Position numbers and translations under genes: made by a program
Origin: Hydrogenophaga sp. IBVHS1
Lineage (GTDB): Bacteria > Pseudomonadota > Gammaproteobacteria > Burkholderiales > Burkholderiaceae_C
Direction: 5' to 3'
Assembly: GCF_002127265.1 (NCBI RefSeq)
Contig: NZ_NFUU01000001.1
Location: 2,736,040 to 2,800,039, forward strand
DNA length: 64,000 nucleotides
The notes under the pieces: model-generated
The model's database searches: none
What the model was told of the DNA's origin: nothing
Seen by the model: the letters and a program-made list of their open reading frames with translations, nothing else
Shown here: positions 1 through 64,000 of the stretch, piece by piece
How the letters are laid out: each line of letters opens with the position of its first letter
Position numbering within the stretch: the stretch's first letter is position 1

Positions 1-756
1 GCGGTGGAAGCCGCCCTCAGCGGCGACCGGGACAGCGCCGAAATGCGCGCGCTCTCGCCCTTGCTCGATCTGCAGGCGCGCGTGTCCGCCCTGCCCACGC
101 CCGAGACGGTGCTGGTGGAAGTGGTCAAGCTGCGCCGAGGCAGTTCGCTGTTCGTGTATCCGTTCGCTGGCCGCTCGGTGCACGAGGGCATGGCCGCGTT
201 GTTTGCCTTGCGGCTGGGGCGACTGGCACCGCACACCGTGGTGTTTGCGGTGAACGACTACGGCTTCGTGCTGAACTCGCAGCAGGTCATCGAAGTCGAT
301 GTGCAAACCATCGCCCGCATCCTCTCGCCCGAGGAGCTGATGGACGATCTGCACGAGGGCCTGAACCTGACCGAGATGGCGCGCCGCCAGTTTCGCGACA
401 TTGCACGCGTGGCCGGGATGCTCACGCCTTCGCTGCCGGGCGCGGCACGCCGCAGCCAGCGCCAGTTGCAGGCGTCCAGCGGCTTGCTGTTCGATGTGCT
501 GAAGCGCTACGACCCCGACCACCTGCTGCTGGCGCAGGCCGTGCGCGAGGTGTTCGAGGCACAGATGGACGTGCAGGCGCTCGCCGACACGCTCGCTCGC
601 TGTGCCACGCGCCGCATCGAGCTGCGCCAGCCGCGCACGCTCACGCCGCTCAGTTTTCCGCTGTGGGCAGAAACCGTGCGCGGCGAACTCAGCACCGAAG
701 ACTGGAGCACGCGCGTGCGGCGCGCGGCGCAGCAACTGCAGGAACGCCATGGCTGA
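1..756 (+). CDS. Ligase-associated DEXH-box helicase (Lhr-like), C-terminal part
   Basis: The reading frame is open at the left edge of the window, so only about the last 250 residues are present and both RecA-like helicase lobes lie outside. The visible part matches the DEAD/H-associated C-terminal domain of the Lhr-type helicases found with an ATP-dependent DNA ligase and PdeM in a bacterial DNA-damage-response cluster. Characteristic stretches are KLRRGSSLFVYPFAGR, where the chain runs into HEGMAALFALRLGR, and LFDVLKRYDPDHLL. The stop codon overlaps the start of the PdeM gene, which indicates translational coupling and supports the assignment. In this family the helicase is thought to unwind DNA ahead of processing by the partner nucleases; that role is family knowledge, not visible here. 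Confidence 0.85.
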   Translation, partial: AVEAALSGDRDSAEMRALSPLLDLQARVSALPTPETVLVEVVKLRRGSSLFVYPFAGRSVHEGMAALFALRLGRLAPHTVVFAVNDYGFVLNSQQVIEVDVQTIARILSPEELMDDLHEGLNLTEMARRQFRDIARVAGMLTPSLPGAARRSQRQLQASSGLLFDVLKRYDPDHLLLAQAVREVFEAQMDVQALADTLARCATRRIELRQPRTLTPLSFPLWAETVRGELSTEDWSTRVRRAAQQLQERHG

Positions 757-1414
757 CGGCGTGGATTCCATCGACGTGGTGGCGGCCGGCGAAACACTGC
801 GCCTGTACGCCGACAGGGCCCTCTACTGGCCCGCGCAGCGCCGGCTGCTGGTGGCCGACCTGCACCTGGGCAAGGACGACACCTTCCGCGCTGCCGGCAT
901 CGCGCTGCCTGCCGGTGGCACGCGGCACGATCTGGACCGCCTGAGTGCTTTGGTGGAGCGCAGCGGTGCGCAGTCGTTGTGGTTTCTGGGCGATCTGCTG
1001 CACGGCCCTTTGGTGGACACGAGCTGGCGCGACGACTGGGCCCGGTTTCGCGCCCGGCACGCCGGGCTGGAAATGCGGCTGGTGGAAGGCAACCACGACC
1101 GCGCGGCCCTGCGCGCGGGTCTGGACATTCAGCAATGCAGCCATCGCGTGGAAGAAGAAGGCAGCCGACTGGTGTTCGCGCACGCGCCGCCCCCCGCGAG
1201 TGATGCCGATGGCCGCCTGGTGGTCTGCGGCCACCTGCACCCGGTGGTGCGAGTGCCCGGCTTTCGTGGGCGTTTTCCGGCCTTCACCTTGACGAACGAG
1301 CATCTCGTGTTGCCTGCCTTCTCCCTGTTCACCGGAGGCTGGCTGGTGCACGAGGCGCGGGCCCGCTACGCGTGCATGAACGGGCACCTGCTGGACATGG
1401 GCACCGCGCATTGA
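749..1414 (+). CDS. pdeM: Ligase-associated DNA damage response endonuclease PdeM
   Basis: A 221-residue calcineurin-like metallophosphoesterase. The metal-binding motifs appear in order: DLHLGK, GDLLHG, EGNHDR and CGHLHP, which together give the di-metal phosphodiesterase site. The start ATG lies inside the last codons of the upstream helicase gene (8-bp overlap), the usual arrangement in the ligase-associated damage-response cluster. A longer in-frame extension exists upstream but runs through the helicase gene and was rejected. PdeM proteins are reported as DNA endonucleases or phosphodiesterases acting with the helicase and ligase; the cellular role here is inferred from family and context. 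Confidence 0.9.
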   Translation: MADGVDSIDVVAAGETLRLYADRALYWPAQRRLLVADLHLGKDDTFRAAGIALPAGGTRHDLDRLSALVERSGAQSLWFLGDLLHGPLVDTSWRDDWARFRARHAGLEMRLVEGNHDRAALRAGLDIQQCSHRVEEEGSRLVFAHAPPPASDADGRLVVCGHLHPVVRVPGFRGRFPAFTLTNEHLVLPAFSLFTGGWLVHEARARYACMNGHLLDMGTAH

Positions 1415-1442
1415 CGCGGGCCGCACAGGCCGATGACTTCGA

Positions 1443-2435
1443 TCAACCCGGCCGAATGTTGTTGCGCTGAATCACCTCGGTCATGGCGGCCGTGTCGCTC
1501 TTGATGCGGCGCGCCAGACCTTCGGGGCCGGTGCCGGCCACTTGCCAGCCCTGGGCGAAGATCTTCTGGCGGATGTCTTCACGGCGCACGATCTCGGTCA
1601 GCAGCGCGGCGAGCTTGTTCACGTTGGCCTTGGGCATGCTGTTGGGGGCAGCCACCGCATTCCAGATCTCGAGCTGGAAATCGCGCACACCCGCGTCGGC
1701 CAGGCTCGGCACATCGGGCACCAGGCTGCTGCGGCCGAGCGAGGTGACGCCGATGGCCTTGAGCTTGCCGCCGCGCACCTGCGCCATGGCCAGGCCCGGT
1801 GGCAGCAGCGACATCTGGATCTGCCCGCCAATGATGGCGGCGATGACCTGAGGGTTGCCAGGATAGGGCACATGCACCGGCGCGATGCCGGAGCGGCTCT
1901 TCAGCAGCTCCATGCCCAGATGACCCACGGTGCCCACGCCGGGTGTGCCGTAGTTCCACTTGTCGCCGGCGGCTTTGGCGGCCGCCAGGTAGGCCGCGCC
2001 GCTCTCGGCCACGGTGGCGGGCACGCTGAGCACCAGCGGCGCGGTGGCGATGAGCGAGACAGGGGTGAGGTCCTTGATGGGGTCGTAGGTGGTGTCGGGG
2101 TTGAGGATCTTGGCGATCGTCATGTTGCCGTTGATCATCAGGCCGATGGTGTGGTCGTCGTCTGCACGCGCCACCTGGGCGGCGGCAATGTTGCCCCCGG
2201 CGCCGGGCCGGTTCTCCACCACCACCGGCTGGCCCAGCGCCTGCGCCAGCGGCTCGGCCAGCAGGCGCGCGGTGAGGTCGGGCGACGAGCCACCGGGAAA
2301 GCCCACCACCAGCTTCAGCGGACGGCTGGGCCAGGCGGCCTGCGCGTGCGCCGTGGGCAACACGGTGGCGGCGGTGAGGGAGGCAGCGGCAGCCAGCGCC
2401 TGGCGACGGGTGATCGGCTTTTGCGGGTTCGTCAT
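1443..2435 (-). CDS. Tripartite tricarboxylate transporter receptor, Bug family (TctC-like)
   Basis: A 330-residue periplasmic solute-binding protein. The N-terminus has a twin-arginine-like signal (TRRQAL, near residues 9-14) followed by a hydrophobic stretch and a likely cleavage after AHA. Typical Bug signatures follow: WPSRPLKLVVGFPGG and then VVENRPGAGGNIAA. The chosen ATG has an AGGAAG ribosome-binding site and overlaps the stop of the upstream monooxygenase gene by 4 bp (ATGA). Bug proteins are greatly expanded in Burkholderiales and bind small carboxylates or aromatic acids. No membrane components of a TTT transporter are adjacent, so this may be an orphan receptor. Coupling to a flavin hydroxylase suggests an aromatic or carboxylate ligand, but the ligand cannot be read from sequence. 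Confidence 0.9.
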   Translation of the reverse strand: MTNPQKPITRRQALAAAASLTAATVLPTAHAQAAWPSRPLKLVVGFPGGSSPDLTARLLAEPLAQALGQPVVVENRPGAGGNIAAAQVARADDDHTIGLMINGNMTIAKILNPDTTYDPIKDLTPVSLIATAPLVLSVPATVAESGAAYLAAAKAAGDKWNYGTPGVGTVGHLGMELLKSRSGIAPVHVPYPGNPQVIAAIIGGQIQMSLLPPGLAMAQVRGGKLKAIGVTSLGRSSLVPDVPSLADAGVRDFQLEIWNAVAAPNSMPKANVNKLAALLTEIVRREDIRQKIFAQGWQVAGTGPEGLARRIKSDTAAMTEVIQRNNIRPG

Positions 2436-3679
2436 GTTGTCTTCCTTTTTCGAGGGGGTGGCATTTCGGGCGTGGCGGGCGGAGGCTCCGGTGGCCCATC
2501 GTAGAGCCACGCATTGTCCAGCAAGCGCTCGCCCAGGAGCGCCATGGCCCTGTTGCGCGCCCAGCGCAACGGGCCGGTGGCATGAAAGATGGTGCCGTTG
2601 CGCTGCGAGCGCGCCTGCACCTGAGCGTTGCGCGCCCAGCGGAGGTTGGCGTACTGCGCGAACACGTCGGGCCAGTCGGGTTTGCCGCGCTCGGCAGCCG
2701 CCAGGCGTCCCAGCGTCCACGCGTCCTCGAGCGCCATGGCCGCGCCCTGCGCCAGGTAGGGCCGCATGGGGTGCGCGGCATCGCCCAGCAGCGCCACACG
2801 GCCCTGCGCCTGCTCTTGCGGCCCCTGCAGGGGTACCCGGTCGTTCAAGGCCCAGCGCTGCCACCCGGTCACCGCCTCCAGCATCGCCAGGAGTTCGGCG
2901 AACGCGGGGCCCAGCGTGCGCTTCAGTTCGGCGGCATGGGCTTCATGCGTCCAGCCCTGCGGATCGTCGCCCGCCTCAAGGGTGCCGTGCAACACCACCA
3001 CCACATTGATCCACTCGCCCTGCTTCACCGGGTAGTGCACCACGTGCAGCCGTGGGCCGAGCCAGGCCGTGACCACGTTGGCCTTCAAGGCCGGCGGCAG
3101 ATCGGCCGTGCGCACCATGCCCCGGTAGGCCAGGTGCCCGGTGGCGCGCGGCATGTGGTCTCCCAACAAGTGGGTGCGCACCCGGCTCCAGAGTCCGTCG
3201 CAGCCGACGAGGGCCTCGCCCTGCATCGCCTCGCCTTGCTCCAGCGTGGCCCGCACACCGTCGGTGGTTTCCTCGAACGTGGTCACGCGCGCGCCCAGGC
3301 GCAGGCTCACCTCGTCGGGCATCCGCTGCACCGCTTGCAACAACAGGCCCTGCAGATCGGCACGGTGCAGCGTGGCATACACCTGCCCGTGCCGCGCCAG
3401 CGCCATGGCACCCAGACGCAGCTGCCCGATCTGTTGACCGCCATGCGCATCGCGCACGCGCAGGGCCTCGGGAAACGCGGCGCAGGCCAGCAGCGCATCC
3501 ATCAAGCCCCAGTCGGCCAGCACCCGCACGGCGTTGGGGCCCAGCTGCAAGCCGGCGCCCACCTCGGTCAGGGCGCTGCTCTGTTCCAGCACCACCGAGC
3601 GCACGCCCGCACGCGCCAGAGCCAGGGCACAAGCGAGTCCGCCGATGCCGCCGCCGGCGATGAGGGTGGTGGGTGTCAT
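2432..3679 (-). CDS. FAD-dependent aromatic monooxygenase (salicylate hydroxylase-like)
   Basis: A 415-residue single-component flavin hydroxylase of the p-hydroxybenzoate hydroxylase class. Visible motifs are the dinucleotide-binding GGGIGG at residues 9-14, CDG near 160-162 and the FAD-ribityl motif GDAAHP at 299-304. Overall resemblance is to salicylate 1-hydroxylase and 3-hydroxybenzoate 6-hydroxylase types, which use NAD(P)H and O2 to hydroxylate an aromatic ring, in some members with decarboxylation. The proline-rich, basic tail (after about residue 395) is likely disordered. Its stop overlaps the Bug receptor start by 4 bp, so uptake and oxidation of one compound may be linked. The substrate is unknown. 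Confidence 0.85.
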   Translation of the reverse strand: MTPTTLIAGGGIGGLACALALARAGVRSVVLEQSSALTEVGAGLQLGPNAVRVLADWGLMDALLACAAFPEALRVRDAHGGQQIGQLRLGAMALARHGQVYATLHRADLQGLLLQAVQRMPDEVSLRLGARVTTFEETTDGVRATLEQGEAMQGEALVGCDGLWSRVRTHLLGDHMPRATGHLAYRGMVRTADLPPALKANVVTAWLGPRLHVVHYPVKQGEWINVVVVLHGTLEAGDDPQGWTHEAHAAELKRTLGPAFAELLAMLEAVTGWQRWALNDRVPLQGPQEQAQGRVALLGDAAHPMRPYLAQGAAMALEDAWTLGRLAAAERGKPDWPDVFAQYANLRWARNAQVQARSQRNGTIFHATGPLRWARNRAMALLGERLLDNAWLYDGPPEPPPATPEMPPPRKRKTT

Positions 3680-3747
3680 GCGGCGATTGTGCCGGGGCCG
3701 CGATCGGCGTTCAGCCCGCCCGGCTCACCGCAAAGGTGCGGTCGCGA

Positions 3748-4815
3748 TCAGAGAATCCGGTTGAACCACAGCACCGACAAGGCGGCCGAGAACAGCGCCA
3801 GGATGGAAGCCGCCAGCGCCAGCAGGCCGGAGATCTCGGTTTCCTTCTTCTCCACCGTCAGGCGCGAACTCAATGTTTCGTACACCTTCTTCAGGTTCTC
3901 TGCGGTGCCGGCGTAGTAGTACTCGGCCTGCGTGGCACGGGCCACTTCCTTCAGGCTCTCTTCGTCCAGGCGCACGCGCATGGACCAGCCCTCGAAGCCG
4001 ATGATCTCGCCATCGACCGTGCCCACACCCACGGTGTAGACGCGCACGCCGCGCTCGGCCGCCATCTTGGCGGCTTCGGCGGTGTCCACGCCGGTGGTGC
4101 GCTGGCCGTCGGTGAGCAGAATGATGGCGGCCGAGGAGTAGGAACCGGGTGCCACCGGCGTGAAGGGCTTGTCGTCGGGCTTGGGCTGGTCGAGCGCGCG
4201 GCCCTTGGGGGCAAAGGGGTCGGTGTTGCGGCTGTAGGTCATGTCGCCGAGGTTGATGCGCTGCTCGGGAAACAACTCCGAGAGCGAAACCACGATGGCG
4301 CTGCCGATGGCGGTGGCGCGCTGCAGCTGAAACTTGTCGATGGCGGCCACCAGGTCTTCGCGGCTGAGGGTGACGGGCTGCACCACCTGCGCCGAACCGG
4401 CGAAGGCGACGATGCCGACCTTCACATGGCGAGGCAACTCGGCCAGAAAGGCCTTGGCGGCGTTCTGCGAGGCCACGAGGCGATTGGGCTGCACGTCTTC
4501 GGCGCGCATGCTGCCCGAGACGTCCATGGCGAGGATGATGGTCTGCTGCGTGGAGGGCAGCGCGATGCTGGCCACGGGGCGCGATGAGGCCAGCAGCATG
4601 ATGGCGATGGACAGCAACAGCAGCATCGGCGGCACGTGCCGGCGCCAGCCGATGCCCCGGCCCAGGGCTTCGCGCACGATGGACAGGCTGGCGTACTGCA
4701 AAGCGACCTGCTTGCGCCGGCGCAGCAGCCACACATACAGCAGCACCAGCACGGGCAAGGCCACCAGCAGCCAGAGCAGCTGGGGCCAGATGAAGGTGAC
4801 GGGCCAGCTGTTCAT
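3748..4815 (-). CDS. VWA domain membrane protein (BatA-like)
   Basis: A 355-residue inner-membrane protein with two N-terminal membrane segments (about residues 12-31 and 62-78), a von Willebrand A domain with the MIDAS sequence DVSGSM at 98-103, and a C-terminal membrane segment at about 329-350. This topology is that of Bacteroides aerotolerance (BatA)-type proteins. It is the last gene of a MoxR-DUF58-VWA operon and its ATG overlaps the DUF58 stop by 4 bp. In such operons the MoxR ATPase is thought to act as a chaperone with the VWA protein as metal-dependent adaptor; the client here is unknown. No BatB-like second VWA protein or TPR protein follows. Confidence 0.88.
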   Translation of the reverse strand: MNSWPVTFIWPQLLWLLVALPVLVLLYVWLLRRRKQVALQYASLSIVREALGRGIGWRRHVPPMLLLLSIAIMLLASSRPVASIALPSTQQTIILAMDVSGSMRAEDVQPNRLVASQNAAKAFLAELPRHVKVGIVAFAGSAQVVQPVTLSREDLVAAIDKFQLQRATAIGSAIVVSLSELFPEQRINLGDMTYSRNTDPFAPKGRALDQPKPDDKPFTPVAPGSYSSAAIILLTDGQRTTGVDTAEAAKMAAERGVRVYTVGVGTVDGEIIGFEGWSMRVRLDEESLKEVARATQAEYYYAGTAENLKKVYETLSSRLTVEKKETEISGLLALAASILALFSAALSVLWFNRIL

Positions 4816-5882
4816 GGTCTAACTCCTTGAGTTCTGGTACCCAGACCGTGGCGCGTGCGGGCAGGCAACTGGGTGGGCACAGGGCGGCCAGCCAGGCCTT
4901 CCCGGCCCAGGCGCTGGCGGCGTTTGCGCAGCTCGATGAAGCGCATCACGGCCTCGGCGAGGTCGTCGTCGGTAGAGAGTTCGAGCGTGTCCACGCCGGC
5001 ACGGCCCAGGCTCTCGCGCAATTGCGCCTCGCGCTGCGCGGCAATGCGGGCGAAGCGCTGGCGAAAGCCGGCGTCGTGGGTGTCCACCAGCAGTTGCTGG
5101 CCGGTCTCGGCGTCGCGGATGGGAATCAGGCCGAGGTCGGGCAGGTCGAGTTCAAGCGGGTCGAGCAGGCGCACGGCCACCACGTCGTGCCGGCGCGCGA
5201 GTTCACCCAGCGGTTTTTCCCAGCCGGGCTCGCTGATGAAATCGGACACCACGAACACGGTGGCGCGCTGGCGCACGGTGTGCACCGCCGCCTTCAGCAG
5301 ATCGGAGAGTTGTGTGACGCCGTTCTTGCTGGCGCCCGCAGGCTTCACCGGTGGCTGCAGCACCATCTGCATGAGGCGAAGCACCTGCGTGCGCCCGCCA
5401 CGCGCTGGCAGCACGGCGTCCACCACCGGCTGACCTCGCGAGCCATACAGCACCGCACCCACGCGGTTGCCGTGGCGGCCGATCAGGCGCGCGAGCACGG
5501 CGGTGAAATCAAGCAGCACCTGGCTCTTGCGCTGTTCGCCCGAGCCGAAGTCCACCGAAGGGCTGAGGTCGAGCAGAAACCAGGCAGCCATCTCGCGGTC
5601 TTCGGTGAACACGCGCACGTGCGGCGTTTGCAACCGGGCCGTGACGTTCCAGTCGATGTGGCGCACGTCGTCGTGGTGCTGGTATTCGCGCAGGTCGGCC
5701 AGATCAAGCCCCGAGCCGCGCATGAGGGTGCGGAAATCGCCCTGCAGCAAGCCATCGAGCCGCTTGAGCACAGTCCACTCCAGCCGGCGCAGCAGCGCAT
5801 CGGCACGGCGCGCCACCGGCGTGGCGGTCGCCACCGCCGCAGCCTGGCTATCGCCTTTCTTGCCGAAGAGCCGACCCAGCAT
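4812..5882 (-). CDS. DUF58 domain-containing protein
   Basis: A 356-residue soluble protein. The DUF58 signature is clear around residues 65-80 (REYQHHDDVRHIDWN), followed by LLDLSPSVDFG, which resembles the start of a degenerate VWA fold. It lies 2 bp downstream of the MoxR ATPase gene and overlaps the VWA gene by 4 bp, so the three are co-translated. Genes of this family almost always accompany MoxR and VWA partners and are thought to be adaptors in a folding or activation complex. No enzyme activity is known. The C-terminal tail is basic and proline-containing. Confidence 0.9.
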   Translation of the reverse strand: MLGRLFGKKGDSQAAAVATATPVARRADALLRRLEWTVLKRLDGLLQGDFRTLMRGSGLDLADLREYQHHDDVRHIDWNVTARLQTPHVRVFTEDREMAAWFLLDLSPSVDFGSGEQRKSQVLLDFTAVLARLIGRHGNRVGAVLYGSRGQPVVDAVLPARGGRTQVLRLMQMVLQPPVKPAGASKNGVTQLSDLLKAAVHTVRQRATVFVVSDFISEPGWEKPLGELARRHDVVAVRLLDPLELDLPDLGLIPIRDAETGQQLLVDTHDAGFRQRFARIAAQREAQLRESLGRAGVDTLELSTDDDLAEAVMRFIELRKRRQRLGREGLAGRPVPTQLPARTRHGLGTRTQGVRP

Positions 5883-5884
5883 GT

Positions 5885-6886
5885 TCAGGCCACTTTCTTC
5901 TCATGCTCCAGCGGGCGTGCCGGTGGAGGAATGTGCTTCATGATGCGCGCCACCAGCGCCTCGCTGGTGAGGCCTTCGGACAGGCCCTCATAAGACAGCA
6001 CCACACGGTGGCGCAGCACGTCGGGGACGAGATCGGTCATGTCTTCGGGCAACGCGTAATTGCGGCCACGCAGCATGGCCAGGGCGCGCGCACCTTCCAC
6101 CAGGCCAATGGTGGCGCGGGGGCTGGCGCCGAAGGTGATGAGGTTCGCCATGTCCTTGATGCCGTGCTTCTCGGGCGTGCGGGTGGCCGACACCAGCTTC
6201 ACGGCGTACTGCACCAGCGAGGGATCGACATACACCTGGCGGCACTGCGCCTGCAGCACGGCGAGCTGGTCGGTGGTGGCCACCGCGTTGATGTCCACCT
6301 GCGGGCCGGTGACGCGCTCCACGATGACGAACTCTTCTTCATCGGTCGGGTAGTCCACCATCACCTTCATCATGAAGCGGTCCACCTGCGCCTCGGGCAG
6401 CGGGTAGGTGCCCTCGGTCTCGATCGGGTTCTGCGTGGCCATCACCAGGAAGGGGTTGGGCACCTTGTGCGTTTCGCCGGCAATCGTCACCTGGCGTTCC
6501 TGCATCACTTCCAGCAACGCGCTCTGCACCTTGGCGGGCGCGCGGTTGATTTCGTCGGCCAGCAGCAGGTTGGCAAACACCGGGCCGAGCGAGGTGCTGA
6601 AGTCGCCGGTCTTTTGGTTGTAGATGCGCGTGCCCACCAGGTCGGCGGGCACGAGGTCGGGCGTGAACTGGATGCGTTTGAACCGGCCCTGCACCACGCT
6701 CGCCAGCGTCTTGACAGTGAGCGTCTTGGCCAGGCCCGGAACCCCTTCCACCAGCAGGTGGCCCTGCGCGAGCATGGCCACCATGACGCGCTCGAGGAAC
6801 CGGTCCTGCCCCACCACCACCCTTTTCACCTCGTACAGGATCTGCTCCATGAGCTGGGCGGTGTCGGGGGCGTTGCTTTGATCCAT
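5885..6886 (-). CDS. MoxR-family AAA+ ATPase
   Basis: A 333-residue AAA+ ATPase. Walker A is GVPGLAKT at residues 48-55, and the Walker B region is LLLADEINRAP near 112-122, followed by the MoxR-typical sequence VMATQNPIETEGTYPLPEAQVDRF (written here as two parts: VMATQNPIETEG then TYPLPEAQVDRF). Length and motifs match the family. It stands between a trypsin-like protease gene (26-bp gap) and DUF58 (2-bp gap). MoxR ATPases are chaperone-like and act with VWA proteins on specific clients, for example maturation of metalloenzymes or envelope-stress functions. Which applies here cannot be decided from sequence. Confidence 0.92.
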   Translation of the reverse strand: MDQSNAPDTAQLMEQILYEVKRVVVGQDRFLERVMVAMLAQGHLLVEGVPGLAKTLTVKTLASVVQGRFKRIQFTPDLVPADLVGTRIYNQKTGDFSTSLGPVFANLLLADEINRAPAKVQSALLEVMQERQVTIAGETHKVPNPFLVMATQNPIETEGTYPLPEAQVDRFMMKVMVDYPTDEEEFVIVERVTGPQVDINAVATTDQLAVLQAQCRQVYVDPSLVQYAVKLVSATRTPEKHGIKDMANLITFGASPRATIGLVEGARALAMLRGRNYALPEDMTDLVPDVLRHRVVLSYEGLSEGLTSEALVARIMKHIPPPARPLEHEKKVA

Positions 6887-6912
6887 GGAGCGCTCCTGTG
6901 TGGGTGACGTGA

Positions 6913-7827
6913 CTAGAACGGGGGCAGACCGGCGGCGCTCGCGGCGCTCTCGATCGGTACAGCAAAACCGATGCCAACGAAGGTGCGGTGGCTGGTGGGG
7001 TTGAGGATACCGGTGACGATGCCGACCACTTCGCCATCCATGGTGATCAGAGGTCCGCCGGAATTGCCCGGGTTGGCGGCCGCGTCGAACTGGATCAGGT
7101 TGCTGATTTCCTGCTCACCCTCTGGCGACTTGAAGGCGCGGCCAAAACCCGAAATGACGCCGTGCGAGACGGAAGGCCCGATGCCGAACGGGAAACCCAC
7201 GGCCACCACATGATCGCCCGGCACGAGATCGCCGGTGGAGCGCATGGTGGCGGCGATCAGGTCGTCGGGGATGGTGTGGGCCTGCAGCACGGCCAGGTCG
7301 TTGTGGGCCTGCACCCCGGTCACCGTGGCGCCGGATTCGCTGCCGTCTGCAAACACCAGCTTGACCGTCTGTGCGCCCTGCACCACGTGCAGGTTGGTCA
7401 GGATGATGCCCTTGTCGACAATCACCACGCCGGTGCCCACGCCCTGCTCGACCTCTTCGCCCTTCTTGTCCTTGCCGTAGGACATGACGCGCACCACGGC
7501 GGGGCGGACCTTTTCGGCCGCGCGCGAGGCGGCCGAGGGGATGTTCTGGGTGGTGAGGGTGCGCAGCACCGCTGCGTCGATGTCTTTCTGCGTCAGCGCC
7601 CGGGGCCCGGTTTGCTGCCAGACGCTGGCCGCCAGCAGCGCGGCCAGCAGGGCCATGCCGGCCCACAGGGTGCGCGGGCTACCGGCCGCAAGCGTCGCCC
7701 CCTGGCGCCAGCGCCTCAGGCGCCCCGGCGGAGCGGCCGGCACCGCCGGCGGTTTGACCTCTGCAGGCGCATCCGCCTGCGCCCCCGAGCCTCGGCGGGA
7801 AGGGCTGTACACGGCAGGTTTTCGCAT
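6913..7827 (-). CDS. Membrane-anchored trypsin-like serine protease (S1C, HtrA-type without PDZ)
   Basis: A 304-residue protein with a proline- and arginine-rich cytoplasmic N-terminus, one membrane segment at about residues 54-70, then a periplasmic trypsin-fold domain. The catalytic triad is visible as LTNLHVV (His147), HNDLAVL (Asp177) and NPGNSGGP (Ser256). There is no PDZ domain, unlike DegP or DegS; the chain ends soon after the protease domain. The ATG with AGGAG seven bases upstream was preferred to an in-frame GTG 30 bp earlier. It is the first gene of the operon that continues into MoxR, DUF58 and VWA, which hints that proteolysis or quality control is part of that complex's job. 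Confidence 0.85.
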   Translation of the reverse strand: MRKPAVYSPSRRGSGAQADAPAEVKPPAVPAAPPGRLRRWRQGATLAAGSPRTLWAGMALLAALLAASVWQQTGPRALTQKDIDAAVLRTLTTQNIPSAASRAAEKVRPAVVRVMSYGKDKKGEEVEQGVGTGVVIVDKGIILTNLHVVQGAQTVKLVFADGSESGATVTGVQAHNDLAVLQAHTIPDDLIAATMRSTGDLVPGDHVVAVGFPFGIGPSVSHGVISGFGRAFKSPEGEQEISNLIQFDAAANPGNSGGPLITMDGEVVGIVTGILNPTSHRTFVGIGFAVPIESAASAAGLPPF

Positions 7828-7860
7828 GGCGGCTCCTGATGACAGGGGGGACGACACATC

Positions 7861-7877
7861 ATGCCGCGTTGCGGCAT
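7861..7877 (-). other. Short inverted repeat between acnA and the protease gene
   Basis: ATGCCGC and GCGGCAT are separated by 3 bases. The hairpin lies just after the acnA stop (reading on the minus strand) and lacks a T-run, so it could be a weak or Rho-assisted terminator or an RNA-stability element. Confidence 0.3.
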
Positions 7878-7882
7878 CCGGC

Positions 7883-10804
<2,922 letters not shown>

Positions 10805-10904
10805 GGTCAACTCCTGACGGAAACGGTGAAACACCGGCTCATTCTGTCAGCAGTGGGCGCAAGCCGGCACGGGGCACCGAAATGCCCCATGCCGGCGCGC
10901 AGGG

Positions 10905-11063
10905 TCAGATTCTTCCCATGATGAGGAGGATCAGCACCACCACAAGCACGACGCCCAGCACACCGCTGGGCCCGTAGCCCCAGGACTTGCTGTGCGGCCA
11001 GCTCGGAATCACACCGAGCAACAACAACACCAGAACAATCAACAGAATGGTTCCAAGGGTCAT
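10905..11063 (-). CDS. DUF3309 family small membrane peptide
   Basis: A 52-residue, very hydrophobic peptide. It begins MTLGTILLIVLVLLLLG, has a short polar centre (PSWPHSKSWGYGPSG) and a second hydrophobic stretch, so it is a two-helix membrane hairpin. This is the standard layout of the DUF3309 family. A strong AGGAG site lies upstream of the ATG. Its function is unknown. It lies upstream of acnA on the same strand, with a gap of about 100 bp. Confidence 0.85.
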   Translation of the reverse strand: MTLGTILLIVLVLLLLGVIPSWPHSKSWGYGPSGVLGVVLVVVLILLIMGRI

Positions 11064-11486
11064 GACGTTCTCCTGATCAGTTGAAGGTAGGTTGGCTGGA
11101 GCCGAGGCAGGCGGCCAGGGAAGAGGAGGACAGCGGGACTGCCGGCGAGATGAAATGTTTCATGGGAATCCGAGGTAGATCAATAAGCGCAGCATCTGCA
11201 GCTGCATGAGATCGCGTCAGCCGACCTGACCTGTCAAACCGTGCATCTGAAACGCTGAGCGCAGGCTAGGCTGACACCACCAGCCTGTCGGTGCGATGAC
11301 TCACATAGGCACTCTTTCGCCAGAGGAAATGCTTCGCGAACTGGCACTTCTGCGCCGTTTTAAACATGGGTTTCACCCGTTTGTACATAAGCGTGCCAGC
11401 GTACTGACGGTGCTGTTGGGCGCACGGAGACTTCGGCAGATATGAACCCGGAGCCTTGACTCCAGGCATACACAAAAGAAGGACCC
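11064..11486. other. Intergenic stretch of about 420 bp
   Basis: This region separates the minus-strand DUF3309 gene from the plus-strand ice-binding gene and should contain both promoters. A TTGACT hexamer lies at 11456, but no matching -10 box is convincing. The stretch is less GC-rich than its flanks. One 49-codon frame (11296-11445, +) has no ribosome-binding site and no family I recognise; it is treated as doubtful. No RNA gene is seen. Confidence 0.4.
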
Positions 11487-12428
11487 ATGCAACTGCCCAA
11501 CCACAACAAAACGCCCCGCATCGGGAAATGGCTCGCTCTCGTTCTGCTGAGCGCTTTTATGGCTGGCTGCGGGGGCGGGGATCCGGTGCTGGGCTTTGGC
11601 GGTGCGGGGGGAGCAACGCCTGGCATCGTGACGCCACCACCTGTCATACCGGTGGTCCCCGAAATTGGCGGCACGCTCATCGTCCTGGGATCGGCATCCA
11701 CATTTGGCACCTTCGGCGGCAGCGCGGGTATGACCAACGACGGCACGCTGACCGTCATCAATGGCGACATCGGCACCACCGCGGTTTCGACGGCGGTCAC
11801 GGGATTTCACAGTCCCGGCCTGGGCTGCACCTACACCGAGACCAACGACAACATGGGCCTGGTGACCGGAACCATCTTCACGGCGCCACCGGCACCCACC
11901 ATCCAGTGCCCGACACAAGGCACGGCCACCACGTTTGACGCCGCCACCAACGCGCGCGCCGACGCTCTGGCGGCCTACAACACGCTCGCGGGTCTGCCGG
12001 CGGGGCCCGATGACGGCGCGGGCAACCTGGCGAACCTCGTGCTCACGCCCGGTGTGTACACCGCCGCAGGTGGGACGTTCATGATTCAGGGCGGTGATCT
12101 CACCCTCGATGCCCAGGGCAACGCAAATGCGGTCTGGGTGTTCCAGATGGCGCAAACCCTCACAGTGGGTGGTCCGGGCGCGGCGTTTCCCCAGAGCGTG
12201 GTGCTGGTGGGTGGCGCACTCGCCAAGAACGTTTTCTGGCAAGTGGGGACGGCCGCCACCATCAACGCCGGAGGCGGCGGCACCATGGTGGGCACCATCA
12301 TCAGCAACACCGGAGCCGCGTTCTCCACCACGGGCAACGTCACTCCTGTGACGCTCAATGGTCGCGTGCTGTCGCTGGATGCGTCGGTCACGCTGGTCAA
12401 CACCGTGATCAACGTACCGGCTCCCTGA
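11487..12428 (+). CDS. Ice-binding family (DUF3494) lipoprotein
   Basis: A 313-residue protein with a lipoprotein signal: charged N-terminus, hydrophobic core and a lipobox ending FMAGC (lipidated Cys28). A short Gly/Pro-rich linker leads into a DUF3494 domain from about residue 60. Typical features are the start GSASTFGTFGGSAGMTNDG, the TLTVINGDIGTT strand, NLVLTPGVYTAAGG, and the LTLDAQGNANAVWVFQM stretch. This family forms a discontinuous beta-solenoid; characterised members bind ice and act as antifreeze or ice-adhesion proteins, but many homologues in mesophiles are untested. The gene has AAGGA before its ATG and sits 11 bp before an OmpA-type gene, so the two probably form one envelope unit. 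Confidence 0.88.
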   Translation: MQLPNHNKTPRIGKWLALVLLSAFMAGCGGGDPVLGFGGAGGATPGIVTPPPVIPVVPEIGGTLIVLGSASTFGTFGGSAGMTNDGTLTVINGDIGTTAVSTAVTGFHSPGLGCTYTETNDNMGLVTGTIFTAPPAPTIQCPTQGTATTFDAATNARADALAAYNTLAGLPAGPDDGAGNLANLVLTPGVYTAAGGTFMIQGGDLTLDAQGNANAVWVFQMAQTLTVGGPGAAFPQSVVLVGGALAKNVFWQVGTAATINAGGGGTMVGTIISNTGAAFSTTGNVTPVTLNGRVLSLDASVTLVNTVINVPAP

Positions 12429-12439
12429 AGGAAGACCCT

Positions 12440-13597
12440 ATGAACCTGACACTCAACTACAGCGCCAGTGTGTGGAGTCTGCTGGCATTGGCGATGCTCG
12501 CCAGTCCCCAGGCGTTGGCCGAAGACACGGGTTGGTATGGAGGCGCCAATGTGGGCCGCTCTGCTGCCAACATCGATGACCCCCGCATCACCAGCGGGTT
12601 GCTGGGGCAGGGCCTGGGCACCACGTCGATCGACCACCGCGACCGCGACACCGCGTTCAAACTCTACGGTGGCTACCAGCTCACGCCCCACCTGGCGGTG
12701 GAAGGCGGGTATTTCGATCTGGGCAAGTTCGGCTACACCGCCCACACCGCACCGCTCGGTTCGCTGAGAGGCGACATGCGCGTCAGGGGTCTGAACCTGG
12801 ACCTCGTCGGTACGGTGCCCCTCACGGATCGGCTCTCGTTGCTCGGCCGTGTGGGTGTGAACCACGCGCGGGTCAATGACCGATTCGCGGGAACAGGCGC
12901 GGTCAACGTGGCCCGCACGACCGCCAGCAAAAGCGAATCCAACGCGAAATTCGGCGTCGGCGTGAACTATGCGTTCAACGATGCGCTTTCCATGCGCCTG
13001 GAGTTCGAGCGCTACCGGGTGAACGACGCCATTGGCAACAAGGGCGATATCGACACGCTGTCGGTCGGCTTGGTGTATCGCTTCGGAAAGACACCTCGCC
13101 CGACACCCCGTGCGGCAGCGCCGGAACCCGTGGCCGTAGCCGCTGTGGTGCCAACTCCTTCACCACCGCCACAAATCGTTCCGAGCTCGCCCGTTGTTCC
13201 AGCGGTGGTACAGCCCAGGCGCGTGAGCTTGTCGGCCGAATCGCTGTTTGGTTTAGACGCCTCTGACATCCGGCCCGAAGGCCGTGCCGCACTCGATGGT
13301 TTCTCTCGCAATCTGGCCAGCACTGAGTACCAGACCATCACGGTCGAGGGCCACACCGACCGTCTGGGCACGGCCGAATACAACCAGAACCTGTCTGAAG
13401 AGCGCGCCGCGGCGGTCAAGAACTACCTTGTGACGGCAGGCCGACTGGACGCGTCAAAGATCTCCGCCGCGGGCAAGGGCGAGACCCTGCCGGTGACCAG
13501 GCCGGGCGACTGCAAAGGCACGCAACGCACCCCCGCGCTGGTGGCCTGCCTGCAGCCGGATCGTCGCGTCGACGTGGAAGTGACCGGCACCCGCTGA
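12440..13597 (+). CDS. OmpA family outer-membrane protein (beta-barrel plus peptidoglycan-binding domain)
   Basis: A 385-residue protein with a signal peptide cut after ALA (about residue 27), an eight-strand OmpA-like barrel to about residue 215, a Pro/Ala-rich hinge (about 218-258), and a C-terminal OmpA domain. The domain shows the peptidoglycan-binding pattern TVEGHTDRLGTAEYNQNLSE followed by RAAAVKNYL. A disulfide is plausible between the two cysteines of the C-terminal insertion (DCKGTQRTPALVACLQP). It is cotranscribed with the ice-binding lipoprotein and is closed by a strong terminator. It would tether the outer membrane to the cell wall and may help present or anchor its neighbour; that last point is inference. 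Confidence 0.92.
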   Translation: MNLTLNYSASVWSLLALAMLASPQALAEDTGWYGGANVGRSAANIDDPRITSGLLGQGLGTTSIDHRDRDTAFKLYGGYQLTPHLAVEGGYFDLGKFGYTAHTAPLGSLRGDMRVRGLNLDLVGTVPLTDRLSLLGRVGVNHARVNDRFAGTGAVNVARTTASKSESNAKFGVGVNYAFNDALSMRLEFERYRVNDAIGNKGDIDTLSVGLVYRFGKTPRPTPRAAAPEPVAVAAVVPTPSPPPQIVPSSPVVPAVVQPRRVSLSAESLFGLDASDIRPEGRAALDGFSRNLASTEYQTITVEGHTDRLGTAEYNQNLSEERAAAVKNYLVTAGRLDASKISAAGKGETLPVTRPGDCKGTQRTPALVACLQPDRRVDVEVTGTR

Positions 13598-13615
13598 GTC
13601 TTCTTTTCGGCCATG

Positions 13616-13647
13616 AAGAAAGCGGCCTCGGCCGCTTTCTTTTTTTG
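13616..13647 (+). terminator. Rho-independent terminator after the OmpA gene
   Basis: An 11-bp stem (AAGAAAGCGGC paired with GCCGCTTTCTT) with a CTCG loop is followed by a run of T. It lies 18 bp after the OmpA stop codon. It also faces the converging minus-strand membrane-protein gene. Confidence 0.9.
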
Positions 13648-13660
13648 TGGCGGCCTTGCC

Positions 13661-14074
13661 TCAGGCTGCAAAGGCCAGGCGCTGGCGGCGCAGGCCCATC
13701 CACTGCAGTTCCGCGAGGATGAACACAACCACCGCCTGAAACAACAGATAGGCCACGCCCAGCGCCGTGACACCGGGCGCACCGCCAAAGGCCAGCGCCA
13801 CGCAACCCAGAACCCAGGCCAGATTGCCGACCACGATGGCGGCCAGCGCGGCGCGGGGCGGCTCGGCCTGCAGGGCGAGCCAGCCCGCCAGCGCGACGAA
13901 CGCAAAGATGGCCACGCCCGAAACTTGCAACAAGGCTTCGGACAGGCCCAGCCATTGAGCCAGCAGAGCGGTCAACCCCAGTTGAAGGGCGCCGGTGGCA
14001 GCACCAGACAGTGCGTCGAACGCAAGCACGCGGCGGAGACCGGCTGGGGAGGTGAGTGAATCGATGAAAGACAT
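13661..14074 (-). CDS. Small integral membrane protein, four predicted helices
   Basis: A 137-residue protein with about four membrane segments (near residues 20-42, 47-68, 76-95 and 100-123) and a short basic C-terminal tail (LRRQR). I do not recognise a named family. It is transcribed divergently from the XRE-family regulator, with about 115 bp between them, so that regulator is the natural candidate to control it. There are no charged residues suggestive of a transporter active site within the helices. Confidence 0.75.
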   Translation of the reverse strand: MSFIDSLTSPAGLRRVLAFDALSGAATGALQLGLTALLAQWLGLSEALLQVSGVAIFAFVALAGWLALQAEPPRAALAAIVVGNLAWVLGCVALAFGGAPGVTALGVAYLLFQAVVVFILAELQWMGLRRQRLAFAA

Positions 14075-14188
14075 GGTGTGCTCCTTGAGAGGTTAAATCG
14101 GGGGAAACCGGTGGCCATCGTCACGCCGGGCGCGCCGTGCGTCGATGACCTCACAGGTCATGGCCGAGCTGCGCTGCAGTGCCCTACC

Positions 14189-15016
14189 ATGCCGGCCATG
14201 AACGCTCTGCCCCACCCCTCCCGCGCTTCAGCCGTCCCATCGCCCTTCGGGGAACGCCTGCGCCACTGGCGCCAGCGCCGCCGCCTGAGCCAGCTCGACC
14301 TGGCGCATGTGGCCGATGTGTCCACCCGCCACCTGAGCTATGTGGAAACCGGCCGCGCCAGCCCCAGCCGCGACATGGTGCTGCGCCTGGTGGACCGGCT
14401 CGAAGTGCCCCTGCGCGAGCGCAACGCGCTGCTGGAGGCGGCGGGCTTTGCGCCCATGTACCGCGAGCGGCCATTGGAAGCGCCCGACATGGCCCCGGCG
14501 CGCACCGCAGTCCAGCGCATCCTGGAATGCCACGAACCCTGGCCCGCGCTCGCCATGGACCGGCACTGGAACCTGGTGATGGCCAACCGCATGGTGCCGC
14601 CGCTGATGGCCGGCGCTTCGCCTGCGCTGCTGCAAGGGACCATCAACGTGTTGCGCCTGAGCCTGCACCCCGAAGGCCTGGCATCGCGCATCGCCAACCT
14701 GCGACAGTGGCGCGAACACCTTTTCGAGCGCCTGCGCCAGCAGATCCACGCCACGGGCGACGAGACGCTTGTCGCCCTGCTGGCCGAGCTCAAGGGCTAC
14801 CCCGAGTCGTTCGGCGCCGAAGCCGTGTCGCTGCCCGGCGAACACCACGGCGTGCTCATGCCGTTCCAGTTCGACACCGGCCATGGCGTGCTCAACCTGG
14901 TGAGCACCACCACGGTGTTCGGATCACCGGTGGACATCACGCTGCAGGAACTGGCGCTGGAGACGTTCTTTCCGGCGGATGAGGCCAGCGCCGAGATGCT
15001 GCGCGCGATGGCGTAG
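14189..15016 (+). CDS. XRE-family regulator with MmyB-like ligand domain
   Basis: About 275 residues. An N-terminal helix-turn-helix (RRRLSQLDLAHVADVSTRHL, then SYVETGRASPSRDMV) is followed by an MmyB-like PAS domain; the linking signature is the WPALAMDRHWNLVMAN stretch. Proteins of this layout are DNA-binding regulators whose C-terminal domain is thought to bind a small hydrophobic ligand. There is no clear ribosome-binding site. Two close ATGs (here and 9 bp later) are equally plausible starts, and a longer upstream frame was judged non-coding. It is divergent from the membrane-protein gene, a common arrangement for a regulator and its target. Confidence 0.85.
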   Translation: MPAMNALPHPSRASAVPSPFGERLRHWRQRRRLSQLDLAHVADVSTRHLSYVETGRASPSRDMVLRLVDRLEVPLRERNALLEAAGFAPMYRERPLEAPDMAPARTAVQRILECHEPWPALAMDRHWNLVMANRMVPPLMAGASPALLQGTINVLRLSLHPEGLASRIANLRQWREHLFERLRQQIHATGDETLVALLAELKGYPESFGAEAVSLPGEHHGVLMPFQFDTGHGVLNLVSTTTVFGSPVDITLQELALETFFPADEASAEMLRAMA

Positions 15017-15060
15017 GCCCTGCCAGCGGGGGGCAGCCTGGCGCCTGCGCCGCGTCGGCT

Positions 15061-15852
15061 TCAAACCGGCGCGTATGTTCCGGTGCCGTCGGGCCAGGGT
15101 GTCAGCACCTCGTAGCCCGCGGGTGTGACGGCCACCATGTGCTCCCACTGGGCGGACAGCGAGCGGTCTTTCGTCACCACAGTCCAGCCATCGGACATTT
15201 GCCGGATGTCTCGCTTGCCGGCGTTGAGCATGGGCTCGATGGTGAACACCATCCCGACTTCGAGCTTGAGGCCTTCGCCACGCCGCCCGTAGTGCAGCAC
15301 GTTCGGATCGTCGTGGTAGACCTGTCCGATGCCGTGCCCGCAGTACTCGCGCACGACGCTGAAATGTTCGCGATGCGCGACAGACTGGATCGCATGGCCG
15401 ACGTCGCCCAGCGTGGCACCTGGCCGCACCTGCTGGATGCCCGCCCGCATGGCTTCGTAGGTGGTTTCCACCAAGCGCCGTGCAATGGCGCTCGGCTCGC
15501 CCACAAAGTACATGCGGCTGGTGTCGCCGAACCAGCCATCCTGGATGACGGCGACATCGATGTTGACGATGTCGCCCTTCTTCAGGATCCTGGTCGCGGA
15601 AGGGATGCCATGGCACACCACCTGGTTCACTGAGGTCAGGATGGTTTTTGGGTACCCCTGGTAGCCCAGGTTGGCCGGAATCGCGCCCTGCACGTTCACG
15701 ATGTGCTCGTGGCAGATGCGGTCCAGCTCCAGCGTGCTCACTCCCGGCACGACATGCGGTCCGACCATCGCGAGTACCTCGGCAGCAAGACGGCCAGCCT
15801 GGCGCGCCATCTGGATGTCGTCCTCCGATTTGAGGGTGATGCTGCGCGCCAC
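15061..15852 (-). CDS. map: Methionine aminopeptidase, type I
   Basis: A 263-residue metallopeptidase that removes N-terminal methionine from nascent proteins. All five metal ligands are recognisable: Asp in NIDVAVIQDGW, Asp in GDTSRM, His in CGHGIG, Glu in TIEPM and Glu in AQWEHMV. The start codon is GTG, overlapping by one base the TAG stop of the ParD-like gene, so translation should be coupled. The usual housekeeping map gene of this group lies near rpsB/tsf, which is not in this window, so this may be a second copy; that is inference. Its pairing with a ParD-like gene is unusual and is discussed in the findings. Confidence 0.93.
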   Translation of the reverse strand: MARSITLKSEDDIQMARQAGRLAAEVLAMVGPHVVPGVSTLELDRICHEHIVNVQGAIPANLGYQGYPKTILTSVNQVVCHGIPSATRILKKGDIVNIDVAVIQDGWFGDTSRMYFVGEPSAIARRLVETTYEAMRAGIQQVRPGATLGDVGHAIQSVAHREHFSVVREYCGHGIGQVYHDDPNVLHYGRRGEGLKLEVGMVFTIEPMLNAGKRDIRQMSDGWTVVTKDRSLSAQWEHMVAVTPAGYEVLTPWPDGTGTYAPV

Positions 15853-16106
15853 TAGTGCTTTCCGGCCGCGACGGTGCGCGGCTTGCCCACAGGCGGCGCC
15901 ACGGCCAGGGCGATGTCCAACCCGCCCGCAAGCTCGGCGCGCACCATCAGCTGGCAGATTTCGCGGTGATCCAGCTCCGGGTGCATCTCGGTCAGCATGC
16001 CGACGCGCATCCAGTGCTCGGCTTGCGCATTGATGGACCGGCTCAGCGCCGTCCCCGCCAACCGCAGGTTCTCGTGCATCAGGTCCGAAATTTTGACGAT
16101 TCCCAT
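15852..16106 (-). CDS. ParD-like antitoxin family protein
   Basis: An 84-residue protein. The N-terminal half (MGIVKISDLMHENLRLA, then LSRSINAQAEHWMRVGML) is the ParD-like family pattern: a short beta-strand and two helices of ribbon-helix-helix type, expected to dimerise and bind operator DNA. The C-terminal part is Ala/Gly/Pro-rich. No ParE-type toxin is next to it; instead its stop codon overlaps the GTG start of the methionine aminopeptidase gene. It has AAGGA upstream of the ATG, and its promoter is embedded in a perfect inverted repeat, which fits autoregulation. Confidence 0.8.
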   Translation of the reverse strand: MGIVKISDLMHENLRLAGTALSRSINAQAEHWMRVGMLTEMHPELDHREICQLMVRAELAGGLDIALAVAPPVGKPRTVAAGKH

Positions 16107-16117
16107 CTGAAGTCCTT

Positions 16118-16152
16118 ATATGAAATGTATGCGAATTATATACATTTCATAT
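16118..16152 (-). promoter_or_regulatory. Perfect 13-bp inverted repeat enclosing the promoter of the ParD-like gene
   Basis: ATATGAAATGTAT and ATACATTTCATAT face each other across 9 bases. On the minus strand the spacer and adjoining arm contain TATAAT (16135-16140), an ideal -10 box, and transcription would start within the downstream arm. The -35 position reads TCAGGG and is weak. The element ends 11 bp before the ATG of the ParD-like gene. It is strikingly AT-rich against its surroundings. A ribbon-helix-helix operator is the simplest reading. Confidence 0.75.
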
Positions 16153-16198
16153 GCCCACCCTGACGCCAGGCGGGCGCGCTCCTCCATTGGCGAATCAC

Positions 16199-16232
16199 AA
16201 AAAAAAACCGCTGCAAAAGCAGCGGCTTTTTT
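16199..16232 (-). terminator. Rho-independent terminator of the mdh-citE-acnB operon
   Basis: CCGCTGC and GCAGCGG pair around a four-base loop. On the minus strand the stem is followed by nine T residues. On the plus strand a shorter T-run also follows, so it may work in both directions. It is 36 bp past the acnB stop codon. Confidence 0.9.
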
Positions 16233-16268
16233 CATCTCAGGACGCTGAAGGCAGCGCAGGGGAACCCG

Positions 16269-18872
16269 TCAAGCAGTCACGCCCTTTGCAGCATCCGCAT
16301 ATTCCTCGATCTGGTCGAAGTTCAGGTACTTGTAGATCGCCGCGCCGTCCTGGTTCACCACGCCCATGGCTTCGTGGTACTCGGCCACGGTGGGGAGGTG
16401 ACCCAGCTTGGACGCGATGGCCGCGAGTTCAGCGGAGGCGAGGAACACGTTGGTGTTCTTGCCCAGGCGGTTCGGGAAATTGCGGGTGGATGTGGAAACC
16501 ACGGTAGCGCCTTCGCGCACCTGCGCCTGGTTGCCCATGCACAGCGAGCAACCCGGCATTTCGGTGCGTGCACCGGCGGTGCCAAAGGCCGAGTAGTGGC
16601 CTTCCTTGATGAGCTCACTCTCATCCATCTTGGTGGGCGGTGCCACCCACAGCTTGACCGGGATGTCGCGCTGGCCGCCCAGCAGCTTGGCCGCCGCGCG
16701 GAAGTGGCCAATGTTGGTCATGCACGAACCAATGAAGGCTTCGTCGATCTTGGTGCCAGCCACCTCTGAAAGGGTCTTGGCATCGTCCGGATCGTTCGGG
16801 CAGCAGAGGATGGGCTCCTTGATGTCGGCCAGGTCAATCTCGATGACGTGGGCGTACTCGGCGTTCTTGTCGGCCTCGAGCAGGGTCGGGTTGGCCAGCC
16901 AGGCTTCTACTTTCTCGATGCGGCGCTCCAGCGAGCGCTTGTCGGCGTACCCGTTGGCGATCATGTTCTTCATCAGCACCACGTTGCTGGTGAGGTACTC
17001 CTTGACCGGCTCGGGGTTGAGCTTGATGGTGCAGCCTGCGGCCGATCGCTCGGCGGAGGCATCGCTCAGCTCGAACGCCTGTTCAACCTTGAGGTTCGGC
17101 AGACCTTCGATCTCCAGGATGCGGCCGGAGAAAGCGTTGATCTTGCCGGCCTTGGCCACCGTCAGCAGGCCGGCCTTGATGGCGTACAGCGGGATCGCGT
17201 GCACCAGATCGCGCAGGGTCACGCCCGGCTGCATCTCGCCCTTGAAGCGCACCAGCACCGACTCGGGCATGTCCAGCGGCATCACGCCGGTGGCCGCACC
17301 GAAGGCCACCAGGCCGGAGCCGGCGGGGAAGCTGATGCCGATGGGGAAGCGGGTGTGCGAATCGCCACCGGTGCCCACGGTGTCGGGCAACAGCAGGCGG
17401 TTGAGCCACGAGTGGATCACGCCGTCGCCGGGACGCAGGGCCACACCGCCGCGGTTGCTGATGAAAGCCGGCAGCTCGCGGTGCGTCTTCACGTCCACCG
17501 GTTTCGGGTACGCCGCCGTGTGGCAGAACGACTGCATCACCATGTCGGCGCTGAAGCCCAGGCAGGCCAGGTCCTTCAGCTCGTCGCGCGTCATGGGGCC
17601 AGTGGTGTCCTGCGAGCCCACGGTGGTCATGCGGGGTTCGCAGTAGGTGCCTGGGCGCACGCCGAAACCTTCGGGCAGGCCCACGGCGCGCCCCACCATT
17701 TTTTGCGCCAGCGTGAAGCCGGCGTTGGTGGCGGCGGGCGGCTGCGGCAGGCGGAACGCGGTGCTGGCGGCCAGGCCCAGGAACTCGCGCGCCTTGGCGG
17801 TGAGCGAGCGGCCGATGATGAGGTTGATGCGGCCGCCGGCGCGCACTTCATCGAACAGCACGTCGCTGCGCAACTGGAACTCGACCAGCGGCTTGCCGTC
17901 CTTGGTGATCTTGCCTTCGTAGGGATGGATGTCGATCACGTCGCCCATTTCGAGCTTGCTCACATCCACCTCAATCGGCAGCGCGCCGGAGTCTTCCTGC
18001 GTGTTGAAGAAGATGGGCGCGATCTTGCCGCCGAGCGTGACGCCGCCGAAGCGCTTGTTGGGCACAAAGGGAATGTCCTCGCCGGTGGCCCAGATGACGC
18101 TGTTGGTGGCGCTCTTGCGGCTGGAACCGGTGCCCACTACGTCGCCCACGTATGCGACCAGATGACCCTTCTTCTTCAGGTCGTCGATGAACTGCATCGG
18201 GCCGCGCTTGCCGTCTTCCTCGGGCTTGAAGGCCGCGCCTTCGCGGGTGTTCTTCAGCATCGCCAGGTAGTGCAGCGGGATGTCCGGGCGGCTCCAGGCA
18301 TCTGGCGCGGGCGAGAGGTCGTCGGTGTTGGTTTCGCCGGGCACCTTGAACACGGTCACGGTGATCTTTTTTTCCACTTCCGGGCGGCTGGTGAACCACT
18401 CGGCATCGGCCCAGCTCTGGATGACCTGGCGCGCCTTCAGGTTGCCGGCCTTGGCCTTCTCGGCCACGTCGTTGAAGAAGTCGAACATCAGCAGCGTCTT
18501 CTTCAGGCCTTCGGCCGCCACGCTCGCCACTTCCTCGTCATCGAGCAATTCGATCAACGGGTGCACGTTGTAGCCACCCACCATGGTGCCGAGCAGCTCG
18601 GTGGCTTTGGTTTTGGAGATCAAGCCTACCGCCACGTCGCCGTGCGCCACGGCGGCGAGGAAGCTGGCCTTCACCTTGGCGGCGTCATCCACGCCCGGCG
18701 GCACGCGGTGCGTGAGCAGGTCCAGCAGGAAGGCCTCTTCACCGGCCGGTGGCGACTTGATCAGTTCGATCAGCGCGGCCACCTGCTTTGCTTCGAGCGG
18801 CAGCGGCGGAATACCCAGCGCAGCGCGCTCGGCGGTGTGGGCGCGGTAGTCGGTGAGAAAGGTGGTGGACAT
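16269..18872 (-). CDS. acnB: Bifunctional aconitate hydratase 2 / 2-methylisocitrate dehydratase
   Basis: An 867-residue AcnB-type aconitase, close to the usual 865. The N-terminal HEAT-like domain and early swivel domain ([15 protein letters not shown]) precede the catalytic domains, the reverse of AcnA order. Cluster-binding cysteines are seen in [12 protein letters not shown] and [11 protein letters not shown] near the C-terminus. The enzyme converts citrate to isocitrate in the TCA cycle and in many bacteria also hydrates 2-methylaconitate. The chosen ATG has GGAG seven bases upstream; the longer in-frame region overlaps the citE-like gene end and was rejected. It is the third gene of an operon with mdh and the citE-like gene. 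Confidence 0.96.
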
Positions 18873-18931
18873 GTCGTACTCCGATGGGATGGAAAGCGTG
18901 GGGTAGAAAAATGAAGTTCTCGAAAGCAAGC

Positions 18932-19930
18932 TCAGTGCCCGAGCACAGCGGGTTCGGCGAAGTGGCGCTGCACCGCATCGGGCAGTGCCAGGCCGGTCTG
19001 GTGTGCGCGTTCGAGCACCTGCCAGAAATAGCGGTAGCTGGCGCGGTCGTGCAGGCGGCCCTCGAACTGCACGGGCGCCCAGTCGGCGGCCATGGCGCGT
19101 TCGATGAGCGCGGCAGCGGTATCCACCTCGCGCGCCAGCGGAGCGAACGCCGCCAGGATCGGGCGAATCTGGTCGGGGTGGATGCTCCACATGCGGGTGT
19201 AACCGAGCTCGGCGGCGGCCTTGCGCGCGGCGGCGCCCAGCGCCTCCAGATCCTTGAACTCGGTCACGACACAGTGCGCAGGCACCTTGCCGTGCGCATG
19301 GCAGGCGGACGCCATTTCCAGCTTGGCGCGCAGCACCAGCGGATGCGAAAACTGGCCTTCGATGCTCATGCCATGCGCAGGAATGGCGCCACCGTGCGCA
19401 GAGACAAAGTCCATCAGCCCGAAGCTCAGGCTCTGGACGCGTGGATGGGCCGCAATGTCGAAGGCGCGGTGGATGGCAGCGGGGGATTCGATGAGCACGT
19501 GCAGCGGCAAGGCGGTGGCACCCGCCGCGTCAAGCGCCGCCGCCGCGCGTTGCACGTCGGCCACCGATTCCACCTTGGGCACCATCAGGTGGCACAGGCG
19601 GTGCCCCGCGCGGCCAGCTATCGTGGCCACGTCGGCGTCAAAAGCCGAGTGATCCACAGGGTGCACGCGCACAGCCACCCGGGCCTGCGGCGCAGCAGCC
19701 AGCGCGAGCTCGATCACCAGCTGGGCGTGTTCGGCCTCACCGCCCACAGGTGCGCCGTCCTCGCAATCCAGCGTCACGTCGAACACGCAGGCGCCAAATT
19801 CCTCGGCCATCTCGGCCTGCAGCGCCAGGCTTTTTCGCATTCGCGTCTCCACCCCGCTGTAGTGGTCGCAGACCGGCAGCGAAAAAGCGCCGGCCTGGGC
19901 CCCGAGAAGGATGGAACGCGGATGGGTCAC
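18932..19930 (-). CDS. HpcH/HpaI aldolase / citrate lyase beta-like protein
   Basis: A 332-residue protein of the CitE-like class (TIM-barrel, Mg-dependent acyl-CoA lyase superfamily). Family features include the opening [21 protein letters not shown] (first part MRKSLALQ), [13 protein letters not shown] with the metal-site acidic residues, VRVHPVD, and [17 protein letters not shown]. Members cleave malyl-CoA, citramalyl-CoA or similar substrates. It stands between mdh and acnB, 18 bp after mdh, with a GTG start. No citrate lyase alpha or gamma subunits are present, so it is not part of a classical citrate lyase. The true substrate is not deducible. Confidence 0.85.
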
Positions 19931-19948
19931 TTCGCGGTTACCAACCGG

Positions 19949-20935
19949 TTACAGCAGGTGCTTAACGCCGTCCTGCTCGCCTTGCAGCTCGGCCAGGGTC
20001 TTGTTGATGCACTCTTGCGAGAAGGCGTCGATGGTCAGGCCTTCCACAACCTTGTATTCGCCGTTTTCGCAGGTGACGGGGAAACCGAACATCACGTCCT
20101 TGGGAATGCCATACCAGCCTTGCGAAGGAATGCCCATGGTGACCCACTCGCCGTTCGTGCCCAGCGCCCAGTCGCGCATGTGGTCGATGGCCGCGTTGGC
20201 GGCCGAGGCGGCGGAAGACAGGCCACGCGCCTCGATGATCGCCGCGCCGCGCTTGCCCACGGTGGGCAGGAACACGTCCTTGTTCCAGACCTGGTCGTTG
20301 ATCATGTCCTTGACCGAGGCGCCGTCGATGGTGGCGAAGCGGTAGTCGGCGTACATGGTGGGCGAGTGGTTGCCCCACACGGCCAGCTTCTTGATGCTGG
20401 CCACCGGCTTGCCGGTCTTGGTGGCGATCTGCGAGGCAGCGCGGTTGTGGTCCAGGCGCAGCATGGCAGTGAAGTTGCCCGGCTTCAGATCGGGCGCGCT
20501 CTTCATGGCGATGTAGGCATTGGTGTTGGCGGGGTTGCCCACCACCAGCACCTTGACGTTGCGCGAAGCCACCGCATTGAGTGCCTTGCCCTGGGCGATG
20601 AAGATGGCGCCGTTGATGGCCAGCAGCTCGGCACGCTCCATGCCGGGGCCACGGGGCCGCGAACCCACCAGCAGGGCGTAGTCGGTGTCCTTGAAGGCGG
20701 TCATCGGGTCGCTGTGGGCTTCCATCCCGACCAGCAGCGGGAAGGCGCAGTCGTCGAGTTCCATCATCACGCCCTTGAGCGCCTTCTGGGCCTTTTCGTC
20801 AGGAATTTCAAGGAGTTGCAGGATCACCGGCTGGTCCTTGCCGAGCATTTCGCCGGAGGCGATGCGAAACAGCAGGGCGTAACCGATCTGGCCAGCGGCG
20901 CCAGTGACGGCAACGCGAACGGGCTTCTTGTTCAT
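19949..20935 (-). CDS. mdh: Malate dehydrogenase
   Basis: A 328-residue NAD-dependent malate dehydrogenase that interconverts malate and oxaloacetate. The nucleotide-binding loop is [20 protein letters not shown] near residues 11-30, with the catalytic His in [12 protein letters not shown] and substrate arginines in [10 protein letters not shown]. The long form with PRGPGMER is the one typical of betaproteobacteria and Deinococcus-Thermus. It is the first gene of the mdh-citE-like-acnB operon and is divergent from gntR; the shared intergenic region carries a 12-bp palindrome. Confidence 0.97.
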
Positions 20936-21025
20936 GGTGAAAACTCCGGAAAAGGACGTTGGAAATTGATCAAAGCAGCCGGCGAGTGTACCCTCGGAAA
21001 CCCTGATACGTCAATTTGTCTTATG

Positions 21026-21037
21026 TCTTATATAAGA
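21026..21037. promoter_or_regulatory. 12-bp palindrome, likely GntR-family operator
   Basis: TCTTATATAAGA is a perfect palindrome, preceded by an extra GTCTTAT half-site 8 bp upstream. It lies between the divergent mdh and gntR genes, 43 bp before the gntR ATG. Palindromes of this size with central TATA are typical targets of GntR-family dimers. The regulator encoded next to it is the obvious candidate. Confidence 0.6.
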
Positions 21038-21079
21038 TATGATTGCGTCTCACCAGCGCCTCCATGGCGCCTGAAAAGC

Positions 21080-21874
21080 ATGGCCACTCCGTCCCACATT
21101 TCCACGGCATCTGCCGACGCTTCGCCTGCCGAAGCGCCGGACAACACCGCGCCGGCTTTCAGCCCGCTGTACCAGCAAATCAAGACGCTGATCCTGCGCA
21201 GTCTGCAGGCGGGCGAGTGGAAACCGGGCGACATGATCCCCAGCGAATTCGACCTGGCCGCGCGCTTTCGCGTCAGCCAGGGCACGGTGCGCAAGGCCAT
21301 CGACGAACTGGCCACCGACAACCTGCTTGTGCGCCGGCAAGGCAAGGGCACCTTCGTGGCCACGCATGCCGAGCAGCACACGCAGTACCGTTTCCTGCGC
21401 CTGCTGCCCGATACGGGCACGTTGCAGGACCAGGGTCCGGCCGAACGCCGCATCATCGAATGCAGGCGCCAGCGCGCGCCGGCCGAGGTGGCGCGCCAGC
21501 TCGCCCTGCGCACCGGCGACGCGGTGCTGCAGGTCAAACGCGTGCTGGCCTTCGACGGCGTACCGGCCATCCTGGAAGAACTCTGGCTGCCGGGCGTGCC
21601 CTTCAAGGGCCTGACCGCAGAGACGCTTGCAGACGACAAGGGTCCGATGTATGCCCTGTTCGAGACGCAGTTCGGGGTGCGCATGGTGCGGGCCGTGGAA
21701 AAAATCAAGGCGGTGGGTGCCGACGCAGAGTCCGCGCCCCTGCTGGGTGTGCCTGCGGGTACGCCGCTGCTGAGCGTGGAGCGGCTGGCTTTCACCTACA
21801 ACGACGAGCCCATGGAGCTTCGGCGCGGCCTCTACCGCACCGATGCGCGCCACTACCGCAACGAATTGAGCTGA
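21080..21874 (+). CDS. GntR family (HutC-type) transcriptional regulator
   Basis: A 264-residue regulator. An N-terminal winged helix (SPLYQQIKTLILRSLQAGEW, then PSEFDLAARFRVSQGTVRKAIDEL) is followed by a UbiC/UTRA ligand-binding domain from about residue 115, with the family pattern of a Leu/Val-rich core and ERLAFTYNDEPMELRR near the end. The chosen ATG removes a spurious upstream extension that runs through the palindrome. It lies between the mdh and sdh operons, so a role in controlling TCA-cycle genes is likely; the effector may be a TCA intermediate, but this is inference. Confidence 0.9.
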   Translation: MATPSHISTASADASPAEAPDNTAPAFSPLYQQIKTLILRSLQAGEWKPGDMIPSEFDLAARFRVSQGTVRKAIDELATDNLLVRRQGKGTFVATHAEQHTQYRFLRLLPDTGTLQDQGPAERRIIECRRQRAPAEVARQLALRTGDAVLQVKRVLAFDGVPAILEELWLPGVPFKGLTAETLADDKGPMYALFETQFGVRMVRAVEKIKAVGADAESAPLLGVPAGTPLLSVERLAFTYNDEPMELRRGLYRTDARHYRNELS

Positions 21875-21893
21875 TGGCGGCACCGGTGGTGGC

Positions 21894-21931
21894 TACCGCA
21901 GACAGCAACAGCCCCGCGTCAGCCTGCGGTA
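21894..21931 (+). other. 8-bp inverted repeat between gntR and sdhC
   Basis: TACCGCAG and CTGCGGTA are separated by 22 bases just after the gntR stop. No T-run follows. It may be a weak terminator stem or a protein-binding site near the sdh promoter. Confidence 0.35.
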
Positions 21932-22052
21932 TGGTGCGTTGCAATAGAATTTGCGGGCTCTGGTAAAACCGTTGACGGAAGTTACCAACGAGTTACAGCC
22001 TCTTTTCCCCCACTGTTCCTCCCGCCCCCTCTCCCCGGATGAAAGCCCCACC

Positions 22053-22484
22053 ATGACCGAGTTGACCAAAAAGCGGCCCGAGTACCGCAACATCAACGCA
22101 TTCAAGGACCTCACCACCTACCGGATGCCTGCGGCTGCCTGGGTGTCGATCCTGCACCGCGTCAGCGGCGCCCTGATGTTCCTTCTGCTGCCACTGATTG
22201 TCTGGCTGTTCGACACCTCGGTGTCGTCCGAAATTTCCTTCGAACGCTTCAGCGCGGCCTTTGCCGGCGGCATCGGCTTCGTGCCGGGCTGGTTTTTCAA
22301 GCTGGTGGTGCTTGCTCTCATCTGGGCCTATCTGCACCACCTCATTGCCGGCATGCGCCACCTCTACATGGATGCCTTCCACGCCGTGAGCAAGGAATTC
22401 GGCAAGAGCTCGGCTCTGGTCACGCTGGTGGCGAGCATTGGCCTCACGGTGGTGCTGGGCGCCAAGTTGTTTGGCTTGTATTGA
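22053..22484 (+). CDS. sdhC: Succinate dehydrogenase cytochrome b556 subunit
   Basis: A 143-residue membrane anchor with three helices (about residues 28-50, 66-95 and 117-140). The SdhC signature SILHRVSGALMFLLL and the histidine-rich HHLIAGMRHLYMD are visible; together with SdhD it binds heme b and ubiquinone. It is the first gene of sdhCDAB. The start ATG has only a weak ribosome-binding site (GGATGAAAG about 12 bp upstream), and longer upstream starts would run into non-coding leader. Confidence 0.93.
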   Translation: MTELTKKRPEYRNINAFKDLTTYRMPAAAWVSILHRVSGALMFLLLPLIVWLFDTSVSSEISFERFSAAFAGGIGFVPGWFFKLVVLALIWAYLHHLIAGMRHLYMDAFHAVSKEFGKSSALVTLVASIGLTVVLGAKLFGLY

Positions 22485-22506
22485 TCGCGACCAGGAAAAC
22501 AAAACC

Positions 22507-22872
22507 ATGTCTGTCAATTACGGTTCCAAGCGCGTCGTCACCGGCGCCCACTACGGCCTGCGCGACTGGCTCGCCCAGCGCATCACGGCCGCCCTCATGG
22601 CCATCTTCACGCTGATCGTGCTGGCGCGGGTGGTGTTCACACGCGGCCCCATCGGCTACGAAAGCTGGGCCGCCATCTTCTCCAGCCAGTGGATGAAAGC
22701 GCTGACTTTTGCCGTCTTCCTGGCCCTGGCCTACCACGTGTGGGTGGGCATGCGCGACATCTGGATGGACTACGTCAAGCCGGCGGGGATCCGCCTCGCG
22801 CTGCACGTCTTCACCATCGTCTGGCTCCTGTCCTGCCTGGGCTGGGCTGTTCAAGTTCTCTGGAGGCTCTGA
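22507..22872 (+). CDS. sdhD: Succinate dehydrogenase hydrophobic membrane anchor subunit
   Basis: A 121-residue protein with three predicted membrane helices. The conserved N-terminal pattern GAHYGLRDWLAQRITA and the heme-proximal AYHVWVGMRDIWMDYVKP are typical SdhD features. It follows sdhC by 22 bp. With SdhC it holds the SdhAB catalytic dimer on the inner membrane and completes electron transfer to quinone. The ribosome-binding site for sdhA (GGAGG) lies within its last codons. Confidence 0.93.
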   Translation: MSVNYGSKRVVTGAHYGLRDWLAQRITAALMAIFTLIVLARVVFTRGPIGYESWAAIFSSQWMKALTFAVFLALAYHVWVGMRDIWMDYVKPAGIRLALHVFTIVWLLSCLGWAVQVLWRL

Positions 22873-22876
22873 AGCC

Positions 22877-24682
22877 ATGTCCGCATCTGCATCCCTTCCC
22901 AAGCGTCAGTTTGACGTCGTCATCGTCGGTGCCGGCGGCTCCGGCATGCGCGCCTCGCTGCAACTGGCGCGCGCTGGCCTCAAGGTGGCCGTGCTTTCCA
23001 AAGTGTTCCCCACCCGCTCGCACACGGTGGCTGCGCAAGGCGGCATCGGCGCCTCGCTCGGCAACATGAACGAGGACAACTGGCACTACCACTTCTACGA
23101 CACCATCAAGGGTTCGGACTGGCTGGGCGACCAGGACGCCATTGAGTTCATGTGCCGTGAAGCACCCAAGGTGGTTTACGAGCTCGAGCACTTCGGCATG
23201 CCGTTCGACCGCAACCCCGACGGCACCATCTACCAGCGCCCCTTCGGCGGCCACACCGCCAACTACGGTGAAAAGCCGGTGCAGCGCGCATGCGCCGCGG
23301 CCGACCGCACCGGCCATGCCATGCTGCACACGCTGTACCAGCAGAACGTGCAGGCGCGCACCACCTTCTTCGTGGAGTGGATGGCGCTCGATCTGATCCG
23401 CGACGCCAGCGGCGACGTGGTGGGCGTGACCGCGCTGGAAATGGAAACCGGCGAAACCTACATCCTCGAGGCCAAGACCACGCTGCTGGCCACCGGCGGT
23501 GCCGGCCGCATCTTCGCGGCTTCCACCAACGCCTTCATCAACACCGGCGACGGCCTGGGCATGGCGGCACGCGCCGGCATCCCGCTGCAGGACATGGAGT
23601 TCTGGCAGTTTCACCCCACCGGCGTGGCCGGCGCGGGCGTGCTGCTCACCGAAGGCTGCCGCGGTGAAGGTGCGATTCTTCGCAACGCCAATGGCGATCG
23701 TTTCATGGAGCGCTACGCGCCCACGCTGAAAGACCTGGCGCCCCGCGACTTCGTCTCCCGCTGCATGGACCAGGAAATCAAGGAAGGGCGTGGTTGTGGT
23801 CCGAACAAGGACTACATCCACCTCGACATGACGCACATCGGCGTCAACGACATCATGAAGCGCCTGCCCTCGGTCTACGAGATCGGGCACAACTTTGCCA
23901 ACGTCGACATCACCAAGGATCCGATCCCCGTTGTGCCGACCATCCACTACCAGATGGGTGGCATCCCGACGAACATCCATGGCCAGGTCGTCACGCCCGA
24001 TGGGCAGGGCAGCCAGAAGGTGGTCAACGGTCTGTACGCAGTGGGTGAATGTTCCTGCGTAAGCGTGCACGGCGCCAACCGCCTGGGCACCAACTCGCTG
24101 CTCGACCTGCTGGTGTTTGGCCGCGCGGCCGGCAACCACATCGTGCAGTACAACGACAAGAACAAGACCCAGAAGCCGCTCCCGGCCGACGCTGCCGACA
24201 AGACGCTGGCCCGCCTGGCTCGGCTGGACAACGCCACCGACGGTGAGTATTCGCAGGATGTGGCCAACGACCTGCGCACCGCGATGCAGCTGCACGCCGG
24301 CGTGTTCCGCACCCAGGCCAGCATGGACGAAGGCGTGGTCAAGATCAACGCGATGCGCGCACGCGTGGCCGCCATTGCACTCAAGGACAAGTCCAAGGTG
24401 TTCAACACCGCGCGCATCGAGGCGCTCGAAGTCGAGAACCTGATCGAGTGCGCGCAGGCCACCATGACCTCGGCCGCTGCCCGCCACGAATGCCGCGGCG
24501 CCCACACCGTCAACGATTACGAGCGACCGGCCGACGATGCGCAGTTCCCGCTGGGTCGCAACGACGCGGAGTGGATGAAGCACACGCTGTGGCACAGCGC
24601 CGACAACAGCCTGACCTACAAGCCTGTCAACCTGAAGCCCCTGACCGTGGAGTCGGTGCCCCCCAAGGTACGCACTTTCTGA
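22877..24682 (+). CDS. sdhA: Succinate dehydrogenase flavoprotein subunit
   Basis: A 601-residue flavoprotein, the normal SdhA length. It oxidises succinate to fumarate with covalently bound FAD. Visible features are the FAD-binding VVIVGAGGSGMRASL near residue 14, the FAD-linked His in RSHTVAAQGGIGASLG, the substrate-site HPTGVAGAGVLLTEGCRGEG, and CVSVHGANRLGTNSLLDLLVFGR near the C-terminal FAD region. It begins 4 bp after sdhD. SdhE, encoded downstream, would insert the FAD. Confidence 0.98.
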   Translation: MSASASLPKRQFDVVIVGAGGSGMRASLQLARAGLKVAVLSKVFPTRSHTVAAQGGIGASLGNMNEDNWHYHFYDTIKGSDWLGDQDAIEFMCREAPKVVYELEHFGMPFDRNPDGTIYQRPFGGHTANYGEKPVQRACAAADRTGHAMLHTLYQQNVQARTTFFVEWMALDLIRDASGDVVGVTALEMETGETYILEAKTTLLATGGAGRIFAASTNAFINTGDGLGMAARAGIPLQDMEFWQFHPTGVAGAGVLLTEGCRGEGAILRNANGDRFMERYAPTLKDLAPRDFVSRCMDQEIKEGRGCGPNKDYIHLDMTHIGVNDIMKRLPSVYEIGHNFANVDITKDPIPVVPTIHYQMGGIPTNIHGQVVTPDGQGSQKVVNGLYAVGECSCVSVHGANRLGTNSLLDLLVFGRAAGNHIVQYNDKNKTQKPLPADAADKTLARLARLDNATDGEYSQDVANDLRTAMQLHAGVFRTQASMDEGVVKINAMRARVAAIALKDKSKVFNTARIEALEVENLIECAQATMTSAAARHECRGAHTVNDYERPADDAQFPLGRNDAEWMKHTLWHSADNSLTYKPVNLKPLTVESVPPKVRTF

Positions 24683-24718
24683 CACCACCGTTCCCACGAC
24701 GCTCGGAGAAAAAACACC

Positions 24719-25423
24719 ATGGCCAAACGCACATTCAAGATTTACCGCTACGACCCCGAAAAGGACGCGAAGCCGTACATGCAGACCATCGAGGTGGAGC
24801 TCGATGGACATGAGCGCATGCTGCTGGACGCGCTGATGAAGCTGAAGGCGGTCGACCCGTCCATCTCCTTCCGCCGTTCCTGCCGCGAAGGCGTGTGCGG
24901 CTCTGACGCGATGAACATCAATGGCAAGAACGGTCTGGCCTGCCTGACCAACATGAACACGCTGCCTGGCGTGATTACCTTGAAGCCGCTTCCTGGTCTG
25001 CCCGTGGTGCGCGACCTGATCGTGGACATGACGCTGTTCTTCAAGCAGTACAACAGCATCAAGCCCTACCTGATCAATGAGTCGGTAGCGCCCGAGAAGG
25101 AACGCCTGCAAAGCCCTGAAGAGCGCGACGAGCTCAACGGCCTCTACGAATGCATCCTGTGCGCCAGCTGCTCCACGAGCTGCCCGAGCTTCTGGTGGAA
25201 CCCGGACAAGTTCGTTGGCCCTGCCGGCCTGCTCCAGGCCTACCGCTTCATCGCCGACAGCCGCGACGAAGCCACGAGCGAACGCCTGGACAACCTGGAA
25301 GACCCTTACCGCCTGTTCCGCTGCCACACCATCATGAACTGCGTGGATGTCTGCCCGAAGGGCCTGAATCCCACAAAGGCGATCGGCAAGATCAAGGAAA
25401 TGATGGTGATGCGCTCGGTCTGA
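24719..25423 (+). CDS. sdhB: Succinate dehydrogenase iron-sulfur subunit
   Basis: A 234-residue protein with three Fe-S clusters that carry electrons from SdhA to the quinone site. The [2Fe-2S] cysteines are in [12 protein letters not shown] and later NGLAC; the [4Fe-4S] and [3Fe-4S] ligands are in [15 protein letters not shown] and [17 protein letters not shown]. Length and order are standard. A GGAG site precedes the ATG. It is the fourth gene of sdhCDAB and is followed 19 bp later by sdhE. Confidence 0.98.
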
Positions 25424-25442
25424 GCACACGCCCACCGCACCC

Positions 25443-25733
25443 ATGGACGCCACCACCACCGAAGCCCTGCTCGACGAACGCGCTCTGAGCAAACTGCGCT
25501 GGAGGTGCCGCCGCGGGCTGCTCGAGAACGATCTGTTCATCGAGCGCTTCTTTGCCAGGCACGAATCTGGCTTGACCGTGGGTCAGGCCGATGCCCTGGG
25601 GGTCTTGATGGATCTGTCCGACAACGATCTGCTCGATCTGTTGCTGGGCCGCAAGCCTCCAGAGGGTGATCTGGTCCGTGACGATGTCACGCAAGTGCTG
25701 GGCATGCTTCGCGCCGCCCGGCAACCCGTTTAA
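25443..25733 (+). CDS. sdhE: FAD assembly factor SdhE
   Basis: A 96-residue protein of the SdhE/YgfY (SDHAF2) family, required for covalent flavinylation of SdhA. The family RGxxE motif is visible as [15 protein letters not shown] near residues 24-38, followed by acidic helices ([15 protein letters not shown]). It lies between sdhB and gltA, as in many betaproteobacteria. A ygfX-like gene, which adjoins sdhE in enterics, lies 28 kb away in front of rpoE. Confidence 0.92.
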
Positions 25734-25755
25734 GTCAGCCTTAAAAGGAAACCGC

Positions 25756-27066
25756 ATGAAACTCGTAGACAACAAAGCCACCCTGTCGTTCTCCAACGGC
25801 AGCCCCAGCGTGGATCTGCCGGTGTACGCCGGCAGCATCGGGCCGGACGTGATCGACATCCGCAAGCTCTACGCGCAGACCGGCATGTTCACCTACGACC
25901 CGGGCTTCCTGTCCACTGCCGCCTGCCAGTCGGCCATCACCTACATCGACGGTGACAAAGGCGAACTGCTGTACCGCGGCTACCCCATCGAGCAGCTGGC
26001 CACCCAGTGCGACTACCTCGACACCTGCTATCTGCTGCTCAACGGCGAACTGCCGAACGAGAAAGAGCGTGGCGACTTCCACAAACTCGTGATCAACCAC
26101 ACCATGGTCAACGAGCAGATGCAGTTTTTCCTGCGCGGCTTCCGTCGCGACGCCCATCCGATGGCGGTGCTGACCGGCCTGGTGGGCGGGCTGTCGGCCT
26201 TCTACCACGACAGCACGGACATCAACAATCCGAAGCACCGCGAGATCGCTGCCATTCGCCTGATTGCCAAGATGCCCACGCTGGTGGCCATGGCCTACAA
26301 GTACGGCATTGGCCAGCCCTACATGTACCCGAAGAACGACCTGAGCTATTCGGGCAACTTCCTGCGCATGATGTTCGGCACGCCGTGCGAGGAATACCAG
26401 GTCAACCCGGTGCTGGAACGCGCGCTGGACCGCATCTTCATCCTGCACGCCGACCACGAGCAGAACGCCTCCACCTCCACCGTGCGCCTGTGTGGCTCGT
26501 CGGGCACCAACCCCTTCGCCGCGATCGCAGCGGGCGTGGCCTGCCTTTGGGGCCCCGCCCACGGCGGCGCCAACGAAGCCTGCCTGAACATGCTGGAAGA
26601 CATCCAGCGCCAGGGCGGCGTGTCCAAGGTCGGCGAATTCATGGAGAAGGTCAAGGACAAGAACTCCGGCGTCAAGCTGATGGGCTTTGGCCACCGCGTC
26701 TACAAGAACTACGACCCCCGCGCCAAGCTCATGCAGGAAACCTGCAACGAAGTGCTGCAGGAACTCGGCCTGGAAAACGATCCCCTCTTCAAGCTGGCCA
26801 AGGAGCTGGAGAAGATCGCTCTGGAAGACGAGTACTTCGTCTCGCGCAAGCTGTACCCGAACGTGGACTTCTACTCCGGCATCGTGCAGCGCGCCATCGG
26901 CATCCCGGTCAACCTGTTCACCGGCATCTTCGCGCTGGCCCGCACGGTGGGCTGGATCGCCCAGCTCAACGAAATGATCAGCGACCCGGAATACAAGATC
27001 GGCCGCCCGCGCCAGCTCTTCACCGGCTCGGAGCGACGCGATATCAAGCCGATCACCAGCCGCTGA
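25756..27066 (+). CDS. gltA: Citrate synthase (type II, hexameric class)
   Basis: A 436-residue citrate synthase that condenses acetyl-CoA and oxaloacetate. The catalytic residues lie in [17 protein letters not shown] (His), [14 protein letters not shown] (His and Arg) and [11 protein letters not shown] (Asp). Length and the early [21 protein letters not shown] (first part [14 protein letters not shown]) fit NADH-sensitive Gram-negative enzymes. An AAGGAAA site precedes the ATG; a longer frame overlapping sdhE was rejected. It follows sdhE by 22 bp and is closed by a strong terminator. Confidence 0.98.
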
Positions 27067-27083
27067 GCCGTTCAGCCTCGAAC

Positions 27084-27111
27084 AAGGCCCGCCAACGAGC
27101 GGGCCTTTTTT
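27084..27111 (+). terminator. Rho-independent terminator of the sdh-gltA operon
   Basis: GGCCCGC and GCGGGCC form a 7-bp GC stem with a six-base loop, followed by six T residues. It lies about 20 bp past the gltA stop codon. Confidence 0.92.
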
Positions 27112-27223
27112 CGTCCATGCCTTCGCGCAGAAGCAAAGCAACCATCGCCATTGGAGATGCCACACCTCCGATTCATGAAGGAAAATGATTCGCTGGCATC
27201 TCATAACGAGAAGCCAAAAGCCC

Positions 27224-28150
27224 ATGCTCTCCGAACGCAACTTCGCTCGCCAGATCGACCTCACCTCGCTGCAGCTCTTCGTGGCCGTGTGCGAGCTGGG
27301 CAGCATTGGTCGAGCAGCCGAGCGCGAATTCATTGCGGCATCGGCGGTGAGCAAGCGCCTGTCGGACCTGGAAACCGCGCTGGGCACGACTCTTTTTCAC
27401 CGCCATGCGCGCGGCGTGCGCCTGACGCCTGCGGGAGAAGGCCTGCTGCACCACGCGCGGGCGGTGCTGTTCGGGTTGGAGAAGATGCAGGCTGAGCTGG
27501 CCGAGTACGCGGACGGTGTCCGTGGCCACGTGCGCGTGCACGCCAGCATTTCGGCCATCGTGCAATTTCTGCCGGAAGACCTGGGCGCCTTTGCCCGCCT
27601 GCATCCCGAGGTCAAGATCGACTTGGAAGAGCACCTGAGCCCCGAGGTGTTGCGCGCCGTGCAGGAAGGCGCTGCCGATCTGGGCCTCTGCAATGGCGCC
27701 ATGGGCACCATGGGCCTGCAGACCCTTCCCTACCGGCGCGACCGGCTCGTGCTGGTGGTGCCGCACGGGCACGCGCTCGCCAGTTCAGGGCCTGTGTCTT
27801 TTGCGGCCTCGCTGCCATTCGACCACGTGGGCCTGCACGCCAACAGCTCCATCCACCTGGCCACGCACCAGGCAGCCACCCAGGCGGGCGCCACCGTGCG
27901 CGTGCGCATCCGCGTGACCGGTCTCGACGCGATGTGTCGCATGATCGCCAACGGCCTTGGCGTGGGTGTGATGCCCGAGCGCGCCTTCGAGCTGCTGCAC
28001 GCAGGCGACGCGCTGCAGGCCCTGCCACTGACCGACGCCTGGGCGCAGCGCCAGCTGCTGCTGGTGGCGCGCGATTTCTCCAGCCTTCCCGCCTCGGCGC
28101 GCCTTCTGGTGGATCACCTTCAGGCCGACGACCTGCAGCAAGCCGCCTAA
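27224..28150 (+). CDS. LysR-family transcriptional regulator
   Basis: About 308 residues. The N-terminal winged helix is clear ([20 protein letters not shown], then [20 protein letters not shown]), followed by a periplasmic-binding-like effector domain. The downstream ATG was preferred because family members usually start close to the SLQLF segment; an ATG 39 bp earlier with AAGGA immediately before it is possible. It lies between gltA and leuCDB on the same strand with a 31-bp gap before leuC. Targets could be leu or TCA genes; no operator was identified. Confidence 0.9.
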
Positions 28151-28181
28151 AATCCATCCCTCCACGAGACAAGCCCACGCC

Positions 28182-29603
28182 ATGCCACGCACGCTCTACG
28201 ACAAGATCTGGGACGAACACGTTGTCCACACCGAGGAAGACGGCACGTCCGTCCTCTATATCGACCGCCACCTGGTGCACGAAGTCACCAGCCCGCAGGC
28301 CTACGAGGGCCTGCGCCAGGCTGGCCGCAAGGTGTGGCGCGTAAGCTCGGTGGTGGCCACGGCCGACCACAACACGCCCACCACTGGCTGGGACCTCGGC
28401 TACGACGGCATCACCGACCCGATCAGCAAGGAACAGATCACCACGCTGAACAGCAACATCGCCGAATTCGGTGCGGCGGCGTTCTTCCCCTTCATGTCCA
28501 AACGCCAGGGCATCGTGCACGTGATCGGTCCCGAAAACGGCGCCACCCTGCCTGGCATGACGGTGGTCTGCGGCGACAGCCACACCTCCACCCACGGCGC
28601 GTTCGGCGCGCTGGCCCACGGCATCGGCACCAGCGAAGTCGAACATGTGCTGGCCACGCAGACCCTGCTGGCCAAAAAGGCGAAGAACATGCTGGTGCGT
28701 GTGGAAGGCCAGCTCGCCAAAGGCTGCACCGCCAAAGACATCGTGCTCGCCATCATCGGCCGCATCGGCACCGCCGGTGGCACGGGTTACACCATCGAAT
28801 TCGGTGGCGCTGCCATCCGCGCCCTCAGCATGGAAGGCCGCATGACGGTGTGCAACATGGCCATCGAGGCGGGCGCGCGCGCCGGTCTGGTGGCGGTGGA
28901 CGAAAAAACCATCGAATATGTCAAGGGCCGCCCCCTCTCGCCCACCGGCGTCGAGTGGGATCAGGCCGTGGCGTACTGGAAGACGCTGCGCTCCGACGCC
29001 GATGCAAAGTTCGATACGCTGGTCGAACTCGACGCCGCGAAGATCGTGCCGCAGGTGACCTGGGGTACCTCGCCCGAAATGGTGCTCGGCATTGACGGTC
29101 ACGTGCCGGACCCCGATCGCGAAAAGGACGCCAGCAAGCGCGGCGCCATCGAACGCGCGCTCGCCTACATGGACCTGCAGCCCGGCAAGGCGCTCAACGA
29201 CATCTTTGTCGACAAGGTGTTCATCGGATCCTGCACCAACAGCCGCATCGAAGACATGCGTGAAGCCGCTGCGGTGGTCAAGAAGCTTGGTCAGAAAGTG
29301 GCCCGGAACGTCAAGCTCGCCATGGTGGTGCCTGGCTCGGGCCTGGTGAAGGCGCAGGCGGAGCGCGAAGGCCTGCACGAAATCTTCAAGGCCGCTGGCT
29401 TTGAATGGCGCGAGCCCGGTTGCTCGATGTGCCTGGCCATGAACGCCGATCGCCTGGAGCCCGGTGAGCGCTGCGCCTCCACCAGCAACCGCAACTTTGA
29501 AGGCCGCCAGGGCGCCGGTGGCCGCACGCACCTCGTTTCCCCCGCCATGGCCGCCGCGGCCGCCGTGCACGGCCACTTCGTGGACGTTCGCACCTTTGCC
29601 TGA
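28182..29603 (+). CDS. leuC: 3-isopropylmalate dehydratase large subunit
   Basis: A 473-residue aconitase-superfamily enzyme that, with LeuD, isomerises 2-isopropylmalate to 3-isopropylmalate in leucine synthesis. Visible features: the start [28 protein letters not shown], cluster-binding cysteine in [13 protein letters not shown], and the two further cysteines in [12 protein letters not shown] [4Fe-4S] cluster is expected. It is followed by an entericidin gene and then leuD. Confidence 0.98.
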
Positions 29604-29637
29604 TCACCCACCCCGCAACCCACCACTGGAGACCCTC

Positions 29638-29799
29638 ATGAAAACCATCGCATGCATCTTCGCAGCCCTGATCCTGTCGCTGTCCCTCGGCGGCTGCAAC
29701 ACCTGGAGCGGTGTCAAACAAGACGCCAAACAGGCCGGCCAGGCTGCTGGCAAAGGGGTTGAAAAAGCGGGCGAAAAAATTCAGGACGTCGCGAAATAA
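29638..29799 (+). CDS. Entericidin A/B family lipoprotein
   Basis: A 53-residue small lipoprotein. The signal peptide ends in a lipobox LSLGGC (Cys20), followed by the family pattern [20 protein letters not shown] and an amphipathic Lys-rich helix. Entericidins are surface lipoproteins; in E. coli EcnB is linked to stationary-phase lysis control. The gene has a GGAG site upstream. It is inserted between leuC and leuD, 13 bp before the leuD ATG, an arrangement known in related genomes. No separate promoter or terminator was seen, so it should share the leu transcript. Confidence 0.88.
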
Positions 29800-29812
29800 C
29801 GCGCGCAACACC

Positions 29813-30463
29813 ATGCAGAAATTCACCCTCCACAAGGGTCTCGTGGCTCCCATGGACCGCGAGAACGTCGACACCGACGCGATCATCCCCAAGCAGTTCC
29901 TGAAGTCGATCCGCAAGACCGGCTTCGGCCAGAACCTGTTTGACGAATGGCGCTACCTTGACAAGGGTGAGCCCGGCCAGGACCCGGCCAGTCGAAAGCC
30001 CAACCCGGACTTCGTGCTGAACCAACCGCGCTACGCAGGAGCCTCGGTGCTGCTGGCGCGCAAGAATTTCGGCTGCGGCTCGTCGCGCGAGCACGCACCC
30101 TGGGCCATCGATCAGTACGGGTTTCGCGCGCTGATCGCACCCAGCTACGCCGACATCTTCTTCAACAACTGCTTCAAGAACGGGCTGCTGCCGATCGTGC
30201 TGCCCGAAGCCCAAGTGGCCCAGTTGTTCGATGAGGTGCTCGCTTTCCCCGGCTACGAACTCACCATCGACCTGGAACGCCAGGTGGTGATCAAGCCACA
30301 AGGGGGAGAACTTCCGTTCGACGTGCAGGCTTTCCGCAAATACTGCCTGATCAACGGGCTGGACGACATCGGCCTGACACTGCGCTACAAGGACAAGATC
30401 GCCGCCTTCGAAGCGGAGCGCCTGGCCACCAAGCCGTGGCTCGCCCACACCATGCCGGCCTGA
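29813..30463 (+). CDS. leuD: 3-isopropylmalate dehydratase small subunit
   Basis: A 216-residue swivel-domain partner of LeuC. Typical motifs are [16 protein letters not shown] near residues 18-33 and [14 protein letters not shown] near 84-97. It completes the leucine isomerase complex. A longer upstream frame overlaps the entericidin gene and lacks family sequence, so the ATG at the [10 protein letters not shown] sequence was chosen. leuB follows after 35 bp. Confidence 0.97.
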
Positions 30464-30498
30464 AACCCGTTATCTGCTCAATCAACTCAAAACCATTC

Positions 30499-31566
30499 AT
30501 GAAAATCGCAGTTCTTCCGGGTGACGGCATCGGCACCGAAATCGTGGCCGAGGCGGTCCGGGTTCTCAACGCACTCGACCTGCCCTTCGAGATGGAATCC
30601 GCACTGGTGGGCGGCGCGGCGTACGAGGCCTACGGCCACCCCCTGCCCGAGTCCACCTTGAAGCTGGCCATGGACGCCGACGCCGTGCTGTTTGGCGCCG
30701 TGGGCGACTGGAAGTACGACAAGCTCGACCGCCCCCTGCGCCCCGAGCAGGCCATATTGGGCTTGCGCAAACACATGGGCCTGTTCGCCAACTTCCGCCC
30801 CGCCATCTGCTACCCCGAGCTGGTCGGCGCCTCCAGCCTCAAGCCCGAGATCATTGCGGGGCTGGACATCCTCATCATCCGCGAGCTCACCGGCGACATC
30901 TATTTCGGCCAGCCGCGCGGCCGGCGCACCGCCACCGATGGTCACTTCCCCGGTGCCGAAGAGGCGTTCGACACCATGCGCTACAGCAAGCCGGAGATCG
31001 AGCGCATTGCCCACGTGGCTTTTCAGGCCGCGCGCAAACGCAGCAAGAAGGTCACCAGCGTGGACAAGGCCAACGTGCTGGAGACCTTCCAGTTCTGGAA
31101 GGATGTGGTCACCGAGGTTCATCAGCAGTACCCGGATGTCGAACTCGATCACATGTATGTGGACAACGCGGCGATGCAACTGGTGCGCGCACCCAAGAAG
31201 TTCGACGTCGTCGTCACGGGCAACATGTTTGGCGACATCCTCTCTGACGAAGCCTCCATGCTCACCGGCTCCATCGGCATGCTGCCCTCGGCTTCGCTGA
31301 ACACGAAGAACCAGGGCCTTTACGAACCCAGCCATGGCAGCGCCCCCGACATCGCGGGCAAGGGCATTGCCAACCCGCTCGCCACCATCATGAGTGCGGC
31401 CATGATGCTGCGCTTCAGCCTGAACCAGGAAGCCGCCGCGCAGCGCATCGAGGCGGCGGTGCAGAAGGTGCTGGCCCAGGGTCTGCGCACGCCCGACATC
31501 CACAGCGAGGGCACCACGAAGGTGGGCACCATCGAAATGGGTGACGCCGTGTTGCGCGCGCTCTGA
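30499..31566 (+). CDS. leuB: 3-isopropylmalate dehydrogenase
   Basis: A 355-residue NAD-dependent decarboxylating dehydrogenase that makes the precursor 2-oxoisocaproate. Recognisable are [15 protein letters not shown] at the start, [14 protein letters not shown], the catalytic Lys/Asp region [23 protein letters not shown] and [17 protein letters not shown]. Length is standard. There is no strong ribosome-binding site. It ends the leuCDB group; the region after it contains a leader-like small frame before asd. Confidence 0.97.
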
Positions 31567-31582
31567 GCTAGAATCTCCACCC

Positions 31583-31684
31583 ATGTTTGCCGCCCGCCTG
31601 TTCGACCTGAACCTCGCATCCACCGCCATGGTGGGTGTGGCCGCGCGCGCAATCTCCACCAAAACCACGACCATTAAGGGCTGA
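31583..31684 (+). CDS. Candidate leader peptide of asd (Thr/Ile/Lys-rich, 33 residues)
   Basis: A short frame starts with ATG 16 bp after the leuB stop. The N-terminal part reads MFAARLFDLNLASTAMVGVA and the last ten residues are ISTKTTTIKG followed by TGA. Four threonines, two isoleucines and two lysines in the final ten residues are end products of the aspartate pathway, in which asd, the next gene, catalyses the second step. This pattern recalls enteric thrL. A TAGAAT hexamer ends 8 bp before the ATG, with no good -35. No ribosome-binding site is obvious, so translation is not proven. Confidence 0.55.
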   Translation: MFAARLFDLNLASTAMVGVAARAISTKTTTIKG

Positions 31685-31758
31685 TCCAGCTCCGGAATCG
31701 TCGTGCGCCCTCCCTGGCCAGACGAGCCGGGGCAAACAGTCTGGTCTGCACTGTTTTT
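31666..31758 (+). promoter_or_regulatory. Possible attenuator region upstream of asd
   Basis: Several short complementary segments could compete: CACGAC within the Thr codons (31666-31671) with GTCGTG (31700-31705); TCGTC (31698-31702) with GACGA (31721-31725); CCAGAC (31718-31723) with GTCTGG (31739-31744); and AAACAGT (31734-31740) with ACTGTTT (31750-31756), the last followed by T residues like a weak terminator. The overlaps make the structures mutually exclusive in sequence. By eye the regulatory logic cannot be assigned and the terminator stem is AT-rich and weak. Confidence 0.4.
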
Positions 31759-31776
31759 AACTGAAAGGGCGTTCAA

Positions 31777-32907
31777 ATGAGCAAGTTGGTAGGCCTCGTA
31801 GGCTGGCGCGGCATGGTCGGTTCCGTGCTGATGGATCGCATGGCGGCGGAAAACGATTTCGACCTGATCGAACCGCTGTTCTTCTCCACCTCGAATGCCG
31901 GCGGCAAGGCCCCGGCCATGGCGAAAAACGAAACCACCCTGCAGGATGCGCACGACATTGCAGCCTTGGAGCGCTGCGACATCGTCATCACCGCCCAAGG
32001 CGGCGACTACACCAACGAGGTCTATCCCAAGCTGCGCGCTGCAGGCTGGAAGGGCCACTGGATCGACGCCGCGTCTGCGCTGCGCATGGAAAAAGACGCC
32101 GTCATCATTCTCGACCCGGTCAACCTGCCCGTGATCCAGAAGGCCCTCGCCAACGGCGGCAAAGACTGGATCGGGGGCAACTGCACCGTGAGCTGCATGC
32201 TCATGGGGGTGGGCGCTCTCTACAAGGCCGGCCTCGTGGAGTGGATGAGCACCCAGACCTACCAGGCTGCCTCAGGTGGCGGCGCACAGCACATGCGCGA
32301 GTTGCTCACGCAGTACGGCACGCTCAACGCCGAAGTGCGGGCTCTTCTGGACGATCCCAAGAGTGCCATCCTGGAGATCGATCGCAAGGTCATTGCGCGC
32401 CAGCGTGCCCTGAGCGAAGCCGAAACCGCCAATTTCGGTGTCCCGCTGGGTGGCTCTCTGATCCCCTGGATCGACAAGGACCTGGGCAACGGCATGTCCA
32501 AGGAAGAGTGGAAGGGCATGGCCGAGACCAACAAGATCCTCGGCATGGGCGAAGGCTTCGATTCGGCGGCCATTCCGGTGGACGGCTTCTGCGTTCGCGT
32601 GGGTGCCATGCGCTGCCACAGCCAGGCGCTCACTTTCAAGCTCAAGAAGGACGTGCTCGTGGCCGATATCGAGGCCATGATCGCCGCCGACAACGACTGG
32701 GTGAAGGTGGTGCCGAACACCAAGGAAGCCACGCTTCGGGATCTGACCCCAGTGGCAGTGACCGGCACCATGACCATCCCTGTGGGACGCGTGCGCAAGC
32801 TGGCGATGGGCCCGGAGTATGTGGGCGCATTCACCATCGGTGACCAGTTGCTCTGGGGCGCGGCCGAACCGCTGCGGCGGATGCTGCGCATCCTGCTGGA
32901 GTCCTGA
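31777..32907 (+). CDS. asd: Aspartate-semialdehyde dehydrogenase
   Basis: A 376-residue NADPH-dependent enzyme that reduces aspartyl phosphate to aspartate semialdehyde, the branch point to lysine, threonine, methionine and diaminopimelate. Visible features: [18 protein letters not shown] at the nucleotide site, the catalytic Cys in [12 protein letters not shown], and the His-containing [17 protein letters not shown]. The 370-residue Gram-negative class is matched. GAAAGGG lies before the ATG. It is preceded by the proposed leader and followed by fimV. Confidence 0.97.
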
Positions 32908-33088
32908 GGCACCGGGGGAAGAGCGGACCTTGTATCTGGTGGCGGGCGATCACGTTGCGCCTCTGCAACGCAAACGCTACGCCTCGTCGCAGTAGATGAC
33001 CGGCTGAGAAACTCAAGCGGATTCTCAGCTTGTCACCGTAATCTGTTGATGTTAAGGTCAATTCTCGGTTTTTTACGTCGAGGTCCAA

Positions 33089-35872
33089 GTGCCATCCACC
33101 CCCCGCCAAACCCCATCTCCACAGACCCGATCCTTGCAACAAAGCGTAGGAGTTCGAGGTCTTGCCCGGTTGCATGCGGTCGCCGCGGCGGCACTGCTTT
33201 GCACAAGCCTGCTGCACCCCTCTGATGCCCACGCGCTCGCGCTGGGCCGGGTGGTCGTCCAGTCAGCGCTGGGCGAGCCCCTGCGCGCCGAAATCGACGT
33301 GCCCGACATCAACAGCGAAGAAGCTTCCAGCCTCCGAGTGGGTCTGGCTTCAACGGACGCCTTCCGGGCCGCCGGCGTGGACTACGGTGCCGCGTTGAGC
33401 AGTGTTCAGATCAGCCTGCAGCGACGTGCCGATGGCCGCGCTTTCCTGCGCCTGACCAGCTCGCGCCCCATGACCGAGCCCTTCGTCGACCTGATCGTCG
33501 AAGCCAACTGGTCGTCGGGCCGCATCGTGCGCGACTACACGCTCCTGTTCGATCCACCCAACCTTCGTCCGGCGCCCCAGCCTGTACCAGTGGCACCGGG
33601 CGTCTCTGCCCCCGCGCCTTCCAGCACTCAAGCTCCGAGGCCCATTCCGCCGATGGCGCCGGCACCAGCCGCCCGCGCACCTCAGCCCGCGCTCCCGGCG
33701 GCCAGTGCACCAGCACCCGTCGCAAGTCCTGCCCCTGCCCCTGCCCCCACCTCCGCACCGGCTGCATCTGGCGGCGGCGGTCAGGTGCGCGTGCAGTCGG
33801 GCGACACGGCTGGCCGCATTGCAGCGGCGAACCGCCCTGCCAACGTCTCGCTCGACCAGATGCTGGTCGCCATGTTGCGCTCCAACCCGAACGCGTTCAT
33901 TGGTGGCAATGTCAACCGCATCAAGGCGGGTTCGGTGCTCGATCTGCCGGCCCAGCAGGAAGCCGCAGCCATCAATCCGGGTGAAGCGCGGCAGACCATC
34001 GCCGCCCAGAGCCGCGACTTCAACGAGTTCCGACGCCGCCTTGCAGGCAGCGTGCCCGATGCCGGCGTCGCTGCCGCCGACCGTCAGGCTGCAGGTCAGA
34101 TCCAGACCGAGGTGAAGGAAGCCAAGCCCGCCGCCCCGTCCGCCGACAAGCTCACGCTGTCGAAGGAAGCCGCTGCGGCTGCCGCCAGCCAGGCCAGCCG
34201 CGAGGCCCAGATCGCCAAGGAGCGCCAGACCAAGGACGCTTCAAATCGGGTGGCCGAACTCTCGCGCAACATCGAGGAACTGTCCAAGCTGGGCGGCGGC
34301 TCTGCGCCGGGCACAGCCGCCACGCCGCCTGCTGCTGCGCCTGCCGCACCAGCAGCACCCACAGCACCCACAGCGCCTGCAATGACGCCCCCCGCGACAG
34401 CACCCGCTGCCGAGGCACCTCCACCTGCCGCACCGGCAGTGACCTTGCCCACGACACCTCCGCCTGTGGGGGCTGCGTCCGAGCCAGCCGCTGCACCACC
34501 CGCAGCGGCGCCAGCAGAACCCGCTGCCTCTGCCCCCTCCACCACGCCCGCACAGGTGGCGCCCCCGAGGCCAGTGCCGGTTCCGCTTCCCGACGAGCCT
34601 TCCTTCATCGACCAGTTGCGTGACAACCCGCTGGTGTTGCCTCTGGCCGGTGGCCTGCTGGCCTTGCTGGCGGCTTTCGGCTTCTACCGCCTGCGTCAGC
34701 GCAAGCACGGTTCAAGCGTGGACAGCTCGTTCCTTGAAAGCCGCCTCCAGCCCGATTCCTTCTTCGGATCCAGCGGCGGCCAGCGCATCGACACCGCAGA
34801 GTCGGTGGCGTCCGGTTCGTCCATGGTGTATTCGCCCAGTCAGCTCGATGCGGCTGGCGACGTGGACCCGGTGGCCGAAGCCGACGTGTACCTCGCTTAC
34901 GGTCGCGATCTGCAAGCCGAGGAAATCCTCAAGGAAGCGATGCGCAGCACGCCAACGCGTGTGGCCATTCACAACAAACTGCTGGAAATCTACGCCAAGC
35001 GCCGCGACGCGCGCGCCTTCGAGGTGGTGGCCACCGAGGCTTACGGCCTGACGCAGGGTCAGGGGCCCGAATGGGAGCATGCCTGCGAGATCGGCCGTGA
35101 GCTCGATCCCTCCAACCCCCTGTACCAGCCGGGCGGCGTTCCTGCCGTGAAGGCGGGCGCTGTTGCGGGCCTGGCAGGCGCCGGCATGAACACCATGCCG
35201 TTCGCCAGCAGCACGCTGGCCGAAACCGGCAACGCCGGCACACCGTCGGACCTGGCGAACCTTGACCTCGATCTGGACTTCTCGCTGGATGAGCCATCGG
35301 CGCCCGCGCCGCTGGGCGCCACGAGCACTGGCCGCGCCGCCACATCCGACGCCGCACTTTCCGGCATGGACGATCTCAATGCCACAGAGGCCCTGACGAG
35401 CCAGCGCGTCGACGAGAAAGAAGCTTCGCCCTCCATGTCGATGGACTTCGACCTCGACTTCCCCTCCGGCCCGGCACCCCTCGGCCCCAATGGCGATGCA
35501 GCGGCCGCGAGCGAGACCACCTCGCTGCGGGGCTCGCTCGATCAGCCGGCACCCATGTCGCTGGACCTCGATGTACCGGCGCCTGTGGCGGCACCCAGCC
35601 AGCCCGCCGCCATGCCTGAAATGATGTCGTTCAACCTCAACGACATTAATCTTGATCTGGACGCAGCGCCGTCCAGAATGCCGCAAGACGACAACACCAG
35701 CTCGGGCCGCCTGACGGAAGAGAACCCGCTGGAGACCAAGCTCTCGCTGGCCGAAGAGTTCCGCGCCATTGGCGACTTCGAAGGTGCCCGATCGCTGGCC
35801 GAGGAAGTGCTCGCCGAGGCCTCGGGCACGCTCAAGACCAAGGCCGGCACTTTCCTCGCCGACCTGGCCTGA
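33089..35872 (+). CDS. fimV: FimV family protein (LysM, membrane segment, C-terminal FimV domain)
   Basis: A 927-residue hub-type protein. A signal peptide (about residues 25-50) precedes the conserved N-terminal domain beginning LALGRVVVQSALGEPLRAEI. After a Pro/Ala-rich linker comes a LysM domain from about residue 232 (VQSGDTAGRIAAAN), a second Ala/Pro-rich tract, a membrane helix at about 514-533, a TPR-like segment, an acidic region with several LDLDL-type repeats, and the C-terminal FimV domain (about 878-927). The start codon is GTG. In Pseudomonas FimV is a polar hub for type IV pilus and signalling proteins. Its position between asd and truA is the conserved one. Confidence 0.93.
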   Translation: MPSTPRQTPSPQTRSLQQSVGVRGLARLHAVAAAALLCTSLLHPSDAHALALGRVVVQSALGEPLRAEIDVPDINSEEASSLRVGLASTDAFRAAGVDYGAALSSVQISLQRRADGRAFLRLTSSRPMTEPFVDLIVEANWSSGRIVRDYTLLFDPPNLRPAPQPVPVAPGVSAPAPSSTQAPRPIPPMAPAPAARAPQPALPAASAPAPVASPAPAPAPTSAPAASGGGGQVRVQSGDTAGRIAAANRPANVSLDQMLVAMLRSNPNAFIGGNVNRIKAGSVLDLPAQQEAAAINPGEARQTIAAQSRDFNEFRRRLAGSVPDAGVAAADRQAAGQIQTEVKEAKPAAPSADKLTLSKEAAAAAASQASREAQIAKERQTKDASNRVAELSRNIEELSKLGGGSAPGTAATPPAAAPAAPAAPTAPTAPAMTPPATAPAAEAPPPAAPAVTLPTTPPPVGAASEPAAAPPAAAPAEPAASAPSTTPAQVAPPRPVPVPLPDEPSFIDQLRDNPLVLPLAGGLLALLAAFGFYRLRQRKHGSSVDSSFLESRLQPDSFFGSSGGQRIDTAESVASGSSMVYSPSQLDAAGDVDPVAEADVYLAYGRDLQAEEILKEAMRSTPTRVAIHNKLLEIYAKRRDARAFEVVATEAYGLTQGQGPEWEHACEIGRELDPSNPLYQPGGVPAVKAGAVAGLAGAGMNTMPFASSTLAETGNAGTPSDLANLDLDLDFSLDEPSAPAPLGATSTGRAATSDAALSGMDDLNATEALTSQRVDEKEASPSMSMDFDLDFPSGPAPLGPNGDAAAASETTSLRGSLDQPAPMSLDLDVPAPVAAPSQPAAMPEMMSFNLNDINLDLDAAPSRMPQDDNTSSGRLTEENPLETKLSLAEEFRAIGDFEGARSLAEEVLAEASGTLKTKAGTFLADLA

Positions 35873-35881
35873 CGCGCTGGC

Positions 35882-36715
35882 TTGATTCCCCCTTTACACA
35901 GCCCCGTGGCGGCAGCCGTTGAAGGGCGCCAGCGCGTGGCGCTGGGGCTGAGCTACAACGGATGCGCTTACGACGGCTGGCAGAGCCAGGCGGATGGCCG
36001 CACGGTGCAGGATCATCTGGAACATGCGCTGACGCGGTTCACCGCCCAGGAACCCGTCAAGACCCTTTGCGCTGGCCGCACCGATGCCGGGGTGCACGGG
36101 CTCATGCAGGTGGTGCATTTCGACACGACCGTGAACCGCCCGGAAAATGCCTGGGTGCGTGGCACCAACAGATTTCTGCCCAAGGACATCGCCGTTCAAT
36201 GGGCGCGCCATGTGCCAGACAGCTTCCACGCCCGTGCCAACGCTCGCGCACGCCGATACGCTTACGTACTGCTCGAATCGCCCGTGCGGCCCAGCGTCGA
36301 CACCGGCCAGGTGGGCTGGGTGTTTCGTCCGCTATCGATGGCGCCCATGGTGGAGGCGGCGCACGCACTGGTGGGTGAACACGATTTCACCTCGTTTCGT
36401 GCAGCCCAGTGCCAGGCCCATTCGCCCGTCAAACACTTGCTGCGCGTCGACGTTTCACGCCGCGGCAACTACTGGCGCTTTGAATTTGAGGCCACTGCCT
36501 TCCTGCACCACATGATCCGCAACATCATGGGCTGTCTGATCGCCATCGGCATCGGCAGTCGCCCGCCGGAATGGATGACCGAAGTGCTCCTGGCCCGCAG
36601 CCGCGACGCCGCGGCCCCCACCTTTTCCCCCGACGGCCTCTACTTTCTCGGACCGGTCTACGATGCGGCTCTGGGTCTGCCCGATCGCACGCCCGCCTTC
36701 GACTGGTTGCCATGA
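35882..36715 (+). CDS. truA: tRNA pseudouridine synthase A
   Basis: About 277 residues. It converts uridines 38-40 of the tRNA anticodon stem to pseudouridine. The catalytic Asp is in AGRTDAGVHGLMQVVHFDT, and the family sequences RKYAYVLLE-like (here RRYAYVLLE) and FLHHMIRNIMGCLIAIG are present. The start is uncertain: the TTG used here lacks a ribosome-binding site, and a GTG 24 bp later is as plausible, since family homology only begins at VALGLSYNGCAYDGWQ. Its stop overlaps the trpF start by 4 bp. Confidence 0.95.
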   Translation: MIPPLHSPVAAAVEGRQRVALGLSYNGCAYDGWQSQADGRTVQDHLEHALTRFTAQEPVKTLCAGRTDAGVHGLMQVVHFDTTVNRPENAWVRGTNRFLPKDIAVQWARHVPDSFHARANARARRYAYVLLESPVRPSVDTGQVGWVFRPLSMAPMVEAAHALVGEHDFTSFRAAQCQAHSPVKHLLRVDVSRRGNYWRFEFEATAFLHHMIRNIMGCLIAIGIGSRPPEWMTEVLLARSRDAAAPTFSPDGLYFLGPVYDAALGLPDRTPAFDWLP

Positions 36716-37392
36716 AGACCCACCACCGCACGCGCATCAAGATTTGCGGCCTCACGCGCGAAGCCGACGTGGACGCTGCAGTGCGCGCCGGCGCCGATGC
36801 CGTGGGTTTCGTGCTCTACGAGCGCAGCGCGCGCCACGTCACGCCCGAACGCGCTGGCGAGCTGGCGCGGTGCCTGCCGCCCTTCGTGATGCCGGTGCTG
36901 CTGTTCGTCAACGCCAGCCCGGAGCACATTGCGCGCGGCTGCCAGGCCGTGCCGCAAGCGCTGCTGCAGTTCCATGGCGATGAATCGCCCGCTGAATGTG
37001 AGGCTGCCGGGCGGCCCTATCTGCGTGCGGCGCGCATTCCCACAGGATCGAACGGGGGCAGCTTCGATCTTCTAAAATATGCCGAAGATCACCGGGCCGC
37101 CCAGGCCATCCTGCTCGACGCGCTGGTCGAGGGCTATGGCGGAGGTGGTCAATCTTTCGACTGGACGGCATTCCCTTGGTCACATCCGCTTCTAAACGCC
37201 AGCTCTCGCCTCGTTTTGTCTGGTGGACTCACGCCTGCAAACGTGACCGATGGCATCTTGCGCGTACGGCCCTGGGCCGTTGACGTGAGCTCCGGGGTCG
37301 AGGTGTCCAAAGGCATCAAGGATCCCGCCAAATTGCTCGCATTCGTGGCCGCCGTGCGAGCGGCCGACGCACAGACATCCCGCCTGCCTTGA
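36712..37392 (+). CDS. trpF: Phosphoribosylanthranilate isomerase
   Basis: A 226-residue TIM-barrel enzyme of tryptophan synthesis that converts phosphoribosylanthranilate to CdRP. Signature sequences are [16 protein letters not shown] (catalytic Cys), [12 protein letters not shown], and near the end [10 protein letters not shown] with AVDVSSGVE (phosphate-binding). ATGA overlap with truA indicates coupling. trpB follows after 43 bp. The remaining trp genes (trpE, D, C) are not in this window. Confidence 0.97.
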
Positions 37393-37435
37393 AGACCCCA
37401 TGGGGTCCGGGCGGCGGCCGAACCGGAAACACCCC

Positions 37436-38704
37436 ATGCAGACCTACCAGCAACCCGACGCCCGAGGCCATTTCGGCATTTACGGCGGCAGCTTCGTGAG
37501 TGAAACACTCACCCACGCCATCAACGAACTCAAGGCCGCGTACGCGAAGTACCAGCACGACCCCGAGTTCCTCGCCGAGTTCAAAAGCGAACTGGCCCAT
37601 TTCGTGGGCCGACCCAGTCCGGTCTACCACGCTGCGCGCATGAGCCGGGAGGCCGGTGGCGCACAGATTTTTCTGAAACGCGAAGACCTCAACCACACCG
37701 GAGCGCACAAGGTCAACAACACCATCGGCCAGGCCATGCTGGCGCGCCGCATGGGCAAGCCGCGCATCATTGCCGAGACCGGCGCCGGGCAACACGGCGT
37801 GGCCACCGCCACCATCTGTGCGCGCTACGGTCTGGAATGCGTGGTCTACATGGGCAGCGAAGACGTGAAGCGGCAGAGCCCCAACGTGTACCGCATGAAG
37901 CTGCTCGGCGCCACGGTGGTGCCTGTGGAATCGGGCAGCAAGACGCTGAAGGATGCGCTCAACGAAGCCATGCGCGACTGGGTGGCCAACGTGGACAACA
38001 CGTTCTACATCATCGGCACGGTGGCGGGCCCGCACCCTTACCCCATGATGGTGCGCGACTTCCAGAGCGTGATCGGCGAGGAATGCCTGGTGCAGATGCC
38101 TGACATGCTGAAAGCAGCCGGTTGCCGAGGTGAACAACCCGATGCGGTGATCGCCTGCGTGGGCGGCGGCAGCAACGCCATGGGCATCTTCCACCCGTAC
38201 ATCGGTCATGCACACACACGCCTGATCGGCGTGGAGGCGGCGGGCGAAGGGCTGGAGAGCGGCAAGCATTCGGCATCGCTGCAGAAAGGCAGCCCTGGCG
38301 TGCTGCATGGCAACCGCACCTATGTGCTGCAGGACGACAACGGCCAGGTGACCGAGACGCACAGCGTGAGCGCTGGCCTGGACTACCCGGGCGTGGGGCC
38401 GGAACACGCCTACCTCAAGGACATCGGACGCGCCGAGTACGTGGGCATCACCGACACCGAGGCACTCGAAGCGTTTCACTACCTTTGCCGCACCGAGGGC
38501 ATCATTCCGGCACTGGAATCCAGCCATGCCGTGGCCTACGCCATGAAGCTGGCAAAGACCATGAAGCCCGACCAGTCGATTCTGGTCAACCTGTCCGGAC
38601 GCGGAGACAAGGACATCGGGACGGTGGCCGACCTTTCGGGCGCGGACTTTTACGACCGACCTTCCATGCGGGGGCTCACCGTCAAGGGAGGCCAGACAAA
38701 ATGA
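37436..38704 (+). CDS. trpB: Tryptophan synthase beta chain
   Basis: A 422-residue PLP enzyme that condenses indole and serine. The PLP lysine is Lys92 in [11 protein letters not shown]; the phosphate-binding GGGSNAMG and the [10 protein letters not shown] loop are present. The ATG has GGAAA upstream. Longer upstream frames lack homology. The stop overlaps trpA by 4 bp, so the alpha and beta chains are made in step. Confidence 0.98.
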
Positions 38705-39510
38705 GCCGCATCGAACAGACCTTCGCGCAGCTCAAGGCCAAAAACCGGAAGGCCTTGATTCCCTACGTCACCGCCGGGTTTCCCTTCGCGGACATCACGC
38801 CCGATCTGATGCACGGCATGGCCGAGGCCGGTGCCGATGTCATCGAGCTCGGCGTGCCGTTCTCCGACCCCGCCGCCGATGGCCCGGTGATCCAGAAGGC
38901 GGGCGACCGCGCTCTGGCGCTGGGTATCGGCATGACCCAGGTGCTGGCGATGGTGCGCACCTTTCGCGAGCGCAACAGCACGACCCCGGTGGTGCTCATG
39001 GGCTACGCCAACCCGGTGGAACGCTACGACCAGAAACACGGCGCAGGCGCCTTCGTGCGCGATGCCGGCGCGGCCGGGGTGGACGGTGTGCTGGTGGTGG
39101 ACTACCCGCCCGAGGAGTGCGAAGACTTCGCCGCCTCGCTGCGAGCACACAGCATGGACCTCATCTTCCTGCTGGCGCCCACCTCCACCGACGAACGCAT
39201 GGCCCAGGTGGCCCGGGTGGCCAGCGGCTATGTGTACTACGTTTCACTGAAGGGCGTCACTGGAGCCGGCACGCTGGATGTGGCGCAGGTCGAGGCCATG
39301 CTGCCGCGCATCCGCCAGCACGTCCACATTCCGGTGGGCGTGGGCTTCGGCATTCGCGACGCCGAGACCGCCCGCGCCATCGGTCAGACGGCGGATGCGG
39401 TGGTGATCGGCAGCAAGATCATCCAGCTGATCGAGAACGAGCCACATGAGAAAGTCGTCGTCGTGGCCTCTCAATTTCTTCGCACCATCCGAAAAGCTCT
39501 GGACTCATAG
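38701..39510 (+). CDS. trpA: Tryptophan synthase alpha chain
   Basis: A 269-residue TIM-barrel protein that cleaves indole-glycerol phosphate and channels indole to TrpB. The catalytic Glu49 lies in [20 protein letters not shown], with the catalytic Asp shortly after; the loop region GVTGAGTL and [11 protein letters not shown] bind phosphate. Length is standard. It is translationally coupled to trpB and followed by a GC-rich repeat. Confidence 0.98.
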
Positions 39511-39600
39511 CCCGAAGCCCCCACGCTCCGCCGCTGCGCGGGTCGCTGCCCCCCAAGGGGGCTGGGCCTGCCTTGGGGGCGGCCCGGCGGCTGGCCCGTT
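39511..39600 (+). repeat. GC-rich extragenic repeat of Comamonadaceae type
   Basis: Starting right after the trpA stop, the stretch contains a CGCTCCGCCGCTGCGCGGGT segment, then CCCCCAAGG (39550-39558) and CCTTGGGGG (39571-39579) facing each other around 12 bases, then GGCCCGGCGG. I recognise this as resembling a dispersed intergenic element common in Comamonadaceae genomes, of REP/BIME kind. The large hairpin could also stabilise the trp transcript or slow RNA polymerase. No second copy lies in this window, so repetition is inferred from memory. Confidence 0.6.
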
Positions 39601-39655
39601 TCCGACCACTTGCATGGTTTAATTCCGCTTCGTCTGCAGTCCGCAAGGAGAAAAC

Positions 39656-40534
39656 ATGTCCTGGCTAGAAAAGCTACTGCCCCCCAAGATCACCCCCACC
39701 GACCCCACCGAGCGCCGCAGCGTGCCCGAGGGGCTGTGGATCAAGTGCCCCAACTGTGAGGCGGTGCTTTACAAAAACGATCTGGAAAAGAACCAGAACG
39801 TCTGCCCTCACTGCAGCCACCACCACCGCATCGGTGCGCGCGCGCGCCTCAATGCGTTTCTCGATGCCGAAGGCCGCTACGAGATCGCGCAGGAAGTGCT
39901 GCCGGTGGATGCATTGAAGTTCAAGGACAGCCGAAAGTACCCCGAGCGCCTCAAAGATGCGCTGGAGACCACTGGCGAAACCGATGCGCTGGTGGTCATG
40001 GGCGGCTCGGTGCTCGGCATCAGCCTGGTCACCGCCTGTTTCGAGTTCGACTTCATGGGCGGCTCCATGGGGTCCGTGGTCGGTGAGCGATTCGTGCGAG
40101 GCGTGGAAGAAGCCATCGCCCAGAAGGTGCCGTTCGTTTGCTTCACCGCCACCGGTGGTGCGCGCATGCAGGAAGGGTTGCTCTCCCTCATGCAGATGGC
40201 CAAGACCAACGCTTCGCTCACGCGCCTGGCCAAGAAGGGCTTGCCCTACATCAGCGTGCTGACCGACCCCACCATGGGCGGTGTGAGCGCGGGCTTCGCC
40301 TTCGTGGGCGACGTGGTGATTGCCGAGCCCAAGGCGCTGATCGGTTTTGCCGGCCCGCGCGTGATCGAAAACACCGTGCGCGTGAAGCTGCCTGAAGGCT
40401 TCCAGCGCGCCGAGTTCCTGCAGACCAAGGGCGCCGTGGATTTCATCAGCGACCGGCGGGAACTGCGTGCCCACATCGCCAACCTGCTGGCGATGCTGCA
40501 GCGCCAGAGCGCCGACGCGGTGGTCAACGATTGA
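39656..40534 (+). CDS. accD: Acetyl-CoA carboxylase carboxyltransferase subunit beta
   Basis: A 292-residue subunit that, with AccA, transfers the carboxyl group from biotin to acetyl-CoA to make malonyl-CoA. The N-terminal zinc ribbon has cysteines 31, 34, 50 and 53 (CPNC and CPHC). Downstream are the crotonase-fold motifs [24 protein letters not shown] and [14 protein letters not shown]. An AAGGAG site precedes the ATG. Its stop is overlapped by the next gene. Confidence 0.98.
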
Positions 40535-41211
40535 GTGCCGAGCCCGCCAGCGGGCCTCTGACGCTCCAGCAGCTTCCCCTGTTTCCGCTGCAGACCGTCC
40601 TGTTTCCGGGCGGCTGGCTGCCCTTGCGCATCTTTGAGGTGCGCTACCTGGACATGATTGGCCGCTGCCACAAAGCCGGTGCTCCCTTTGGCGTGGTGTG
40701 CCTGAGCGAAGGCTCGGAGGTGCGGCGCATCGACCCGACGGCACCACCCAGCGGCGACGCGTTCGCGAGGGAGGTCTTCCACCCTGTGGGGACGCTGGCC
40801 CGGATCGAATCCCTGGAGCGGCCCCAGCCGGGGCTGATGGTGATTCAGTGCCAGGGCCTGCAGCGCTTTCAGGTGACGCGCCGCAGCCAGCTGGCACACG
40901 GCCTTTGGGTGGCCGATGTACAACTGGATGAGCGAGAAGTATCTGTGCCAGTGCCGGAGCATCTGGTCAGCACGCGAGATGCCCTGCAACGCCTGCTGCA
41001 GAGCCTGCAGGAGCGCGATCCGAGAAGCCTGGAGCAACTCCCGCTGCGTCCGCCGTACCGCTGGGACGACAGTGGCTGGGTGGCCAACCGCTGGGCCGAG
41101 CTGCTGCCCACGCCGGCCGAACTCAAGCAACGCCTGATGGCGCTGGACAACCCGATGCTGCGACTGGAACTGGTGTCCGATCTGCTGGACCGCCTCGGCC
41201 TGGAAAACTGA
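40531..41211 (+). CDS. LON peptidase substrate-binding domain protein
   Basis: A 226-residue protein consisting of a Lon N-terminal (substrate-binding) domain without ATPase or protease parts. The domain start [20 protein letters not shown], then [12 protein letters not shown], and [13 protein letters not shown] are characteristic. The start appears to be TTG overlapping the accD stop (TTGA), which implies coupling and low expression. Stand-alone LON-N proteins have no settled function; they may bind unfolded protein or act as adaptors. It converges with nagZ with an 18-bp gap. Confidence 0.85.
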
Positions 41212-41229
41212 GGCCGGCTTGCTGGCGCT

Positions 41230-42315
41230 TCAGGCCGGCAACAGCGAGAGCGATTGCATGTAACGCGGGCTGACCATCAGCGCATTCCAGGGCAGCGCCG
41301 GTGCCATCGGCAGCAGTGCCACGCGGCGCTCCTCGCTCGCGGGATCGGGCTGCCAGTGCCCTTCCAGCACCGCGCGCGACAACGAATCGATGGCCTCGTC
41401 GATCGGCGCGCCACCGTCCACCACCGACTGGTTGCACAACAACACCAGATCACAACCCGCCTGCAGCGCGGCCAGGGCTGCGGTGGTAAAGCTCACGGCC
41501 TCACCGTCGATCTGCCGCGCTGCGGCCATGCTCAGGTCGTCGCTGAAGATGGCGCCGGTAAAGCCCAATCGACGTCGAAGCACGTCCTGCAACCAGCGCG
41601 CCGAAAAGCCCGCCGGGCGCTTGTCCACACGGGGGTAGATCACATGCGCCGGCATCACGGCCTGCAGGCTGGCCGACAGCCAGCCGTATGGCGCCGCATC
41701 CTCGGCGAGGATGGCGCGCAGACTGCGGCGGTCGACGGGAATCGCGAGGTGTGAATCGGCCTGCACAAAGCCATGACCGGGGAAATGCTTGCCGCAGTGG
41801 CCCATGCCGCTTTGCAGCAGCCCGTGCATGAGGCTTTGCGCGAGCAAGGAAACCATGCGCGGATCGCGTCCGAAGGAGCGGTCGCCGATCACGGAGCTCT
41901 CGCCGTAGTCCAGATCGAGCACCGGCGCAAAGCTCAGGTCCACGCCGCAGGCACGCAATTCGGCACCGAGCACGTAGCCCGCAGCAGCGCCAGCGTTCAT
42001 GGCCTCCATCGCCGAGGCACCCTCGCGCGGGCCAGGGCGCATCCAGAGCTCGCCCAATGCGGCCATTGGCGGCAGGTGCGTGAAGCCATCGGTGCGGAAG
42101 CGCTGAACCCGGCCGCCTTCGTGGTCCACCGCAATCAGCAGATCTGGTCGCACCGCCTTGATCTGGCGGCACAAGGTGGTGAGCTGGGCGCGGCTCTTCC
42201 AGTTGCGGCCAAACAGAATGACGCCGCCCACCAGCGGGTGCGCCAGTCGCTGGCGGTCGGCCGTGGTCAGGCTGTGGCCTGCGACGTCGATGACAAGGGG
42301 AGCGTGAAAGGTCAT
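41230..42315 (-). CDS. nagZ: Beta-N-acetylhexosaminidase (peptidoglycan recycling)
   Basis: A 361-residue glycoside hydrolase family 3 enzyme, cytoplasmic, that removes GlcNAc from anhydro-muropeptides. The conserved KHFPGHG loop (catalytic His) and the nucleophile region IFSDDLSMAAA (catalytic Asp) are visible, as is AVDHEGGRVQRFR. There is no signal peptide, which fits NagZ rather than secreted GH3 enzymes. It lies 22 bp after acpS at the end of a long operon. In some Gram-negatives its product controls ampC. Confidence 0.95.
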   Translation of the reverse strand: MTFHAPLVIDVAGHSLTTADRQRLAHPLVGGVILFGRNWKSRAQLTTLCRQIKAVRPDLLIAVDHEGGRVQRFRTDGFTHLPPMAALGELWMRPGPREGASAMEAMNAGAAAGYVLGAELRACGVDLSFAPVLDLDYGESSVIGDRSFGRDPRMVSLLAQSLMHGLLQSGMGHCGKHFPGHGFVQADSHLAIPVDRRSLRAILAEDAAPYGWLSASLQAVMPAHVIYPRVDKRPAGFSARWLQDVLRRRLGFTGAIFSDDLSMAAARQIDGEAVSFTTAALAALQAGCDLVLLCNQSVVDGGAPIDEAIDSLSRAVLEGHWQPDPASEERRVALLPMAPALPWNALMVSPRYMQSLSLLPA

Positions 42316-42337
42316 GGGTGTCTGTTGGGTGAAAGGC

Positions 42338-42730
42338 TCAGCCTCGCTCCACCACCACGAAGCTGGCGGCGTAGTCGGTCTCGTCGGACACCGTCACATG
42401 CGCACGCAAGCCCTGGGCTTCGAACCAGGCCTTGAGCTCACCGTGCAACACGATGACGGGTTTGCCCGAAGGCAGATTGGTGATTTCACAGCTCCGCCAG
42501 GTCATGGGCATGCGCATGCCCAGGCCGATGGCTTTGGAAAAGGCTTCCTTGGCGGAAAAGCGGGTGGCCAGGAAACGCACACCCCGCTGCGCGTTGCGCT
42601 CGCTGCGCCGACGCCACACCGCAATCTCGGCCTCGGAAAGCACCTTGTGCACGAAGCGCTCGCCCTGGCGCCCCAGCGTCGCCTCGATGCGGCGGATGTC
42701 GCAAATATCGGTGCCGATGCCGTAGATCAT
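42338..42730 (-). CDS. acpS: Holo-[acyl-carrier-protein] synthase
   Basis: A 130-residue phosphopantetheinyl transferase that activates AcpP (encoded 13 kb away in this window). The metal-site motifs are [15 protein letters not shown] at the N-terminus and [13 protein letters not shown] in the centre. Length matches the family. It overlaps the end of pdxJ by 4 bp (ATGA), a common pairing. Confidence 0.96.
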
Positions 42731-43500
42731 CTGGCGCGGGCGTCTGCAATGCAGCGGTTGTAGTCGGCAATGGTGGCGGCGTACCCCAGCTCCAGCGCGT
42801 CTGCGATCAGCGCATGGCCAATCGACACTTCGCTCACGCCCGGGACTGCACGCAGAAAGGCGGTGAGGTTGTCGCGGTTCAGGTCGTGGCCGGCATTGAC
42901 GCCCAAGCCGGCATCCAGCGCCGCCTGGGCCGCAGCGCGAAAGCGCTCGAGCTGCTCCGCGCGTTGTGGAGTAGACCAGGCTGCCGCGTAGGGCTCGGTG
43001 TAGAGCTCGACCCGGTCAGCGCCAACTGCTTTCGCACCGGCCATCTGAGCCGGCTCGGCGTCCATGAACAGGCTCACCCGCGCGCCCAGCGCTTTTGCCT
43101 CCGCGATGAGTGGGCGCAGGCGCTCGGCATCGGCCGGAAAGTTCCAGCCATGGTCGCTGGTGAACTGGCCTTCGCTGTCGGGCACGAAGGTCACCTGGTG
43201 GGGGCGCACCGCGCTCACGAAACCCATCAGGTTGTGAAAGGGGTTGCCCTCGATGTTGAATTCGCGATCCGGCCAGTCCTTGAGCAAAGCGGCCAGATCG
43301 TGCACATCGTGCGCCCGGATGTGGCGCTCATCGGGTCGGGGATGCACCGTGATGCCGTGCGCGCCCGCCTGCAGGCACAGCGTGGCCGCGCGCGTGACCG
43401 AGGGAATGCCCAGGTTGCGCGTGTTGCGCACCAGGGCCACCTTGTTGAGGTTCACCGACAAAGCGGTGGCGTGCGGCGGGAGATGGGGAGCCACGGTCAT
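42727..43500 (-). CDS. pdxJ: Pyridoxine 5'-phosphate synthase
   Basis: A 257-residue TIM-barrel enzyme that makes pyridoxine phosphate from deoxyxylulose phosphate and aminoacetone phosphate. Signature segments are [35 protein letters not shown] and [11 protein letters not shown], with EVSIGHALI at the C-terminus. It overlaps recO and acpS by 4 bp on each side, so the three genes are tightly coupled. Confidence 0.97.
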
Positions 43501-44315
43501 GGGGTGGTCACGCTGGAGGTTGGATCGGAAGAGGCGTCAGCGTCCAGATCAGCCGCTGGGGCACGCCGCGTCATGGCCTGCACGTCGAGCATCAACTGCC
43601 GGGTCTTGAACACACGCACCCCGCAATGGTAGTGCAGCAAATTTCGCAAAGGCAGGCGGATGGCCTGCAGGCAAGAAGCGCAAGCGCGCAATGTGGGCAC
43701 GAACGGCGCGGGTTCGTCCATGGCCGCCTGCAGCTCCAGCCACTGCTGGCCCATAAGCGCCTGCTCGTCGCCAGCTCGCGCGGCACTCAGCCCACTCTCG
43801 GGCAACAACACATAGCGGCGTTGCGGATCAAGGCCGACGAGGGTGCTGCCATCCTGCGAGAGATCGGGCAACAGACCCACGTCCCGCAGCAGCAGCAATT
43901 CGAACGCGCGCAAGATGAGCTGCTGCGCATCGCTTTTCTCGGCCAGCAACTGCACCGCGGTGGTGAAGTGGTCGAACAGGCGTTCGTGGGCATCGTCGCG
44001 CGCGAGCAGGCGCATGAGCAACTCATTGAGGTAGCTGCCCGAAACCAGCGCCTCGCCAGTGGGCATGACGTGCCCGCCCTGCCACTGGGCCGCCTTGAGG
44101 GTGCGAACCTCGGCGTCACCCGTCCACGACACATGCAACGGTTGAAGGGGCAACAGCACCGGACGAAACTGGGAGCTGGGCCGTTTCACGCCCTTGGCCA
44201 CCAGGGCAATGCGGCCATGGTGGCGGGTGAAAACTTCAAGCACCAGACTGGTTTCGCTCCAGTCGTAGCGGTGGAGGACGAAAGCAGGTTCGTCGGTAAA
44301 ACGTTTCAGGGCCAT
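43497..44315 (-). CDS. recO: DNA repair protein RecO
   Basis: A 272-residue mediator of the RecFOR recombination pathway. The N-terminal OB fold begins near EPAFVLHRYDWSETSLVLEVFTRHHG (first part FVLHRYDWSETSL), with VAKGVKRPSSQFRPVL typical of the family. A single pair of cysteines (ACASC) in the C-terminal part suggests a reduced zinc site. It is 33 bp after era and overlaps pdxJ by 4 bp; era-recO-pdxJ-acpS is a conserved order. Confidence 0.95.
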   Translation of the reverse strand: MALKRFTDEPAFVLHRYDWSETSLVLEVFTRHHGRIALVAKGVKRPSSQFRPVLLPLQPLHVSWTGDAEVRTLKAAQWQGGHVMPTGEALVSGSYLNELLMRLLARDDAHERLFDHFTTAVQLLAEKSDAQQLILRAFELLLLRDVGLLPDLSQDGSTLVGLDPQRRYVLLPESGLSAARAGDEQALMGQQWLELQAAMDEPAPFVPTLRACASCLQAIRLPLRNLLHYHCGVRVFKTRQLMLDVQAMTRRAPAADLDADASSDPTSSVTTP

Positions 44316-44348
44316 GCGGCGTGGCCTCGTGCGTCCAACGGACCGGCT

Positions 44349-45362
44349 TTATTCGTACCCGAACGACCGCACCCGCGCATCGTCGTCCGCCCAGCCCGAC
44401 CGCACCTTCACCCACAGCTCGAGGAAAACCTTGCAATCCCAGAGCTTCTCCAGCTCCTGGCGGGCTTCGGTGCCGATGCGTTTGAGTTTCTCGCCGCCCT
44501 CACCAATGACCATGCCCTTGTGTCCCTCGCGCTCCACCACGATGGTGGCGGCGATGCGCTTGAGCGCGCCCTCTTCCTCGAACTTGTCGATCACCACGGT
44601 GGAGGTGTAGGGCAGTTCATCGCCCGTCAGGCGAAAGAGCTTTTCTCGCACCATCTCGCTGGCCATGAAGCGTTCGCTTCGGTCCGTCAGCGCGTCCGGG
44701 TCGTGCATCCAGGGCTGCAGCGGCAGGTACTTCTCGCAGATGGTGAAAAGGCGCTGGATGTCCTTTACGGTCTTTGCCGACATGGGCACGAATTCAGCGA
44801 AGGGGTGGCGTTCCTGCATGGAGCGCAGCCAAGGCGCCAGATCGGCGCGGCGGTGCACCAGATCGAACTTGTTGGCCAGCAGCACCACCGGCACATTGGC
44901 CGGCAACAACGAGAGCACCTTGGCGTCGGCCTGGTTGAAGCTCCCCGCTTCCACCACGAACAGGATCAGGTCCACGTCGCTCACGGCACCCATCACGGTC
45001 TTGTTCAGGGCACGGTTCAGGGCATTGCCATGGCGGGTCTGAAAGCCCGGTGTGTCCACAAAAACAAACTGCGTGGGGCCCAAGGTGCGCATGCCGGTGA
45101 TGCGGTGCCGCGTCGTCTGGGCCTTGCGCGATGTGATGCTGACCTTCTGGCCCACCAATGCGTTGAGCAGGGTGGACTTGCCCACATTGGGCTTGCCGAC
45201 GATGGCCACAAAACCGCAGCGCTGGGCGGCCGGATCGATCGGGTCCGGCATTTCTTCGGCAACAGGCGCAGGGGCGGCAGATTCCTTGCCCAGCGCACGC
45301 GCCAGCATGGCATCGAGCTCGGGATTGGAAGGAGGTGGTACGGGTACAGGGACAGCGGACAT
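44349..45362 (-). CDS. era: GTPase Era
   Basis: A 337-residue GTPase for 16S rRNA maturation and 30S assembly. The G1 loop is GKPNVGKST near residue 56, with DTPGF (G3), NKFD (G4) and a C-terminal KH domain ([18 protein letters not shown]). It has an N-terminal extension of about 45 residues rich in Pro and Ala, longer than E. coli Era. The ATG 4 bp after the rnc stop was chosen over one inside rnc. rnc-era coupling is the usual arrangement. Confidence 0.96.
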
Positions 45363-45366
45363 GGAT

Positions 45367-46107
45367 TCAGGAAGACTGGACAGCGCGGGTGACCACGGGG
45401 GGCTCGGAAGCGGGGGCACTGGCCTGCGCCGACGCGGGAAGGAGGTGTTGCAACATGGCTGCCGCGGCAGCCTGTTCGCCAGCGCGCCGCGATGCCCCGA
45501 TGCCGCGCTCGCAATGACCGGTTTCGGTCACAGTGCATTCCACGTCAAAGGTCTGTTGGTGCGCCTCGCCCAGCGTGGCCACCACGCGATAGACCGGCAG
45601 TTTCATTTTGCGCGCCTGCAGCCACTCCTGCAATTCGGTCTTGGGGTCTTTGCCCATGGCGCTCATCTGGGCATTGAGCTCGATGCCGCCGTAGAGCCGG
45701 TGCACCACCGCAGCAGCGGCCTCAAAGCCGGCATCAAGGTAGACCGCACCGATAACCGCCTCCAGCGCATCGGCCAGGATGGAGGGCCGCTTGTGACCGC
45801 CCGAGCGCTTTTCGCCATCGCCAAGACGAAGCCCGGCCGAAATGCCCAGTCCCGTAGCGATCTGCGCCAGCGTGTCCTGTTTGACGAGGTTGGCCCGCAC
45901 CCGCGACAGATCGCCTTCGGGCAGCTGGTTGAGTTTTTCGAACAGCAGCCCGGACACGGCCAGACTAAGCACCGAGTCGCCCAGGAATTCGAGGCGTTCG
46001 TTGTGATCGGCGGTAAAGCTTCTGTGGGTGAGCGCCCGCTCGAGCAGGCGCGGATTGACAAACTGGTGTTGCAGGCGCTTTTGCAGCGCCACAAGCTCCG
46101 GGCTCAA
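45367..46107 (-). CDS. rnc: Ribonuclease III
   Basis: A 246-residue double-strand-specific endoribonuclease that processes rRNA precursors. The catalytic signature is [20 protein letters not shown] near residues 37-56, and a double-stranded RNA-binding domain follows ([14 protein letters not shown], then [13 protein letters not shown]). The C-terminal tail is Ala/Pro-rich. The start appears to be TTG; no ATG or GTG is available in frame upstream before a stop-rich zone, though a GTG at codon 6 is possible. It sits between the DUF4845 gene and era. Confidence 0.95.
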
Positions 46108-46150
46108 AGAGCGGAGCGCCCGCCAGGACGCTTCCAGTCCGCAGCCACGG

Positions 46151-46498
46151 TCATTTGGATCGACCCTCGTACTTCATGACGAGGTGTGCCGGACCCACAA
46201 GGTGAATCTCGCGCAGGTAAGCGAAAGACACCACCACACGATCGCCTTCCTTGCCCACCGTCAGGTCCTTGCCCGAGATGGTGCGAATGTCATCGATCTG
46301 GGCAGCCTTGTCGAAGGTGCTGCGCACTTCGGCCACCGTGGTGCCGGCGGCGGCTTTGTCGACCGCCTTCTGAACCGCCATGTACTCGATGTAGGTCGGC
46401 GCCACCTGCGCCAGGACAACGCCCGTGTAGGCCAGCAGAACACCCACGATGATCAGGCCGACGAAGGTCAGTCCTTGCTGTTGACGTTTCAATGCCAT
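46151..46498 (-). CDS. DUF4845 domain-containing protein
   Basis: A 115-residue protein with one N-terminal membrane segment (about residues 10-30; GLTFVGLIIVGVLLAYTG) and a periplasmic or extracytoplasmic domain with the pattern TVAEVRSTFDKAAQIDDI. The N-terminus QQQGLTFVG resembles a type IV pilin-like leader (Gly-Phe context is only partly matched). The family is conserved between lepB and rnc in betaproteobacteria. Its function is unknown. An AGGAG site precedes the ATG. Confidence 0.88.
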   Translation of the reverse strand: MALKRQQQGLTFVGLIIVGVLLAYTGVVLAQVAPTYIEYMAVQKAVDKAAAGTTVAEVRSTFDKAAQIDDIRTISGKDLTVGKEGDRVVVSFAYLREIHLVGPAHLVMKYEGRSK

Positions 46499-46523
46499 GA
46501 CTTCATTCTCCTGAGGCTTGCTG

Positions 46524-47501
46524 TCACTCGAACGACCCGATGCGGCCAAGATCACCGAAATTCATCCAGACGAAAAAGGCCTTGCCTACGATATTCGCTT
46601 CGGGCACAAACCCCCAATACCGTGAGTCGAGTGAATTGTCCCGATTGTCGCCCATCATGAAATAGTGGCCTGCCGGCACCTTGCAGGTCACACCTTCAAC
46701 GCTGTAGCGGCACTGATCCATAAAGGGAAAATCGGTGGACCGGTTGATGAAGGCGGCCCGATCGTCGTCGTTCAGCGTGTTGTACTGGCGCTGGCCCAGC
46801 GTCTCACGGAACTGGCGCGAGTAACGCATGCTGTCGCTGTCGAAAAACTCTGGCTGCGCCGCACGCGGAACCACCTGACCATTCACCGTGAGCTGCTTGT
46901 TGATGTAAGCCACCTCGTCCCCGGGCACGCCAATGACTCGCTTGATGTAGTCCAGGCTGGGCTGCGGCGGGTAGCGAAACACCATCACATCGCCCGGCTT
47001 GGGGTCGTTGTTGGCGAGCACCTTGATGTTGAACACTGGCAGGCGAACGCCATAGTGGAATTTGTTCACCAGGATCAGGTCTCCGACTCGGAGCGTCGGA
47101 ATCATGGAGCCCGAAGGGATCTTGAAGGGCTCGAACAGGAATGAGCGCAGCACGAAGACCGCCAGGATCACGGGGAACAAACCGGCGGTCCAGTCCAGCC
47201 ACCAGGGTTGCATCAGCAGCTTTTGACGCGCGGTCTCCACGTCGCCCTCGATCTGGCTGAATCCCTGCTGAAGAAGCGCCTCCTTGCGCGTGTTGTGCTC
47301 TGCCATCAGCTGCATCGCCGCACGGCGGCGCTTCGGCAGGAAGATCGCACGCTCCGCAATCCAGTACACACCCGTCACCACGGTGGCCATCATCAGGAGC
47401 ACCGCAAAGTTGCCCTCCACCACACCGGAATACCAGGCCAGCGCGTAAGCAGCAAACGCCGCCAGCACCACTGCGGTGACCGTTCCCATGAGCGCCTGCA
47501 T
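46524..47501 (-). CDS. lepB: Signal peptidase I
   Basis: A 325-residue membrane protease that removes signal peptides from exported proteins. Three N-terminal hydrophobic stretches (about residues 5-22, 26-44 and 100-115) place the catalytic domain in the periplasm. The catalytic Ser lies in IPSGSMIPTL and the general-base Lys in DYIKRVIGVPGD; GDNRDNSLDSRYWG is also present. The ATG overlaps the lepA stop by one base, which sets this start rather than the longer frame. Confidence 0.97.
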   Translation of the reverse strand: MQALMGTVTAVVLAAFAAYALAWYSGVVEGNFAVLLMMATVVTGVYWIAERAIFLPKRRRAAMQLMAEHNTRKEALLQQGFSQIEGDVETARQKLLMQPWWLDWTAGLFPVILAVFVLRSFLFEPFKIPSGSMIPTLRVGDLILVNKFHYGVRLPVFNIKVLANNDPKPGDVMVFRYPPQPSLDYIKRVIGVPGDEVAYINKQLTVNGQVVPRAAQPEFFDSDSMRYSRQFRETLGQRQYNTLNDDDRAAFINRSTDFPFMDQCRYSVEGVTCKVPAGHYFMMGDNRDNSLDSRYWGFVPEANIVGKAFFVWMNFGDLGRIGSFE

Positions 47502-49309
47502 CAGTCTTGCACCTGCAAAATGGCGAGGAATGCTTCCTGGGGCACTTCCACCGAGCCGATCTGTTTCATGCGCTTCTTGCCTGCTTTCTGTTTTTCGAGG
47601 AGTTTGCGTTTTCGCGTGATGTCGCCGCCGTAGCATTTTGCCAGCACGTTCTTGCGCAGCGCCTTGATGGTCTCGCGCGCGATCACGTTACCGCCAATGG
47701 CCGCCTGGATCGCCACATCGAACATCTGCCGGCTGATGATCTCACGCATCTTGGCGGCCACAGCCCGGCCGCGGTACTGGGATTGAGAGCGGTGAACGAT
47801 GATGGACAAGGCGTCCACCTTCTCGCCATTGAGCAGGATGTCGACCTTCACGACGTCGGACGGCCGGTACTCCTTGAACTCATAGTCCATCGATGCATAG
47901 CCGCGGCTGACCGACTTCAGCTTGTCGAAGAAATCCAGGACGATCTCGCCGAGGGGCATGTCGTAGGTCAGCATGACCTGCTTGCCGTGGTAGGCCATGT
48001 TCAGCTGCATGCCGCGCTTCTGGTTGGCCAGCGTCATGACCGCGCCCACATATTCCTGTGGCATGTACAGATGCACCGTCACGATGGGCTCGCGGATTTC
48101 GTCGATCCGGCCCTGGTCCGGCATTTTCGAGGGGTTCTCGACCATGATGACCTCGCCGTCCGGCTTGACCACCTGGTAAACCACGCTCGGCGCGGTCGTA
48201 ATCAGGTCCTGGTCGAACTCACGCTCCAGGCGTTCCTGCACGATCTCCATGTGCAACAGGCCCAGGAACCCGCAGCGAAAGCCGAACCCCAGCGCCTGAG
48301 ACACCTCGGGTTCGTAGTGCAGCGAAGCGTCGTTGAGCTTGAGTTTTTCCAGCGCATCTCGCAGAGCGTCGTACTGGTTGGCTTCGGTGGGATACAGACC
48401 GGCAAAAACCTGCGGCTGCACTTCCTTGAACCCGGGCAGGGCCTCGGTTGCGGGGCCTGCGTTGTTGGGCAGCTTTTTCTCCAGCGTGATGGTGTCGCCC
48501 ACCTTGGCCGCCTGGAGCTCCTTGATGCCGGCGATGATGTAACCCACCTCGCCGGCGTTGAGTTGCTCCCGCGGTTCGTTGGCCGGCGTGAACACGCCGA
48601 GGCTGTCGGCGTTGTAGATGGTGTTGGTGGCCATCATCTTGAAACGCTCGCCCTTGAGCAGGCGTCCGTCGACCACACGCACCAGCATGACCACGCCCAC
48701 ATAAGCGTCGTACCAGCTGTCGACGATCATGGCGCGCAGCGGCGCGTCAGGCTTGCCCTTGGGTGCGGGAATGCGCGCCACTACCGCTTCCAGGATGTCC
48801 TCGACCCCCATGCCGGTCTTGGCCGAACACGGGATCGCCTCGCTCGCATCGATGCCGATGACATCCTCAATCTCGCTCTTGGCGTTCTCGGGATCGGCAT
48901 TGGGCAGATCCATCTTGTTGAGCACTGGGACCACCTCCACACCGAGTTCGAGAGCGGTGTAGCAGTTGGCCACGGTCTGCGCTTCCACCCCCTGGCTGGC
49001 GTCCACCACCAGCAGCGCACCTTCGCACGCCGAGAGTGAGCGCGAGACCTCATATGAGAAGTCGACGTGGCCAGGGGTGTCGATGAGGTTGAGGTTGTAG
49101 ACCTGCCCGTCACGCGCTTTGTACTTGAGCGAAGCAGTCTGAGCCTTGATGGTGATGCCGCGCTCTTTCTCGATGTCCATCGAGTCGAGCACTTGCTCGC
49201 TCATCTCCCGGTCAGACAGGCCACCGCAAAGGGAAATGATGCGATCGGCCAGCGTCGACTTGCCATGATCGATGTGGGCGATGATCGAAAAATTGCGGAT
49301 GTGATTCAT
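47501..49309 (-). CDS. lepA: Translation elongation factor 4
   Basis: A 602-residue ribosome-associated GTPase (EF4), proposed to assist translation under stress and 30S assembly. The G1 motif is [13 protein letters not shown], with [12 protein letters not shown] (G3) and NKMDLP (G4). The C-terminal LepA-specific domain ([20 protein letters not shown]) is complete. It is coupled to lepB. Upstream is a short leader with a terminator-like hairpin. Confidence 0.98.
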
Positions 49310-49367
49310 CAGAAAAACGGCTCGGACACGAGATAAACCGCGTGCTCCAGCAGGAACAAGCGGCCAT

Positions 49368-49401
49368 AAAAAACGGGCGCGTCAGCTGCTGACGCGCCCG
49401 T
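49368..49401 (-). terminator. Terminator-like hairpin in the lepA leader
   Basis: ACGGGCGCGTCA and TGACGCGCCCGT form a 12-bp GC-rich stem around five bases, followed on the minus strand by six T residues. It lies about 60 bp before the lepA ATG and about 40 bp after a TACAAT box. It could end a small RNA or act as a conditional terminator for lepA. Confidence 0.8.
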
Positions 49402-49439
49402 AACCAACAATCAATGGCAACTGCGATAGTTGGGGTTTC

Positions 49440-49445
49440 ATTGTA
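49440..49445 (-). promoter_or_regulatory. -10-like box upstream of lepA
   Basis: TACAAT on the minus strand, with GTTTGC 17 bp upstream as a poor -35. Transcription would begin near 49433 and run straight into the leader hairpin. Confidence 0.4.
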
Positions 49446-49762
49446 GGCAAAAAGCCCGGAAAGCAAACCACCGAACCGGCGCGAAACCCTTGTTGCAGCG
49501 CAGCAACATCAAACTTATACACAGCTAATCCACACGAAAGGCGTGCTTCCTGTGCAACGGCTGTGGATGACCTGGGGGCTTCCCATGACACTTCCACATC
49601 GTGGATCTGCAAAGCGCATGGACACAGGAATCTGTTCAGAACAGGCGCCATTTTATCGAAATCGGTCAAGAGCCGAACCAGGTTTGTTAGCGATCACAAA
49701 CTTATGTGTTTCTGGGTACGCCACCGGCTCAGGAAAACCCGGTGTGGCAAAACGACCACCGC

Positions 49763-49800
49763 CAAAGAAAACCCCCAAAACCCAATCGGGTCCGGGGGTT
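49763..49800 (-). terminator. Terminator after mucD
   Basis: AACCCCC and GGGGGTT form the outer stem, with an inner CCC/GGG pairing. On the minus strand a T-rich run (TTTTCTTT) follows. It lies 25 bp past the mucD stop codon. Confidence 0.75.
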
Positions 49801-49825
49801 ATTGGCGCCCTGATCAGGGATGCGT

Positions 49826-51337
49826 TCAGCGCGGCGGGCGGATCACGGCGTACTGGGCCCACTCGCCGCGGCGGAACAGCACATTGATGGGTTTGGACCT
49901 GTCGACCTTTGCCAGTGCAGCTTCCAGGTCTTTCACCGTGGCCGTCTCGGTGTTGGCGATGGCCACGATCACATCACCTTCGCGCAAACCAGCGCGAGCC
50001 GCCGAGCCTTCGGCCGAGGCGATGCGAACACCCGCCTTCAGGTTGAGCTCTTTCTTCTCGGCCGCGGTGAGATCGGCGAGGCTCAAACCCAGGCCTTGCA
50101 GCGCATTGCTCGACTGCGGCTTGCTCGGCTCGGGTGCTGCGGCACGAACTTCGGGCTTTTCGGGCTCGAGTTCGGCCACGGTGATGGAGAGCTCGCGCTG
50201 GCTGCCTCGCCTGAACACGGTCATGGCGCTTTTGCTGCCCGGCTTGGTGTTGCCCACCAGGCGCGGCAGGTCCACCGATTTGTCGATCTCCTTGCCGTCG
50301 AACTTCAGAATGATGTCTCCGGGCTCCACACCCGCCTTGGCCGCAGGAGAATTGGGCTCCACCCCGCGCACCAGTGCCCCCTTGGGCTGACCCAGGCCAA
50401 TCGACTCGGCCACTTCCTTGCTGACCTGGTCAATCTGAACCCCGATGCGCCCGCGCGTCACGCGCCCGGTGGCCCTGAGCTGGTCAGAAACGCGCACCGC
50501 TTCATCAATAGGGATCGCAAACGAGATGCCCTGGAATCCGCCAGAACGCGAGTAGATCTGGCTGTTGATGCCGACGACTTCGCCGCGCATGTTGATCAGA
50601 GGCCCGCCCGAGTTGCCGGGGTTGATGGCGACATCCGTCTGGATGAAAGGCAGGAAATCACCGGTGTCGCGCTGCTTGGCGCTGACGATGCCAGCGGTCA
50701 CGGTGTTCTCGAGGCCAAAGGGCGAACCGATGGCCATCACCCATTCGCCCACACGCAGACGGTTCAGGTCGCCGATCTTCACGGCGGTCAGTCCGGTTGT
50801 TTCGATCTTGACCACCGCCACATCAGTGCGCTTGTCGGCACCGACCAGCTTGGCTTTGAATTCTCGCTTGTCAGGCAGCGTGACGATGAGTTCGTCGGCG
50901 CCATCGACCACGTGCGCATTGGTCATGATCAAGCCGTCGGGACTCAGAATGAAGCCCGAACCCACGCCGCGCGGCTGCGCTTCCTCGGAGGGTCCGCCAC
51001 GATCGGGCCGCGGGGCGCGCGGCGTCACCCCGGGAGGAATGGGGATACCAAAGCGGCGAAAGAACTCGAGCATCTGTTCATCAGGAGCGGTGCCGGGACC
51101 GCTGCTGGCACTGGCGCGCTCCAGGGTGCGAATGTTGACCACCGAGGGCCCCACGAGGTCAACGAGGTCGGTAAAGTCGGGCAGGCCACGAACGCTGCCA
51201 GCGGGAGGAACGGTGGGAACCACGGCCGACTGCGCCAGTGCAGGCACGGGCGTGAAGAAGGCCGTGGCGCCACCGAAGGCCAGCGCCGTGCCGGCCAGCA
51301 GCGACAACACCGAGGAGTGAGAGGCAAAACGCGTCAT
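49826..51337 (-). CDS. mucD: Periplasmic serine protease DegP/MucD (Do family)
   Basis: A 503-residue HtrA protease/chaperone. A signal peptide ends near ALAQ (about residue 36). The protease domain has the triad in MTNAHVVDG (His), RTDVAVVKI (Asp) and NPGNSGGP (Ser). Two PDZ domains follow (about residues 280-370 and 410-500); the first has GALVRGVEPNSPAAKAG. An AAGGA site precedes the ATG. It is the last gene of the sigma-E group (rpoE-rseA-rseB-mucD) and would degrade misfolded envelope proteins. Confidence 0.95.
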   Translation of the reverse strand: MTRFASHSSVLSLLAGTALAFGGATAFFTPVPALAQSAVVPTVPPAGSVRGLPDFTDLVDLVGPSVVNIRTLERASASSGPGTAPDEQMLEFFRRFGIPIPPGVTPRAPRPDRGGPSEEAQPRGVGSGFILSPDGLIMTNAHVVDGADELIVTLPDKREFKAKLVGADKRTDVAVVKIETTGLTAVKIGDLNRLRVGEWVMAIGSPFGLENTVTAGIVSAKQRDTGDFLPFIQTDVAINPGNSGGPLINMRGEVVGINSQIYSRSGGFQGISFAIPIDEAVRVSDQLRATGRVTRGRIGVQIDQVSKEVAESIGLGQPKGALVRGVEPNSPAAKAGVEPGDIILKFDGKEIDKSVDLPRLVGNTKPGSKSAMTVFRRGSQRELSITVAELEPEKPEVRAAAPEPSKPQSSNALQGLGLSLADLTAAEKKELNLKAGVRIASAEGSAARAGLREGDVIVAIANTETATVKDLEAALAKVDRSKPINVLFRRGEWAQYAVIRPPR

Positions 51338-51443
51338 GTTGATCCTTTGATTCTCAAACGCAAAATGAATGAAACGCTGGCGGAACACATGGAATGACCT
51401 GCTCTGGTGGTGCAGGTGAGCACCGCAAGAGCGCGGAGCCCGG

Positions 51444-52523
51444 TCAGCGGGTTCGCTCCAGTGCCAAAGCAAAGCGGCGCAGGGTCTGCTCCGGAACTTC
51501 ACCTAGTACGGTGAGCCAGTGCTCGCCCACCCGCCGACTGACCGAATGGGTCGCACCCACCACCGCAGACGATTCCTGCACGTGGCGTTGAGGATCAAAC
51601 GGCTCGACGAAAAGGGAGACCGAGGCGAGTCCATCTGAAAAAACCCACTGCATGGGGGCCATCCCAGGAGCCTGCGCCGTGCCGCTGTCCCTGGTGTGGC
51701 AGCTCATGGCGCTGAAGCCCGGCACCGGCTCCTTGAGGCGCCAGCCCTCAGCCTCGGCAGAGGTTTTCTTCAGAGCGGGCTTGTGCACTTCGTAGCCCCG
51801 CGTGTCCTTCATGAGCTTCTTGAGCTTATCCATGCTGACTGGCGCATCCAGCTGCAACTCGGAGAATGCCATCTGCTCAAGCACCCCACCCTGCTGCCCC
51901 AGCGTCTGGAGCTTCACCACCAGGCCAGACTGTTGCTCGGACCAGATGCGGTAGCCAAAACGCAACTCATCGCGCGGAAGAATCTCGACCATGTCGGCCA
52001 GATGTCCGGCGACCCGTTGAACGCCAACTTCGCGCGCCTGGTAGTACTGGGGAATCAGGTTGTTGGGTGTGCGCAGCAATTCGGGGAACAAACCCAACGA
52101 GTCCCGCTTCTCCACCAGCGCGGTCTTGGCCTCGGGCACGAAGGTGATCACGTCGTTGTTGCGCCGGATGGTGGTGCGCGGCGTGCCGGTCAGTGTGTCG
52201 ATGCGCTCCATCTGCTGGTTGCCATCGCACACATGCCAGATCTTGGAAGCCGACATGGACGACCCGGCCGAAACCACCAGGGTACCGATGTAGGCACGCT
52301 GCCGGGATCCCTCGTGCATGCGTGTGAGCCACTCGTTGACGCTGCGCGTTGCCGTCTGGGCAGGAGTAGCCCCCTGGGCATGTGCCGGAACCGCAAGACC
52401 AGAGGTCAGGGCCAGCAGCGCCACCGCGCCCCAGCGACGGAGGCAGGGCCAGGAAGGCTCGCGCTGAGCGAGAAAAGAGGAAAACTCAAGTGGAGGCACG
52501 GACAAGGGCAAGACAAACGTCAT
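51444..52523 (-). CDS. rseB: Sigma-E factor regulatory protein RseB/MucB
   Basis: A 359-residue periplasmic protein that binds the anti-sigma factor RseA and shields it from cleavage; lipid or lipoprotein signals are thought to release it. A signal peptide ends near AHAQ (about residue 50) after an unusually long N-terminal region. The MucB/RseB pattern YIGTLVVSAGSSMSASKIWH and GYRIWSEQQSGLVVKLQTL are seen. It starts 6 bp after rseA. An internal start closer to the hydrophobic core (GTG or later) could also be used. Confidence 0.93.
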   Translation of the reverse strand: MTFVLPLSVPPLEFSSFLAQREPSWPCLRRWGAVALLALTSGLAVPAHAQGATPAQTATRSVNEWLTRMHEGSRQRAYIGTLVVSAGSSMSASKIWHVCDGNQQMERIDTLTGTPRTTIRRNNDVITFVPEAKTALVEKRDSLGLFPELLRTPNNLIPQYYQAREVGVQRVAGHLADMVEILPRDELRFGYRIWSEQQSGLVVKLQTLGQQGGVLEQMAFSELQLDAPVSMDKLKKLMKDTRGYEVHKPALKKTSAEAEGWRLKEPVPGFSAMSCHTRDSGTAQAPGMAPMQWVFSDGLASVSLFVEPFDPQRHVQESSAVVGATHSVSRRVGEHWLTVLGEVPEQTLRRFALALERTR

Positions 52524-52529
52524 GGCGGT

Positions 52530-53198
52530 TCAGCGGTCGGTGGCGTCGTAAGTGGCACCACGGATGAAGCCAGTGGGCATCTGCAGCGCGGACATGCCAC
52601 CATGCTGCCGGTGCTCCGCCAGCAACTCTTCCAGCCTGGCATCGCGGATCACGACGCCCTGACCGGTATTCACCGCCACTTGGCTGGTTGCTGCAACAGG
52701 CGCCACGCCCGCCACCGGTACCACGCTCGATGGGCTGGCCGGCGCAGGGGACACGACGGCCAGTTGCGGGCCCGAGGCTCCACCGGCGCCCTGAGGCGCA
52801 ACGCCAACAAGGCTCCAGGTGACCGCCATCACCGCCGCCACAGAGGCCACACCAGCCACCATCTTCCAGCGAAAAACGGCATCGTTCGCGGCCACCTGGG
52901 TCACCGATTCCACGCGGGTTACCGCAGGCTGAACGGGATCGACCGCGCTTTCGGACTTCAGGCGCTCCCGAACACCAGCCAGAAAATCGGCGGGCGCCTG
53001 GCTGCTCACCACCGTGTTCGAGCTGCGTAGCACATCGCCAATCAAATGATAGGCATGCCAATGACCGAGGCTCTGCGGGTCCGCTTCGATCTCCGCGAAC
53101 AAACCACTCAACGCGGCGGCGCTGAGTTCACCATCGACGAGAGCGGACATCGACTCCTGGGAGTGCGACGGGTTCAAATTCATATCTGCGGCATTCAT
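52530..53198 (-). CDS. rseA: Anti-sigma-E factor RseA/MucA-like
   Basis: A 222-residue single-pass membrane protein. The N-terminal anti-sigma domain includes ESMSALVDGELSAAALSGLF and then HWHAYHLIGDVLRS; the membrane segment is about residues 112-133, and the periplasmic tail is Ala/Pro/Val-rich. It would hold RpoE at the membrane until cleaved. Starts at this ATG or at one 15 bp later are both plausible; an upstream TTG is less so. It sits between rpoE and rseB. Confidence 0.92.
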   Translation of the reverse strand: MNAADMNLNPSHSQESMSALVDGELSAAALSGLFAEIEADPQSLGHWHAYHLIGDVLRSSNTVVSSQAPADFLAGVRERLKSESAVDPVQPAVTRVESVTQVAANDAVFRWKMVAGVASVAAVMAVTWSLVGVAPQGAGGASGPQLAVVSPAPASPSSVVPVAGVAPVAATSQVAVNTGQGVVIRDARLEELLAEHRQHGGMSALQMPTGFIRGATYDATDR

Positions 53199-53237
53199 GA
53201 TGGATATCCCAATTTCTCGAGGCAAGAAGCGGTTGCC

Positions 53238-53879
53238 CTACCAGCGTTTTCCCGACTGGCGCTCCAGCATCGGCTTGATGCGCCCCGAAATCGCCTCACG
53301 GGCTCTGAATATCCGGGAACGTACCGTTCCGATGGGGCATTCCAGCGCCGTGGCGATTTCTTCATAGCTCATGCCCTCGATCTCACGCAGGGTGATCGCC
53401 ATGCGCAGCTCTTCAGGCAGCGCGTCCATGGCGGCGTTGACCGCCTGGGCGATTTCCTTGCTCGCCAGCACCGCCTCGGGCGTCTCGGTGTCGGCTACTC
53501 CCGAATTTAGTTCGCGTTCCGGGGCGGAAGTTTCATCATCGTCCGCCGATTTCATCTGCGACTGGAAAACCAGCGGGTCACGCTTGAGTTCCATGAGTTG
53601 TTTCTTGGCCGTATTGACCGCGATGCGGTAGAGCCAGGTATAGAACTGGGCATCGCCGCGAAACTGGGCCAGAGCCCGGTAAGCCCGAATAAACGTCTCC
53701 TGGGCGATGTCCTGTACCAGGTCGCTGTCTCGCACCATGCGACCAATCAGACGCTCAACGCGGCGCTGGTACTTGATGACCAGCATTTCAAACGCCTTCT
53801 GCTCGCCGGCAAGCGTGCGTTGCACCAGCATGACATCGCTGTCCGGCGGCGGGGGAGCGGTGTGATCTTCGAGTGTCAT
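53238..53879 (-). CDS. rpoE: RNA polymerase sigma factor RpoE (sigma-E/AlgU)
   Basis: A 213-residue ECF sigma factor of the envelope-stress class. Region 2 is seen as YQRRVERLIGRMVRDSDLVQ and then DIAQETFIRAYRALAQFRGD; region 4 has EGMSYEEIATALECPIGTVR followed by SRIFRAREA. The chosen ATG lacks a ribosome-binding site and sits only 9 bases after a TATATT hexamer, so the mRNA may be leaderless from that promoter; an ATG 51 bp upstream, close after the ygfX-like stop, is an alternative. rseA, rseB and mucD follow. Confidence 0.95.
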   Translation of the reverse strand: MTLEDHTAPPPPDSDVMLVQRTLAGEQKAFEMLVIKYQRRVERLIGRMVRDSDLVQDIAQETFIRAYRALAQFRGDAQFYTWLYRIAVNTAKKQLMELKRDPLVFQSQMKSADDDETSAPERELNSGVADTETPEAVLASKEIAQAVNAAMDALPEELRMAITLREIEGMSYEEIATALECPIGTVRSRIFRAREAISGRIKPMLERQSGKRW

Positions 53880-53934
53880 GCGCGCGAAAATATACCCCAA
53901 GCGCTCTGCGCCACCGGGCTTGCGGGCCATGCCA

Positions 53935-54414
53935 TCAACCGTCGGTCGAATGCAGCGCGCGCCTCAGGTCGTTCCAGCGCGCCGGCTCGCGCCATTGCTC
54001 TACCCAGATCCAGCGGGAATCGCAGCCCGCGCCCCGGAGTCGCAGCAAAGCCAGTATCTGCAGGTCGATGGCGAGCGCGACACTGTCCAGGCGAGTCGCT
54101 TCCACACAGCCCCCGCCCCGCCAGCGCCAGGCGCCCTGCCCGTCTGCCGGCGACAAGGATACGGAGGGTGCTTGCGAATCCCATTCCAGCCGCCCTCGAT
54201 GGGATCGTCGCCAGTCCCAGGTTGCCCATGTGGCCCAAACCAACCAGAGCACCGCCCCCGCCGACGCTGTCCATGCCTGGGCGAGCGAAGCATGTCTCAC
54301 CGCCGTCCACCACAGCAGCAGCATGCCAAGCCCCGCCAGGGCGAGCAATGCCATGAAGGCAGCGAGAAAGCGGCAACGCCCCACCGGGTACATCACCGAT
54401 GGGGCGTTGTGCAT
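53935..54414 (-). CDS. YgfX/CptA-like membrane protein
   Basis: A 159-residue protein with two N-terminal membrane segments (about residues 15-36 and 48-66) and a soluble C-terminal domain. The ending LALLRLRGAGCDSRWIWVEQ, then ARWNDLRRAL, aligns by eye with the end of E. coli YgfX (LRLRSDGG, HLWLAADSMDEAEWRDLRR), which supports the family call. E. coli YgfX adjoins sdhE and was described as a toxin-like protein affecting cytoskeleton, though that is debated. Here it lies between fabF and rpoE. Confidence 0.7.
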   Translation of the reverse strand: MHNAPSVMYPVGRCRFLAAFMALLALAGLGMLLLWWTAVRHASLAQAWTASAGAVLWLVWATWATWDWRRSHRGRLEWDSQAPSVSLSPADGQGAWRWRGGGCVEATRLDSVALAIDLQILALLRLRGAGCDSRWIWVEQWREPARWNDLRRALHSTDG

Positions 54415-54447
54415 GCGAGAAGAAGGAGATAGGCGCGATCGTTGGGG

Positions 54448-55692
54448 TCAGGCGCGCCGGAAAACCAGGGTGCCATTTGTGCCGCCAAAACCGAAGTTGT
54501 TCTTCACCGCCACATCGATCTTCATGTCGCGCGCGGTGTTGGCGCAGTAGTCCAGGTCACATTCCGGATCCTGGTTGAAGATGTTGATGGTGGGGGGGCT
54601 CTTCTGGTGGTGCAAGGCCAGCACGGTGAACACGCTTTCGATGCCGCCTGCGCCACCCAGCAGATGACCAGTCATGGACTTGGTCGAATTGACGACCACT
54701 TTGCGGGCATGCTCGCCCAGCGCCGCCTTGATCGCGTTGCTCTCGTTCACATCGCCCAGCGGCGTGGAAGTGCCGTGAGCATTGAGGTAGTGAACTTCGT
54801 CGGCGTTAATGCCTGCATTGCGCAAGGCATTGACCATGGCGCGGCGCGGGCCGTCCATGTTGGGCGCAGTCATGTGCCCGGCATCGGCGCTCATGCCATA
54901 GCCACTGAGTTCTGCGTAAATGCGGGCGCCGCGCGCACGCGCATGCTCGTATTCTTCAAGCACCATCACGCCAGCACCTTCGCCCAGCACAAAACCGTCG
55001 CGGTCACGGTCCCAAGGGCGGGAAGCCGTGGCTGGGTCGTCGTTGCGTGTAGAAAGAGCGCGCATGGAGGCGAAGCCACCCACACCCAGTGGCGAGACCG
55101 TGGCTTCCGAACCGCCCGCCACGATCACATCGGCATCGCCGTACTCGATCTTTCGGGCCGCTTCACCAATGCAGTGCAAGCCGGTGGTGCAGGCAGTGAC
55201 CACGGCGAGGTTGGGCCCCTTGAATCCAAACCGGATGGAAACATGGCCGGCGATCATGTTGATGATGGAGGCAGGCACGAAGAACGGCGAGATCCGGCGC
55301 GGGCCCCTATTCATGAGCTCGGTGTGGGTTTCCTCGATCTGCGGCAAGCCTCCGATGCCCGAACCGATGATGCAGCCAATTCGCGTGGCCAGCTCGTCGT
55401 CCAGCGCATCGCCCACTGGCAGGCCTGAATCCATCACCGCCTGATGGGCAGCGGCAATACCAAAGTGAATGAAGGCGTCCATCGATCGCGCTTCTTTCGT
55501 ACCGATGTACGAAGCCAGATCGAAGTTTTTGACCTCACCCGCGATGCGGCACGCGAAGTTGGTGGCGTCAAATCTCGTGATGGGGCCGATGCCCGACTGG
55601 CCTGCCAGCAGGTTGGTCCAGGCTTCTTCCACGGTGTTTCCCACGGGACTGATGCATCCCAGACCGGTGACGACCACACGACGACGACTCAT
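54448..55692 (-). CDS. fabF: Beta-ketoacyl-ACP synthase II
   Basis: A 414-residue condensing enzyme that elongates acyl-ACP with malonyl-ACP. The active-site Cys168 is in [13 protein letters not shown]; the two catalytic histidines are in [12 protein letters not shown] and [13 protein letters not shown]. Length is standard. It follows acpP by 93 bp and ends the fatty-acid gene group. Confidence 0.98.
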
Positions 55693-55785
55693 TCTTGTTC
55701 CTCAGGACGGTGCGTTGAATGTCCAACGCGTCGACCCCGGAGCGCCTGGAAACTCCAAGGCAACCCGGCGGTCATGCGTTGACCA

Positions 55786-56064
<279 letters not shown>

Positions 56065-56143
56065 TTAGCCATCCCGGGGAGGTCTCCCCAGATGGCCCGC
56101 CGGGCGGCTCACGCGACGAAGGAATGCAATTTGCCCTGTGGCA

Positions 56144-56905
56144 TCAAGCCATGAACATGCCGCCGTTGACGTGCAGCTCCTGGCCGGTGACATAAGAAGC
56201 TTGCGGGCTGGCCAGATAAGCGACCGCGTGAGCAATGTCGGCGGGTTTTCCAAGGTGTCCGAGTGGAATCTGGCCCAGCAACGCCTTTTGCTGCTCTTCG
56301 GGCAGCGCAGCGGTCATGTCGGTCTCGATGAAACCAGGCGCCACGCAGTTCACGGTGATGTTTCGACTGCCCAGTTCGCGCGCCAGCGCTCGCGTCATGC
56401 CAGCCACACCGGCCTTGGCGGCCGCGTAGTTGGCCTGACCGGCATTGCCCGACGCACCCACCACACTGGTGATGCTGATGATGCGGCCGTAACGCTGTTT
56501 CATCATGGGACGAATCACGGCACGGCTCATGCGGAACACCGCCTTGAGGTTGGTGTCGAGCACCGCATCCCAGTCGTCATCCTTCAGGCGCATCGCGAGC
56601 ATGTCACGCGTGATACCGGCGTTGTTCACCAGGACCTGCAAACCGCCATGGGACTTGACGATCTCATCGATCAGCGCGTCGGCCGCCACGGCATCGTTGA
56701 CGTCCAGCTTCGCGCCTCGACAACCGCTGGCAGCGCCAGGCAAAGCGGTGAGCGCCACGCCTATGCGGGCGGCACCCTCATCGCTGGTGGCGGTACCAAT
56801 CACGGTGAGGCCGCGCAAAGCCAGTTCCTGTGCGATGGCGGCGCCAATGCCACGAGAAGCGCCAGTGACCAGGGCCACCTGGCCGGCAAATTTGATGTCA
56901 GACAT
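56144..56905 (-). CDS. fabG: 3-oxoacyl-ACP reductase
   Basis: A 253-residue short-chain dehydrogenase that reduces 3-oxoacyl-ACP with NADPH. The nucleotide-binding TGASRGIG is at residues 14-21, NNAGITRDMLAMRLKDDDW (fatty-acid reductase-type) follows, and the catalytic Tyr-Lys pair is in YAAAKAGVAG with Ser in ITSVVGASGN. The cofactor preference is by family. It is 16 bp after fabD and 118 bp before acpP. Confidence 0.97.
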   Translation of the reverse strand: MSDIKFAGQVALVTGASRGIGAAIAQELALRGLTVIGTATSDEGAARIGVALTALPGAASGCRGAKLDVNDAVAADALIDEIVKSHGGLQVLVNNAGITRDMLAMRLKDDDWDAVLDTNLKAVFRMSRAVIRPMMKQRYGRIISITSVVGASGNAGQANYAAAKAGVAGMTRALARELGSRNITVNCVAPGFIETDMTAALPEEQQKALLGQIPLGHLGKPADIAHAVAYLASPQASYVTGQELHVNGGMFMA

Positions 56906-56921
56906 GGGGAATCTCCAGACG

Positions 56922-57875
56922 TCAGGCCAGCAGGGCCTTGACCTCAGTCAAGGTGGCGGGATCGAAAAGGGCCGCACCGGTCAGCTCGGGATCCACGCGC
57001 TTGACCATGGCAGCCAGCACCTTGCGGGGGCCACATTCGACCACGGTGTCGATGCCCAGGGCCTTGATGGCGAGGACGCACTCGACCCAACGCACCGGCC
57101 CGAAGGCCTGGCGGTACAGAGCGTCGCGAATGCGATCAGGATCGGTTTGCACCGCCACGTCGATGTTGTTGATGACGGGAATCTGCGGCGACATGATGAC
57201 GGTGTCGGCGAGCTTTTCCTTCAGCTTCTCGGCTGCAGGTTTCATCAGGCTGGAGTGGAAGGGCGCAGACACCGGCAAGGGCAGCGTGCGTTTGGCACCC
57301 AGCGCCTTGAGCACTTCGCACGCCTTGTCCACCGCGGCCTTGCTGCCTGCGATCACGGTCTGCACAGGGTCGTTGTAATTCACCGCCTCCACCACCTCGA
57401 GGCTGCCAGGGCCGAAGCTGGCCATTGCTTCTGCACAGCCGGCCTCCACGCTGGCGGGGCTCAGTCCCAACACGGCTGCCATGGCACCGGCACCCGGTGG
57501 CACAGCGTCCTGCATAGCCTGTGCGCGAAATCGAACCAGAGGGGCCGCCTGCGCCAGCGTCAAAGAGCCAGCGGCCACGAGGGCCGAGTATTCGCCGAGC
57601 GAATGCCCCGCCACGACAGCCGGCGGTTGACCTCCCTCGGCGCACCAGACGCGCCAGGCCGCCACGCCGGCCACCAGCATCACCGGTTGGGTGTTGACCG
57701 TTTGCGCCAGAACCTCTGCCGGACCTTCATGTATGAGTTTGCCCACGTCCTCGCCCATGGCGTCAGACGCTTCTTTCAAGGTTTCGAGCACCGCAGGGTG
57801 ATCACCCCAGGCGTCCAGCATGCCCACGGCCTGGGAACCCTGCCCGGGAAACACAAATGCAAAATTCTTCTTCAT
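56922..57875 (-). CDS. fabD: Malonyl-CoA-ACP transacylase
   Basis: A 317-residue enzyme that loads malonyl groups onto AcpP. GQGSQ lies at residues 11-15, and the catalytic Ser92 is in VVAGHSLGEYSAL; the catalytic His is in VSAPFHSSLMKP. Length is standard. It stands between fabH and fabG with short gaps (36 and 16 bp). Confidence 0.97.
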   Translation of the reverse strand: MKKNFAFVFPGQGSQAVGMLDAWGDHPAVLETLKEASDAMGEDVGKLIHEGPAEVLAQTVNTQPVMLVAGVAAWRVWCAEGGQPPAVVAGHSLGEYSALVAAGSLTLAQAAPLVRFRAQAMQDAVPPGAGAMAAVLGLSPASVEAGCAEAMASFGPGSLEVVEAVNYNDPVQTVIAGSKAAVDKACEVLKALGAKRTLPLPVSAPFHSSLMKPAAEKLKEKLADTVIMSPQIPVINNIDVAVQTDPDRIRDALYRQAFGPVRWVECVLAIKALGIDTVVECGPRKVLAAMVKRVDPELTGAALFDPATLTEVKALLA

Positions 57876-57911
57876 GGGATCTTCTCTTCAGACAAGGACG
57901 GGAGGGCCGGC

Positions 57912-58889
57912 TCAGAAATCCAGCAGCACCGAGCCCCAGGTGAAGCCACCGCCCACACCTTCGAGCATGAGCGTGTCGCCCTTCTTGATCTGGCCCAGAC
58001 GCACCGCGTGGTCCAGCGCCAGCGGAATTGACGCGGCCGACGTATTGCCATGCTGATCCACGGTCACCACCACCTTGTCCATGGACATCTTGAGCTTGCG
58101 CGCCGTGCTCTGCATGATGCGGATGTTGGCCTGATGGGGAATCAGCCAGTCGATGTCGGCCGTGGTTCTGCCTGCTTTTTCCAGCACGGTGCGCGCCGTG
58201 TCCTCAAGAACGCCGACCGCCAGTTTGAAAACCGCCTGCCCGTCCATCTTCAGCAGCGGGTCGCCCAGAATCTGGCCCCCCGAGACATGGCCCGGCACAC
58301 AAAGGATGCCGGTGTGTTTGCCGTCGGCATGGATATCAGTGGCCAGAATGCCCGGCGTGTCGGAGGCCTGCAGCACCACAGCCCCCGCACCGTCACCGAA
58401 CAGCACGCAGGTGGTGCGGTCACTGAAATCCAGCAGGCGGCTGAACACTTCTGAGCCCACCACCAGCGCATTGCGGGCGCCACCCGTGCGGATCATGGCA
58501 TCGGCCACGGTCAACGCATAAATGAAACCACTGCACACCGCCTGCACATCAAAGGCGGGGCATCCGGCCAGACCCAGTTTGTGCTGCAGGATCGCCGCGG
58601 TAGAGGGAAAAACCATGTCGGGCGTGGAGGTCGCCACGATGATGAGGTCGATCTCGCTGGCTGGAAGGCCGCTGGCCTCCAGCGCCTGACGGCACGCGTG
58701 CAGAGCCATGTCACTGGCGTAAACACCGTCAGCCACGAAATGACGCGCGCGAATGCCGGTGCGCTCCACAATCCAGTCGTCGCTGGTTTCGACGCCGCGC
58801 TCAGCCAGCATCGTCACCATGTCGGCGTTGCTCAAACGCCGAGGAGGCAGGCAACTGCCGGTACCGGTGATGCGGGCGTAACGTGTCAT
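57912..58889 (-). CDS. fabH: Beta-ketoacyl-ACP synthase III
   Basis: A 325-residue enzyme that starts fatty-acid synthesis from acetyl-CoA and malonyl-ACP. The catalytic Cys119 is in [14 protein letters not shown], His in [11 protein letters not shown] and Asn in [14 protein letters not shown]. The characteristic ERTGIRARH near residue 42 is present. It is 19 bp after plsX, the usual pairing. Confidence 0.98.
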
Positions 58890-58908
58890 GCGGGGAAAAT
58901 CGAGGAAT

Positions 58909-59970
58909 TCAAAGGGTCGGAATGCTCTTGAGTTCGCTGGGCAGAGACTCCGGCGAGATCAACGGCTTGGCATGGGCAATGCGTTCACGGACGTTGTCGA
59001 GCAGATGGTTGTGGGCTGCATCATAAGCCCGGCTCAACGCCGTCTCGAAGGCAAAGGCATCGGCCGAGCCGTGGCTTTTGAAGACCAGGCCTTGAAGCCC
59101 CAGCAGCGCGGCGCCGTTGTAGCGACGGTGATCTACGCGGCTTTTGAACGACATAAGCACGGGATAAGCAACGATGGCCGCAATTTTGCGGAAGATGTTG
59201 CGAGAGAACTCTTCCCGAATGAAGCCGCTGATCATGGAGGCCAGGCCTTCGCTGGCCTTGAGCGCCACATTGCCGACGAAGCCATCGCACACGACAATAT
59301 CGGTCGTGCCCTTGAAGATGTCATCGCCCTCGATGTTGCCGAAAAAGTTCAGATCGCCGGTGTTGGACGCATTTCGAAGCAGAACACCCGCTTTTTTGAT
59401 GACTTCGCTGCCTTTTATGACTTCTTCGCCCACATTGAGCAAACCGACGCTGGGCTCCTTGCGGCCGGTGGCGGCAGCCACCAGGGCCGATCCCATCACC
59501 GCAAACTGCAGCAGGTGCTCCGCCGAACAGTCCACATTGGCACCGAGGTCCAGCACGGTGGTGGCGCCACCTCGGGCGTTGGGCATCTGAGTGGCGATGG
59601 CCGGACGGTCGATGCCATCCATCGTCTTGAGCACATAACGAGCGATCGCCATCAGCGCACCGGTGTTGCCGGCCGACACCGCCGCCTGGGCTGCACCCTC
59701 TTTCACCTGATTGATGGCAACGCGCATGGACGAGTCCTTCTTGCGCCGCAGGGCCACTTCCACCGGGTCATCCATGCTCACCACCTCGGTGGCGGGCACC
59801 ACGCGGCAGCGCACGTTGTTGAGGACTTGGGGCCAGGCGCGGAAGACCTCGGCCCTGCCCACCAGCAGCAACTGGGCTTGAGGGTGGCTGGTCAGAAAGG
59901 CGCTGCAGGCCGGCAGCGTTACCGCCGGACCGACGTCCCCTCCCATGCAATCCACGGCGATGGTGATCAT
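58909..59970 (-). CDS. plsX: Phosphate acyltransferase PlsX
   Basis: A 353-residue enzyme that converts acyl-ACP to acyl-phosphate for phospholipid synthesis. Recognisable are the start [18 protein letters not shown], the [14 protein letters not shown] segment, the [17 protein letters not shown] segment and [15 protein letters not shown]. It follows rpmF, but a terminator hairpin stands between them. AGGA precedes the ATG. Confidence 0.97.
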
Positions 59971-59989
59971 GAAGACATCCTGGAAGCGT

Positions 59990-60018
59990 AAAAAAAGCCC
60001 GCATGCGACATGCGGGCT
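59990..60018 (-). terminator. Terminator hairpin between rpmF and plsX
   Basis: AGCCCGCATG and CATGCGGGCT form a perfect 10-bp stem with a three-base loop. On the minus strand it is followed by seven T residues. It lies about 65 bp after the rpmF stop and about 20 bp before the plsX ATG. Confidence 0.88.
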
Positions 60019-60083
60019 CTTGCCTCAATCGCCAGCTGGTCCCCGATCGCGATGCCGCGGCGAGGCCAGAGGCGGCCCGTCAT

Positions 60084-60266
60084 TCAGGCTTCGGACTTGT
60101 TTTTCAACACCTGGCGTCCACGGTAGAAGCCGTTGGGGCTGATGTGGTGACGCAGGTGGATTTCACCCGTGGTGGGTTCCACGGCGATGCCGGGCACGTT
60201 CAACGCATTGTGCGAGCGGTGCATGCCGCGCTTCGACGGGGACTTTTTGTTTTGCTGGACGGCCAT
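60084..60266 (-). CDS. rpmF: 50S ribosomal protein L32
   Basis: A 60-residue ribosomal protein. It begins [20 protein letters not shown] and contains the ISPNGFYRG stretch typical of proteobacterial L32. It is basic and small as expected. GGAG precedes the ATG. It follows yceD by about 120 bp and precedes a terminator. yceD-rpmF-plsX-fab is a conserved order. Confidence 0.98.
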
Positions 60267-60387
60267 GGTGGGCTCCTGAATTCGGTAGGTTGGCGCCTCA
60301 CCCGCACAGCCTGAGTTCTTCAGGTGCCTCTGGATGCCAGCGCAAAGCCAAGCATTATAGCTTGAAGCCCGTCCAGATGCTACAGGC

Positions 60388-60945
60388 TCACTTCTTGAGC
60401 TGCTCCAGAGCGGCAAACGGGTTCTTTCGCTGAGGCGGATCGTCATCGGCCACACCGGGATCTCCTGCCTTGTGCACCAGGTCCACCGGACACGTGCCGT
60501 GCAAGGGAACCAGCGGCAGCGCCATGAGCAACTCGTCCTCCAGCACTTCATACAGACTGGGCCGCGGCTCCAGCGCCAGCAGGTCTTCTTCGGCATCGTC
60601 GTCCTGTGCTTCAGCCGTGGCTTCATCGGCCACGAAACGGAACCAGCGGTCCACTTCGAGCGGCGTGTCCACGGGACCCAGGCAGCGCTGGCAGGTCAGC
60701 GGCAAGCTGGCCCGGGCCGTCAGGTGCAGCCAGGGCGACGGCGCAGCGCCGGTTGCCCCCGGTCTCATTTCAGCGTCGGTCTCCCAGTGCACCGAGCCCA
60801 GGGAGGGTGCGTCGCCATCTGCCTCGTCACGCAGCCTCGGCAGACGCGACAGAGGCGTGTCGAGCGTCAGATGGCCCTGCGCCTGCGCAAAGGCACGTGC
60901 ATCCAGTCGATCTGGATTCCACGCGGATTTCGGGGGGGTCTTCAT
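60388..60945 (-). CDS. yceD: YceD family protein (DUF177, 23S rRNA accumulation)
   Basis: A 185-residue acidic protein of the DUF177 family. A single CQRC motif (near residue 84, [19 protein letters not shown]) is the most conserved feature; an acidic stretch ([11 protein letters not shown]) and PLVPLHGTC follow. YceD is linked to 23S rRNA levels and co-occurs with rpmF. It is divergent from maf with a 37-bp gap. The chosen ATG removes a short N-terminal extension that would overlap the maf promoter and gene start. Confidence 0.93.
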
Positions 60946-60982
60946 GGAGGCAGTGTAAAAGAATGCAGAGAGAATACCGCCC

Positions 60983-61582
60983 ATGACATCCTCGCCCCAC
61001 ACCGCCCGCAGCCTGGTACTCGGCTCGACCTCCCGCTACCGTCACGAACTCCTGTCGCGGCTCGGTGTGCCGTTCGAGGCCATTGCACCCCAGGTCGACG
61101 AAACCCCTGATCCAGGCGAAAGTCCGTCCGACTTGGCACTGCGCCTGGCACTCGCCAAGGCACGCGACGTCGCGCGGCGGTATCCAGGGGCTGTGGTGAT
61201 CGGCAGTGACCAGGTGGCCGACCTTGACGGTGAACCTCTGGGCAAGCCCGGGACACACGAACGGGCGGTCGAGCAGCTCAGGCGCATGAGCGGCAAGACG
61301 GTGGTGTTCCAGACCGCGCTGGCGGTGGTGTGTGTGGACACGGGATTTGAACAATCTGACATCGCGCCCGTGCGCGTGGTTTTTCGCACCCTGGGCGAGG
61401 ATGAGATCGAACACTATTTGAGGACCGAACAGCCCTACGACTGTGCTGGCAGTGCGAAGAGCGAGGGACTGGGCATCGCGCTGCTGGAGCGCATTGACAA
61501 CGACGACCCCACCGCTTTGGTCGGACTCCCCCTGATCCGCACTTGCCGCATGATCCGGGCAGCAGGCGTGAAGATATTGTGA
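60983..61582 (+). CDS. Maf/YceF nucleotide pyrophosphatase
   Basis: A 199-residue Maf-family house-cleaning enzyme. Features are LVLGSTSRYRHELLSRLG at the N-terminus, the E-T-P region QVDETPDPGE, and IGSDQVADLDG, where Asp is the catalytic base. The Asp-Gln-Val form and neighbouring residues suggest the YceF branch (7-methyl-GTP pyrophosphatase), next to yceD and rpmF as in E. coli; the assignment to the branch is inference. Its stop overlaps the next gene by 4 bp. Confidence 0.93.
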   Translation: MTSSPHTARSLVLGSTSRYRHELLSRLGVPFEAIAPQVDETPDPGESPSDLALRLALAKARDVARRYPGAVVIGSDQVADLDGEPLGKPGTHERAVEQLRRMSGKTVVFQTALAVVCVDTGFEQSDIAPVRVVFRTLGEDEIEHYLRTEQPYDCAGSAKSEGLGIALLERIDNDDPTALVGLPLIRTCRMIRAAGVKIL

Positions 61583-62379
61583 GCACCCACTTCAACAAGC
61601 AAGGGGCGCTCTACCTGGTGCCTACGCCGCTGGATTTCGGCATGGGCCTTGAAGAAACCGCGCCCGTCGGCCATTTCCTGCCCGTCGAAACCCTGGCCGT
61701 CGCCAGCCGGCTGACACACTGGATCACGGAGAACGCCAAGAGCACGCGCGCCTTCCTCAAGCGGGTGGAGTCGGCTGCTGGCCTGGCCGCGCCGCTGCAG
61801 GATCAACACATCGCGGAGTTGCCCCGCGCAGCGCATAAGAAGGGCGACCATGCGCCTCAAGCCGACGGCGAGCCAGCAGCGCGGGATCTGCTGGCGCCCG
61901 CACTCGCAGGGCACGACATCGGCCTGGTCAGCGAAGCGGGCATGCCGGCCATCGCCGACCCGGGCAGTTCGATTGTTCGGGCGGCGCACGCGCTGGGCCT
62001 GCGGGTACTGCCCTTGACGGGACCGATTTCACTCATGCTGGCGCTGGCAGCCAGCGGGCTCAACGGACAGCAATTCGCGTTTGTGGGTTACGTCCCCCAG
62101 GAAACCGCCGAGCGCGCCAGGCGCCTACGTGACCTGGAGGCGCTGGCACTGAAAACGGGGCAGACGCAGATCCTCATCGAAACGCCGTACCGCAATGTCG
62201 CCTTGCTGCGGGCGCTGCTTCAGACGCTGCACCCACACACGCGTCTCGCGGTGAGCGGCGCGCTGACCCTGGATCAACAGGTGAGCCGCAGCGCGCTGGT
62301 GAGCGAATGGCGGCAATCGAAGGATTTGCAGAGCGGCCTGCCATTGCAGGCGCCGTGCGTCTTCCTGTTGGGCCGATGA
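61579..62379 (+). CDS. SAM-dependent methyltransferase, tetrapyrrole methylase (RsmI-like) fold
   Basis: A 266-residue protein with a GTG start overlapping the maf stop (GTGA). It has the RsmI/tetrapyrrole methylase features: the start ALYLVPTPLD, LVSEAGMPAIADPGS, then VLPLTGPISLMLALAASG, and FVGYVP. RsmI methylates 16S rRNA C1402, but this member differs at the N-terminus (the usual TPIGN becomes TPLDF) and lacks a full C-terminal part, so its substrate is uncertain. Coupled to maf in related genomes. Confidence 0.82.
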   Translation: MSTHFNKQGALYLVPTPLDFGMGLEETAPVGHFLPVETLAVASRLTHWITENAKSTRAFLKRVESAAGLAAPLQDQHIAELPRAAHKKGDHAPQADGEPAARDLLAPALAGHDIGLVSEAGMPAIADPGSSIVRAAHALGLRVLPLTGPISLMLALAASGLNGQQFAFVGYVPQETAERARRLRDLEALALKTGQTQILIETPYRNVALLRALLQTLHPHTRLAVSGALTLDQQVSRSALVSEWRQSKDLQSGLPLQAPCVFLLGR

Positions 62380-62380
62380 G

Positions 62381-62403
62381 CTTCAGCGCATGATGCGCTG
62401 AAG
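62381..62403. terminator. Hairpin between the converging methyltransferase and galU genes
   Basis: CTTCAGCGCA and TGCGCTGAAG form a perfect 10-bp stem with a TGA loop. It begins 2 bp after the methyltransferase stop and overlaps the last codons of galU. There is no T-run, so termination would be Rho-assisted, or the stem protects both 3' ends. Confidence 0.5.
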
Positions 62404-63267
62404 GTGCGCACGCACCGAACCACTGAGTTCCGCGTTGGCCAGCGCGAGATCGATCGTGGCTTCCAGGAAGCCTTCCTTGCTGCCGCAGTCGTAGCGCTGG
62501 CCGTCGTAGCGGAACGACTGAACCTTCTCAACGCCGATCAGCGCTGCGATGCCATCGGTGAGCTGAATTTCGCCGCCGGCGCCGCGCGGCTGGCGACGGA
62601 TGCTTTCGAAAACCGCGGGGGTCAGGATGTAGCGTCCGGCCACTGCGAGCGTGGAGGGAGCCACCTCGGGCGCGGGCTTCTCCACCATGCCGAACACCTC
62701 GGCCAGTTGCTGCTGGTTGCCGTGCACGTCCACCACGCCATAGCGCTTGGTCTCGGCCCGCGGCACGTCCTGCACCGCCAGCACGGTACCCGGACTTGAC
62801 TCGTAGGCCTGCACCATCTGCTGCAACACCGTAGGGCCACCCTTGGCCTGGTCGCGGCCCATCATCAGGTCGTCGGCCAGCAGCACGGCGAAAGGCTCGT
62901 TGCCCACCAGCCTCTCGGCGCACAACACGGCATGACCCAGGCCGAGCGCGCGGGGCTGGCGCACGTAGACGCAGTCCATGTCTGCGGGCTTGATGGAGTG
63001 CACCAGCTCCAGCAAGGCACCCTTGCCAGCGGCCTCAAGTTCGACCTCGAGTTCGTAGGCGGTGTCGAAGTGATCCTCGATCGCGCGTTTGTGACGGCCG
63101 GTAACAAAAATCATCTCGCGAATGCCGGCTGCGTAGGCCTCTTCCACCGCGTACTGCATGAGGGGCTTGTCCACCACCGGCAGCATCTCTTTGGGGATGG
63201 CCTTCGTGGCGGGCAGGAAGCGGGTACCGAGGCCGCCTACGGGAAAAACTGCTTTCCGGATGGTCAT
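62383..63267 (-). CDS. galU: UTP-glucose-1-phosphate uridylyltransferase
   Basis: A 294-residue enzyme that makes UDP-glucose for envelope polysaccharides. The nucleotide-binding start [20 protein letters not shown], then [19 protein letters not shown], and LADDLMMG with metal-site Asp are visible. Length is standard. It is divergent from the GDP-mannose pyrophosphorylase gene, with 156 bp between, both serving sugar-nucleotide supply. Confidence 0.97.
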
Positions 63268-63423
63268 GTAGATTCGCCTTTTCTGCGGGTTCGTGAAGTT
63301 TGGCTCACCATGTTAACGGCGTGTGTTAAGCGCACAGCCTACAGACTACACTGACTCGGGTCGACCGTTGAATACTGCCGCCTGGCAGGCTGGAGTTCGA
63401 CCCAACCGCAACATACAGCGCCC

Positions 63424-64000
63424 ATGAGCATCACCCCCGTCATTCTTTGCGGGGGCTCAGGCACCCGCCTGTGGCCCCTCAGCCGGCAGAGTTTTCCGAA
63501 ACAGTTTGTACCGCTGCTGGGCGACAAAAACCTGCTGCAGCTCACGCTCGAACGCCTGGCCTGGTGCGCGGCGCCGGCCATCTGCGTGGCAAGCGAGGAC
63601 CACCGCTTTCTGGTGGCCGATGCACTGGATTCACAGCATGCCGCCGGGCAGGTGCTGCTGGAACCCGCCGCCCGCAACACCGCCGCTGCCATGGCGCTGG
63701 CCGCGTTGCTCGCTCGGTCGCAGGGCAATGCAGATCCGTTGCTGCTTTTCTGTCCATCCGACCACCACATTCCCGATGCGAGCGCCTTCGCCAGGACCAT
63801 AAAACAAGGCGTGGCAGCGGCCGAGGGCGGTGCCATCGTCACCTTTGGCGTGGTCCCCAGTTTCCCCAGCAGCGCATACGGCTACATCCAGCAAGGCGAC
63901 GACCGCGCGGACGGCAGCCGGAGCGTGGCGCGATTCATCGAGAAGCCCGCGCCTGCTGCTGCTCAGGCTTTGCTGCTGCAAGGCAATGTGCTGTGGAACG
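63424..64000 (+). CDS. Mannose-1-phosphate guanylyltransferase, N-terminal part
   Basis: The frame is open at the right edge; 192 codons are present. It begins ITPVILCGGSGTRLWPLSRQ, the nucleotidyltransferase signature, followed by FPKQFVPLLGD, LEPAARNTAAAMALAAL and CPSDHHI, which is the metal-site region of GDP-mannose pyrophosphorylases. The full protein probably also has a C-terminal mannose-6-phosphate isomerase domain (ManC/CpsB/AlgA type), but that lies outside. It would make GDP-mannose for exopolysaccharide or O-antigen. Confidence 0.92.
   Translation, partial: MSITPVILCGGSGTRLWPLSRQSFPKQFVPLLGDKNLLQLTLERLAWCAAPAICVASEDHRFLVADALDSQHAAGQVLLEPAARNTAAAMALAALLARSQGNADPLLLFCPSDHHIPDASAFARTIKQGVAAAEGGAIVTFGVVPSFPSSAYGYIQQGDDRADGSRSVARFIEKPAPAAAQALLLQGNVLWN

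Follow-up and report, generated by a model that had tools for sequence, protein, structure and literature searches.

The asd gene of Hydrogenophaga sp. IBVHS1 is preceded by a short open reading frame (ORF), which comparison with related sequences confirms as a conserved leader peptide. This leader quite probably serves as the sensor in an attenuator of asd that is ribosome-mediated and responds to the supply of threonine, lysine and isoleucine (Thr, Lys and Ile), with a read-out that, judging from folding models, is probably translational. The comparison establishes, at the sequence level, the leader itself, its amino acid content, a promoter-like box and, in the class to which the Hydrogenophaga locus belongs, two helices downstream. 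It is also likely that in dozens of loci the upstream enzyme LeuB gained a Thr/Lys/Ile(/Met) tail of 10–21 residues, by which the ribosome completing LeuB would sense the products of asd, and that the free and enzyme-tail forms were repeatedly exchanged.

Background

The asd gene sits at the branch point from which lysine, threonine, methionine and isoleucine are made, as well as diaminopimelate, a precursor of the cell wall. An earlier note, made from the bare letters of a 64,000-nt stretch of the Hydrogenophaga genome (from here: the window), had pointed to a possible attenuator between leuB and asd and knew of none described at the asd gene of betaproteobacteria, though it allowed for one. 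In agreement with this, no attenuator, leader or other control of asd in these bacteria is described in the literature that we searched, most of it accessible without subscription to the journals.

Methods

The asd loci comprised the best 80 among the matches listed in one scan of genome contigs. Further loci came from 40 related genomes searched with the leader peptide and from asd searches in 200 genomes of the order, 150 of family f1, 100 of a second family (f32) and three of a third family (f14). Upstream regions taken from these numbered 120, to which 40 of the order list were added later; they were hand-picked, mostly one per genus. In total, 274 loci were examined; four lacked the asd motif (L093, L094, L095 and L249), leaving 270 that are not all independent, as the window recurs as L081 and as L096, and L081–L092 were chosen for holding the peptide.

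Each locus was scored by the ORF ending 5–260 nt upstream of asd that had the most Thr, Lys and Ile (T/K/I) in its last 10 codons, and the same scan was run on the opposite strand as a control. Class A consists of free-standing leaders of the window's family (112 loci, 85 distinct tails), in class B the C-terminus of LeuB forms the tail (62 loci, 59 distinct tails) and class C consists of free-standing leaders of f32, the Burkholderia class (33 loci, 29 distinct tails). As LeuB tail we counted the residues beyond the conserved MG-x-AV motif. In the folding model, 13 nt were covered from the A-site, and pseudoknots and kinetics were ignored.

Results

A leader frame between leuB and asd

All features described here lie on the forward strand of the window. 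The gene leuB (30499..31566) encodes 3-isopropylmalate dehydrogenase (TIGR00169, E 2.8e-149) and asd (31777..32907), the gene proposed to be controlled, encodes aspartate-semialdehyde dehydrogenase (TIGR01745, E 4.8e-179). The 33-codon frame ending in ISTKTTTIKG that the earlier note had read between the two genes was borne out. It starts with the ATG at 31583, encodes MFAARLFDLNLASTAMVGVAARAISTKTTTIKG and is closed by the TGA at 31682–31684, the whole feature covering 31583..31684. The Ile, Thr and Lys codons of ISTKTTTIKG (31652..31681) are the proposed stall site. The LeuB protein of the window ends in ...GDAVLRAL and, in the tail comparison, lacks the T/K/I tail of relatives in which LeuB would itself be the leader. 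A PF01118 search of the window's own genome returned the asd match and one weak partial match on another contig.

No family matching the 33-aa peptide was found in NCBIfam (cut-off E 0.001) or in Pfam (cut-off E 10). Rfam searches of window positions 31300–32000 (E up to 10) gave no leader family, the thrL type included, and neither did those of six relatives at gathering scores. The exact coding pattern TKTTTIKG-stop, which variants escape, was found only in the window's own genome when 274 genomes of the class, three of them of the window's family, were scanned. At hom and dapA of this genome (one locus each) there was no Thr/Lys/Ile leader, the best score being 2/10.

Thr/Lys/Ile-rich ORF ends upstream of asd

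The peptide search gave a match at E ≤ 10 in 14 of the 40 genomes, the window's own included, with 4.9e-10 as the best value in another genome. The alignment of relatives by which the earlier note had wanted the frame and its terminal codons to be checked was carried out, and the frame survived it: a tail of at least 6/10 T/K/I was present in 204 of the 270 asd loci, against 0/270 on the opposite strand. Three further loci scored 5/10 and 63 scored 4/10 or less, so that the scores form two groups of loci. Without the peptide-fetched loci and the repeat (L081–L092 and L096), 191 of 257 loci reached 6/10. Among the 95 loci of the window's family sampled by asd (L154–L248), 77 reached 6, 80 reached 5 and 15 did not; 12 of these 15 tail-less loci have a short leuB–asd gap. 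The 40 loci from the order list included one without the motif, two positives (L278 of the window's family and L284 of family f14) and 37 with 4/10 or less. In family f14, a T/K/I-rich leader occurs in 3/3 genomes, e.g. TTTIITKTVMKG and STTIITKKTKTTVLV. Records of Burkholderia cenocepacia and Caballeronia fit the f32 class, with tails of 9/10 and 6/10.

The likeness to the Thr/Ile/Lys logic of enteric thrL that the earlier note had seen in the single frame extends to the relatives, as T/K/I-rich ORF ends stand before asd in three families whose surrounding leader sequences are unrelated. The amino acids of the tail are constant and their order is variable, as in TKTTTIKG, TKTITKG, TTTKTIKS and IKTITKTIP.

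Two local arrangements were observed in addition. In one genus of f32 (L126–L132), asd lies 45–60 nt past leuB, LeuB has no T/K/I tail and there is no leader; the sensor is therefore absent from part of this family. In eight loci (L024, L041, L046, L048, L050, L057, L062 and L066) the leuB–asd gap measures about 900–1300 nt, with extra DNA between leuB and the leader. Leader and asd adjoin despite this extra DNA, and the unit therefore seems to be the leader plus asd.

The leader start

The earlier note had been correct in seeing no clear ribosome-binding site in front of the frame. A probable −10 box of a leader promoter, TAGAAT (31569..31574), is located just 8 nt upstream of the leader ATG, and the leader is, from its sequence context, probably read from a leaderless mRNA, which would explain the missing site. 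By eye there is no good −35 box, and a generic promoter scan found none; within 31400–31900, no sigma-70-like and no terminator-like site passed.

A −10-like box ends 6–10 nt before the start in 85/85 distinct class A leaders, with the form TACAAT in 66, and lies 6–8 nt before the start in 28/29 class C leaders. Because the box had helped to choose the leader start, a shuffle control was run. An ATG together with a box matching at least 5/6 letters was present in 84/85 class A leaders compared to 1/1700 shuffles, and in 9/29 class C leaders compared to 2/580 shuffles. The f14 leader in L284 carries an SD-like AGGAAG in place of the −10 box. The accessible text of PMC4603805 reports leaderless transcripts in Burkholderia cenocepacia that have a TA-rich motif immediately in front of them.

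Upstream of the class A −10 box, several loci (L006, L015, L016, L023, L028 and L038) have an element of the type TGTCAG or CGTAAG, followed about 10 nt on by CAAGCC or similar. It forms a partial inverted repeat in some of them, matches no −35 consensus and may be a remnant of a leuB terminator or an operator.

Two crossing helices downstream of the leader

The stop codon is followed by four strands in the order 2, 3a, 3b and 4. Strand 2 (S1a, 31689..31702) starts 4 nt past the stop codon and has strand 3b (S1b, GACGAGCCGGGGC, 31721..31733) as its partner in helix S1. Strand 3a (31705..31711) is the anti-Shine-Dalgarno sequence GCGCCCT; its partner in helix S2 is strand 4 (31766..31772), the asd Shine-Dalgarno (SD) region AGGGCGT, which would be buried by this pairing. 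Since this order makes the helices cross, S1 and S2 are either mutually exclusive or joined in a pseudoknot. Overlapping pairings, as announced by the earlier note, do exist. Strand 3b has the alternative of folding back onto the sequence preceding it. The same strand order can be drawn with other letters in classes B and C.

The fold of the window stretch had a z value of −1.53, and 13/200 shuffles were as good; this is only slightly better than the shuffles, so that fold energy in the window does not by itself prove structure. In class A (51 of 99 rows), 86.7% of the S1 and S2 cells were paired and 16 cells were changed on both sides (0/500 shuffles as high), with weaker measures giving 42/500 shuffles for pairs changed on both sides and 168/500 for further pair types. 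The class B alignment (54 of 58 rows) had 73.8% of cells paired (41/500 shuffles), 29 cells changed on both sides (7/500) and a score reached by 42/500. For class C (30 rows), the values were 96.6% paired cells and five pairs changed on both sides (0/500), all five from one row, L268. When pairing energies were compared with letter shuffles, at most 5/100 shuffles were as good as S1 in 51/51 class A, 48/54 class B and 3/30 class C rows, and as good as S2 in 18/51, 27/54 and 18/30 rows, respectively.

Strand 1 (31666..31671), with the sequence CACGAC within the Thr codons, could pair with GTCGTG at 31700–31705. A strand 1:2 pairing was rejected as a candidate, as it was not supported by covariation (86.6% of cells paired, 56/500 shuffles as high). 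Many class B rows have an added helix, GGACCCC:GGGGTCC or AAACCC:GGGTTT, for which covariation was judged by eye only and which is misaligned in A2. In the window (31680–31690) and in class A and B relatives, the stop codon may sit in a small hairpin, GCTGATCCAGC, which takes the form GAGCTAACAGCTC in class B rows; the letters GC preceding the leader stop are nearly fixed in the same set.

Ribosome position, access to the asd Shine-Dalgarno sequence and termination

In the folding model, openness of the window's asd SD was about 0.6 as long as the A-site lay on any of codons −5 to −1, and 0.18 once it lay on the stop codon. Between codon −5 and the stop, openness dropped by more than 0.1 in 57/99 class A loci and rose in one, compared to 7 drops and 17 rises with shuffled spacers. 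The trend held for footprints of 10–19 nt (41 to 60 loci losing, 0 to 6 gaining). There was no net effect in the LeuB-fused class B (10/58 drop, 5 rise), and in class C none or the reverse (3/30 drop, 9 rise). These counts do not support one SD-opening mechanism shared by all three classes. The SD switch is therefore supported for the window's class only, given that classes B and C show no net drop on folding.

From these patterns we infer ribosome stalling, the direction of control and a read-out at translation initiation rather than transcription. The leader would be translated from its own, probably leaderless, mRNA in the window and by the ribosome finishing LeuB in many relatives. When charged tRNA runs short for Thr, Lys or Ile, the ribosome would stall in the last 8–10 codons, strand 2 would be free to pair with 3b (S1), strand 3a would be held in the loop and the asd SD would stay open (asd ON). 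When the three amino acids are plentiful, a ribosome at the stop codon would cover strand 2, or at least much of it, since this strand begins 4 nt past the stop, and 3a would pair with the asd SD (S2; asd OFF).

A possible alternative, to which we give clearly less credence, retains the same sensor and assigns the read-out to premature transcription termination, of a weak intrinsic or a Rho-dependent kind, in classes B and C at least. It is in these two classes that the SD-opening model fails; in the Burkholderia class, a 9-bp helix of very high stability lies about 8–15 nt upstream of the SD, and T-runs follow the hairpin in some LeuB-class loci (L001, L201 and L208). Against it speaks that the terminator which the earlier note had called weak is weak indeed: the window has a small hairpin ACAGT/ACTGT followed by TTTT (31736..31758), which did not pass the terminator scan and whose T-rich part is not kept in all relatives. 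The T-run is missing in some class A relatives (e.g. L034) and in the Burkholderia-class rows seen, and class A keeps the SD complementarity with both the GGGCG and the GGCGC forms of the SD (L183, L185, L197, L204 and L224). Under the folding model, the OFF state of the window is better explained by burial of the asd SD than by a terminator.

The LeuB C-terminus as a probable leader

The earlier note's account of a free-standing leader holds, but it overlooked the form in which the tail belongs to LeuB. All 62 class B loci have a LeuB tail of 10–21 residues, the T/K/I richness of which is by construction, because class B was defined by T/K/I in the tail. LeuB ends after 4–9 residues (VKALG and similar), with no long tail, in 155/155 other loci with a readable end, made up of 72/112 class A, 31/33 class C and 52/63 tail-less loci. 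Among the loci of the window's own family sampled by asd (L154–L248) with a readable LeuB end, a tail of at least 10 residues occurred in 44/56 with a leuB–asd gap below 150 nt and in 0/18 with a larger gap. The other 12 short-gap loci had neither tail nor leader according to the T/K/I scan.

A quickly built tree of asd comprised 90 rows, with 43 of its 87 inner branches open; on it, the LeuB-tail state needs seven changes, and strongly supported branches force at least three. The class A window is placed among class B Hydrogenophaga; a member of the same genus, G001, belongs to class B. If the asd tree follows the genomes, these changes mean that free and fused leaders replaced each other.

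Amino acid composition of the tails

In the last 10 codons of the three classes, Thr accounts for 33–43%, Ile for 17–27% and Lys for 18–21%, the last compared to 5–7% predicted from codon-position composition, in tails chosen for T/K/I; this choice of loci partly favours the composition result and the class B tail richness. Met was found at 7/590 positions of class B tails. Asn, which is made from aspartate by a route that does not pass through Asd, was present at 4/850, 1/590 and 0/290 positions in classes A, B and C, with about 10% predicted by codon-position composition. When LeuB tails were taken by length alone, Asn accounted for 3/425 residues and Thr, Lys and Ile together for 300/425.

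These figures bear on the idea that the A/C-rich ORF end is kept as unstructured RNA, for ribosome standby or protein binding, with the amino acids as a by-product. The nucleotide tract is indeed highly conserved in the window's class, as this idea would have it. However, Asn codons are almost absent from the tails, chosen as these were for T/K/I, the amino acids are kept by families that differ in nucleotide sequence, and the in-frame LeuB tail accompanies the short gaps (44/56) and not the others (0/18) in the window's family, which makes such a role very unlikely. Equally improbable, in our view, is a role of the peptide as a small functional protein or as an arrest peptide whose nascent chain senses a free metabolite. 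In the window's family there is partial conservation of the N-terminal MFAARPF-LN, but this half of the peptide differs from family to family and in class B is LeuB itself. The order in the tails varies freely, which is not known of arrest peptides.

Simple translational coupling or reinitiation from the leader to asd with no amino acid sensing, for which the position of the leader upstream of asd on what is probably one mRNA would speak, is the least credible explanation, as the stop-to-start distance of 69–155 nt (class medians 84–95) exceeds the 10–11 bp of the class discussed in the accessible text of PMC4833913 and the T/K/I bias is left unexplained.

Discussion

The leader as a proposed Thr/Lys/Ile sensor of asd has counterparts among known systems. 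The thrL-thrABC attenuator of enteric bacteria has a leader rich in Thr and Ile codons and alternative helices downstream. The asd leader is alike in that a Thr/Ile-rich leader stands before a gene of the same pathway with alternative helices following; it differs in the gene, in the use of Lys as well, in having no clear intrinsic terminator and in being probably leaderless, and no sequence kinship was shown. In the translational attenuators of ermC and cat, a stalled ribosome frees a buried SD, as is predicted for asd, but there the stalling is drug-induced and the genes confer resistance. To our knowledge, no leader peptide is known for the asd RNA motif of lactic acid bacteria (Rfam), which also precedes asd and was not matched in the window or in six relatives.

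According to the accessible text of PMC7298713, the leader ATG of trpL/rnTrpL in Sinorhizobium meliloti is the 5′ end of the transcript. An ATG-first leader would thus be shared with asd, where the leader is probably leaderless; trpL differs in responding to Trp and in using transcription attenuation. The LEU element before leuA of Actinobacteria, as presented in the available part of PMC1262725, combines a leader peptide with an alternative hairpin or pseudoknot involving the SD box. Leader peptide and alternative pairing of the SD box are common to both; in the LEU element, unlike at asd, the codons are those of Leu, the SD has the codon run itself as its partner and the phylum is another. 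Judging from the accessible parts of these sources, leaderless leader peptides and leaders with an SD pseudoknot are each already known, separately. The novelty of an enzyme tail as leader is the weaker claim, because the literature on enzyme tails was searched narrowly.

Of the features of an attenuator, the end-product codons are present at the asd leader, while no intrinsic terminator before asd passed the scan of the window stretch and the T-run is not conserved in the alignments. By analogy and on the folding model, the asd leader would follow thrL-type attenuation in its logic and ermC-type translational attenuation in its read-out, with full membership in neither.

A leader that covers several end products, is maybe leaderless and can be transferred to the C-terminus of an unrelated enzyme would broaden the notion of an attenuator. 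Surveys limited to short ORFs would overlook leaders that form the tail of an upstream gene. The free leader in the window and the LeuB tail in G001, within the same genus, provide natural paired designs.
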